Source: a virus
IMG/VR virus record: IMGVR_UViG_3300011430_000026
Location: 1 to 37,305 of that record
Reading direction: 5' to 3' (one strand)
Length of the DNA: 37,305 nt
Below are positions 1 through 37,305 of the stretch, in pieces. Made by a program: the position numbers and the translations under genes. The stretch's first letter is position 1, and the number at the start of each line of letters is the position of its first letter. Below the pieces are notes generated by a model. That model had not been told where the DNA came from, made no database searches, and was given only the letters and a program-made list of their open reading frames with translations.

Positions 1-201
1 AACACGATTGCCGCCCTGTTCACGAATGGCGCTGGCAATGAGGGCCAGACTCGCTGGGATGCGTTCAACGCCGTCACCCAGTTTGTGACACATCGCGAAT
101 ACAAGGCGAGCGCAAACGCCCCTGCCGACACGAACCGCTTCCTGAATGTGATGGAGCGCAACAACACAAACGACAGGGCCATGGCACTGCTCTTGAATTA
201 G
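1..201 (+). CDS. DUF932 phage/plasmid-like protein, C-terminal end (partial)
   Basis: The frame is open from base 1 to a TAG at 199-201, giving 66 residues of a protein that starts outside the window. A segment reading TRWDAFNAVTQFVTH, after a Gly/Asn-rich turn, matches the conserved C-terminal block of the DUF932 (TIGR03299, phage/plasmid-like) family, in which a W-D-x-(F/Y)-N-x-V-T-x-(F/Y) motif precedes the end. The family is widespread in phages and plasmids and its biochemical role is unsettled. Only the tail is seen, so domain content and start cannot be judged. Confidence 0.7.
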   Translation, partial: NTIAALFTNGAGNEGQTRWDAFNAVTQFVTHREYKASANAPADTNRFLNVMERNNTNDRAMALLLN

Positions 202-247
202 TCGCAAGCGAACCTGCCCACTGATTGGCACAGTGGGCAGCCCGCTT

Positions 248-463
248 ATGACAACTCAAAAAATTATTAAAGATGGACAGGTTGCCGCACCACAAATGTC
301 TTGTGGTGGTTGTTCTGGAAAACTTTTCACTGTCTTTAAGGCTCTTGATAAAGATGCAGGCCTGGTGCTCGTTTGCGAGGGCTGCAAAAGCGAAAATCAC
401 ATCAGTGTTAGTTGGACGCTTTCGATGCGTTGGGAAGGCACTGGCGGCCTTTGTCACATGTAG
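248..463 (+). CDS. small zinc-ribbon-like protein
   Basis: This is a 71-residue protein from ATG 248; a GTG at 233 in the same frame would add five residues. Two CxxC pairs, CGGC about 20 residues in and CEGC about 24 residues later, are spaced like a treble-clef or zinc-ribbon fold. A further cysteine lies near the end. No enzymatic motif is visible. Small zinc ribbons of this type are common phage early proteins and may bind nucleic acid or host proteins, but the role here is not known. It follows the DUF932 gene after 46 bases and precedes the hairpin at 473-501. Confidence 0.55.
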   Translation: MTTQKIIKDGQVAAPQMSCGGCSGKLFTVFKALDKDAGLVLVCEGCKSENHISVSWTLSMRWEGTGGLCHM

Positions 464-472
464 GCACAAACC

Positions 473-501
473 CTGAGCCCTCCCGCAAGGGAGCGGCTCA
501 G
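473..501 (+). promoter_or_regulatory. GNRA-capped hairpin just before a start codon
   Basis: CTGAGCC plus CTCCC (473-484) pair with GGGAG, one bulged C, and GGCTCAG (489-501) around a GCAA tetraloop. The stem is 12 bp with one bulge. It ends five bases before ATG 507 and has no T-run after it, so it does not look like an intrinsic terminator. Its position suggests an RNA element that controls ribosome access or mRNA processing; the function is inferred. Confidence 0.5.
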
Positions 502-506
502 AGATT

Positions 507-752
507 ATGCCAAAACAAACTATTGAACTGAAAGTGGAAGTGCTCGGGTACGACACTGCCGAGGAAGCTGAAAATGATTTGCGCCTGCACATCGGGCGCA
601 TGACGGGCGGCTGCAAGGCCGTTGTCATCGAATCAAGACCGGTCACGGCAGCGACGAAAGCAGACGCCCGGGCCCTGAAGGCCGCGCAACTCTCGCGGGA
701 ATTCGTTCGGGTCAGTGGCCTGAACAATCCTGCAAAGAAACAAACCTACTGA
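507..752 (+). CDS. hypothetical protein, 81 aa
   Basis: I do not recognise this family. The 81-residue protein starts at ATG 507, directly behind the 473-501 hairpin. The first half has an alternating hydrophobic and acidic pattern suggesting a small alpha/beta fold (beta strand, Ala/Glu-rich helix, Arg-rich stretch, beta strand). The C-terminal third is rich in Lys, Arg and Ala. There is no signal peptide or membrane segment. It has normal spacing within a run of short early-type genes. Confidence 0.6.
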   Translation: MPKQTIELKVEVLGYDTAEEAENDLRLHIGRMTGGCKAVVIESRPVTAATKADARALKAAQLSREFVRVSGLNNPAKKQTY

Positions 753-759
753 AACTTTA

Positions 760-822
760 ATGAAAAAATCTTTTCTTTTTTTGTTGCGCTCGCGGCCGAA
801 TTCAGTCAAATTCACAGCATGA
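760..822 (+). CDS. possible 20-residue micro-ORF
   Basis: This short frame runs from ATG 760 to TGA 820-822, and the TGA overlaps ATG 819 of the next gene (ATGA). The product would begin MKKSFLFLL and be basic and hydrophobic. The overlap is the only argument for translation; it could be a leader peptide coupling translation into the next gene, or chance. The DNA here is unusually T-rich compared with its surroundings. Confidence 0.25.
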   Translation: MKKSFLFLLRSRPNSVKFTA

Positions 823-1112
823 AAGAAAACAATATGACAACACAGCAACTGAATAGCCAAAACAAGAGACTCCAACGCATCGCCAAAGAACTGGCAGAGA
901 TTGCAGATTCTAACAGCTTGTATCCCCGCCGGGAACACGTCCTGTTCACAGCCGCTCTTGCAATTCGCCAGCTTGCAGGATCAAACTCGCGGGACGCAGT
1001 TGAGACATTGCGCTCTACTCGCGATGATTTGCAGACTGAAATCCCCAGGTACCCCGTCACCCGCGCCGATGGCAAAATCGTTTTCGTCACTGTCCCACCG
1101 TCAAATCAGTAA
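819..1112 (+). CDS. hypothetical helical protein, 97 aa
   Basis: This is a predominantly helical 97-residue protein with no motif I can assign. It may start at ATG 819 or at ATG 834 (MTTQQ...). The middle contains heptad-like Leu/Ile/Ala positions and many charged residues, and the last third holds a short beta-like stretch (GKIVFVTV). There is no membrane segment. It lies in the early-type cluster of small genes and overlaps the preceding micro-ORF by four bases. Confidence 0.55.
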   Translation: MKENNMTTQQLNSQNKRLQRIAKELAEIADSNSLYPRREHVLFTAALAIRQLAGSNSRDAVETLRSTRDDLQTEIPRYPVTRADGKIVFVTVPPSNQ

Positions 1113-1120
1113 AAACCGTC

Positions 1121-1147
1121 AACAATCAAAACCGTAAAATTATTATG
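1121..1147 (+). promoter_or_regulatory. A/T-rich translation leader, copy 1
   Basis: AACAATCAAA, four bases, then TAAAATTA lead into ATG 1145. Nearly the same leader occurs at 1631-1653 before ATG 1651, with a three-base spacer. Neither has a purine-rich Shine-Dalgarno sequence. The repeat supports both start assignments and suggests an A-rich ribosome entry signal or a shared control element. Confidence 0.45.
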
Positions 1148-1618
1148 AGTATCATTAACGTCCTCGCAGACAGAGAAAAGCAAATCAAGGAAACCGCCGC
1201 CGAGCGCATACGCCAGGCGACGAAGCTGGTGGCGATGTGGCAAGAGAAGATGGCAGTCCTTCAGTGCAACCTGTCCGGCATCAAAGCGGGCCTCGCGAAA
1301 GCGGGCCTGATGCTGCCTGATGACTTGAGCGCGAGCGTCCGCAAGTCCGGGGGCAACCCTGAAATATGGGTCGATGGTGACAAGCTGGTGGTCGAACTGG
1401 TCGCTCTGCCGATCAATGGCAAATTCAAGTTCCTCACGTTCCGTGGATATGATGCGCGTGGCCGTGGAAAGAATGCTGACCGCCTGTGTGAGAAGGCCAC
1501 CAAGCTCCAGGCCCTGCTCAAGGACAGTTGTGCGATTGAGGGCATCCAGGTGAATCCTAGCAGCCTTGAAATCCGCAACGACCGGGAGGGCCGTGTGCTC
1601 ATCACGCTTTGGTTCTGA
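1145..1618 (+). CDS. hypothetical protein, 157 aa
   Basis: This is a 157-residue protein of unknown family. The first ~60 residues are helical and rich in Lys, Glu and Ala, with coiled-coil potential. The central part (about residues 70-105) looks like beta strands with a Gly- and Arg-rich turn (GYDARGRGK), followed by a helix and a final pair of strands. There are no catalytic or metal-binding signatures and no export signal. ATG 1145 is supported by the A/T-rich leader shared with the next gene. Confidence 0.65.
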   Translation: MSIINVLADREKQIKETAAERIRQATKLVAMWQEKMAVLQCNLSGIKAGLAKAGLMLPDDLSASVRKSGGNPEIWVDGDKLVVELVALPINGKFKFLTFRGYDARGRGKNADRLCEKATKLQALLKDSCAIEGIQVNPSSLEIRNDREGRVLITLWF

Positions 1619-1630
1619 TCGAAACAAAAC

Positions 1631-1653
1631 AACAATCAAAAAGTAAAATTATG
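1631..1653 (+). promoter_or_regulatory. A/T-rich translation leader, copy 2
   Basis: AACAATCAAA, three bases, then TAAAATTATG. This is the second copy of the leader at 1121-1147, here placing ATG 1651 as the start rather than the upstream in-frame GTG at 1609. Confidence 0.45.
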
Positions 1654-2313
1654 GCAAAGCGAATCAAGAAAACAAAACCGACAATCGTCGTGCCTCAGGG
1701 CAAACCACTTGTGGAAGTCCTGGTCCCGAAGATAATAGCAGCAGTGCAGCGCCAGTCCGATCCGAATACACGATTGCGAATCGGGGACATCTTCACGCAG
1801 AGCGGGCAGGAATATGCCGTGCTGTTCGTGAACGAATCCCGAGCCGCCGTCGCGCAGACCGGCTTCAACATCAAGCCCGACCTCGATCCAGCCGGGCACA
1901 TTCTTCGCTTCAACGCAGAGAAAACCGAGAACATCAGCCCGAACAGCGAAGTGCATATCACGCACAGTCTGGGCCGTGCGGGATTGCTGCCCTACCTGAA
2001 CCGTTTCCAGCACAAAGACGCACCTACAGAGGGAAAGCCGCTCATAAACGATCCTGAGCCCAAAGTGAGGGGTCTGGGTGAGCATCTTGGACACTCGGTT
2101 TCCGCTATTATCCGCGCCATGGGTGCGAACGGCTGGACACGCGACGAAGCGAGGGACTACTGGCGCGCCGTGGGCATCGTTGTGAGCAACGGCACGATCG
2201 CCGCGAAGATTGCAGACGCGAAAGCGGGCGATGGCCAGTTCACTCGCGACAAGTTTGCCATCCCTCAACTGACGAAAGAACAGTTGAAGGAGATGCGCTC
2301 CAAAATCAAATGA
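1651..2313 (+). CDS. hypothetical basic protein with possible C-terminal DNA-binding region, 220 aa
   Basis: ATG 1651 is chosen because it follows the duplicated A/T-rich leader. The protein has a Lys-rich N-terminus (MAKRIKKTKP), a central beta-rich region (about residues 45-125) and a C-terminal helical region. In that region, a stretch with AIIRAMGANGWTRDEARDYW and the following helices resembles a helix-turn-helix arrangement. DNA binding is an inference from this pattern and the basic character; no named family is claimed. The gene overlaps the next by four bases (ATGA at 2310-2313). Confidence 0.6.
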   Translation: MAKRIKKTKPTIVVPQGKPLVEVLVPKIIAAVQRQSDPNTRLRIGDIFTQSGQEYAVLFVNESRAAVAQTGFNIKPDLDPAGHILRFNAEKTENISPNSEVHITHSLGRAGLLPYLNRFQHKDAPTEGKPLINDPEPKVRGLGEHLGHSVSAIIRAMGANGWTRDEARDYWRAVGIVVSNGTIAAKIADAKAGDGQFTRDKFAIPQLTKEQLKEMRSKIK

Positions 2314-2480
2314 TTGAACTGATCAGAGAGGAACTGGAGATAAGGCTGGCGGAACTGCACCGCCAGCACTTTCACGCCTCGGCGGGACTGGATGCAAAAG
2401 AGTGCGCCCGGCTTGAGCAGCGAATCAAAACGATTGAATTCATTCTAAAGCAAAATGAGAATACCAAAGCCAGTCATTGA
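2310..2480 (+). CDS. small coiled-coil protein, 56 aa
   Basis: This 56-residue frame starts at ATG 2310, overlaps the upstream stop by four bases and runs 26 bases into the following gene. Its sequence is almost entirely helical with alternating Glu/Arg and Leu/Ile, a single Cys and a His-rich turn. It resembles the short coiled-coil proteins often found next to phage DNA-binding genes. It would fill an otherwise 141-base gap, which supports it being a gene. Function unknown. Confidence 0.55.
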   Translation: MIELIREELEIRLAELHRQHFHASAGLDAKECARLEQRIKTIEFILKQNENTKASH

Positions 2481-3183
2481 AACACATGGGCCCGTCACTG
2501 TCGTGCGGGATGACCTGATTGCGGGCGGCTCAAAGATGAGATTCCTTCCCCAGGTGCTCAAGGCGATACCGGAGGAGCGGATCGTGTATGCGTCGCCTTT
2601 CTGCGGCGGGGCCGCCGTAGCCCTGTCCCTGACGTGCAAACAGCTTGGCAAAAAGGCCATCATATTCTACGCGAAACGAACTGACCTGCACATCCGGCAG
2701 CGGATGGTGAAAGCCGACGGCACAAAGATTAAATGGGTGCACCCGTTCGGGTACATGTCTCACGTCTCATCCGACGCCCGCAAGTATGCCCATCGCACCA
2801 AATCCTTTTTCCTCGACATGGGCTTCCACACGCCCGAGGCCGAGCGCCTCTACATCAGGGCCATGGCCGAAGTGAAAAAGAAAATCGGCAGTCCCGAATT
2901 CATTTGGTGTGCTGCGGGCTCCGGCATGCTCGCCATGTGCCTGGGCAAGGCCTTCCCAGATTCGCAGGTCACCGGCGTGTCCACGGGCCTCAAGGCCCTG
3001 AAGGAATCGAAACAGTTTCCCCCGAATGTGCGCCTGATCGATTCAGGCGTTCATCTCACGAAAACCTCCAAGGCGATTGCGCCGTTCCCGTGCTGTCCCA
3101 ATTACGACCTGAAGGCCTGGGAGAAGATGATCGCCCAGCCGATAACTAAATCAACCCTGTTCTGGAACGTGATGGGAATTTGA
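2455..3183 (+). CDS. PLP-dependent (fold type II) enzyme-like protein
   Basis: The 242-residue product resembles the tryptophan synthase beta / ACC deaminase / D-cysteine desulfhydrase superfamily. A VVRDDLIAGGSKMR segment (about residues 16-29) matches the 'K-R-D-D ... G-G-N-K-x-R' block, so Lys27 would be the Schiff-base lysine. SPFCGGAAVALSL (47-59) corresponds to the S-N-H-A helix region. AAGSGMLA (153-160), before VTGVSTG, corresponds to the phosphate-binding Gly/Ser loop. The protein is about 90 residues shorter than usual for this superfamily and lacks the exact SNHA motif. It could act on an amino acid, or have been recruited for DNA or peptide modification; the substrate cannot be read from the sequence. 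Confidence 0.65.
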   Translation: MRIPKPVIETHGPVTVVRDDLIAGGSKMRFLPQVLKAIPEERIVYASPFCGGAAVALSLTCKQLGKKAIIFYAKRTDLHIRQRMVKADGTKIKWVHPFGYMSHVSSDARKYAHRTKSFFLDMGFHTPEAERLYIRAMAEVKKKIGSPEFIWCAAGSGMLAMCLGKAFPDSQVTGVSTGLKALKESKQFPPNVRLIDSGVHLTKTSKAIAPFPCCPNYDLKAWEKMIAQPITKSTLFWNVMGI

Positions 3184-3184
3184 T

Positions 3185-3352
3185 ATGAGTGCATTGCAAC
3201 AGGCTGAGGATGAGGCCATCGCCGCCCTGGTAAAGTGCATCGAAGGATTCACGCCCAGCCAGCGGGAGAAATTCCTGAGTGAATTGAAATCAAGAATCTG
3301 CGTGTATTGTGGCGCATTGAATCCCCGGTGCTGGTGTCAACATGACGAATAG
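3185..3352 (+). CDS. small cysteine-rich protein, 55 aa
   Basis: ATG 3185 lies one base after the TGA of the PLP-enzyme gene (a TGA-T-ATG junction). The first ~38 residues are acidic and helical. The last 15 contain CVYCG followed by CWC, a C-x2-C-x6-C-x-C pattern with a nearby His, suggesting a zinc-binding C-terminus. The frame is open and fills the gap before the terminase genes. Other short proteins in this window also end in cysteine-rich tails. Function unknown. Confidence 0.55.
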   Translation: MSALQQAEDEAIAALVKCIEGFTPSQREKFLSELKSRICVYCGALNPRCWCQHDE

Positions 3353-3383
3353 AAATCCTGCCAAAACAAGATAGAATAGACTT

Positions 3384-4136
3384 GTGCCTAGAACGTATAA
3401 GAAAAAAGAACTGCCCCTGGAATTCATCCTGAAGGTGCACGGCGCATTTATTCATGGCGCAGATTACGCGGAAGCCGCCCGCATCCTCGACATGTCTCCG
3501 GCGAATTTGAACAATCAAATAGGCCGGCACGCCCAACTCCGCCTGGCAAAGGAGATGGCCATGGAATGGAAAAACCAGAAGCCACAAACCTTCCGTGATT
3601 ATGTGTTCCGGTCCCTCACGCCCGAGGCGCAGAAGGTGTGGGATGAAATCCAGTTTTGGGAAGGAAATACGAATGGGCCGCAGGCAGTTAATAAAATCCT
3701 CGCCAACCAAACTACCCATATGCGCCAGGAATTATTTGTGCATGCCCTGGTCATGTCGAATTACAACATCTCAGAGGCCCTGCGCACGGTGGGCACCTCG
3801 TATACCGTTTTCCAGAAATGGTCTGCCGATCCCGAGTTTCGCCTGCTCATTGAAGAGATTGGCTGGCACAAGAAAAACTTCTTTGAGAATGCATTGATTG
3901 ACCTTGTTGCAATGCGCGTTCCCCAGGTGGTCCTGCATGCGAATAAAACAGTGAATGCCGACCGGGGCTATGGTGATCGTGTCGCAGTGGACATGAATGC
4001 GAAAGTGGAAACAGGCATCAACCTGGACGAGCTTGACCTGCCCCTTGAAATAAAAGTGCAGGTGCTGGAAGCCATGCGCAATCGCAAGGAACAAAAGCAA
4101 CTGCCCGCCGCAAATGGGGAGATAATTGAAGTGTGA
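3384..4136 (+). CDS. terS: terminase small subunit-like DNA-binding protein
   Basis: This is a 250-residue protein starting at GTG 3384. The first ~50 residues contain an HTH-like unit (DYAEAARILDMSPANLNNQI), and a second one lies around residues 125-150 (NISEALRTVGTSYTVFQKWS). The protein ends in a charged tail. Two helix-turn-helix-like segments, the size, and position two genes before the large terminase support a small terminase that recognises packaging-site DNA. The family match is by pattern and context only. A variant of the recurrent AGATAATA box (AGATAGAATA) lies just before the start. Confidence 0.65.
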   Translation: MPRTYKKKELPLEFILKVHGAFIHGADYAEAARILDMSPANLNNQIGRHAQLRLAKEMAMEWKNQKPQTFRDYVFRSLTPEAQKVWDEIQFWEGNTNGPQAVNKILANQTTHMRQELFVHALVMSNYNISEALRTVGTSYTVFQKWSADPEFRLLIEEIGWHKKNFFENALIDLVAMRVPQVVLHANKTVNADRGYGDRVAVDMNAKVETGINLDELDLPLEIKVQVLEAMRNRKEQKQLPAANGEIIEV

Positions 4137-4158
4137 GTGAAAGCGAGAGCAAAAAGAA

Positions 4159-4989
4159 ATGACCACGCAAGAATACCAATCTATCGTTGGAACACTCCGT
4201 GCCGAGCTGGCCCGGGAACAGGAACTGCGCAGGAGATCTGATGAGTTCCGGGAGCGCATTAGAGGGGAGAATCGGATGCTCAAGGATCGACGGGGCCATC
4301 TTAGCGCAATAGTCGAGACCCTCCGCGCTGAGAATGCTGCACTGCATGGGCAGTTAGCCGAGTCGCGAGAGGAGTTGGCGGGATTGAAGGAACTTGTAGT
4401 CGATGGCACGAAGTCGCGGGCAAATGCACAGGCGCAATATGAAACCCTCCGCACAGAGCTGGCGGCGAAAACCGAAGCCAATCAGCTTTTAAATAAAAGC
4501 CTTGCTACTGCGCATTGCGGTTTATCCAGCCTCCGTGCTGAGAATGCGGAGTTGAGAAATGGCTTTCCTTGCATTGGTCAAGACCCATTGAAGATGGAAA
4601 AACGTGATGGGTTTGAAGAATCATTTGTTCGATTAAAGTCAGGATTGAACATCCAGCAGAAGGGCGTTCCAGACCAAACCGCACTTGTTTGGCGTATCGA
4701 CATAAGTCGGGTCAGTGACGAGGTAATTATTCAAACCGGTCGGGCCGAATTTAGACTCAAGCAGGTAGAACAACTCAAGGCGGAACTGGCTCTAAAAGAA
4801 AAAGCAATGTCCGTCATCGATAAAGCAGTTGGAGACGCGGGAGACGAGGAGATGTCAGTGCTATGCGAGCGGCTGACCACGGAGCGCGACACCGCGCTGG
4901 CGGAGGTGGAACGGTTGAATCTCCAACTTCATCCACCAGAGTGCAAGATATGTGGTTCCTGTCATTCCGGAGACTGCGCAACAATTTAG
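4159..4989 (+). CDS. long coiled-coil protein with C-terminal zinc-knuckle-like tail
   Basis: This 276-residue protein is dominated by Glu/Leu/Arg-rich heptads (about residues 5-135 and 195-255), interrupted by a short globular stretch around 140-190. The last 18 residues read PPECKICG-SCHSGDC-ATI, a C-x2-C-x3-H-x3-C arrangement like a small zinc knuckle. The same tail, changed at only 4 of 18 positions, ends the protein at 6616-6798 on the other side of the large terminase. ATG 4159 overlaps the stop of a nine-codon GTG frame (4133-4162), which may couple its translation to the small terminase. It may be an elongated scaffold or packaging accessory protein; that is inference. Confidence 0.65.
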   Translation: MTTQEYQSIVGTLRAELAREQELRRRSDEFRERIRGENRMLKDRRGHLSAIVETLRAENAALHGQLAESREELAGLKELVVDGTKSRANAQAQYETLRTELAAKTEANQLLNKSLATAHCGLSSLRAENAELRNGFPCIGQDPLKMEKRDGFEESFVRLKSGLNIQQKGVPDQTALVWRIDISRVSDEVIIQTGRAEFRLKQVEQLKAELALKEKAMSVIDKAVGDAGDEEMSVLCERLTTERDTALAEVERLNLQLHPPECKICGSCHSGDCATI

Positions 4990-5037
4990 ATAGGTAAACT
5001 GCGCTTACAAACGCCCTCAGCGGCGGTAAGTGAGCAG

Positions 5038-5075
5038 TTGACCCGGGCCGCTCGGGCAGATTATGTTCCCGGCCC
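5038..5075 (+). promoter_or_regulatory. GC-rich hairpin leader of the large terminase gene
   Basis: The 86-base gap 4990-5075 has no gene. GGGCCG (5045-5050) pairs with CGGCCC (5070-5075), and the stem ends directly at ATG 5076. A TTGACC at 5038-5043 could be a -35-like element, but no convincing -10 follows at the right distance. The hairpin would hide or expose the start codon; this is a structural guess. Confidence 0.3.
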
Positions 5076-6608
5076 ATGCTGAGTGAATTCGAATCACCCT
5101 CGCGCACCGCGCCTCAGGTACGTATCAGGGAAGCCCCACTCATCGCTTCCATCTGCCGGCAATCCTTCTTTCACTTCGTCAAGGAATTCTGGCCCACCAT
5201 CATTGATGAAACTCCGGTGTGGAACTGGCATGTCAAATACATCTGCGATGAAATGCAGATAGTGGCCGAGCGGGTGTTCCGGGGCCTGCCCAAGCTATAT
5301 GATTTAATCATCAACGTACCACCAGGCTCAACCAAGTCCACCATTGTCTCGCAGATGTTTCCCGCCTGGGTGTGGACGCGCATGCCCCAGGCTCAATTCG
5401 TGTGCGCATCGTATGCCAAGCAATTGTCCCTGACCAATGCCCTCTTCATGCGGGACATTGTGAATTCGGAAAAGTATCAGGAGTGCTTCCCAGGCCTGAT
5501 CGAACTGAGGCAGGATGAGAAATCAAAAAGCCTGTTCAAAAACACCAGGCGAGGCTGGCGCTTCTCAACCGGTGTGCGCGGCGCAGTGACGGGATACCAT
5601 GGCCACTTTCAATTGATCGATGATCCACTCAATCCCGAGGAATCATTTTCAGAACTGGATTTGAAAATGGTGAACCGGTGGATGGAGTCCACGCTGCCCA
5701 TGCGCAAGGTGTCCAAGGACATCACGCCATTGATTCTGGTGATGCAACGCCTGCACCAGGCCGACCCGACCGGCGAGATGCTGCACAAATCGAAAGGAGA
5801 CAGGGTCAAACACATCTGCATCCCAGGCGAGTTGACCGAGGACGTGAAGCCGGTTGAACTGAGGGAGTATTACGTGGATGGGCTGTTTGATCCCATCCGA
5901 TTGCCACGCAAATTGTTCCCCGAAATCAAGAGCATGCTGGGCGAGTACGGCTTTGCTTCGCAGATATTGCAGACGCCCATTCCATTGGGAGGCGGCATGT
6001 TCAAGACCGGCTTCGTGAAGATTCACAAGGGCCCGCCCCCGCGCATGGTGCGCCTGTGCCGATCCTGGGACAAGGCGGGCACGCCCGACGAGGGCGCATG
6101 GTCCGCGGGTGTGCTCATGGGCGTGGATGCGCTGGGCCATCCGTGGGTGCTGGATGTGTGCCGCGGCCAGTGGGGCGCGCAGGAACGCGAGGCGATGATC
6201 CTGCACACCGCGGCCTTTGATGCCGCGGGCAAGTTCGGGATCATCACGGCCTTGCACGGCGAGGATCAATATGTTGTGATTCGTGTTGAAATCGAGCCCG
6301 GCTCAGGTGGCAAGGAATCAGGCGAAAATACGGTGCGAAACCTGGGCGGGTATAGTGTGCTTGCGTATCATCCTACAGGCCCGAAGGAGGCGCGGGCGCA
6401 ACCCTTCGCCTCGGCCATGGGTATCCAGAACCACGTTCACGTGATTGATGCGGACTGGACCAAGGACTTCCTCGAGGAGTATCGATTCTTTCCCTTCGGC
6501 CGGTGGAAGGACCAGGTTGACGCTGGCTCAGATGCCTACAATCATCTTTTCCGTGCGCCAAGAATTGCTGGTGGAATTCGGCAGATGCTCGCGACGGCGC
6601 ACAGATAA
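5076..6608 (+). CDS. terL: terminase large subunit (packaging ATPase/nuclease)
   Basis: This 510-residue protein powers DNA packaging into the procapsid and cuts the concatemer. N-terminal ATPase: Walker A-like PPGSTKST at residues 82-89 and Walker B FQLIDDPL at 178-185. C-terminal RNase H-like nuclease: first acidic residue in SWDKA (Asp332), second in VEIEPGSGG (Glu406), third in DQVDAGSDAYNH (Asp482/Asp486). Length and motif order are typical of the family, so it looks intact. The gene ends AGA TAA inside an AGATAATA box. Its neighbours on both sides encode proteins with matching C-terminal zinc-knuckle tails. Confidence 0.95.
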   Translation: MLSEFESPSRTAPQVRIREAPLIASICRQSFFHFVKEFWPTIIDETPVWNWHVKYICDEMQIVAERVFRGLPKLYDLIINVPPGSTKSTIVSQMFPAWVWTRMPQAQFVCASYAKQLSLTNALFMRDIVNSEKYQECFPGLIELRQDEKSKSLFKNTRRGWRFSTGVRGAVTGYHGHFQLIDDPLNPEESFSELDLKMVNRWMESTLPMRKVSKDITPLILVMQRLHQADPTGEMLHKSKGDRVKHICIPGELTEDVKPVELREYYVDGLFDPIRLPRKLFPEIKSMLGEYGFASQILQTPIPLGGGMFKTGFVKIHKGPPPRMVRLCRSWDKAGTPDEGAWSAGVLMGVDALGHPWVLDVCRGQWGAQEREAMILHTAAFDAAGKFGIITALHGEDQYVVIRVEIEPGSGGKESGENTVRNLGGYSVLAYHPTGPKEARAQPFASAMGIQNHVHVIDADWTKDFLEEYRFFPFGRWKDQVDAGSDAYNHLFRAPRIAGGIRQMLATAHR

Positions 6609-6610
6609 TA
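6603..6610 (+). promoter_or_regulatory. AGATAATA box before ATG 6616
   Basis: Exact 8-mer ending five bases before the start (spacer GAGGC). It contains the large terminase's last codon and stop (AGA TAA). Confidence 0.5.
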
Positions 6611-6615
6611 GAGGC

Positions 6616-6798
6616 ATGGAACCTGTTGCTGGAATCCGGATAATCAGAAGATACTTGAATATGCAGGCGCCTTTTAACAAGTGGCCCGTTTGCTATCAGA
6701 GATTGGCCAGACATATAGATAAATTGGACCAGGAAGTGAATCCTCCTGAGTGTAAAATATGTGGCCATTCCCATACTGGAAATTGTGCTACCATTTGA
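6616..6798 (+). CDS. small protein with C-terminal zinc-knuckle-like tail, 60 aa
   Basis: ATG 6616 follows the AGATAATA box by five bases; upstream in-frame starts would lie inside the terminase gene. The N-terminal ~40 residues are basic and helical with one Cys. The C-terminus reads PPECKICG-HSHTGNC-ATI, matching 14 of 18 residues at the end of the 4159-4989 protein, including the C-x2-C-x3-H-x3-C ligands. At DNA level many of the differences between the two tails are in third codon positions, which points to selection on the peptide. It may bind the terminase or DNA; the function is not established. Confidence 0.65.
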   Translation: MEPVAGIRIIRRYLNMQAPFNKWPVCYQRLARHIDKLDQEVNPPECKICGHSHTGNCATI

Positions 6799-6805
6799 GA
6801 TAATA
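6798..6805 (+). promoter_or_regulatory. AGATAATA box before ATG 6815
   Basis: Exact 8-mer whose first A is the last base of the preceding TGA stop. It ends nine bases before ATG 6815 and supports that start for the methyltransferase. Confidence 0.5.
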
Positions 6806-6814
6806 TTACCAGAA

Positions 6815-7747
6815 ATGCCCAAGACACCTGAAGATTTAAAGAAGTCCCGCGATGATCGAAAGCGCAATCTTGCCGTATTTGATGGCACGATTCCCGATTC
6901 GATCATGCGCCATGCCAAGCATAAGAAGGCCACGGACCTTATGATTGCGGGCGAGCGCGCCTACCGTGAAGGTGAGAAATGGGTGGGTGACGAGAACGGG
7001 CGCACCCTCGCGTGGCGGGCAAAGGCTTTCGGCGCATCAGGCAAGATGCAGAGGGGCAAGGGCGGCACACTCTCGCGATTCCCACAGAACATCGGGCGCA
7101 CCTTGCTCCTGTTCCTCACAGACGAGGGCAACACGGTGTTCGATCCATTCGCCGGGCATAACTCGCGCATGGAGCTTTGCTATCGCAATGGGCGCAATTA
7201 TATTGGTTGCGACATCTCAGCAGAATTCATGGAGATGAATCGAGCACTGGCAAAGCGTATGCTGTACCAGTCGAACCATGCGTTGTTCTCGAATCCCCGC
7301 ACCATCACATTGCACGAAACGGACAGCCGCAACGTGCCAGTGGAGGACGAGTGCGCGGACTTCACTATCACCAGCCCGCCCTATTGGGACATCGAATACT
7401 ACGGGGACGAAGCCGGGCAGCTTGGCCTGGGCAAGTCATACGGTGAATTTCTGGACGGGCTGTATGATGTGATGAAGGAAAACTTTCGCGTGCTTCGCCC
7501 AGGATCATTCTGCGTGTGGTGCGTCAATGATTTTCGAAAGAATGGGCGCTTTTATTCGTACCATGAGCACACGGCTCGCACCTTGCGCGCCGCGGGCTTT
7601 TACCAGCATGATATTGCCATCGTTGATTTTGGTGGATCGATCAGGCAGAATTTCATGAATCAGGTTCTGGAGCAGAGAATTTTGCCAAAGAGGCATGAGT
7701 ATGCGCTCATCTTTCGCAAGCCTGAACTGAATGGGAATGACACCTGA
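6815..7747 (+). CDS. DNA N4-cytosine/N6-adenine methyltransferase
   Basis: This is a 310-residue SAM-dependent DNA amino-methyltransferase of the N6_N4_Mtase type. DPFAGHNSR (about 110-118) is motif I / SAM binding, followed by GRNYIGCDIS as motif II. TSPPYW (about 186-191) is catalytic motif IV; the SPPY form is usual in N4-cytosine enzymes but also occurs in N6-adenine ones. The order I then IV, rather than the beta-class order, is noteworthy. ATG 6815 is preferred over GTG 6761 because of the AGATAATA box. No cognate endonuclease is adjacent, so it is an orphan enzyme that could protect phage DNA or mark it for packaging. Confidence 0.85.
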   Translation: MPKTPEDLKKSRDDRKRNLAVFDGTIPDSIMRHAKHKKATDLMIAGERAYREGEKWVGDENGRTLAWRAKAFGASGKMQRGKGGTLSRFPQNIGRTLLLFLTDEGNTVFDPFAGHNSRMELCYRNGRNYIGCDISAEFMEMNRALAKRMLYQSNHALFSNPRTITLHETDSRNVPVEDECADFTITSPPYWDIEYYGDEAGQLGLGKSYGEFLDGLYDVMKENFRVLRPGSFCVWCVNDFRKNGRFYSYHEHTARTLRAAGFYQHDIAIVDFGGSIRQNFMNQVLEQRILPKRHEYALIFRKPELNGNDT

Positions 7748-8015
7748 ACAAGCTATTTCGATGTTGGAGACACGGACCCGGGTTACTGAGGCTGAGATGT
7801 TCCAAATTGCAAAAGTGATCCGGCAGTTGGCTGGTTACGCTTTGCTGGGCGAACTTGTCAAAGTGCCCAAGGAGGAGTCCAAGCTGGTTACGAATCAAGC
7901 GTTGACACCGGCTGAGATTCTCAAGGGACGATCCTCAACATACCATAGCATGTCTCCGGGCGAGCAGTGGGCTGAGGATAAAAGACTTGGCATATTAGAT
8001 TGGGATGGAAAATGA
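7731..8015 (+). CDS. hypothetical phage protein, 94 aa
   Basis: The frame opens at ATG 7731 (a second ATG lies at 7737) and overlaps the methyltransferase by 17 bases. The N-terminal half is helical. The C-terminus contains an acidic, Trp-containing segment (EQWAEDKRLGILDWDG) of a type seen at the ends of small phage proteins, but I cannot name the family. There is no export or metal-binding signal. It is likely co-translated with the methyltransferase. Confidence 0.6.
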   Translation: MGMTPEQAISMLETRTRVTEAEMFQIAKVIRQLAGYALLGELVKVPKEESKLVTNQALTPAEILKGRSSTYHSMSPGEQWAEDKRLGILDWDGK

Positions 8016-8113
8016 ATTTGTGCCGTTTCCGAGATAACATCGGTGGTTATGGTCCCGCTTGTAAAGTTGGATGCCCCACGTCTTGCAGACTCGGGACGGC
8101 ATTTTCTTTATGA
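8012..8113 (+). CDS. possible cysteine-rich microprotein, 33 aa
   Basis: This short frame starts at ATG 8012, overlapping the preceding TGA (ATGA), and ends at TGA 8111-8113, which overlaps the next ATG at 8110. The product contains four Cys (one near the N-terminus, then C-x3-C-x3-C) among Gly and Arg residues. Double coupling to its neighbours argues for translation, but the length makes chance possible. Function unknown. Confidence 0.35.
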   Translation: MNLCRFRDNIGGYGPACKVGCPTSCRLGTAFSL

Positions 8114-8243
8114 GTAAATGGAGGCAACTGTTTTGCTGGCACGTGTGGAAAGGATATGACAAATATTGAATCTGCATTCTAAGCGCACAGAGCAGTGGTG
8201 GGAGTGCACCAAATGCGGAAAGAAGAAATTGAAAGATTTATGA
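8110..8243 (+). pseudogene. split small zinc-ribbon-like frame (frameshift near 8160)
   Basis: Frame A (8110-8169) encodes a 19-residue peptide with FCWHVWKGYDKY. Frame B (from about 8160 to TGA 8241-8243) encodes a stretch ending in EQWWECTKCGKKK. Together they give C-x-H-x-W ... W-x-C-x2-C-G-K, the usual layout of short phage zinc-binding proteins of about 45 residues. A single extra base in the AAA at 8161-8163 would join them. It could be a decayed gene, a sequencing or assembly indel, a -1 shift, or two separate micro-ORFs (frame B has a possible TTG start at 8166). Confidence 0.35.
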
Positions 8244-8698
8244 AAAAATACCTGAACATCGTGGCCTTGGTTTGCTCCTTGGCCATATTCACCGCTTGTC
8301 AAACCGCACCTGACGGCGACAACCGAAAACTCATTGCGGCCGTGAAAATCGCTGCATACACCGGCACGTCTTATGCCTTGGCGGAGCACCCGGAATGGAA
8401 GCCGCAGTTCGAGGAGGCGCGCCGGGAGCTTGCGTTCATCGCCGGGCAGCCGGTGATCGATTTTGCCACGGTCTTGGCAATCGTCAATCGCTTCCCAATC
8501 AAGGAATTGAAGTCGGACGATGCGAAAATCATCATCACGGCGGGCACCTTGCTGTTGATCGAGTTTGGAGGTGATCCGGTCAATCTGAATGTGGAGAACA
8601 TGCGCCCGATTGTGCTTGCGTTGCATGACGGCGTTCTGCTCGGGCTGGGCATGGTGCCCTCCCGCGTTGATGCGCTGAACAAAACCATTGCCCGGTAG
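8240..8698 (+). CDS. predicted lipoprotein, 152 aa
   Basis: ATG 8240 overlaps the preceding TGA by three bases (ATGA). The first 20 residues form a signal sequence (MKKYLNIVALVCSLAIFTAC) with a lipobox-like FTAC, so Cys20 would be lipidated and the protein anchored in the envelope. The mature part is mostly helical with no recognised domain. Phage lipoproteins include outer-membrane spanins and superinfection-exclusion proteins; at 152 residues this one is longer than a typical Rz1. It lies among other small envelope-targeted proteins and ahead of an AGATAATA box. Confidence 0.65.
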   Translation: MKKYLNIVALVCSLAIFTACQTAPDGDNRKLIAAVKIAAYTGTSYALAEHPEWKPQFEEARRELAFIAGQPVIDFATVLAIVNRFPIKELKSDDAKIIITAGTLLLIEFGGDPVNLNVENMRPIVLALHDGVLLGLGMVPSRVDALNKTIAR

Positions 8699-8703
8699 AA
8701 ATC

Positions 8704-8711
8704 AGATAATA
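8704..8711 (+). promoter_or_regulatory. AGATAATA box before ATG 8719
   Basis: Exact 8-mer, intergenic here, ending seven bases before the start. The spacer resembles the one at 9685-9691 (both end CAA). Confidence 0.5.
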
Positions 8712-8718
8712 CTCTCAA

Positions 8719-9186
8719 ATGAAGCTGCGTTTATCTTTTTCGGGAGTGCTCATCCCTTTGGGCCTCGGGTTGCTTTTTTGGATTGTGTTTGCGTTCCTTT
8801 TCTTCCTGGCCAAGGCCAATGGGGCGCAGATTGTTTACGACACAAATTCTGCCGTAAGGGCAGAGGCCGGCACGAATCAAATTGGTCCAGCCACCAGTGT
8901 GGATGTTGAGGGGCCTGTCAAAATCGTGTGGTATATCCCGGGCGTGACCAATCAACTGCACCTGTCGATTCAGACCAATCTCATTACGAACTGGGTCACC
9001 ACGAAGCAACTCGCCGTGGTGCGCTCGAATGTCGTCAGGGTGAAGCAGGTGGGCACGGTGCAGACCAACCGCACCATGTTCGTGTCCTATGGCAAGACCA
9101 CGAACAGTCCGCTGGCCCTGCTGGATGTGCTGGGCGAGACTGACGGCGCTCCCGAGAGCAGGATTGTAAACGTAACAAAGGAATAA
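8719..9186 (+). CDS. exported or membrane-anchored protein, 155 aa
   Basis: The first ~36 residues are a long hydrophobic signal or anchor (basic MKLR start, Leu/Phe/Ile-rich core, then AKANGAQ, a plausible signal peptidase site). The rest alternates Thr/Asn/Val in a beta-rich pattern without known motifs (for example VDVEGPVKIVWYIPGV). It has no enzymatic signature. The product probably sits in the periplasm or at the inner membrane surface. Its start is supported by the AGATAATA box seven bases upstream. Confidence 0.65.
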   Translation: MKLRLSFSGVLIPLGLGLLFWIVFAFLFFLAKANGAQIVYDTNSAVRAEAGTNQIGPATSVDVEGPVKIVWYIPGVTNQLHLSIQTNLITNWVTTKQLAVVRSNVVRVKQVGTVQTNRTMFVSYGKTTNSPLALLDVLGETDGAPESRIVNVTKE

Positions 9187-9187
9187 A

Positions 9188-9388
9188 ATGAAAAGATGGT
9201 ATAGAATCAAGACAAACACAAGCGGCGAGCAGATTGACCTGAACGAAATCGAACAAATCAGCGACGCGGCTGCCGAAGGGGTTCCTCCGGAGCAGCGGGT
9301 GGTCACCTTCTCCTACAAGAGCGGGAGGCAGTGGTCCACGCTGATGGCGCAGGCCGAGTTGACCACTATTCGGATCCTGGTGCTGTAA
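9188..9388 (+). CDS. hypothetical protein, 66 aa
   Basis: ATG 9188 follows the preceding TAA by one base. The small protein alternates short strands and a helix (RWYRIKTNTSGEQIDL, then VVTFSYKSGRQWSTL), suggesting a compact beta-rich fold. There is no signal peptide or cysteine cluster. It is the last gene before the terminator at 9396-9469. Function unknown. Confidence 0.55.
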   Translation: MKRWYRIKTNTSGEQIDLNEIEQISDAAAEGVPPEQRVVTFSYKSGRQWSTLMAQAELTTIRILVL

Positions 9389-9395
9389 TACTTTG

Positions 9396-9469
9396 CAGGA
9401 CCGGGTCCAAGAAACCGGCGAGGGGTTATTTGCATAAGTTACCCGAGCCTGACCCGGTCCTGTTTTTTT
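9396..9469 (+). terminator. intrinsic terminator with a large structured loop
   Basis: CAGGACCGGGTC (9396-9407) and GACCCGGTCCTG (9451-9462) form a perfect 12-bp stem, followed by seven T (9463-9469). The 43-base interior can form its own shorter hairpin (about 9423-9444, one mismatch). This is a strong rho-independent terminator signal, with an unusually long, structured loop. Confidence 0.8.
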
Positions 9470-9496
9470 AAATGCAGACGCGCTGGCAGTCCGCTG

Positions 9497-9682
9497 TTGA
9501 GATTTTTTGCCAACCATGCCATCGCCTTCGTGGTGGCATGGCTGGCAAATTTTCATATCCTGCCTCTGTTCGGGTTTCCTGTCTCGCGCAGCCAGGCCAC
9601 GTGCCTCACCCTGATTTTCACGATCATCTCGGTGGTGCGCTCGTATCTTTGCCGCAGGCTGTTCAACCATCTACATAGATAA
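9497..9682 (+). CDS. DUF7220-like membrane protein, frame-disrupted 5' end
   Basis: The 61-residue frame opens at TTG 9497 and has two hydrophobic segments. The end, FTIISVVRSYLCRRLFN, is characteristic of small DUF7220-type phage membrane proteins, with LPLFGFPVS between the helices. Homologues I recall begin with a 'M-Q-x-R-x-x-S-x-x-E' stretch. That is encoded here at 9472-9502 in another frame (MQTRWQSAVEIF), and deleting one T from the run of six at 9503-9508 would join the two. The intact gene was therefore probably 9472-9682. It ends AGA TAA within an AGATAATA box. Function unknown. Confidence 0.6.
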   Translation: MRFFANHAIAFVVAWLANFHILPLFGFPVSRSQATCLTLIFTIISVVRSYLCRRLFNHLHR

Positions 9683-9684
9683 TA
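9677..9684 (+). promoter_or_regulatory. AGATAATA box before ATG 9692
   Basis: Exact 8-mer containing the upstream gene's AGA TAA end, seven bases before the thyX start (spacer GATTCAA). Confidence 0.5.
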
Positions 9685-9691
9685 GATTCAA

Positions 9692-10576
9692 ATGAGAAAT
9701 GTCGAAATTGAGATTTTCCTTTTGGCAAAAACCCAGGTGCAGGAAGAGGGCGTCAAGAAGTGGCTCACTTATCTTCAGGCAGACGCATGTTTGAAGGAGG
9801 TTGAGCGGATGGTGGTTGATGGTGAAATCACCGATCCTGCCTTGCTCATCGCACTCGCGGCCAAACGTTGCTATATGGCATTCGAGCCCGGCCTCAATCC
9901 CAATGTGGAGAAAGTGCGCAAGGATTTCACTCTCTATCTGGACAACATTCTCAAGAGCGGGCACGGGTCGGTTCTGGAACATGCCGTGTTCACGTTCGCC
10001 ATCGAAGGCGTGTCGAGAGTTTTCACAGGCGAGATGAACCGGCACCGCGCGGGTGTGGGTATTTCGGAGGGCTCCATGCGGTATATCCGCTATCGGGACA
10101 TTCCCTGTTGGTTGCCAACTTCGATCCGGTTGACGGAGAAGGAGGAAGAGGCTTTGAAAAACTGGATTGGAACTTCTCCTGATCCTTCCTCGGTTGTGGG
10201 TATGGCTCACAAAAAAATGCGGACTCAAAATGTGTTTGAACATCACTATGCGCAGACGGAGGAAAATTATGCCCGGTTGCAAGAGATTTGGAAGGAGGAA
10301 CTGGCGCCTGATTCGAAATTCAAGGGCAAGAAGGAAATCACTTCGATGATCCGGCGCATCATCCCGATGGGTGTGGCCACGGGTGGTGTGTGGACGTTGA
10401 ACATGCGGGCGCTGAGGCATGTCCTCGCCCTTCGTGCGAGCAGTGCGGCCGAGGAGGAAATCCTGCACGTGTTCTCCCGCATCGGCAAGATGATGGTTGA
10501 GTCCGAGCCGATGCTGTTGGGTGACTTCAGCCAGACGGAGGAGGGTTACTGGATTCCGAAATATGGCAAAGTCTAG
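9692..10576 (+). CDS. thyX: flavin-dependent thymidylate synthase
   Basis: This 294-residue enzyme would convert dUMP to dTMP using FAD, NADPH and methylene-tetrahydrofolate, supplying dTTP for phage DNA synthesis. GHGSVLEHAVFTF (90-102) is the conserved His-containing segment. RHR at 117-119, followed by a Ser-containing stretch ending SMRY (128-131), is the ThyX signature. The spacing from RHR to the final Ser is eight residues rather than the usual seven, a variant I associate with a divergent ThyX subgroup. The C-terminal region contains NMRALRHVLALRAS, matching the family's substrate-binding helix. It overlaps the next gene by 14 bases. Confidence 0.9.
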   Translation: MRNVEIEIFLLAKTQVQEEGVKKWLTYLQADACLKEVERMVVDGEITDPALLIALAAKRCYMAFEPGLNPNVEKVRKDFTLYLDNILKSGHGSVLEHAVFTFAIEGVSRVFTGEMNRHRAGVGISEGSMRYIRYRDIPCWLPTSIRLTEKEEEALKNWIGTSPDPSSVVGMAHKKMRTQNVFEHHYAQTEENYARLQEIWKEELAPDSKFKGKKEITSMIRRIIPMGVATGGVWTLNMRALRHVLALRASSAAEEEILHVFSRIGKMMVESEPMLLGDFSQTEEGYWIPKYGKV

Positions 10577-10781
10577 CACCCAAGAGAAGGAATTCACTCC
10601 GTATCAATGTCCCACTTGTGGAAGGTGGGCGGATGACGGTGTGACTTTGATCCGCCGTGGCTGCGCTGAATACAATTATGGCAAGGCTATGGAATTCGGA
10701 GGAACGCCTTTGGATTGGGAGGAATTCCATAAGTGCCCGGATGATGGAACAGAGTGGTCTTTTGAAAATTCGAATTGTTGA
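10563..10781 (+). CDS. small zinc-ribbon-like protein, 72 aa
   Basis: ATG 10563 lies inside the end of thyX. YQCPTCGRW (about residues 14-22) gives a CxxC pair. Additional Cys at about 34, 58 and the C-terminus could complete a zinc site, though the spacing is not a textbook ribbon. The rest is acidic and aromatic. Its position between two nucleotide-metabolism genes suggests an accessory role, but nothing in the sequence shows one. Confidence 0.55.
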   Translation: MAKSSTQEKEFTPYQCPTCGRWADDGVTLIRRGCAEYNYGKAMEFGGTPLDWEEFHKCPDDGTEWSFENSNC

Positions 10782-10787
10782 GAAGGT

Positions 10788-11399
10788 ATGACCGAGTGGC
10801 AGAGAAAATGTTTTGAACTTCAACAGGCGTTGGAGGACGCGGCCATCGAACAGCAGGAAGCGGGCGTGGCCGTTTTCTATTTTCGAGACAACGCACACCT
10901 GCAACAATTTTTAGAGGCTTTTCGAAAGACACAGGCGCCAAAAGGTATGAAGAAATACGATTTCAAATCACAACAATTTCGAGACTATTTTATGGACGAA
11001 AACAAAGAAAACCAAATCAACCAAACCGAAAAGGAAATCAAGGAAGAGTGCAACGCGCTCGCGCAAATGCTAATCGAAAAAAATCGTGCGTATGGTGATT
11101 CAGCCCTGAGCCCAAGGCGCATTTTCTCGCGTGCCGATCCTCTCGAACAAATCAAGGTGCGCATCGATGACAAACTTTCCCGCCTGATTAACATGCGCGG
11201 GGATGTCGATTCCATGGGTGAGGACGTGGCCAGGGACCTGCTTGGGTATTTGATCCTGTTGATGATCGCCCGCAGACGTAAGGAGGTTGCTGCGATGAAA
11301 CAATACGTGCCGGCGCCAGTGGACGATGAGGACGAATGGGAAAAGCTGGCAAAAAATCCTTTATCTCTGGAGGAGGCTGACCTGCGCTCGCGAGCGTAA
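10788..11399 (+). CDS. MazG/Nmad1-like all-alpha nucleotide-associated protein
   Basis: The C-terminal part (about residues 75-165) reads as a four-helix bundle: an acidic helix, EKNRAYGDSAL, then VRIDDKLSRL and ARDLLGYLILLMIA. This is the pattern of phage all-alpha NTP pyrophosphohydrolase-like and Nmad1 (DUF1599) proteins, which trim the nucleotide pool or assist DNA base modification. The first ~65 residues are a separate, less conserved helical segment. In-frame ATGs at 10947 and 10993 could yield shorter products. The neighbouring thyX supports a role in deoxynucleotide metabolism; the exact activity is not readable. Confidence 0.6.
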   Translation: MTEWQRKCFELQQALEDAAIEQQEAGVAVFYFRDNAHLQQFLEAFRKTQAPKGMKKYDFKSQQFRDYFMDENKENQINQTEKEIKEECNALAQMLIEKNRAYGDSALSPRRIFSRADPLEQIKVRIDDKLSRLINMRGDVDSMGEDVARDLLGYLILLMIARRRKEVAAMKQYVPAPVDDEDEWEKLAKNPLSLEEADLRSRA

Positions 11400-11402
11400 G
11401 CA

Positions 11403-12032
11403 TTGCATTACCTAGTCAAACCGTCTAAGTTCGCAGGAGTGATAAAGTCCATCTGCATTCTCGCTGTGCTTGCGTTCATTGCGGCACTGGTGGCGATGGA
11501 CGACACGGAGCCCGAGGACCTTGGCACGCTCACGCCGCGCACCGCGGTGGTCCTCACGCACGATTCCGGGCGGACAGACTTCCTGCACTTCGTTGTGGAG
11601 GTGGCGCGTGGCACGAACGTCCTGCATACGTTCACCACCACCAACCTGATCCTGTTCGCTTCAAACTTTACGGCGCTCCCTTCAGGCAGGCTGGTGCTGG
11701 GCTTGGCATCGGTATGGGTTGATGGCAGTCAGAGCGCCGTAAAACTTTACACGATTCGCTGGGCGCCCGTTTCGCGCCCGCCTTCTGCGCATGTCGTCAC
11801 AGTGCTGGACGAAAACGAGGTGCGGGATAATTTGCCTTTGGCGGTTGGACGCTCCCAATCGGCTCGATCCGCCAGGGCGCCCGCGCCTCCTCTTCCTCCA
11901 GGCGAAGTGAACAAGCGGGGCGGGTTTGTGCCCGTCAGGCCCGCCCCGCTTCCCAGCGCGGAGGATATCTACCGAGGCCAAATGACAAATTTCTACCAGC
12001 AGAAGTTCCAAAAACGCCCGCCATCGCAATGA
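11403..12032 (+). CDS. membrane-anchored beta-rich protein, 209 aa
   Basis: The frame starts at TTG 11403, with GTG 11439 as an alternative. A single hydrophobic segment (about residues 12-31) looks like an uncleaved N-terminal anchor. The following ~95 residues have a beta-sandwich, fibronectin-III-like rhythm (alternating Val/Thr/Leu, ending LYTIRW). The C-terminal part is rich in Pro, Ala and Arg and probably disordered. It overlaps the portal gene by four bases. A membrane protein between nucleotide metabolism and the portal is unusual; it may act at the cell envelope. Confidence 0.6.
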   Translation: MHYLVKPSKFAGVIKSICILAVLAFIAALVAMDDTEPEDLGTLTPRTAVVLTHDSGRTDFLHFVVEVARGTNVLHTFTTTNLILFASNFTALPSGRLVLGLASVWVDGSQSAVKLYTIRWAPVSRPPSAHVVTVLDENEVRDNLPLAVGRSQSARSARAPAPPLPPGEVNKRGGFVPVRPAPLPSAEDIYRGQMTNFYQQKFQKRPPSQ

Positions 12033-13609
12033 AAAATAAAGCTTCACCCAACCGGCCGAACCTGTTGCAACAAATCTCCAATACCGTCACTTCGCGCCTG
12101 CAATGGTTCCAGGGCCTGCTGGGCGGATGTCCCAAGGACGTGGAAAAGGAATGCGGCCATCCAGGCACCATCTCGCTGGACGATTTCAAGAATGCGTTCC
12201 TGCGCGGCGACATCGGGCAACGCATCATCCGTTTGTACCCTGAGGAATGCTGGAGTGAGGACCCTGAAGTATTCGAGACAGAGGATGAGGAGGAAACTGA
12301 ATTTGAGAAGGCATGGAAGGACCTTGAGGAAGTTTTCAGCGTGTATGAACTGTTGCAACGCGCCGACATCCTGAGCGGTGTGGGCAGGTTCGGTGTCATT
12401 TTGTTGGGCCTGGATGACGAGAAGGAATTGAACAAGCCGGTGATCGGCCTGGATGAACTGGGCAATCCTGTGGGCGATGCAACCCGGCGCCTGCTCTACC
12501 TACGCGCCTTTGATGAGACATTCGTGGCCGTGAAGGCATACGAAACGAGGCAGACGCATCCCCGCTTTGGCCAGCCCACCATTTACACGATCCAGTTCGG
12601 CTCGGAAAAAATCAGTTCAGGCTTTGCCAGCATTATGCCCACGGCCATTACCTCCCCGGACACCGCGCCCGGTACGACTACACTGCTTGACGCCAAAGAC
12701 GTGCATTGGACGCGCATCATTCATTTGGCAGACAACCGCGCCAACTCGGATGTGTTCGGCCTGCCTCGCCTGGAGGTGGTCTACAACCGCTATCTTGACT
12801 TGAAAAAAGTTGCCGGGGGCAGCGGCGAGATGTTCTGGAAGGGTGCATGGCAGGGCCTCGGTGTGGAAATTCCATTCTCGGATGCGGCGGGCGTTCCGGT
12901 CCAGGTCGATTTTGAATCGCTGAAGGAGCAGTTTTTCCTTTACGAGCAGCAACTGCAACGGTACATCGCCACACAGGGCGCGAAAGTTTCTTCGCTCGCG
13001 CCGGGTATCTCTGACCCTACTCCCTCGGTTGAGGTGCAATTGCTGCTCATTGCGATAACTCTCGCGTGTCCGTTGCGTGTGCTCAAAGGAGCAGAGGTAG
13101 GACAGCTCGCGTCCGGCCAGGACATGGTGGCGTGGAACAAGCGCATGAACCGCAGGCGCAACAAATACGTGAATGCAAAAGTGATCCGGCCCTTTGTGGA
13201 CCGGCTGATTGCTTTGGGTGTGCTTCCCTCTCCGGCCGACAGTGTTTCATCGGCCGGCACGACCGCTGGGGAAGCCACCCTCTTTCAGCGCCCGAAATAC
13301 ATGATCCACTGGCCGGACCTGAACACACCATCCGACATGGAGAAGGCTGAAGTTTCCGCCAAGATTACCGCGGCCATCACGCAATACATCACGGCGGGCG
13401 GGGACCAGGTGGTGGGCCTCAATCATTTCCTGACGCTGGTGCTGAAGTTCACCACGGAGGAAGCGGATGCCATCATGGCTGATTTGGAAGAGGCAGGCAA
13501 TATGCTTGAGACTGATCCCGAGGCCGAAGCTGAGATGGAGATGGCGAAGATTGAAGCGACTGCGAAAGCCAAGCAGACGTTTGCACCGAAGCCCGCGAAC
13601 GGGAGATAA
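12029..13609 (+). CDS. portal protein (DUF1073 family-like)
   Basis: This 526-residue protein is placed where the portal is expected, upstream of the MuF-like gene. Segments such as RIIRLYPEECW and DILSGVGRFGVILLG match the conserved N-terminal part of DUF1073 / anti-CBASS-related portal proteins. The C-terminal region has the long helical, acidic tail usual for portals. Twelve copies would form the ring through which DNA enters the capsid. The start ATG 12029 overlaps the preceding stop. The gene ends AGA TAA inside an AGATAATA box. Confidence 0.85.
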   Translation: MKNKASPNRPNLLQQISNTVTSRLQWFQGLLGGCPKDVEKECGHPGTISLDDFKNAFLRGDIGQRIIRLYPEECWSEDPEVFETEDEEETEFEKAWKDLEEVFSVYELLQRADILSGVGRFGVILLGLDDEKELNKPVIGLDELGNPVGDATRRLLYLRAFDETFVAVKAYETRQTHPRFGQPTIYTIQFGSEKISSGFASIMPTAITSPDTAPGTTTLLDAKDVHWTRIIHLADNRANSDVFGLPRLEVVYNRYLDLKKVAGGSGEMFWKGAWQGLGVEIPFSDAAGVPVQVDFESLKEQFFLYEQQLQRYIATQGAKVSSLAPGISDPTPSVEVQLLLIAITLACPLRVLKGAEVGQLASGQDMVAWNKRMNRRRNKYVNAKVIRPFVDRLIALGVLPSPADSVSSAGTTAGEATLFQRPKYMIHWPDLNTPSDMEKAEVSAKITAAITQYITAGGDQVVGLNHFLTLVLKFTTEEADAIMADLEEAGNMLETDPEAEAEMEMAKIEATAKAKQTFAPKPANGR

Positions 13610-13611
13610 TA
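13604..13611 (+). promoter_or_regulatory. AGATAATA box before ATG 13621
   Basis: Exact 8-mer spanning the portal gene's AGA TAA end; spacer of nine bases to the next start. Confidence 0.5.
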
Positions 13612-13620
13612 AAATCCAGA

Positions 13621-14739
13621 ATGAAAAACTGGCAGCGAGGAATCCCGCTTGAGGAAATCGAAGAAATTCAAAAGTGCTTCGAACATTACAACACGTTTTC
13701 GTTTTCGCCCTTCACTGAATACCATGGCCCCAAGGTAGCCCAGGCACTGGATGAGGGCAGAATGGACCACGCGGGTGGGGATTGCTATCTTGATTTGAAG
13801 CACGTCACCACCGCCAGCAAAATCGTGATGTTTTACGATGTGGTAATCGGGCACAAGGAAAAGGGTGATTTGGTCATCAATGCGGTTTCGCTCCCGAAGG
13901 AGGGAGGGGCGGATATTGGGCGGGCGGTCCGCTACCTGAATGGCCTGGCCGCGCAAAACATCTGGCTTTATATCTGGGAGGAGTGCCCACTGCAAAAAGC
14001 TATGGCAGGGGAAGCCGGCTTCAAAAAGGTGGGCGTCAAGATTCGCTCAACTGCCGAAGTGTATGGTATTTACTTTCGTGGCGAGCGTGACCACCCGGAG
14101 GTGCGTGATGCTGAGAAGGTGACACTTTCATATCTGCGCACACCGGGCTTGAATGCCGAGGTAGAGGACATCGCCTTGCGCCTGGCAGAATACGATTTGG
14201 ATTTCACCAATCACTATTCGAACAACAACAAAAACAAAACGTGGTCGGCGCTTTCGCTGCGCGGATTCTTTGCCGACCCAGGCAAAATCGAGAAGCCGCA
14301 GGAGATGAACAAGGCCTGGCACGAAAAACACAAGGGCCAGACTTTCAAGGTGCAGGACACTGAACTGATGGATAAGTTTCTTGAGGTGGACAACATCCTT
14401 GCCATTCTGGGCGATGGCGAATTCGAGCGTATTCGTTTTATGAGGCTCGCGCCCGGGGGCGGGGAACTGACGAGGCATACCGACCAGACTGACCCTGACC
14501 TGGGCGTGGAAGATGGCAGGCTCATGCGCGTGCATATTCCCATCGTCACCAACCCTGATGTGAAATTCACAATTTGGAATTACGCAGGGCAGAAAAAAGA
14601 AGCGCACATGGAGAAAGGCAAGGCGTGGTATCTCGACATTCGCAAGCCCCACCGTGCCTTGAATGGCGGTGAGACGGAGCGCATTCACCTTGTGATTGAT
14701 TGCGTGGCCAACAGGTTTCTGCGAAATCTCATCCCATGA
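13621..14739 (+). CDS. GNAT-like / 2-oxoglutarate-Fe(II) hydroxylase fusion protein
   Basis: This is a 372-residue two-part protein. Residues ~1-155 resemble a GNAT acyltransferase fold, with central strands followed by AEAGFKKVGVK and a final EVYGIYFRG strand typical of GNAT C-termini. Residues ~180-372 look like an aspartyl/asparaginyl beta-hydroxylase type 2OG oxygenase: iron ligands His286-x-Asp288 (RHTDQT) and His344 (KPHRALNGG), and Arg354 as the likely 2OG-binding residue. The substrate is unknown. Sitting between portal and MuF genes, it may modify a virion protein or host factor. The GNAT part is the weaker assignment. Confidence 0.65.
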   Translation: MKNWQRGIPLEEIEEIQKCFEHYNTFSFSPFTEYHGPKVAQALDEGRMDHAGGDCYLDLKHVTTASKIVMFYDVVIGHKEKGDLVINAVSLPKEGGADIGRAVRYLNGLAAQNIWLYIWEECPLQKAMAGEAGFKKVGVKIRSTAEVYGIYFRGERDHPEVRDAEKVTLSYLRTPGLNAEVEDIALRLAEYDLDFTNHYSNNNKNKTWSALSLRGFFADPGKIEKPQEMNKAWHEKHKGQTFKVQDTELMDKFLEVDNILAILGDGEFERIRFMRLAPGGGELTRHTDQTDPDLGVEDGRLMRVHIPIVTNPDVKFTIWNYAGQKKEAHMEKGKAWYLDIRKPHRALNGGETERIHLVIDCVANRFLRNLIP

Positions 14740-14981
14740 TTTGGACCTACGCAACTTTTACCAAATACTGCCTTTCTGTTTTCGATGCGGGAGAGGAGTG
14801 GGTTGATGGTTACTTGATTCGAGAGCGAATCAACACAAGGTGTAATGAGAATATCGGCTCCGGGCGCTTCTATGTTTTCATGGCCCGGATGGTGCGTGAT
14901 GGCGTCTTGGAACGGAGACAAGGCGAGGACCTGGTGATCGATGGCGAGCGCATCAAAACTTTTTTCTGGAGGCGCAAGTGA
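14736..14981 (+). CDS. small winged-helix-like protein, 81 aa
   Basis: ATG 14736 overlaps the hydroxylase stop (ATGA), and the gene overlaps the MuF start by four bases. The sequence runs helix, helix, Arg-rich recognition-type helix (RFYVFMARMVRDGVLERR) and a beta hairpin (EDLVIDGERIKTFFW), the order seen in winged-helix DNA-binding domains. No family is recognised and the target is unknown. The tight coupling on both sides suggests co-expression with head genes. Confidence 0.55.
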   Translation: MIWTYATFTKYCLSVFDAGEEWVDGYLIRERINTRCNENIGSGRFYVFMARMVRDGVLERRQGEDLVIDGERIKTFFWRRK

Positions 14982-15934
14982 GCCTTTGTGTCCACAATGC
15001 TGCGCGGTTCAATTCGATCCAGGTTGATCCCACCCACACCCAATTGATTCGCCGGCAATTTCGTGCGGAGATGCTGCGCAGGATGACGGAGCTTCGCAAA
15101 GCCGTGTGGGAATTCATGGTGACGCTGGATGCTCTGGGCCTGGCTGATAAGTCTGTGGTGTTCACTGGCCTGGAGGCTACTATTGTGCCAGGTGAGGGAC
15201 GATTGGGAGAATTAACGGTGCATGTGCAGCCCCGCCAGTTTAAGTTCAGAACGAACCCGGACAAGGTGAAGGCCTTTCGTGAGTGGTTGCAGACTGCGAT
15301 TGATGCGAAGGTACTCTCGGCAAAGGATGGATTCGATCCCGCCAAACCCTGGACCTACAAATACATCGAAAGCGCCTACCGCAAGGGGCGCACGAATGCA
15401 TTCATTGCCGCGCAGAAAGCAAACGCTGTGGCAGGTGGCCCCGCTTTCGACAAGGCACGGGATGCGTTCCTGCGCTCGTCATTCAACCAGCCGGAGACCC
15501 TGGCGAAAATGCAACTAATGGCCACCCGCGCCTTCGAGGATTTGCGAGGGGTCACCAGTGAGATGGCCACACAGATGAACCGTATCCTCGCACAGGGCAT
15601 TGTGGACGGAAAAGGTCCCAGGCAGATGGCAAAGGAGATGAGCGACACAATAGGGGGTTTGACTCGCAAACGCGCCCTATTGATCGCCCAGACTGAAACA
15701 ATCGCTGCTCATGCACAAGGCCAGCTTGATTCGTTCAAGGATTTAGGCATTGGCAAACTCGGCGTCAAGGCCGAGTGGTCCACCGCGGGGGATGATCGTG
15801 TCTGCCCCCGCTGCGCGGCTCTGGAAGGAAAAACCTTCACGCTCAAGCAGGCGCAAGGCCTGATCCCCTTGCATCCCCGGTGCAGATGCTCGTGGATACC
15901 TTCGATCCCTGACCCAAGGAAGAAAAAGAGATAA
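14978..15934 (+). CDS. Mu F-like minor head protein
   Basis: This 318-residue protein starts at GTG 14978. The C-terminal third holds the phage head morphogenesis (MuF) signature: AETIAAHAQGQ-type helix, then GDDRVCPRCAALEGK (about 268-282) and LHPRCRCSW near the end. The four cysteines and His form the conserved metal-binding-like core. MuF proteins sit near the portal inside the capsid. A purine-rich GGAGG precedes the start. The gene ends AGA TAA inside an AGATAATA box, which marks the left border of the 16-kb accessory region. Confidence 0.88.
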   Translation: MSLCVHNAARFNSIQVDPTHTQLIRRQFRAEMLRRMTELRKAVWEFMVTLDALGLADKSVVFTGLEATIVPGEGRLGELTVHVQPRQFKFRTNPDKVKAFREWLQTAIDAKVLSAKDGFDPAKPWTYKYIESAYRKGRTNAFIAAQKANAVAGGPAFDKARDAFLRSSFNQPETLAKMQLMATRAFEDLRGVTSEMATQMNRILAQGIVDGKGPRQMAKEMSDTIGGLTRKRALLIAQTETIAAHAQGQLDSFKDLGIGKLGVKAEWSTAGDDRVCPRCAALEGKTFTLKQAQGLIPLHPRCRCSWIPSIPDPRKKKR

Positions 15935-15936
15935 TA
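15929..15936 (+). promoter_or_regulatory. AGATAATA box before ATG 15946
   Basis: Exact 8-mer spanning the MuF gene's AGA TAA end; spacer of nine bases to the next start. Confidence 0.5.
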
Positions 15937-15945
15937 AAGGCACTT

Positions 15946-16134
15946 ATGTTAAAACTGTTGAAAGAATTATTTGCACCGCTGCCGCCACCTCAAGTGCCCT
16001 CTGCTTGGGTTTGTTTGCGTGAGAGGGCGCGGGCGCGGGCGGTGTTGGGTGATCGATTCGCTGAACTGGAAAACAGAGTAACCATTCATCAAGTTGAGGG
16101 TTCCTGGACCTGGTATATCCGGGGGCGACAATGA
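15946..16134 (+). CDS. hypothetical basic protein, 62 aa
   Basis: This is a 62-residue Arg- and Pro-rich protein with an amphipathic N-terminal helix (MLKLLKELFAPL), a run of Arg/Ala (RERARARAVLGDR), then a short beta-like end containing several Trp. No known family. ATG is placed by the AGATAATA box nine bases upstream. The gene overlaps the following one by four bases (ATGA). Confidence 0.5.
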   Translation: MLKLLKELFAPLPPPQVPSAWVCLRERARARAVLGDRFAELENRVTIHQVEGSWTWYIRGRQ

Positions 16135-16457
16135 GAGATTATCGTTACAATCTTCTGATTGCCCTCTTGATCATGTTCGCGGCCGAGGCGATGTATTCCC
16201 GGGCGATTTGGAGAACACTCGCGAAACGATCCTCGGCGCAATGCGAGGAGCTTGTCCGCATTGTTGAGTCCAAGGAAGTGGTCATCTCAAATCTTTTCGA
16301 GCAGGCGAAAATGTTGGATTCCAATTTCTGGGCGCTGGCGATTCCCGCGAGCAACAACGCCGTGTTCATCATGCGCATGGAGGAGAAAATCAATGAGGTG
16401 CTCCGGACTTATACGAACAGTTTTGACACGGGCACAACTTTTTTGCAACCCCGATAG
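16131..16457 (+). CDS. small membrane protein, 108 aa
   Basis: One hydrophobic segment (about residues 7-20) follows a short basic N-terminus, so the protein is probably anchored with its C-terminal ~85 helical residues on one side of the membrane. No catalytic residues or lipobox. Its start overlaps the preceding stop. It could be a chaperone, exclusion or lysis accessory protein; nothing in the sequence decides. Confidence 0.55.
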   Translation: MRDYRYNLLIALLIMFAAEAMYSRAIWRTLAKRSSAQCEELVRIVESKEVVISNLFEQAKMLDSNFWALAIPASNNAVFIMRMEEKINEVLRTYTNSFDTGTTFLQPR

Positions 16458-16543
16458 TGGAGTGGGAGGTGGTTCCGGATAATGCCGAGTGGATTTTGAA
16501 GGATGTGGATGTGGTTACTATTCCGCCACCTGAGAACCTGTGA
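16457..16543 (+). CDS. possible micro-ORF, 28 aa
   Basis: GTG 16457 shares its G with the upstream TAG, and the TGA at 16541-16543 overlaps GTG 16540 of the next gene. The acidic 28-residue product ends in a Pro-rich run (IPPPENL). Coupling at both ends and coverage of an otherwise empty 82-base gap are the only support. Confidence 0.3.
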   Translation: MEWEVVPDNAEWILKDVDVVTIPPPENL

Positions 16544-16854
16544 GTTTCGAAATCAAGCCATTTGGATCAGGCATCTATACTTGTGACGGATACCGGGTTG
16601 ACCTCAAAGCTTGGAACTGGAACGGCTGTTGCTCATGCGCGACGTTCACCGGGTTTTGCCTTTTCATGCTCACGAATCAAATCACACAACCAGGAAAGAA
16701 ACCTAAACGCCAGCGGTGTGACCATATTCTGGCCGTGCGTGAGTGGGTCATGGAGAATTCCTACCCAGAGATAAGCGAGCAATTTGAAAAGATAATTGAA
16801 ATGCCGGAGCTTGGCAGGATTTTGGAAGGGCAGCCGCAACGGTACGACAGATAA
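16540..16854 (+). CDS. SWIM-type zinc-finger protein, 104 aa
   Basis: Cys31-x-Cys33 and, 27 residues later, Cys60-x-His62 (RCDHILAV) form the CxC...CxH pattern of SWIM zinc fingers, preceded by the usual aromatic strand (AWNWNGC). SWIM domains bind DNA or proteins and occur in transposases, helicases and stand-alone proteins. Here the domain is nearly the whole protein. The start is GTG 16540. The gene ends AGA TAA within an AGATAATA box. Its position before the glycan cassette gives no clear functional hint. Confidence 0.65.
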   Translation: MSFEIKPFGSGIYTCDGYRVDLKAWNWNGCCSCATFTGFCLFMLTNQITQPGKKPKRQRCDHILAVREWVMENSYPEISEQFEKIIEMPELGRILEGQPQRYDR

Positions 16855-16856
16855 TA
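16849..16856 (+). promoter_or_regulatory. AGATAATA box before GTG 16864
   Basis: Exact 8-mer spanning the SWIM gene's AGA TAA end; seven bases before a GTG start. This supports GTG 16864 over the internal ATG at 17023. Confidence 0.5.
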
Positions 16857-16863
16857 GGGGCAG

Positions 16864-17751
16864 GTGAAACGAACCAAAATCCAAAAGACGCAAATGGAGG
16901 TGCAGTTGGGTTCCTGCTGTGCGCGAGATTCCGACCACGATGGCAATTGCCCTATTCATTCCTCGCCAGGCGTATTCAGGCAAAAAGCATTGCAGGAAAT
17001 TGTATCGAGTGAGGGTGCGGTAATGCCCATCACATACGGGCGCATGGGCAACTTTCTGTTCCAGGCAGCAACCGCAATCGCGTATGCCCTCAAGCATGAC
17101 ATGCCCTACACGATGCCGTTCGCCACGAACAACCCACAGGGTAATCCTCTTTACCTTCAACACCTGGTGCGTGAGGACTTCAATCCTGACCTGCCTCAAT
17201 TCCTCATTCAGGAGAGCGGGAATCCGTACCAGGAGTTGCCACCACCCCGGCTCAGAGTCTCGAACGTGATTCTGGACGGATACTGGCAGACGGAAAAGTA
17301 TTTCAAGGAATATCGCGGGGCGATCCTTCAGGCTTTCGGTTTTCCGTGGGAACCAACCAAAGGAACAGTTTCAGTGCATGTGCGCCGGGGCGATTACCTG
17401 CGCCTGCCGAAGAAACATCCGAAGGTGCCTAAGGATTGGTATGAGAGGGCCATGGCGGAATTTCCCCGCTCTCAATTCCGGTTCTTCTCAGATGACATCA
17501 ATTGGTGCATGGGCGCTTTCGGCCATCGTGGTGATTGTTTTTTCTCATTCAACAAAACTCCGGAGGAGGACCTGATTGGTATGGCGGAATGCGAGCACCA
17601 TATTTGCTCCGCCTCGACTTTCTCATGGTGGGGTGCGTGGCTGAATCACAACCCAAACAAGCGGGTGGTCATGCCAAAACTATGGTTGGTGCCTGGCTGG
17701 GGCGGGTTTGATTCGAAGGACGTTGTACCTGAGGAATGGGAGCGAATGTGA
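16864..17751 (+). CDS. GT11 alpha-1,2-fucosyltransferase-like glycosyltransferase
   Basis: The 295-residue protein has GRMGNFLFQAATAIAYA (59-75), the N-terminal GT11 block, and HVRRGDY (172-178), the GDP-fucose-binding signature. A later segment with CSASTFSWWGAWL matches the family's third block. It would transfer fucose or a related sugar from a GDP-sugar to a glycan. The first ~53 residues are extra compared with typical GT11 enzymes and contain Cys18, Cys19, His25, Cys29 and His32, a possible metal site. Starting at ATG 17023 would remove this extension. It opens the glycan cassette. Confidence 0.8.
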   Translation: MKRTKIQKTQMEVQLGSCCARDSDHDGNCPIHSSPGVFRQKALQEIVSSEGAVMPITYGRMGNFLFQAATAIAYALKHDMPYTMPFATNNPQGNPLYLQHLVREDFNPDLPQFLIQESGNPYQELPPPRLRVSNVILDGYWQTEKYFKEYRGAILQAFGFPWEPTKGTVSVHVRRGDYLRLPKKHPKVPKDWYERAMAEFPRSQFRFFSDDINWCMGAFGHRGDCFFSFNKTPEEDLIGMAECEHHICSASTFSWWGAWLNHNPNKRVVMPKLWLVPGWGGFDSKDVVPEEWERM

Positions 17752-18431
17752 GCATCAAAGCTGAGGAATACATTGACGCGGGCCTGGCCCTTGTGCAACT
17801 GGGCCGTTTGTTGCAGAAGGTATATCCGAAGGTGGAGAATGAGGGCAGCCAGTTCGATGAGGATAAAATCCTCGCCGAACTTCTGCCCGGTAAGGGCATC
17901 TATGTTGACGTGGGCGCGAACCATCCGAAGGAGTGTTCGAACACCTGGCGATTGTATCAGCGAGGCTGGCGCGGTATGCTCATCGAACCTTTGCCCGACG
18001 CGTGGCCTGCGTTGCTGTTGGAGCGCAGGGAGGATCGGCTCTGCCCCGTCGCTGCAAGCAACAGAGATGGCTTTGCAACCTTGCGTGTGTGTCGGTCGGT
18101 CAGTTCGTTGCGTGATGATTGGAAGATAAACGCGGAGGACGGTATTATTGTGCGCACAGCAACGCTCTCCACCATCCTTTCGATGTATGGGAATGAGTTT
18201 GATTTCTCGAAAACGCAACTGCTTTCCATTGATGTCGAGGGGCACGAAAAGGAAGTTCTTGAGGGCATGCCGGATTGGTTTCGCCCGGATGTGATCGTGC
18301 TGGAATACCGCGACTATGATCCGGCGAATTACGGCAAGGACATTTCAGACGGATGGAAGCGTCTGCTTGTGCACTGGGGCTATCGCAAGCACCATGAAAA
18401 TCCCCTGAACCAAATCTGGAAGCGCAAATGA
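17748..18431 (+). CDS. FkbM-family SAM methyltransferase (first copy)
   Basis: GTG 17748 (GTGA overlap, GGGAG five bases upstream) is preferred; ATG 17736 is also possible. IYVDVGANHPKECSNT contains the FkbM SAM-binding motif with D-V-G-A-N, and LLSIDVEGHEKEVLEGM is the second conserved block. FkbM enzymes O-methylate sugars and lipids, often within polysaccharide clusters. The protein is full length (about 227 residues) with no membrane segment. Its neighbours on both sides support a sugar substrate. Confidence 0.8.
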   Translation: MSIKAEEYIDAGLALVQLGRLLQKVYPKVENEGSQFDEDKILAELLPGKGIYVDVGANHPKECSNTWRLYQRGWRGMLIEPLPDAWPALLLERREDRLCPVAASNRDGFATLRVCRSVSSLRDDWKINAEDGIIVRTATLSTILSMYGNEFDFSKTQLLSIDVEGHEKEVLEGMPDWFRPDVIVLEYRDYDPANYGKDISDGWKRLLVHWGYRKHHENPLNQIWKRK

Positions 18432-18616
18432 AAACTGACGAGGAGATTATAGCAATCGAATCCACCGATAACGTGAGTTGCTACAAAATCGGATTGGCGT
18501 GCCGAGAAACAGCGGACAGCAGCAGCGAGGTAGGCGACGAAATCGACAGGGGCCTTATCCTGATGAAGCGCCTCCACGCAAAAGGGTTCAAAATCGTAAA
18601 ACTGAAGGAGGGATGA
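18428..18616 (+). CDS. hypothetical protein, 62 aa
   Basis: ATG 18428 overlaps the FkbM stop by four bases, and the end overlaps the next gene by four. The acidic N-terminal half has two Cys; the C-terminal half forms a helix and strand (LILMKRLHAKGFKIVKL). No family recognised. It is probably a small co-expressed accessory of the glycan cassette. Confidence 0.5.
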   Translation: MKTDEEIIAIESTDNVSCYKIGLACRETADSSSEVGDEIDRGLILMKRLHAKGFKIVKLKEG

Positions 18617-19329
18617 AAATCACCGCATTCTGCCCAACACTGAATCGCCCGGAGTTGCTTGGGCGCCTCATCAAGTGTTTCGAGCACCAGACGTATGAGA
18701 ACCGGGAACTGATCATCCTTGATGATGGCGGGCAATACAAGAATCAGTGTGGTGACCGGTGGGAACTCGTGTCCGTCCAGAGGAGGTTCCGGAGCCTGGG
18801 CGAGAAAAACAATGCTGCGATTGCAATGGCTTCGTTTGATAGTGAGGCTGTCCTTAAGGCGGACGATGATGACATCTATATGCCGTGGTGGTTCGAGTCC
18901 ATGGCGGAGGCGTTCGAGCGCGGAGCATGGGTGCAGCCCAGGTATGCCATTGATTTCGTAGAAGGTGAATGGGTGCAGGTTGCCACGCATAATCCAAAAA
19001 ACACTAATTTCTGCTATCACGGATGTTGGGGGTATTTGCGTTCACTTATTGAGAGAACAGGGGGCTATCACCCGGAATATGCCGGAGACGACCAGGAGTA
19101 TGATCGCCGGCTGCGTGCATTGGGAATGCATTCAGTGGGAATAAAAGGGCCTCCTTTCTACTGGTATAATCGACCCTTGCCGGGCCGGATAAGCACTCGC
19201 GGAGGATCGAAGCAGGATTATGTGGATACGGGAATCAATGTAAAGTATGTGGGCAAAGTTCCTGAGTGGAAGGGCGAGAGGGTTTGGGAACGATCCATCC
19301 CGACAAGACAGATAGCGCGCTTTTGGTGA
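18613..19329 (+). CDS. GT2-like glycosyltransferase
   Basis: ATG 18613 has GGAGG directly upstream and overlaps the preceding stop. The N-terminus TLNRPELLGRLIKCFEHQTY, then LIILDDGG (34-40), is the nucleotide-sugar binding start of GT-A family 2 enzymes. LKADDDD (81-87) provides the metal-binding Asp cluster. A later CWGYLRSLIERTGGYHPEY segment fits the acceptor side. At 238 residues it is a soluble single-domain enzyme with no transmembrane helix. Donor and acceptor are unknown. Confidence 0.8.
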   Translation: MKITAFCPTLNRPELLGRLIKCFEHQTYENRELIILDDGGQYKNQCGDRWELVSVQRRFRSLGEKNNAAIAMASFDSEAVLKADDDDIYMPWWFESMAEAFERGAWVQPRYAIDFVEGEWVQVATHNPKNTNFCYHGCWGYLRSLIERTGGYHPEYAGDDQEYDRRLRALGMHSVGIKGPPFYWYNRPLPGRISTRGGSKQDYVDTGINVKYVGKVPEWKGERVWERSIPTRQIARFW

Positions 19330-19330
19330 T

Positions 19331-19888
19331 ATGAAATTGCAATCAAGAAACGGATTCCCCGCCCTGCTTAAGCATATGAATTTGCTGGGCGAGATGGCAG
19401 AGATTGGTGTGGCTGAGGGATACTTCAGCCACATGCTTTTGGAGAACCTGCCGGGCATGGTCTACCAAATCGATCCATGGAAGATTCTGGACACGCCCGG
19501 GTTCAGTGGGCACGGTGAGGCCACGAATAAGGAGCAGGAGGCACGCTATCAACGCATGCTCCAGGCCGCGACGCGCTACCACGGCCGGTGTATCGTCATG
19601 CGCATGACGTCAGAGCAGGCAGCCTCTGAATTCAAGGACGGGCAACTTGATTTTGTTTATATCGACGCCATTCACACCTATGAGGCATGCCGGGATGACA
19701 TCGCGTTGTGGTATCCAAAAGTGAAAAGCGGGGGCATACTCGCCGGGCATGATTATCTGGACGGTGTGTTCCACGGGCAGTATTATGGCGTAAAGCAAGC
19801 TGTGAAGGAGTTTGCCTGGACGATAAAGGCTACAATCAATTCAACGAAGGAGCCAGACTGGCCTTCGTGGTGGGTGGTGAGGCCGTGA
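19331..19888 (+). CDS. class I SAM methyltransferase (Methyltransf_24-like)
   Basis: ATG 19331 follows the stop after one base (TGA-T-ATG). EIGVAEG (24-30) is the SAM-binding loop; YQIDPW and, later, FVYIDAIHTYEACRDDI and GGILAGHDY fit the Methyltransf_24 pattern of sugar or small-molecule O-methyltransferases. The length of 185 residues is normal for a single Rossmann domain. Within the cassette it would most simply methylate a glycan. Confidence 0.75.
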   Translation: MKLQSRNGFPALLKHMNLLGEMAEIGVAEGYFSHMLLENLPGMVYQIDPWKILDTPGFSGHGEATNKEQEARYQRMLQAATRYHGRCIVMRMTSEQAASEFKDGQLDFVYIDAIHTYEACRDDIALWYPKVKSGGILAGHDYLDGVFHGQYYGVKQAVKEFAWTIKATINSTKEPDWPSWWVVRP

Positions 19889-20559
19889 CCAAACTCGTCA
19901 CCATCGCGACGCCGAATATTCAGGAGCAGGCAAATGGATTCCTGATCAACCAGGCGATGTATGCTGTAGAGTGGGGATATGTTTTCGAGAGGGTACAATC
20001 AGTAGCCTGGTCTCAACTGCACCCCTCCTTTTCCAAGGTGTTCGAAATAGACCGGGCTTTGGCAGAGGGATTTGAATTCGTAATATGGGCGGACGCGGAC
20101 GTGGCTTTCATGGACTTTAATGCTGACCTGACCAAGATACTGAAGCCAGAACATTTCTTGACGGGCTATCAGCAGAACAATTGGAAAACGTGGAAGTATA
20201 TCTGTAACGGTCTGCTGGTGATTCGCAATTGTGAGGGTGCTCGAAACTACGTCACCGAGTGGGCGGATCATTGCGTGAATGGATGTCCTCTCACGCAACC
20301 CGGCATCCGTACCATGATCAGGGACCACCCTTGGGAGCAGTGGTCTTTCGATGCGCTGATCCGGCACACAAATTACCACGGCATATATGCCGCGACCGCG
20401 CAGGAGATTGGCTGTTTCTGCCCTGAGATTTGGCACGATGGAATCATTTGGCAGGCGGGCATGCCGACGATTCATATGGCTGGTCCGGCCTCATGGGAGA
20501 AACGTGCCGATGTGTTCGAAAAGATTTACAGGAAAAAAGTCATCAGGAAAAAGGTATGA
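19885..20559 (+). CDS. GT-A glycosyltransferase (GT34/GMA12-like)
   Basis: GTG 19885 forms a GTGA overlap with the previous stop. WADADVAFMD (68-77) carries the D-x-D metal and nucleotide-sugar motif. ICNGLLVIRNC and an EQWSFDALI segment follow, as in galactosyltransferase GMA12/MNN10-like folds. The protein is 224 residues, soluble, with a Lys/Arg-rich tail. Family placement is by motif only and could shift to another GT-A family. Confidence 0.65.
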   Translation: MTKLVTIATPNIQEQANGFLINQAMYAVEWGYVFERVQSVAWSQLHPSFSKVFEIDRALAEGFEFVIWADADVAFMDFNADLTKILKPEHFLTGYQQNNWKTWKYICNGLLVIRNCEGARNYVTEWADHCVNGCPLTQPGIRTMIRDHPWEQWSFDALIRHTNYHGIYAATAQEIGCFCPEIWHDGIIWQAGMPTIHMAGPASWEKRADVFEKIYRKKVIRKKV

Positions 20560-20711
20560 GTGCCGACGATCTGGAACGATACACGGAAGACGCCTACCAG
20601 CAGGGGTTGAAGCATGGTAAGGAAGAATACTGGTGGTATGGTGCCGTGGTGGGGTTTTGTGTGGGTTGGCTTCTGGCAGGACTTGTGATCCTTATTATAA
20701 AGGTATGCTGA
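20556..20711 (+). CDS. small single-span membrane protein, 51 aa
   Basis: ATG 20556 overlaps the preceding stop by four bases. The N-terminal 28 residues are acidic and helical; a long hydrophobic helix (WWYGAVVGFCVGWLLAGLVILII) runs almost to the C-terminus. It overlaps the next gene by seven bases. It may anchor a glycan enzyme at the membrane; this is inferred from position only. Confidence 0.55.
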   Translation: MSADDLERYTEDAYQQGLKHGKEEYWWYGAVVGFCVGWLLAGLVILIIKVC

Positions 20712-21340
20712 TTTCATTCCCTGAGATGTTCAGGCGCCATCGCATCAAGTCCAAAGGCGCGTTGCACCTGGGCGCGAACCTGGGCCAGGAAGCCCAGACT
20801 TATCGGAGCCTTGGTATTCAACGTGTGGTGTGGGTTGAGGCGCTTCCGAAAGTTTACGAGCAGTTGCGCCGAAACGTGGCCCGCTTTCCAGACTCCATCG
20901 CCTTGCTTGCCTGCATCAGTGACAAGGATGGCGCCATTGTCGATTTCAATGAGGCTTCGAACGAGGGGCAAAGCTCATCCCTGCTCGAATTCGGCACGCA
21001 TGCGAAAGCGCATCCGGACACCACGTTCATCGCCCGGCACAAAATGATAACACAGCGAGTGGACACCCTGTTCAAAGAGCAGGGCCTGGAAGCGTGGCTT
21101 CCGACCGGTTCCTTCCTCAACATCGACCTTCAGGGTGCTGAACTGATGGCGCTGCGCGGTCTTGGGGAGGTCCTGACCCGTTTTGACTACGCATACGTGG
21201 AAGTGAACGAGGAAGAGCTTTATACCGGGTGTCCGTTGGTGGGCGACATCAATGCTTTCATGTTCGAAAAGGGATTTGTTGGGCTGGAATCCAAAATGAC
21301 AAAATGGAAGTGGGGGGACCGGCTGTATGGGCGGAGATAA
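20705..21340 (+). CDS. FkbM-like methyltransferase (second copy)
   Basis: This is a 211-residue protein from ATG 20705. HLGANLGQEAQTY (21-33) is the SAM loop and FLNIDLQGAELMALRG the second FkbM block. The ERVVWVEALP-type strand between them is also present. It differs clearly from the copy at 17748, so it is not a recent duplicate. It ends GRR with AGA TAA inside an AGATAATA box. Confidence 0.75.
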   Translation: MLISFPEMFRRHRIKSKGALHLGANLGQEAQTYRSLGIQRVVWVEALPKVYEQLRRNVARFPDSIALLACISDKDGAIVDFNEASNEGQSSSLLEFGTHAKAHPDTTFIARHKMITQRVDTLFKEQGLEAWLPTGSFLNIDLQGAELMALRGLGEVLTRFDYAYVEVNEEELYTGCPLVGDINAFMFEKGFVGLESKMTKWKWGDRLYGRR

Positions 21341-21342
21341 TA
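21335..21342 (+). promoter_or_regulatory. AGATAATA box before ATG 21348
   Basis: Exact 8-mer spanning the second FkbM gene's AGA TAA end; five-base spacer CAGGC, nearly identical to the GAGGC at 6611-6615. Confidence 0.5.
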
Positions 21343-21347
21343 CAGGC

Positions 21348-21674
21348 ATGCGGGAATTTAAAGTGGTGCAGTGGAGAGCGAGAGACGCTTTGCCCTTTTG
21401 GATTGTGGGTGGGTTGTGCATTCTGGTTTGCACTTTGGTTTACGTCACTCGGCAACAACCTATGTTGATTTGGCAGCCGAAGTGCGTTGTGGGTGTCGCA
21501 TTTCGAAAGCCCCTGTGGCGGTCCTGGCAGGTTCGATTCTGCCACGGCTATCAGTTCACTCCGGACGGTAAGGAAAAGCATTTCTATCATTTTCCGAAAT
21601 TTTACCACAACGATGTGGCGAAACTGTTGGAGGCACATCCGGTTGTTATTCCGGCCAATTTAACTAACCGATGA
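21348..21674 (+). CDS. small membrane-anchored protein, 108 aa
   Basis: After a basic start (about 16 residues) a hydrophobic helix (FWIVGGLCILVCTLVYV) is followed by ~70 residues rich in His, Phe and Lys (KEKHFYHFPKFYHND). The topology is probably N-in with the C-terminal part outside the cytoplasm. No family recognised. ATG 21348 is supported by the AGATAATA box. Confidence 0.55.
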   Translation: MREFKVVQWRARDALPFWIVGGLCILVCTLVYVTRQQPMLIWQPKCVVGVAFRKPLWRSWQVRFCHGYQFTPDGKEKHFYHFPKFYHNDVAKLLEAHPVVIPANLTNR

Positions 21675-22465
21675 CCCTGACCACCATCACTCCTTATTGG
21701 GACCGTCCGGAACAACTTGCCCGGTGGGTGGAGAATATGAAAGGATGTTCTCATCCGGAGGTCCAACATTTCGTTTATTTTGTAGGTGAGGAGCAATCAC
21801 CTATTGAATTAAGTCGATCTGACAATTCAATTTATCCATTTCGATTCTATGATCGACCAGCAAGCATTGGTCATGTTCACAATCGGGGTGCAGTTGACGC
21901 TAGCACCGAATGGATCATGAAGCTGGACGTGGACTGCCTGCCCAATCTTTGGTTCTTCACTGAGCTTTTGAAGGTGCTCGAAACAGCCGGGCACAAGGAA
22001 TGGTTCAACTGCGGCATGATCAATGTCAACCAGCACGCTTCGGAGAAGTTTCTTTCCCAGCCTCTGACGAACGATGCTTACATTGAAGTCATGGCGCATC
22101 GTCGGATGTATTGCGCCGGGCATCCCAACCCACACTCCACCAACTTCGTTTGCAGACGATCCGACTACCTTGACCTGGGAGGATGTGACGAGCGGTTCAG
22201 GGGATGGGGTTGGGAGGACTACCAGCAAATTTATGCGCTGGAGAAACACCAGCAGGGCAGGAACCCACTGCCGGGCAAACTCGACATCTCGAATGTGGCG
22301 AGGCGTTGCCGGGATGAAATCTCACGCAGGAAGGCGCTGGAGCTTTTTGAACGCTCGCCCTGGCTCTGCCTGCTGCACCACTACCATGCGCCGGTGTTGA
22401 GCAAGATGGACACGTCCGTGCATAATCTTGAAGTGCTTTTCGACTACATCAAAACCCATTCATGA
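21671..22465 (+). CDS. GT-A glycosyltransferase (GT2/GT7-like)
   Basis: This is a 264-residue protein. TTITPYWDRPEQLARWV begins a nucleotide-sugar binding fold, DVD at 86-88 (KLDVDC) is the metal motif, and WGWEDYQ (about 178-184) is the acidic acceptor-side motif shared with beta-galactosyltransferase C-terminal domains. The start overlaps the preceding stop by four bases. It is the last enzyme of the glycan cassette. Confidence 0.75.
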   Translation: MTLTTITPYWDRPEQLARWVENMKGCSHPEVQHFVYFVGEEQSPIELSRSDNSIYPFRFYDRPASIGHVHNRGAVDASTEWIMKLDVDCLPNLWFFTELLKVLETAGHKEWFNCGMINVNQHASEKFLSQPLTNDAYIEVMAHRRMYCAGHPNPHSTNFVCRRSDYLDLGGCDERFRGWGWEDYQQIYALEKHQQGRNPLPGKLDISNVARRCRDEISRRKALELFERSPWLCLLHHYHAPVLSKMDTSVHNLEVLFDYIKTHS

Positions 22466-22863
22466 GTGACGCCTATTTTATCAAGCTGAAAGCCGCCGGC
22501 AGGTCCGACAAACAAATCGCCGCGCGGCTGGGCTGGTCGGTTGAAAAAGTGCAGGCGAAATGGAACGAACTGCTTGCCATCAATGAGGCCATGGCGGGAA
22601 ACAAATATGCCGACCTTCAGGCGCAATGGCTGGTCTTCACGAATCAGTATCAGTTGCTCGGCGCGTCGCTTGTCGCGATTGGCACTGGGCTGGGAAATAT
22701 TTACCAGCCTGAGGAATTGAAAAAGCTTTTGCATGAGTGCGGAGAGTTGGAAGTGGATCGTGTTGTCGCGCACCTGCTCAAGCATTGCATCATCCTCAAG
22801 CCCTACGTTGCGCAAGTGCCGGAAGATGTGTTGAACGAGTCTGAAAACATAAAGGGCAACTAA
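22462..22863 (+). CDS. hypothetical protein with N-terminal HTH-like segment, 133 aa
   Basis: The first ~40 residues, with AAGRSDKQIAARLGWSVEKV, look like a Sigma-70 region 4 or homeodomain-type helix-turn-helix. The rest is helical with three Cys and no clear motif. Its start overlaps the preceding stop by four bases, and it is the last gene before the terminator at 22892-22929. It could regulate the cassette, but only the fold pattern supports this. Confidence 0.5.
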   Translation: MSDAYFIKLKAAGRSDKQIAARLGWSVEKVQAKWNELLAINEAMAGNKYADLQAQWLVFTNQYQLLGASLVAIGTGLGNIYQPEELKKLLHECGELEVDRVVAHLLKHCIILKPYVAQVPEDVLNESENIKGN

Positions 22864-22891
22864 GAAGGCTTGTCATTCCAGGGCCCGGCGT

Positions 22892-22929
22892 CTAACTTCT
22901 GACTATGTGGTCAGAAGTTAGTTTTTTTT
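22892..22929 (+). terminator. intrinsic terminator abutting the next start codon
   Basis: CTAACTTCTGAC (22892-22903) and GTCAGAAGTTAG (22910-22921) form a perfect 12-bp stem with a six-base loop, followed by eight T (22922-22929). The next gene's ATG begins at 22930. It ends the glycan-cassette transcript. Confidence 0.9.
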
Positions 22930-23250
22930 ATGTCTGACGTTGTACCATCACCGGCCCATGATCCGTCATTGCCTGCGACGACCACCAAGCAGGAGGACAT
23001 GACCACGGCCGGGCAGCGCAAGATTAACCTTATCTGGGAATACTCGCAGGCCATCATCGCCTTGAAGGTGGTTCTTGCCAACATGATCGTGGGAGTGTGG
23101 TATGGGATTGGCAAGACAACAGAACAGGAATATCCGTTCATCCTCTCCTCCAGTTTGTTTCTGGTCATTGGCTTTTATTTCTCCCGCACGAACCACGCGG
23201 CCATTGGCGGCATTGGGCGAAAGCCGGAGGGCGTATATACGGGCAGATGA
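22930..23250 (+). CDS. two-span membrane protein, holin candidate, 106 aa
   Basis: A polar ~45-residue N-terminal part is followed by two hydrophobic segments (ALKVVLANMIVGVWYGIG and PFILSSSLFLVIGFYF) and a basic tail. Size and topology fit a phage holin or small membrane regulator, but no lysin gene is next to it. The ATG directly follows the T-run of the terminator, so it needs either read-through or a separate promoter upstream of the hairpin. Confidence 0.55.
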   Translation: MSDVVPSPAHDPSLPATTTKQEDMTTAGQRKINLIWEYSQAIIALKVVLANMIVGVWYGIGKTTEQEYPFILSSSLFLVIGFYFSRTNHAAIGGIGRKPEGVYTGR

Positions 23251-23254
23251 ATTT

Positions 23255-23662
23255 ATGAAATACATATTGGTGCTGTTCCTTTCCCTGCTGACCTGTTGGG
23301 CCGCAGATCAGGTTATCCCGGGTCCGGACGGGACCGTTTATATCATCAAGGATGATGGCACGATAGCCCAGAGTGGAGTGAAGGAAAAAAGCTCGGGCGG
23401 GGGCAACAAGATGGAATTGATCCTCGGCGCCGTGATTGCTGTATTTGGAGCGTGGTCTGAATATAATCGCCGGCAGGCGAAGAACAGTCACGAAGCCACC
23501 ACGGTGCTCATCAAAGGAATCGAGCGGGCGGGCGACAATCAGCGCGTCAAGGAGGCCGTGCAGGCCGCGGCCAAGGAGGAAGGCAATACTGCATTCCTCC
23601 ATAAGAGAGTGAAGGAAGTGACGGCAAAGGAGCCTGACAAGGAAACTGAACCAAAGGAGTGA
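23255..23662 (+). CDS. exported/membrane protein with signal peptide, 135 aa
   Basis: ATG 23255 gives MKYILVLFLSLLTCWAADQ, a clear signal peptide with a cleavage site around CWA|AD. A second hydrophobic segment (KMELILGAVIAVFGAW) lies at about residues 50-66. The remainder is Lys/Glu-rich helix with coiled-coil character. With a periplasmic N-terminal part and one internal span, it resembles envelope-targeted phage proteins of lysis modules; the role is unproven. Confidence 0.6.
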   Translation: MKYILVLFLSLLTCWAADQVIPGPDGTVYIIKDDGTIAQSGVKEKSSGGGNKMELILGAVIAVFGAWSEYNRRQAKNSHEATTVLIKGIERAGDNQRVKEAVQAAAKEEGNTAFLHKRVKEVTAKEPDKETEPKE

Positions 23663-23663
23663 T

Positions 23664-23846
23664 ATGTTTGCAGCATTGTTTGGAGCATTGGCGATCGGCG
23701 GGATCGGATACCTACTTGCCTTGTTGGTTGCGCTGGCTCTGGTCTACTGGCTGGTGCCGCTGGATGGCTTTTGGAAGAAACTGATCCAGGCGATTGCAAT
23801 CGTGATCGTGATCGTGGTCATCTGCCGGCTCCTGGGCTTGTTCTGA
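23664..23846 (+). CDS. small hydrophobic two-span membrane protein, 60 aa
   Basis: Almost the whole protein is hydrophobic: GALAIGGIGYLLALLVALALVYWLV, a short polar turn, then AIAIVIVIVVICRLLGLF. An AAAGGAG precedes ATG 23664, one of the few clear Shine-Dalgarno sequences here, and the start is one base after the stop. It is compatible with a holin or pinholin-like protein; no lysin is adjacent. Confidence 0.55.
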   Translation: MFAALFGALAIGGIGYLLALLVALALVYWLVPLDGFWKKLIQAIAIVIVIVVICRLLGLF

Positions 23847-23847
23847 T

Positions 23848-26800
23848 ATGAAATCAACTCTCCTCCTCCTGCTTTCCTGCCTTCAGTTATTTGGAGCCGC
23901 CGTCCAGTGGGATGCCGATCATAAAGTCCACCCGCGTTTGGAAACGGGTGTGGCCGGTTGGTATTTAGATGCGGATTTTCGGGGCCTGTCCGTGTCGTCC
24001 AACGCATACTTTCGGTCCCTGATCATCACCAATGACCTGACGGTGGGAGGCACAAACATTACCGGTGAGCTTGCGAGCAAGGCTCCAATAGTGGGGGGAT
24101 TGGTTCCGTTGGCGAATTTACCGGTGGCGGATTCCGGCGAGACCAGTTCCACGGAGTTGGTAAGGGCAGATGACTCCCGTTTGACCGGAGGGGGGCCGGA
24201 CTTGATTGCCATTGAGGCTCTGACTGGAACAGGGGGATTGCATCGAACGGGTGATGGCACGTGGGCGCTTCGGACGTTGACGGGCGATTCTGAAATAACC
24301 GTGGCAAATGGAACGGGTGTGAGTGGCAACCCAACCTTGTCCATAGGCGCGATAGCGGGGACAAAAATCAACTTTTCTGATCCGGACAGCAACTGGACCG
24401 CCACGGAAGTGAACACGGCACTTGCAGAAATGGATGACGTGATCAACGGCGGGCTTCCCAACGCGGCCACGGGCAAGATTGATTGGAGTCAAATCGTGAA
24501 CGTGCCGGCCGGAATCGCGGACGGGGATGATGCAGAAGGTGAGGCTGGCAGCGGGGATGATGTTTTTATTGACGGCGGCACAATCACCCATCCGGATTTT
24601 GACAGCAACACGAACGTGGTTTGGCAGGTTAATGGTACGAATGTCACTGCTTATGTGACCAATATTGTGAGCGGGCAGGTGGTGGACGGAACTTTAACCG
24701 CGGCTGATTTGGGTGCGGACAGTGTTTCGGCAAGTGAGTTGAACGCTTCCGGAGTGGCGGCAGAGCTGGAAGCGGCCATGGTGCTTCAGAATATCGGAGG
24801 GGCTGTCATAGACAATCAGGTGCCTAACAATATCACAGTGGACTTATCGACGTTGGCATCCACCGTGACTGTTGTGGACAGTACGGATGCGAGTTCGTCC
24901 GTGCTGATAGCCGACAGCGCCACCGGGAGCCTCGCGGTTAAAACCGATGCTGGTCTGTCCTATAACGCGACCACGGGCGTCCTGACGGCCACGGGTTTTG
25001 CTGGGCCCATCACAGGCAACGTCACCGGTGACGTGACCGGCAACGCTGGGACCGTGACCGTCATTGATGGTTCGGATGCCAGTTCTTTCGTGCTGATAGC
25101 GGATAGCGCGACGGGTAGTTTGCCAGTCAAGACGGATGGTGCTCTCCTCTATAATGCTTCAAATGGCACGCTCACTGCAACCACCTTTGCAGGTGCGGGA
25201 GGAGGCTTGACCCTTGTTGCTTCGGGCTTCAACGGTAATCTTGCCACAACGGATGATACTTTGCAGGAGGTGGCTCAAAAACTGGATGATTTGGTTCTCG
25301 GTGCGGGTGATCAGACACCGTGGGCGAGCGACATCGACGCCGCCACATTTAGCCTGACCAATCTCGCAGGCATCAAAGGCATCGGCACAGGTGTTACCAC
25401 TTTTGCGAACACGAACAACATCGTATCTACTAACTACACCGCTGATCATGGGCAGGGATCAGGCTCGTTTGAGATTGGCCAGAATCTCAATGTGCATAGC
25501 AATTTTACCGCATTAGGCACCGCAGCTATCACCGGTGTTCTCACGCAGACCGGCAACATTGAACTTAACCACGCGACAGCCAACACTCTCAGCGCAACTG
25601 GCGGAAATTTACTTATCGAAAACAATGTGGTTGCTCGACAGGGGCACACGCTTGGTGGGGAAGTGAGTGCTACATTCGAAAGTGATGGAAGCACGGCGGT
25701 GACGCTCGCGGATAGTGTGGCTGTCACCAGTTGGAATCTCACCACTCCGACTGTCACCACTCATGTGGATATTGGAGCAACCGGGGTTCGAATTTCAGAT
25801 GACGGAGATGGTGCTATAACTTTCCTAGGGCGCAGTGCCGGGGCTGATGAGGATTTGACCCTGAATTTGGATGATACTGCGGACACCATAATGGTGAGCA
25901 GCAGCACCGGGATGAACAACATTAGTTTTTTCGCCATTGACCTTACGGTTCCTACGGAGGCTTATGACGCGACTGGTTGGAATGCAGACAACTCCGTTCC
26001 GACTAAGGATGCCGTGCGGGACAAGATTGAGTCCATGAGTATTACCGGGGCGCCCACGGATGTGGATTATCTGGTCGGCACTGCAAATGGTTCCCTCTCG
26101 GCCGAGATTGTGGTTGGCACAACACCGGGCGGAGAACTGGGCGGCACTTGGGGAAGTCCTACGCTGGATGATTCCGTGACCGTGGCCACCTGGACAATGA
26201 CCGGTACTCTCGGCTTGACTGTGAATAACGGAGCGACCACTGCGGGCGCAATCGGATTCAAGGAGGATGGCGACAATGGTGCGAATACAGTCACTCTGAT
26301 TGGCCCTGCCTCCACGGCGGATGTCACGGTGACGCTTCCGGCTACCGCAGGCACGATTCTAGTTTCGGGTCATACCTTTACTGGGGATGCCACTGCGACA
26401 TTGGATTCAGATGGAAGCACGGCCGTTACTGTTACACCTCAGACTGGAATCTACCGGACTATCTGGGTGGATGCCGGCGCAATGATTTCCCGCACGACGG
26501 CGGGCGCGTTGGCCGGAACTGAAGAGTTGGCCAGTAATGACATCATGATGGATTACTTCGCGTTTGATGACACGACCGCGGAGGCCGTTCAGTTCAAGCT
26601 CGCGATGCCGGACGAGTGGGACCGAGGCACGGTTAAGGTCAAGCTGTTCTGGTATTCAGCGTCAGCCACGACTACGCACACGGCCGTGTGGGGGGTTAAG
26701 GCTCGGGCTGTAAGCAATGACGATGCCCTGGATGGCACTTGGGGCACAGAGGTGGAAGTCTCCGACGACGTTATTGCGGCGGGCGACCTGCATGTTACAG

Positions 26801-26964
26801 CCGCAACCGGGGCAATCACGGTCGGAGGAACGCCGGCACTCGGGGATTTAATCATGTTTGAGGTGGACCAGGACGCAGCCGAGGCCGACCACTCGGGCGA
26901 CGTGAAGCTAACCGGCGTCATGATTCAATACCTCGAATCCACAACCGAACCAACAGTATGGTAA
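23848..26964 (+). CDS. large tail-fibre/adhesin-like protein with signal peptide, 1038 aa
   Basis: The bulk of the 1038 residues is low-complexity Thr/Gly/Asp/Ala-rich beta repeat of the kind found in phage tail fibres (for example LVRADDSRL, and a repeated module of about 63 residues at 339-449). A globular C-terminal domain (about 880-1038, with PDEWDRGTVKVKLFW and GTPALGDLIMFEV) resembles fibre C-termini seen in environmental phages. Unusually, it begins MKSTLLLLLSCLQLFGAA, a Sec-type signal or lipobox (LLSC). ATG 23848 is one base after a stop. Confidence 0.75.
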   Translation: MKSTLLLLLSCLQLFGAAVQWDADHKVHPRLETGVAGWYLDADFRGLSVSSNAYFRSLIITNDLTVGGTNITGELASKAPIVGGLVPLANLPVADSGETSSTELVRADDSRLTGGGPDLIAIEALTGTGGLHRTGDGTWALRTLTGDSEITVANGTGVSGNPTLSIGAIAGTKINFSDPDSNWTATEVNTALAEMDDVINGGLPNAATGKIDWSQIVNVPAGIADGDDAEGEAGSGDDVFIDGGTITHPDFDSNTNVVWQVNGTNVTAYVTNIVSGQVVDGTLTAADLGADSVSASELNASGVAAELEAAMVLQNIGGAVIDNQVPNNITVDLSTLASTVTVVDSTDASSSVLIADSATGSLAVKTDAGLSYNATTGVLTATGFAGPITGNVTGDVTGNAGTVTVIDGSDASSFVLIADSATGSLPVKTDGALLYNASNGTLTATTFAGAGGGLTLVASGFNGNLATTDDTLQEVAQKLDDLVLGAGDQTPWASDIDAATFSLTNLAGIKGIGTGVTTFANTNNIVSTNYTADHGQGSGSFEIGQNLNVHSNFTALGTAAITGVLTQTGNIELNHATANTLSATGGNLLIENNVVARQGHTLGGEVSATFESDGSTAVTLADSVAVTSWNLTTPTVTTHVDIGATGVRISDDGDGAITFLGRSAGADEDLTLNLDDTADTIMVSSSTGMNNISFFAIDLTVPTEAYDATGWNADNSVPTKDAVRDKIESMSITGAPTDVDYLVGTANGSLSAEIVVGTTPGGELGGTWGSPTLDDSVTVATWTMTGTLGLTVNNGATTAGAIGFKEDGDNGANTVTLIGPASTADVTVTLPATAGTILVSGHTFTGDATATLDSDGSTAVTVTPQTGIYRTIWVDAGAMISRTTAGALAGTEELASNDIMMDYFAFDDTTAEAVQFKLAMPDEWDRGTVKVKLFWYSASATTTHTAVWGVKARAVSNDDALDGTWGTEVEVSDDVIAAGDLHVTAATGAITVGGTPALGDLIMFEVDQDAAEADHSGDVKLTGVMIQYLESTTEPTVW
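24862..25193 (+). repeat. tandem 189-bp period repeat in the fibre gene
   Basis: Copies at 24862-25004 and 25051-25193 are in register at 189 bp (63 codons). They encode S-x-x-L-I-A-D-S-A-T-G-S-L repeats followed by a Gly-rich linker. The DNA has diverged mainly at third positions. Confidence 0.7.
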
Positions 26965-27536
26965 AACTAAGCAAGGCAGTTCTAGGAATTATTTCAGCCA
27001 TCACAGCGACGGCGACGCTGTTCGCTTCCACGGTGGTGCTCTATGATCCACAATCACAGGGTGTGACGAACCGGGTTGTGGCAGTAATTACGAGCGGGGA
27101 CACTCCGTCATTTAGTGGGCTAACCAATGTGCTTATAAACCCCACACTACCGGGGAGTGGCGGCCCGCAGAATTGGAAGGTGTCCGGTGGAACTGTTGTG
27201 GCTCTTACCGGCGGGGACTTAACTGCGATTGCAAACGCGGAAGCTGCGGCACTCACAGCCAAGCTCCAGTTTCGTGAGCGCGTTTCCAAAACGAATGCCC
27301 TTTCTAGCGCGACGGCCACCGCTCTCGATTTGGATGCGCGGTTATTGAAGGCGCTGGCAGAGACGATCATGGATGAGTTAAACATCCTGCGGACGCAAAT
27401 CCAGCTCGCACGCACGAATACGACGGCGTTCCAGAGCACCACGAACCGTAATAATTTCCCGATGACCGAACGAACCATGACGCAGCTTCGGACGGCAATT
27501 ATCACCAAACTTAATGCACAATCGGACAATAATTAG
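26958..27536 (+). CDS. exported helical protein, 192 aa
   Basis: This overlaps the fibre gene by seven bases. The first ~26 residues (MVKLSKAVLGIISAITATATLFAS) form a signal peptide. A central region is Thr/Gly/Val-rich, and the C-terminal ~100 residues are helical with Asn/Thr-rich turns. It has no known domain. It runs 23 bases into the next gene, suggesting translational coupling of exported proteins. Confidence 0.6.
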   Translation: MVKLSKAVLGIISAITATATLFASTVVLYDPQSQGVTNRVVAVITSGDTPSFSGLTNVLINPTLPGSGGPQNWKVSGGTVVALTGGDLTAIANAEAAALTAKLQFRERVSKTNALSSATATALDLDARLLKALAETIMDELNILRTQIQLARTNTTAFQSTTNRNNFPMTERTMTQLRTAIITKLNAQSDNN

Positions 27537-28239
27537 TCTCGCGCTCCTGCTGGCGGTTGTGGGTTCAACCGTCGTCGCGCAAGCGCCTTACCTGCCGCAT
27601 CGCCGCAAGGCGTTTCAGGTGGCTCCTGGAGGTGGCACACCCGCGTTTGTGGACTACACATCCAATCAGGAGATACCATCAACCACGACCATCACAGTTA
27701 CCAACACAATCGCCGCAGGAGGCACCATTGTCATCGGCGTGGCATGGGAGGACGTTGTAACGACCGCATCCGCGGCCAGCAGCATTGACGGCGCGCTAAC
27801 TGGACTGACCGCAGTTGATCAGGGCGACCAGATATTTGGGAGGATGTTATATAAGATTAATTGCACGGCGGGAACGCATATTGTGACTGTTACGCTGGCA
27901 AACGCCGCCGGCTTCCGGAAAGTTGGATTCTATGAATTGTCCGGTGTTACGTCATTTGATGACCCTGAGCCAACACCTGGAGCTGGAACGCTGGGTGGGT
28001 CTGGTGCTCCAGCTATCACTGGGAACATCACCACCGACAACAACGTTGAGGCACTTATTGGATTCACGATGAATTACAACGGTGTGACGGCTACACATCA
28101 AACCGACTGGACCGAGGTTCACGACATCAACGCTTTCAACTCACAGTATCGGATCACAACGGCAACCGGAACATACCACGGCGAAGCTGTTTTAGCCGGA
28201 AGCTCAAGTTACGTCTGCTTCATGGCGGCATTCAAATGA
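27514..28239 (+). CDS. exported beta-sandwich adhesin-like protein, 241 aa
   Basis: MHNRTIISLALLLAVVGSTV ending VVAQA|P is a classic Sec signal peptide. The mature part is Thr/Val/Gly-rich with even beta periodicity (TTTITVTNTIAAGGTIVIGVAW; HIVTVTLANAAGFRKVGFYE), consistent with a jelly-roll or carbohydrate-binding-like beta sandwich. It has no catalytic motif. It is likely surface-exposed or periplasmic. Confidence 0.65.
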   Translation: MHNRTIISLALLLAVVGSTVVAQAPYLPHRRKAFQVAPGGGTPAFVDYTSNQEIPSTTTITVTNTIAAGGTIVIGVAWEDVVTTASAASSIDGALTGLTAVDQGDQIFGRMLYKINCTAGTHIVTVTLANAAGFRKVGFYELSGVTSFDDPEPTPGAGTLGGSGAPAITGNITTDNNVEALIGFTMNYNGVTATHQTDWTEVHDINAFNSQYRITTATGTYHGEAVLAGSSSYVCFMAAFK

Positions 28240-28604
28240 AGACACCATTGAACCTGACCATGGCCCTGTTGTTTGTGGTCGTTGCGCAATCAGCGGAGGT
28301 GATCCACAAGGAGAGTTATGATTTAAAACCTGCCACAAACCTGATGGTGCGTTTGCAGATTCCGGAACATGCCACCAATCTGTTCTATTCGTTCAGCCGC
28401 ACGAACGGCATGGGTGCCGATGTGAAGATTTTCCACAAGGGCAGGACGGACGGGATCAGCAAGGCCGGGCGGTTTGTGGAGGGCAAAGGGCATGAAAGTC
28501 TGCTCCCCCTCCGGGCGGGCGCTGGAACGAGCAGGGTGTTTGCCTGTTATATGGAATCCTTTACGAATCTCACCACGGAACTGAAAGTGGAAATCAATAA
28601 ATAA
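28236..28604 (+). CDS. exported protein, 122 aa
   Basis: ATG 28236 overlaps the previous stop (ATGA). MKTPLNLTMALLFVVVAQS|AEV is a signal peptide. The mature ~100 residues are beta-rich with one Cys and an acidic C-terminal strand. No family recognised. Small size and export signal suggest a partner of the adjacent adhesin-like proteins. Confidence 0.55.
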   Translation: MKTPLNLTMALLFVVVAQSAEVIHKESYDLKPATNLMVRLQIPEHATNLFYSFSRTNGMGADVKIFHKGRTDGISKAGRFVEGKGHESLLPLRAGAGTSRVFACYMESFTNLTTELKVEINK

Positions 28605-28607
28605 CTT

Positions 28608-28871
28608 ATGAACTTTATGCGGACTGAACTTCGGGAATGGATCGCCGTGTCGGTGCTGGTCGCCGTTTTGGTAGTTGCCGGCTTTTGTGCTGGGCGCCGA
28701 GTCGGATTTAGTGCCGGATTCAGCGAGGGGAAAAAAGATATGAAGGAAGCCTATCGAGCCGGGTATGAGGCGTCCAGGAAGGAACTGACATTTCAAGTCA
28801 ACGTCACCCAGAAACACCAGGAGCGAATTGAGTATTTGCAGCAGGCACTTGCCACTCATCAATGTAAATGA
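28608..28871 (+). CDS. single-span membrane coiled-coil protein, inner-membrane spanin-like, 87 aa
   Basis: An N-terminal hydrophobic helix (AVSVLVAVLVVAGFCAG) is followed by a charged helical region (EGKKDMKEAYRAGYEASRKEL and beyond) ending in a single Cys. Inner-membrane anchor plus periplasmic coiled coil is the Rz/i-spanin layout, but no embedded or adjacent outer-membrane spanin lipoprotein was found; the lipoprotein at 8240 is distant. Alternatively it could tether the exported proteins around it. It overlaps the next gene by four bases. Confidence 0.45.
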   Translation: MNFMRTELREWIAVSVLVAVLVVAGFCAGRRVGFSAGFSEGKKDMKEAYRAGYEASRKELTFQVNVTQKHQERIEYLQQALATHQCK

Positions 28872-30607
28872 TTCGCTTTTTGTCATTATTGCTTTTGGTT
28901 GTTAACGGATTCGCGGCCGACGTGCTGCAATCCGCCCGCATTTATCCATGGGCGGGCAAGGTCGGTATCCCCGGAGGCATACCAGACAGTTCGTTGATGA
29001 CCATATACACGAACTTCAGCGCGGGTGCATCAGAAGCCAGCGTCAACGCTGCGCTCAATTCCTGTCCGTCCAATCAGGTGGTTCAAATGGGGGCGGGGGC
29101 ATTTTCCTTTGGGGCCGGAGATACGGATTGCATTCGTGATCATGGTGTGGTTTGGAGAGGGACTGGAACCTCCCTCGCACCGCAAACTTTTGTCACATAC
29201 TCGTCCGGGCAGATACTTATACGCACCACCTATCACGAAGCCTCAAGTGGCAATCCGAACGTCAACCTGTTTCAGAATCTAACCAAGGGGGACACCACGG
29301 CTGTTCTGGCTTCTGCCGCTCCTTCGTGGCTGATAGCCGGGAATCCTTACATCTTTGACCAACTGGAGAACACGAACATCTCCAAGCTGGTCACGGATTC
29401 CACTGAAGGTTCCCAGCCCCTCCGCAGTGGGCGGGGATACGGATGGGAAATAAAAGTGACCGCGGTGACCAGTGGCACAAATCTCACGCTGGAGTTTCCA
29501 TCGCCGGGAACCATAACGACGGCTGATGATGCCGAGGTGTCCATGCCGGAGTATGATCCATCGTCCACGGTGCCCATCATGCGCTTTGGAATCGAGAGCA
29601 TCCATTTCAGTTGGACCTCCGGCTCTCAAAACTCCCTTCAATGGGAGACCCCTTACCAATGCTGGATGAAGGATACCGTTGTGTCGAATACTGCACTCCG
29701 GGGCATCAGCATTTATGGAGGCTATCAGTGTGAGTTTCGCAGGACGGTCTGGCGACAATCACAGGATGCCGGCGCTGGTGCGGGATACGGAATTGCACTC
29801 ACGCACGGTTCCTGTTTCAATCTGATTGAGGACAACATCTTTGTGGACCTTCATGTGGGTGTGCAGGAGAATTACAGCAGTGCCTGCAATGCCACCATTT
29901 ACAATTTCTTCGGTGAGGGGTTGCATGATAGTGCTGGGCAATCGCCGGCATGGAACGCGCATGGGGTTATTTCCAGCTGGAGTTTGATCGAAGGCAACTG
30001 GATGTGGACTAAAGCCATGTCTGACGATACGCATGGAAGCGGCGGGCATGCCCACACTATTTTTAGAAATTACGTGGCGGGATACGGTTCCACAAACTTT
30101 ACGCCGGTATTGTTCGATGCAAGTTGTGTCAACCTACGGGTCTGGTGTTTCAAGCACAACATTGTCGGGAACAATTTCGGAACCAATGGATACAACACCA
30201 TCTATATGCATGACTTTCCGGACAGCGACGACCGGAATGCGGACAAGGTGATTTATAGAATCGGGTATGGTGCCGATTATGATGTGGCCATTGCCGGCAT
30301 GGATTTGATCATGCTGCTCAACCATGATTCCGTCACAGACAGTGTTGCGGACCCCGGCGCGTTCACCATTGCCGATTTGGTGGATTCTTATTTCCACTCC
30401 AGCAAGCCCGCTTATTTTGGCGCTCTTGCGTGGAAACCTTTTGGTGCGGACAAGCCAACAGCCACATCGCCGACCAACATTCCGGCGGGCTGGCGGTTTG
30501 TCATGGGCACGGAAGTTCCGGAAGCGGTGGAGGGAAGTCCCGGCGGCGCTGTCACTCTTGGCTCCGGCACCATCACCACAGGTGGAGGGACGATCAGCTT
30601 TCAATGA
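28868..30607 (+). CDS. exported right-handed beta-helix protein (tailspike/lyase-like), 579 aa
   Basis: MIRFLSLLLLVVNGFA|AD is a signal peptide. The mature protein has repeated short strands with Asn/Gly turns (NLIEDNIFVDLHVGVQENY, then NATIYNFFGEGLH), the rhythm of a right-handed parallel beta-helix as in pectate lyases and phage tailspikes. Several Cys and Trp occur in the centre. Possible polysaccharide binding or cleavage; no catalytic residues can be assigned. The C-terminus is Gly/Thr-rich. Full length for a tailspike-like protein. Confidence 0.65.
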   Translation: MIRFLSLLLLVVNGFAADVLQSARIYPWAGKVGIPGGIPDSSLMTIYTNFSAGASEASVNAALNSCPSNQVVQMGAGAFSFGAGDTDCIRDHGVVWRGTGTSLAPQTFVTYSSGQILIRTTYHEASSGNPNVNLFQNLTKGDTTAVLASAAPSWLIAGNPYIFDQLENTNISKLVTDSTEGSQPLRSGRGYGWEIKVTAVTSGTNLTLEFPSPGTITTADDAEVSMPEYDPSSTVPIMRFGIESIHFSWTSGSQNSLQWETPYQCWMKDTVVSNTALRGISIYGGYQCEFRRTVWRQSQDAGAGAGYGIALTHGSCFNLIEDNIFVDLHVGVQENYSSACNATIYNFFGEGLHDSAGQSPAWNAHGVISSWSLIEGNWMWTKAMSDDTHGSGGHAHTIFRNYVAGYGSTNFTPVLFDASCVNLRVWCFKHNIVGNNFGTNGYNTIYMHDFPDSDDRNADKVIYRIGYGADYDVAIAGMDLIMLLNHDSVTDSVADPGAFTIADLVDSYFHSSKPAYFGALAWKPFGADKPTATSPTNIPAGWRFVMGTEVPEAVEGSPGGAVTLGSGTITTGGGTISFQ

Positions 30608-30610
30608 GTT

Positions 30611-31768
30611 ATGGCTGTCTCTGTTGTTGATAATAAAGTCCAGCTAAAGTCTGACAACGGAATCTGGTATGAGTTTCCGTTGGTGCGCATTGGTGATTTT
30701 GTCGCTGAAGGTGAAATCACCGAAGTGGCTGACCAGAATGTGACGGGTGATGAGCGGGCTACAATAGAAGCGGATGACGGAGAACTTTATGATTTCTTTT
30801 TGTTCACTGGCCCGGACGACCGGCAGTATTCAGACATTGGCCAGACGCCTTCTGCTTTGCCGGACAATGGCCCGGTGCGGGCGGCCGTGGATGGGCAACT
30901 CCACCGGCTGGATTTAATCACCGGGCCTGATGATCGGATTTATGACCGTTGGGTGGTTGCTCAAGTATATGCTGAAGGTTATGTTTACCTCGACCTGACG
31001 GCCAATTTTTACAAGCAGGGCAGTGAGTTGACGGTCCGGGAAGGGGACGACGCCCGAGAAATAATGATTCTGTTGAAGCACGGCCGCAGAACTTTAGCCA
31101 CTCAACCAGAGCGGGCTATTCTCAAGATTGATTTGGAATCGTCCGGTATAGAAACTCGGGAACTAACCTACGTGCCGGATATCGCCGAAGGGTTGTGGTC
31201 CTATCGCTTAATCGATTTGGATTTTACCTTGATACCAATCGGCACCTGGAATGTGCAGGTGTATGGGTTCTGGTCAGATGGTACTGAAGCCACGTGGCCG
31301 ACCCAGGACAGGGATGCGTTGACTTTGATTGTGGAAGAGAAGTTGGACGCGGACACGGCGGACCCTGTGGTATATGCGGCGGGTTCTGTTTACCTCGACC
31401 TGACCGCTAATTTTTACAAGCAGGGCAGCGAGTTGACAGTCCGGGAAGGTGACGACGCCCGGGAAATAATGGTGCATCTGAAGCACGGGCGCAGGGTTCT
31501 GGCGGATCAGCCCGAAACCGCCATCTTGAAAATTGATTTGGAATCCAGCGGGATTCTCACCTATGATTTGACCCATCGGGATGACCTGGCAGTTGGCGTG
31601 TGGGCATATCGCCTGATTGATTACGACTTCACCCAGATACCAATCGGCACCTGGAATGTGCAGGTGTATGGCTCCTGGGCGGACGGCACGCAGGCGACCT
31701 GGCCTACAAAAGAAGCACAGGCGCTTTCGTTAATTGTGGAAGAGAAGCTAGACACAGACCTGGATTAG
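30611..31768 (+). CDS. tandem-repeat beta-domain protein, 385 aa
   Basis: An N-terminal ~120-residue part carries two GPDDR motifs. It is followed by two copies of a ~135-residue domain, each running from VYLDLTANFYKQGSEL to GTWNVQVYGxW and ending in a VEEKLD linker. The pattern is immunoglobulin-like, similar to baseplate BppU-type domains. There is no signal peptide, unlike most of its upstream neighbours, so it is the best candidate for an ordinary virion fibre or baseplate component. The two copies are separated by exactly 405 bp. Confidence 0.6.
   Translation: MAVSVVDNKVQLKSDNGIWYEFPLVRIGDFVAEGEITEVADQNVTGDERATIEADDGELYDFFLFTGPDDRQYSDIGQTPSALPDNGPVRAAVDGQLHRLDLITGPDDRIYDRWVVAQVYAEGYVYLDLTANFYKQGSELTVREGDDAREIMILLKHGRRTLATQPERAILKIDLESSGIETRELTYVPDIAEGLWSYRLIDLDFTLIPIGTWNVQVYGFWSDGTEATWPTQDRDALTLIVEEKLDADTADPVVYAAGSVYLDLTANFYKQGSELTVREGDDAREIMVHLKHGRRVLADQPETAILKIDLESSGILTYDLTHRDDLAVGVWAYRLIDYDFTQIPIGTWNVQVYGSWADGTQATWPTKEAQALSLIVEEKLDTDLD
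30983..31759 (+). repeat. two tandem copies with 405-bp period
   Basis: Copy 1 is 30983-31354 and copy 2 is 31388-31759, offset exactly 405 bp (135 codons). Identity is high at both ends and lower in the centre. This is a recent in-frame domain duplication inside the gene. Confidence 0.85.
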
Positions 31769-31807
31769 ACTTACATACTGGGCCAGAGTGGTGCCCTCGG
31801 TGAAAAA

Positions 31808-33415
31808 ATGAAAACACTATTGATCCGAAACGAAGCCGGCAAAATCCAGAAGGACGTGATTGTCGGCCTGCACTTCAACCTGGCCGCGGTTAAAATCCGG
31901 CAGGATACTTTAGAAGGCAGGGCCTACACCGTGGTCCCGATGGTGATGCTGGTGGAAGGCGTTCACAACGGTTCGGGCGGACCGCTCTATTATTCCGAGA
32001 GTGAACTGGGCAAGACGCCGCAGGCCTGGGACCACAAGCCTGTTGTGGTTTATCATCCCGAGCGAAATGGACAGGGCATCTCAGCCTGCCGCCCTGAGAT
32101 TCTGAACAATCGCAAGGTGGGCCTCATTATGAACACTGCCTTTAAAAAAGGCCGGCTGACGAGTGAGGCGTGGATTGATATGGAGCGGGCGGCGGTTGTG
32201 GATGAGCGCATCGTGCCCGCGATTCAGAATCAGGAGATGATGGAACTTTCCACGGGCGTATTCGTGGATGTGGACAGCACGCCGGGCGAATGGAAAGGCG
32301 AGAAGTACCAGGGCCTGGCAATGAATTATCGCCCGGACCATCTCGCGTTGCTGCCTGACAAGGTGGGCGCCTGCTCATTGAAGGATGGCGCGGGCTTCGT
32401 GCGCAACGAGGGACGCCCTGACGGATTCGTAAGGTTCATTGATGAGATGCGCAAGCAATTTGGTGGCGCGATTGAAAATGAAATGTCCCATTCCAATACA
32501 TCCGCCGCCATTCGGGCGTTGCTGGACAAAAAACTGCCAGTGGCAAAAAACGGTCCTATCCCATGGATTGCGGATGTGTATTCAAATTTTTTCATCTATG
32601 AATGGGATGGCAAACTCTTTCGGCTCAGTTACACGGCTTCCGATACTGGTGAAGTTTCGTTGGGTGATGAAACTCCAAAGGAAGTGCGTCGTGTAACAGA
32701 ATACCGAACCGTCTCGGGCGCCTTTGTAGGCAACCTAGACCAAGACAAGGAAATAAATATGGACAAAACGAAAATCATTGTCGCTATTCTCGCAGCAAAT
32801 GCGGGTTGGTCTGAGAAGGACAAGCCCACACTTGAGGCGATGAGCGACAAGCAACTGGAAATCATCCACAAAGGCATCACGCCACCAACCCAGAACAATC
32901 AGCCTGCGCCTGATCCCAAGAAGGTGCTGGTGGATGGGATCATTGGTAATGGAACGGGATGGACCGAGGCCGACCGTGAGAAATTGAACGGGTTGTCGGA
33001 AGACATGCTCAAGCGCATCACCACGCAGAAGGCAACATCGAATGCGCCCGTGCAGAATCAGCAAACCACACAGCAACCGAACGTGGTCACGCTCACAGCC
33101 GAGCAGTTCATGGCGGCGGCACCACCTGCGATTCGCGACGCCCTGCAAACGAACATGAAGGCCATCGAGGATGAAAAGACCTCACTGGTGGACAACATTC
33201 TGAAGAATCCACAAAACCAGTTCACGAAGGAGGAACTGGCAGCATACGGTTTGCCTCAGTTGCGCAAACTCGCCAACCTCGTCAAGTCCAAGGCCCCGGC
33301 GTTCAACTTCTCAGGCCTCGCGCCTGTCACAGAGAACGCGCAAGGTTCAGACGACGACGAGGAAGAGCCTGTCCTCAACATGCCTGCGATGAATTTCGAA
33401 AGGGCAAAGAAGTAA
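31808..33415 (+). CDS. DUF2213-type prohead protease with C-terminal scaffold
   Basis: The first ~215 residues match phage DUF2213 proteins, proposed prohead proteases (LEGRAYTVVPMVMLVEGVHN; WDHKPVVVYHPE; MELSTGVFVDVD). The C-terminal ~200 residues are helical and Gln/Pro/Glu-rich with an acidic run (SDDDEEEPVL), as in scaffolding proteins. An in-frame ATG at 32759, six bases after AAGGAA, would give a separate 218-residue scaffold (Met318), like the nested scaffold genes of other phages. The protein would process the capsid during maturation. Confidence 0.7.
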   Translation: MKTLLIRNEAGKIQKDVIVGLHFNLAAVKIRQDTLEGRAYTVVPMVMLVEGVHNGSGGPLYYSESELGKTPQAWDHKPVVVYHPERNGQGISACRPEILNNRKVGLIMNTAFKKGRLTSEAWIDMERAAVVDERIVPAIQNQEMMELSTGVFVDVDSTPGEWKGEKYQGLAMNYRPDHLALLPDKVGACSLKDGAGFVRNEGRPDGFVRFIDEMRKQFGGAIENEMSHSNTSAAIRALLDKKLPVAKNGPIPWIADVYSNFFIYEWDGKLFRLSYTASDTGEVSLGDETPKEVRRVTEYRTVSGAFVGNLDQDKEINMDKTKIIVAILAANAGWSEKDKPTLEAMSDKQLEIIHKGITPPTQNNQPAPDPKKVLVDGIIGNGTGWTEADREKLNGLSEDMLKRITTQKATSNAPVQNQQTTQQPNVVTLTAEQFMAAAPPAIRDALQTNMKAIEDEKTSLVDNILKNPQNQFTKEELAAYGLPQLRKLANLVKSKAPAFNFSGLAPVTENAQGSDDDEEEPVLNMPAMNFERAKK

Positions 33416-33446
33416 TCACCAACCGCAACATTGAACGACATTTAAT

Positions 33447-33899
33447 ATGCCTACTGAAAGACCAAAAAGGATTCACCTCATCAACAGCGGGTCGGCCCGC
33501 TTTGAGGAGCACCGGGCTGCCGAGGCCATCACGCCTGGCATGCTGCTTGAGTTGGATGCTAATGGTGAGGTGGTAACACACATCACCGCAAACGGACCAT
33601 CTGAAAAGATGTTCGCGCTGGAAGATGCCTTGCAAGGCAACACAATCGCGGACGCTTATGCGGACAATGATTTGGTGTTTTGCATCCTCGCCGCACCGGG
33701 AGACGTTATCTACGCCATTCTCGAACTGGGCGCCAACGTCGCCATCGGCGCTCAACTCGCCTCTGCTGGTGACGGCACCTTGCAGGCGATTAGCGCGGGA
33801 GAGTCCGTCGTTGCCATTGCGCTCGAGGCCGTGGATGCCTCATCCAGCACGCTGGCAGAAACAATCGCCGATCGGAGAATCAGGGTCCGTATCGTCTAA
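33447..33899 (+). CDS. head decoration-like protein, 150 aa
   Basis: This is a beta-rich 150-residue protein. PGMLLELDANGEVVTH and VIYAILELGANVAIGAQLASAGDGTLQ follow the pattern of small capsid decoration or head-fibre proteins, which commonly lie just before the major capsid gene. There is no signal peptide. The family match is by pattern and position. Confidence 0.6.
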   Translation: MPTERPKRIHLINSGSARFEEHRAAEAITPGMLLELDANGEVVTHITANGPSEKMFALEDALQGNTIADAYADNDLVFCILAAPGDVIYAILELGANVAIGAQLASAGDGTLQAISAGESVVAIALEAVDASSSTLAETIADRRIRVRIV

Positions 33900-33933
33900 T
33901 CAATCAACCACAACTTTTTACTAAAAAGATACT

Positions 33934-35034
33934 ATGGACTTTATTCTAAATGGACAGGCCCACGGGTCAGTGGCAAAGCGGCTCCTGGCCGTCAACGGTG
34001 ATGTTAGTGTCCTGCGCCCTTGGGTGGGCAGAAAGGGCAGGTGCTACGTCGCCCAGTTTGTTCGTGATCCAGAGACGGGCGAGGTCGTTCGGAACAAGGA
34101 AGGCAGGGCCATCGAAAAGGCCGTTTTCATCGGCAACGACCGGGCTACCTTGCGCCGGGACGAATGGAAATGGATCGATGACGAAGTGGTTATCGCCGCC
34201 AAGGAACGGCTGCGCCTCATCGCCGACCTTAGAGGCGCCGGGCTCACATTGACCGTGCCCGGAGGCATGGCCAAGACAATGATCGAAACCGCGGTGATCG
34301 GAGACATCACGCCGGCGACGATCAGCATGGACCCTGCTCGCAAGAGTGAGGGCGACCGGCCGGAGTATGACTTCAGCCTGACGCCTTTGCCGATCATCCA
34401 CAAGGACTTCCAGTTCACGCTTCGGCAGATTCTGGTTTCCCGTGGCAGTGGAACGCCCCTCGATAGCACCATGGTCCGGCTCGCCGGGCAGCGTGTCGCG
34501 GAAGAGGCGGAGAAACTTGCGATTGGCACCTCAGGCACCTACACCTACGGTGGCGGGACAATCTACGGACTGACCAACTTCCCGACCCGGGGCACGCAAA
34601 CACTCACCTCGCCCGAGGCTTCGGCCTGGACTCAACAGACGACCGTGGAAGAAATCCTCGAGATGCGCCAGACCGCATACGACCGGCACGCACTCGGGCC
34701 TTATGTGTTGTATGTGAGCAAGGGCTGGGCGCAATACCTGGACCTGGATTACAGCGACACCAAGGGCGATAATACACTACGGGAGCGCATCCTCGCCATT
34801 GATGGCATCTCTGAAATTCGAGTCCTCGACCACCTCGCGGACTTCCAAATTGTCATGCTTCAACTGTCCTCGGACACGATCCGGCTGGCAATCGGCATGG
34901 ACATCACCACGTTGCAGTGGGAAACCGAAGGCGGCATGGTGCAAAACTTCAAGGTGATGGCCATGATGGTGCCTCAGATTCGCGCCGACATAAACGACAA
35001 CAACGGATTGATCCACGGTGCTGTCGCTGCGTAA
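33934..35034 (+). CDS. major capsid protein (HK97 fold, encapsulin-like)
   Basis: The 366-residue protein has the N-terminal helix and strand pattern of encapsulin-like HK97 capsid proteins (EWKWIDDEVVIAAKERLRLIADL). A central segment has IYGLTNFPTRG, and a C-terminal part binds neighbouring subunits (GPYVLYVSKGWAQYLDLDYS; MVQNFKVMAMMVPQIRADI). It follows protease and decoration genes in standard order and is full length. It is expected to form the icosahedral shell. Confidence 0.85.
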   Translation: MDFILNGQAHGSVAKRLLAVNGDVSVLRPWVGRKGRCYVAQFVRDPETGEVVRNKEGRAIEKAVFIGNDRATLRRDEWKWIDDEVVIAAKERLRLIADLRGAGLTLTVPGGMAKTMIETAVIGDITPATISMDPARKSEGDRPEYDFSLTPLPIIHKDFQFTLRQILVSRGSGTPLDSTMVRLAGQRVAEEAEKLAIGTSGTYTYGGGTIYGLTNFPTRGTQTLTSPEASAWTQQTTVEEILEMRQTAYDRHALGPYVLYVSKGWAQYLDLDYSDTKGDNTLRERILAIDGISEIRVLDHLADFQIVMLQLSSDTIRLAIGMDITTLQWETEGGMVQNFKVMAMMVPQIRADINDNNGLIHGAVAA

Positions 35035-35077
35035 GTGGTGGAACTGTGTTACCATCAACCTGAAAGGAGTTGAGTTT

Positions 35078-35389
35078 ATGCAATTCAGAATAAAAGCGAA
35101 AGCCGGGACGCACCGTGAGAACGGCCGTACCTACAAAGCGGGGGATGTGGTTGAGAGCAATAGTGACTTAATCAACCTGTTCCCTGAAAAGTTCGAACTG
35201 CTGGGAGGGCCTGAGGGCAGACGGACGGTCCTGACCGACGGATCGAACCGCACCGCACAGCCAGGATCAAAACTGGCGGAGGAGCATGGCGCACCGCCAG
35301 CCGAGGCCGCGAGTGACTGGGACAGCCTGGGCACAAAGGCCACGCGCAGTGCGCCGGCCGCACACGTTGCCACGAAGAAAAAGAAGTAA
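35078..35389 (+). CDS. hypothetical head-region protein, 103 aa
   Basis: ATG 35078 has AAAGGAG eight bases upstream, a strong Shine-Dalgarno. The first ~55 residues form a small beta-rich domain (FRIKAKAGTHRENGRTYKAGDVVESNSDL), similar to short proteins found just after capsid genes. The rest is Ala/Pro/Lys-rich and probably disordered. The role is likely in head completion; not proven. Confidence 0.6.
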   Translation: MQFRIKAKAGTHRENGRTYKAGDVVESNSDLINLFPEKFELLGGPEGRRTVLTDGSNRTAQPGSKLAEEHGAPPAEAASDWDSLGTKATRSAPAAHVATKKKK

Positions 35390-35392
35390 ACC

Positions 35393-35821
35393 GTGGCCAG
35401 ACGCACCACAAGCGAGTTGATCGCCGAAATAATCGAGTTGGATCCAAATATCACAAATTTGGATCCATTCATCCTGGCCGCCTCCATTCTTGTGGACAGG
35501 GTTCAGGTGGCGGCGGAGGCGGATGACCTGCTTCTGCCCGCCACCGATGACGATGCCGACCGTGAGACAATCCTGGAAACTATCGAGACGTGGCTCGGCG
35601 CGCACTTCTACGCAATGCGTGATCCGCGAGCGACGCACGAAGGCGTTGGGTCCGTCCAGGAGACGTATCAGAGCAAGGTGGATTTGGGATTGCGCCTGAG
35701 CCACTACGGGCAAATGGCAATCGCGCTTGACACAACAGGCACACTTGCCGCCATCGCCGACGGCAGGGCCGCAGTCCGAACAGTGCAGGTGTCCTGGCTG
35801 GGAACGGACTGTGATGAATGA
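35393..35821 (+). CDS. head-tail connector-like protein, 142 aa
   Basis: This is a helical 142-residue protein from GTG 35393, acidic in its centre, with repeated helix-forming segments (ELIAEIIELDPNITNLDPFILAASILV). Size, helical content and position right after the capsid genes fit the head-tail connector (HK97 gp6-like) family. It overlaps the DUF115-like gene by eight bases. Confidence 0.55.
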   Translation: MARRTTSELIAEIIELDPNITNLDPFILAASILVDRVQVAAEADDLLLPATDDDADRETILETIETWLGAHFYAMRDPRATHEGVGSVQETYQSKVDLGLRLSHYGQMAIALDTTGTLAAIADGRAAVRTVQVSWLGTDCDE

Positions 35822-36443
35822 AGTTTTACCTCTATGGCTGGACGAGGACGTGTTTGTCATTGGCGGGGGCGAATCGCTGAAGGGTTTTGCATGGGACCGG
35901 CTCAAGGACAAAAACACCGTAGGCGCCAACGATGCCTTTCGGCTCGGGCCTGAAGTCTGCAAGGTTTGCATCTTCGGGGACGCTTCGTGGTGGCAGGCGG
36001 TAAAGTTCCCGTTGCAGGCGTATGGCACGGCGGGCGGGCGGGTCTATTCGATTTCGAGCACCACGCAGCATTGGAAGATTCCATACGTGCATCAGTTGAC
36101 ACGAACGAGCAAAGGCTTGCAGGAAGGCACCCACCTCGCGTGGAACCTCTCGACAGGTGCCGCAGCCATCAACCTCGCCCTGAACCTGGGAGCGGCCCGG
36201 GTATTTCTGCTGGGATACGACATGGGTGGTGGGCACTGGCACGATTACACATACCGGCCCTATATCACCACTGAAAAATCCTTCATTGAATTTGCCAAGG
36301 GCTTCAAGGTGCTTGCGCTCGCGGCCAAGGCCAAATATCCGAACGTGCCGATTTACAACGTGGGCGACGGCACGTCCCGGTTGAAGGAATTCTTTCCGAT
36401 CAGTTTTGCAGAAATGTGGGAGTTGACCGATGGCACTGGTTAG
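35814..36443 (+). CDS. DUF115/MptE-like Rossmann-fold protein
   Basis: This 209-residue protein opens with DVFVIGGGESLKGFAWDRL, the Gly-rich loop of DUF115/MptE-like proteins, and later has VFLLGYDMGGG. DUF115 relatives include Maf proteins involved in sialic-acid-type glycosylation of flagellin, and MptE pyrophosphokinases. It interrupts the connector genes, separated from the glycan cassette by more than 13 kb. A role in glycosylating a virion protein is possible, but the exact activity cannot be read. Confidence 0.55.
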   Translation: MNEVLPLWLDEDVFVIGGGESLKGFAWDRLKDKNTVGANDAFRLGPEVCKVCIFGDASWWQAVKFPLQAYGTAGGRVYSISSTTQHWKIPYVHQLTRTSKGLQEGTHLAWNLSTGAAAINLALNLGAARVFLLGYDMGGGHWHDYTYRPYITTEKSFIEFAKGFKVLALAAKAKYPNVPIYNVGDGTSRLKEFFPISFAEMWELTDGTG

Positions 36444-36777
36444 AAAAATGCTCAGGCAGAAGGCGGTATGGTGGCGCAAAGCCAGCATCAACCGCTTTGG
36501 CCAGACTATCTTCGCCATGCCGGTTGAAATAAATTGCCGGTGGGAGGACCGCATTGGTGTGTTCTACAATGCGAAAGGTGAGAAGGCTGATTCAAAAGCC
36601 ACGGTCTATGTTGGGCAGGAATTGAGTGTGGGCGATGTGCTCATGGAAGGAGAACTGGAGTCCGGCACGCCTGATGATCCGAAGCTGGAGCCAGACGCCC
36701 TGCCCATCAAGGCGTTTGACCGGCTGCCCTCGCTGCGTAACAATCCAAATAAAACACTTTTCACAGCACACCTTTAA
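36430..36777 (+). CDS. head-tail joining / head closure protein, 115 aa
   Basis: ATG 36430 overlaps the preceding gene by 14 bases. RFGQTIFAMPVEINCRWEDR, then KATVYVGQELSVGDVLMEGEL, is the pattern of phage head-closure/joining proteins, small beta-barrel proteins added beneath the connector. Length and position fit the assignment. Confidence 0.65.
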   Translation: MALVRKMLRQKAVWWRKASINRFGQTIFAMPVEINCRWEDRIGVFYNAKGEKADSKATVYVGQELSVGDVLMEGELESGTPDDPKLEPDALPIKAFDRLPSLRNNPNKTLFTAHL

Positions 36778-36779
36778 AT

Positions 36780-37199
36780 ATGGCACGGATTATTGCAGTC
36801 TCGGGAGTCAAAGCAATCATCGGCAACATACGCCGGAATGAGAGAAAGCTTGCGGCCGGGGCCGAAAGGGGCGTCAAGCTCGCGGGCCTGCGCCTGCTCA
36901 GGGAGAGCCAGATGCGAGTGCCGGTTGATTCAGGCAACTTGAAGGCCTCAGGCTTCATGCGCTCGAAAGGCACCGGCTTTCGCACGGAAGCCAACATTGG
37001 ATACACTGCCAACTACGCCATCTTTGTGCATGAGAATGTTGAAATGAAATTGAAAGGGCAGCCTCGCCCGGGTGGGCGTGGACGTTATTGGGACCCGCAG
37101 GGAAAAGGCCAGGCAAAGTTCCTCGAGGAGCCCGCCCGCACACTCGCGCCCGTCCTGCGCAAAATAATCAGGGATTCCGCAAGGGTTGCCCGAGACTGA
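36780..37199 (+). CDS. HK97 gp10-like tail-component protein
   Basis: This 139-residue protein has VPVDSGNLKASGF, the conserved HK97 gp10-like block, then NIGYTANYAIFVHENVE. The C-terminal part is Lys/Arg-rich with FLEEPARTLAP. HK97 gp10-like proteins act at the head-tail junction or in tail assembly. ATG 36780 lies two bases after the previous stop. Confidence 0.8.
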   Translation: MARIIAVSGVKAIIGNIRRNERKLAAGAERGVKLAGLRLLRESQMRVPVDSGNLKASGFMRSKGTGFRTEANIGYTANYAIFVHENVEMKLKGQPRPGGRGRYWDPQGKGQAKFLEEPARTLAPVLRKIIRDSARVARD

Positions 37200-37305
37200 A
37201 TGACTGATCCAATTCCACTCGCTGATGTGATTGCCCACCTTCTAGCCGCAGAGGGACAAGGCTCACTCGCGCCTGATGATCCGTGGCCTGTCTCGGTGGG
37301 ATTTC
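37200..37305 (+). CDS. tail-terminator/minor capsid-like protein (partial, 5' end)
   Basis: ATG 37200 immediately follows the preceding TGA, and the frame stays open to the window's end (35 residues). The start, with LADVIAHLLAAEGQGSL and then VSVGF, resembles the N-terminus of minor capsid or tail terminator proteins that follow gp10-like genes. Only the beginning is seen, so the assignment is tentative. Confidence 0.5.
   Translation, partial: MTDPIPLADVIAHLLAAEGQGSLAPDDPWPVSVGF

Follow-up and report, generated by a model that had tools for sequence, protein, structure and literature searches.

Two genes that flank the large terminase subunit gene (terL) of an uncultivated virus encode proteins with unrelated bodies and a shared, cysteine-rich C-terminal tail. 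The window, the whole stretch of DNA analysed here, is a 37,305-base record from IMG/VR. The tail is best viewed as a compact C-terminal module that probably forms a loop around one zinc ion (Cys-x2-Cys-x3-His-x3-Cys) and would cap the last helix of two helical proteins, both encoded by lineage-specific accessory (cargo) genes situated in variable slots either side of terL. We infer that the module reached both genes by partial gene duplication or recombination, a spread that would be old enough for silent sites to have diverged while selection kept the peptide afterwards. Its most likely use is as a common contact surface, with both proteins binding one common partner or pairing with each other. 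We place the probability of this reading as a whole at about 0.5.

The longer of the two proteins is a 276-residue coiled-coil protein (4159–4989, plus strand) encoded between the probable terminase small subunit gene (terS) and terL; its tail, PPECKICGSCHSGDCATI, occupies 4933–4989 together with a TAG stop codon. The shorter is a 60-residue protein (6616–6798, plus strand) with the tail PPECKICGHSHTGNCATI, which occupies 6742–6798 together with a TGA stop codon. The tails are nearly identical, as originally predicted: 14 of 18 residues agree, among them each of the four putative metal ligands (C-x2-C-x3-H-x3-C). One of the four mismatches is the sole extra cysteine, which belongs to the coiled-coil tail and is not kept in the 60-residue protein. 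A two-sequence BLASTP search extends the match to 27 residues (15/27 identical, 24/27 positive, 43.9 bits, E 1e-11), and the likeness, with no sharp stop at residue 18, tapers off in the last part of the helix before the tail (...VERLNLQLHPPECKICGSCHSGDCATI in the coiled-coil protein and ...IDKLDQEVNPPECKICGHSHTGNCATI in the 60-residue protein). Searched against the whole record, the 60-residue protein matches only itself and the coiled-coil tail (E 4.6e-9); the record holds two copies of the tail, with no third copy showing movement as a unit.

Among 1.48 million pairs of open-frame C-termini from about 105 records, the tail pair scores 97 and is near the top, the background without obvious repeats being ~50; the other high-scoring pairs look like repeats, paralogs or antisense frames, as classed by eye only. 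If short C-x2-C-G-x2-H-x-G-x-C loops are common, two independently acquired zinc tails could in principle have come to look alike. The loop pattern does occur elsewhere, as CDICGLYHSGSC inside a large protein of locus L020, and a looser pattern resembling C-x2-C-G-x2-H-x-G-x-C-x3-stop is found in five unrelated stretches. Convergence is nonetheless very unlikely in view of the score against background and of the PPECKICG and the CATI at the exact C-terminus that both tails also have in common. The L020 protein (around 8908–8943 of that locus) is very long and has many separate cysteine motifs, of which CDICGLYHSGSC is one.

The tail is constrained as a peptide. Its 18 codons differ at 17 nucleotides, distributed 3/2/12 over codon positions 1, 2 and 3, with four residue changes. 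Neutral substitution simulated up to 17 differences would be expected to alter about 10 residues, and under each of three transition biases 0 of 20,000 runs altered four or fewer, a contrast inflated by the tail stretch having been picked after the fact for its matching residues and measured on one pair. At the DNA level the tails are 69% identical; outside them identity drops to background, with 48% over the 27 bases just upstream, 33–37% in longer upstream stretches, and 20% downstream. The claim that the differences fall mainly at third positions and that selection acts on the peptide is borne out, and the best reading of the codon pattern is that selection would have maintained the tail since the module reached both genes.

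The likeness does not extend to the bodies. With the tails removed the two proteins align no better than shuffled sequences (645 of 1,000 shuffles score as well), which agrees with the prediction that the rest of each protein is unrelated; by the same test no likeness outside the tail, and no full-length paralogy, was found. The main rival to a shared contact module is plain fragment paralogy, in which one of the two genes derives from the other: the 60-residue gene would be a reduced or reworked copy of the 3′ end of the coiled-coil gene, or vice versa, its remainder having been exchanged, and the tail would serve in folding with no common partner. It draws on the match of helix end and tail in the same order and equally far from the stop codon, on the location of the genes 1.6 kb apart on one operon-like strand, and on the absence of either gene from any other genome searched. 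However, the remaining 33 residues of the 60-residue protein have no trace of the coiled-coil protein, and third-position GC contents (GC3) of 0.53 for the coiled-coil gene and 0.41 for the 60-residue gene suggest separate histories. We regard such an origin as possible, and as an explanation to be taken seriously, but not as the probable one.

The 60-residue protein is predicted by a single-sequence AlphaFold model to form a helical hairpin (residues 3–20 and 24–41) followed by the tail, with a pLDDT of 74.5 overall and about 61–66 in the tail; a Foldseek search with this model returned no meaningful fold match (best E 3.6). Its GC3 is the lowest of the 30 genes listed, the others ranging from 0.53 to 0.74 with the coiled-coil gene at the low edge. 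The codon usage of the frame is also poor (log-odds −0.08 versus an antisense ORF median of 0.00), so that the case for a real gene depends on the shared peptide and on a start element. This element, AGATAATA, is located at 6603–6610 on the plus strand, 13 nt before the ATG, and recurs before other starts: across the window it is found just before start codons nine times on the plus strand and never on the minus strand (listed plus-strand positions 6603, 6798, 8704, 9677, 13604, 15929, 16849, and 21335), and AGATAAT occurs 13 times where 2.15 would be expected. AGATAATA is also present 77 times on the terL strand versus 15 in about 104 further loci, some of which overlap, which makes it a candidate signal for promoters or starts in this group of phages. 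The poor codon score and low GC3 could alternatively mean that the frame is not a gene and that the match is a remnant, which the third-position pattern of the differences and the AGATAATA start element render extremely unlikely; on account of these same two features the frame most likely represents a true gene whose composition is foreign.

For the coiled-coil protein, the single-sequence AlphaFold model contains helices at residues 3–82, 87–134, 200–226, and 229–257, with low confidence at 137–202 and at the C-terminus. In both models a helix directly precedes the tail, which is itself of low confidence. Searches against profile libraries (Pfam, PHROGs, NCBIfam) and PDB sequences give weak generic coiled-coil matches only. 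A scaffold identity was considered and rejected, as the match to PF06810 (E 8.5e-4) is below the cut-off and a separate protease/scaffold-like gene is located at 31808–33415.

The gene at 3384–4136 (plus strand) is conserved, being 30–46% identical to genes that precede terL in relatives, and is the probable terS, its product having a weak direct match to small terminase in PHROGs (E 0.26). The large terminase subunit gene lies between the two tail genes at 5076–6608 (plus strand; phrog_38, 9.6e-71), and the 60-residue gene is followed by a DNA methyltransferase gene at 6815–7747 (plus strand; PF01555, 3.8e-18) with its ATG at 6815–6817. Later plus-strand genes code for the portal, a Mu F-like head protein, the protease/scaffold-like protein, and the capsid. 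Elsewhere in the window, the 2455–3183 protein matches pyridoxal-phosphate enzyme/threonine dehydratase profiles (PF00291, 2.5e-10; phrog_7093, 2.9e-35), which is unusual for a phage, and a run of genes at 16864–22465 between head genes includes a family 11 glycosyltransferase and methyltransferases.

In the relatives terS and terL are conserved and the interval between them varies. Among 33 relatives with both genes it ranges from 24 bp (L053) to 7,006 bp (L005), and its cargo changes from locus to locus; L030, L031, and L033, for example, carry a QueC-like gene, named by eye from its sequence. The corresponding interval of the window (4137–5075; 939 bp) holds the coiled-coil gene and is one more state of this variable cargo slot. 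In L004 a large protein follows TerL immediately on the downstream side; in the window, more than 5 kb of other genes lie between TerL and the portal. Promoter-like signals (8 versus 3.7 expected) and terminator-like signals (6 versus 4.8) are present, and none cleanly frames the tail genes. The changing cargo in the 33 terS–terL loci, none with these genes, and the absence of the tail and both proteins from relatives support their interpretation as putative accessory genes. The best reading as a whole also draws on the atypical GC3 of the 60-residue gene and on the recurrent AGATAATA before its start.

Because the terS–terL interval is a variable cargo slot, adjoining terL is poor evidence, if any, of a packaging role. 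The original prediction had proposed that the tail is a tag for a packaging partner placed beside terL, and this is not borne out, the slot being variable in the 33 loci and no relative having the tail or either protein. A docking tag for the terminase or portal would fit two same-strand genes that flank terL, and it has a precedent in form in the internal proteins of T4 and the T-even phages, a diverse set of small proteins with only a short capsid-targeting sequence in common (PMC3012670). It is unlikely, however, since relatives that have a terL of 50–58% identity, and that share the upstream gene, are without the tail, and the site is a cargo slot.

About 90 terL-related loci were compared, 13 in IMG/VR from a TerL search, and 80 in IMG/VR (some being the same contigs as the 13) plus nine genome-contig loci from an alignment-based search. 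Neither protein and no tail was detected by tblastn in these loci from other phages and prophages, and the recurrence of the tail on unrelated proteins beside terL that had been suggested was not found there. A tail profile run over 24,042 frames of relatives gave a best non-self E of 0.25. Neither the tail nor the proteins were found in 50 whole records, the second part of this search having no positive control of its own and the same tool finding the tail within the window record. IMG/VR yielded no close relative by protein, tail alignment, or degenerate DNA patterns, and GTDB genome contigs no match to the tail alignment. With tblastn against GenBank phages the 60-residue protein has chance-level matches only, and Pseudomonas phages contribute a stretch resembling coiled coil at E 0.07 or worse; Pfam, PHROGs, and NCBIfam profiles and a PDB sequence search give nothing for the 60-residue protein or the tail. 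The outcome that had been named as refuting the tag idea, a tail restricted to this genome, is what every collection searched gave, by scans that require exact short peptide words, which a diverged tail could escape, or that cover isolates only. A literature search for the exact C-x2-C-x3-H-x3-C spacing found no paper.

Other candidates were set aside. A match in L050 (E 0.005) was rejected as it is in a non-coding frame with a stop. An 82-residue protein with the motif CPPHCELC after a helix is encoded in the terS–terL slot of L044 (3089–3337) and L045 (2743–2991); its weak likeness to the tail was noticed post hoc, is reached by 2 of 1,000 shuffles, and is left as chance, with the unbiased tail profile missing it. 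Within the window, a 55-residue protein (3185–3352) also ends in a cysteine tail, ICVYCGALNPRCWCQHDE, with no significant similarity to the two tails, and has a weak match to PF25122 that is below the cut-off.

All four C/H positions are retained in both tails and the extra cysteine of the coiled-coil tail is not, which supports a metal-binding reading, and the tail probably binds zinc, as one ion. Of the proposal that it is a docking or metal-binding tail, the metal-binding part is therefore supported and packaging docking beside terL is not. The term "zinc knuckle" used for it is loose: the C/C/H/C positions are present and the spacing is not classical. Like the CCHC zinc knuckle of the retroviral nucleocapsid type (Pfam zf-CCHC), the tail is a short Cys/Cys/His/Cys loop with glycines and probably one metal ion, but it has no Pfam match and is present as a single copy at the very C-terminus. 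The classical CCHC spacing is C-x2-C-x4-H-x4-C, which the C-x2-C-x3-H-x3-C of the tail excludes by definition, although the tail may work like a knuckle. Curated profile searches gave no match of the tails to zf-CCHC or any other zinc-binding family, only the rubredoxin-like PF21349 appearing below the cut-off (E 0.05–0.21), and with the low-confidence tail models this leaves the fold of the tail unsupported.

The tail genes resemble phage morons and other cargo genes of structural operons in lying between conserved core genes while syntenic relatives lack them, but no convincing promoter or terminator of their own was found. Encapsulin cargo-loading peptides are likewise C-terminal tags, and the phage capsid also matches Linocin_M18; we know of no sequence resemblance between these peptides and the tail, HK97-fold capsids generally may match the Linocin_M18 model, and the parallel is purely a lead. 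The capsid-like protein is encoded at 33934–35034 (Linocin_M18, 2.1e-7; DUF6260, 4.4e-24). The T4 capsid-targeting sequence is similar to the tail in being one short segment on otherwise unrelated small phage proteins. It sits at the N-terminus and is cleaved off by the prohead protease, whereas the tail is C-terminal and cysteine-rich. By this analogy the tail could be a portable C-terminal targeting tag on unrelated cargo, for example into the head, and a metal-binding counterpart of the T4 sequence, which we consider a long shot.

The tail pair is a clean example of selection limited to a short C-terminal peptide, and in this phage group a gene's place next to terL is little guide to a packaging role. 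If the tail were such a portable tag, the phage would be using a very small metal-binding module to direct cargo proteins that are otherwise unrelated to a single destination.
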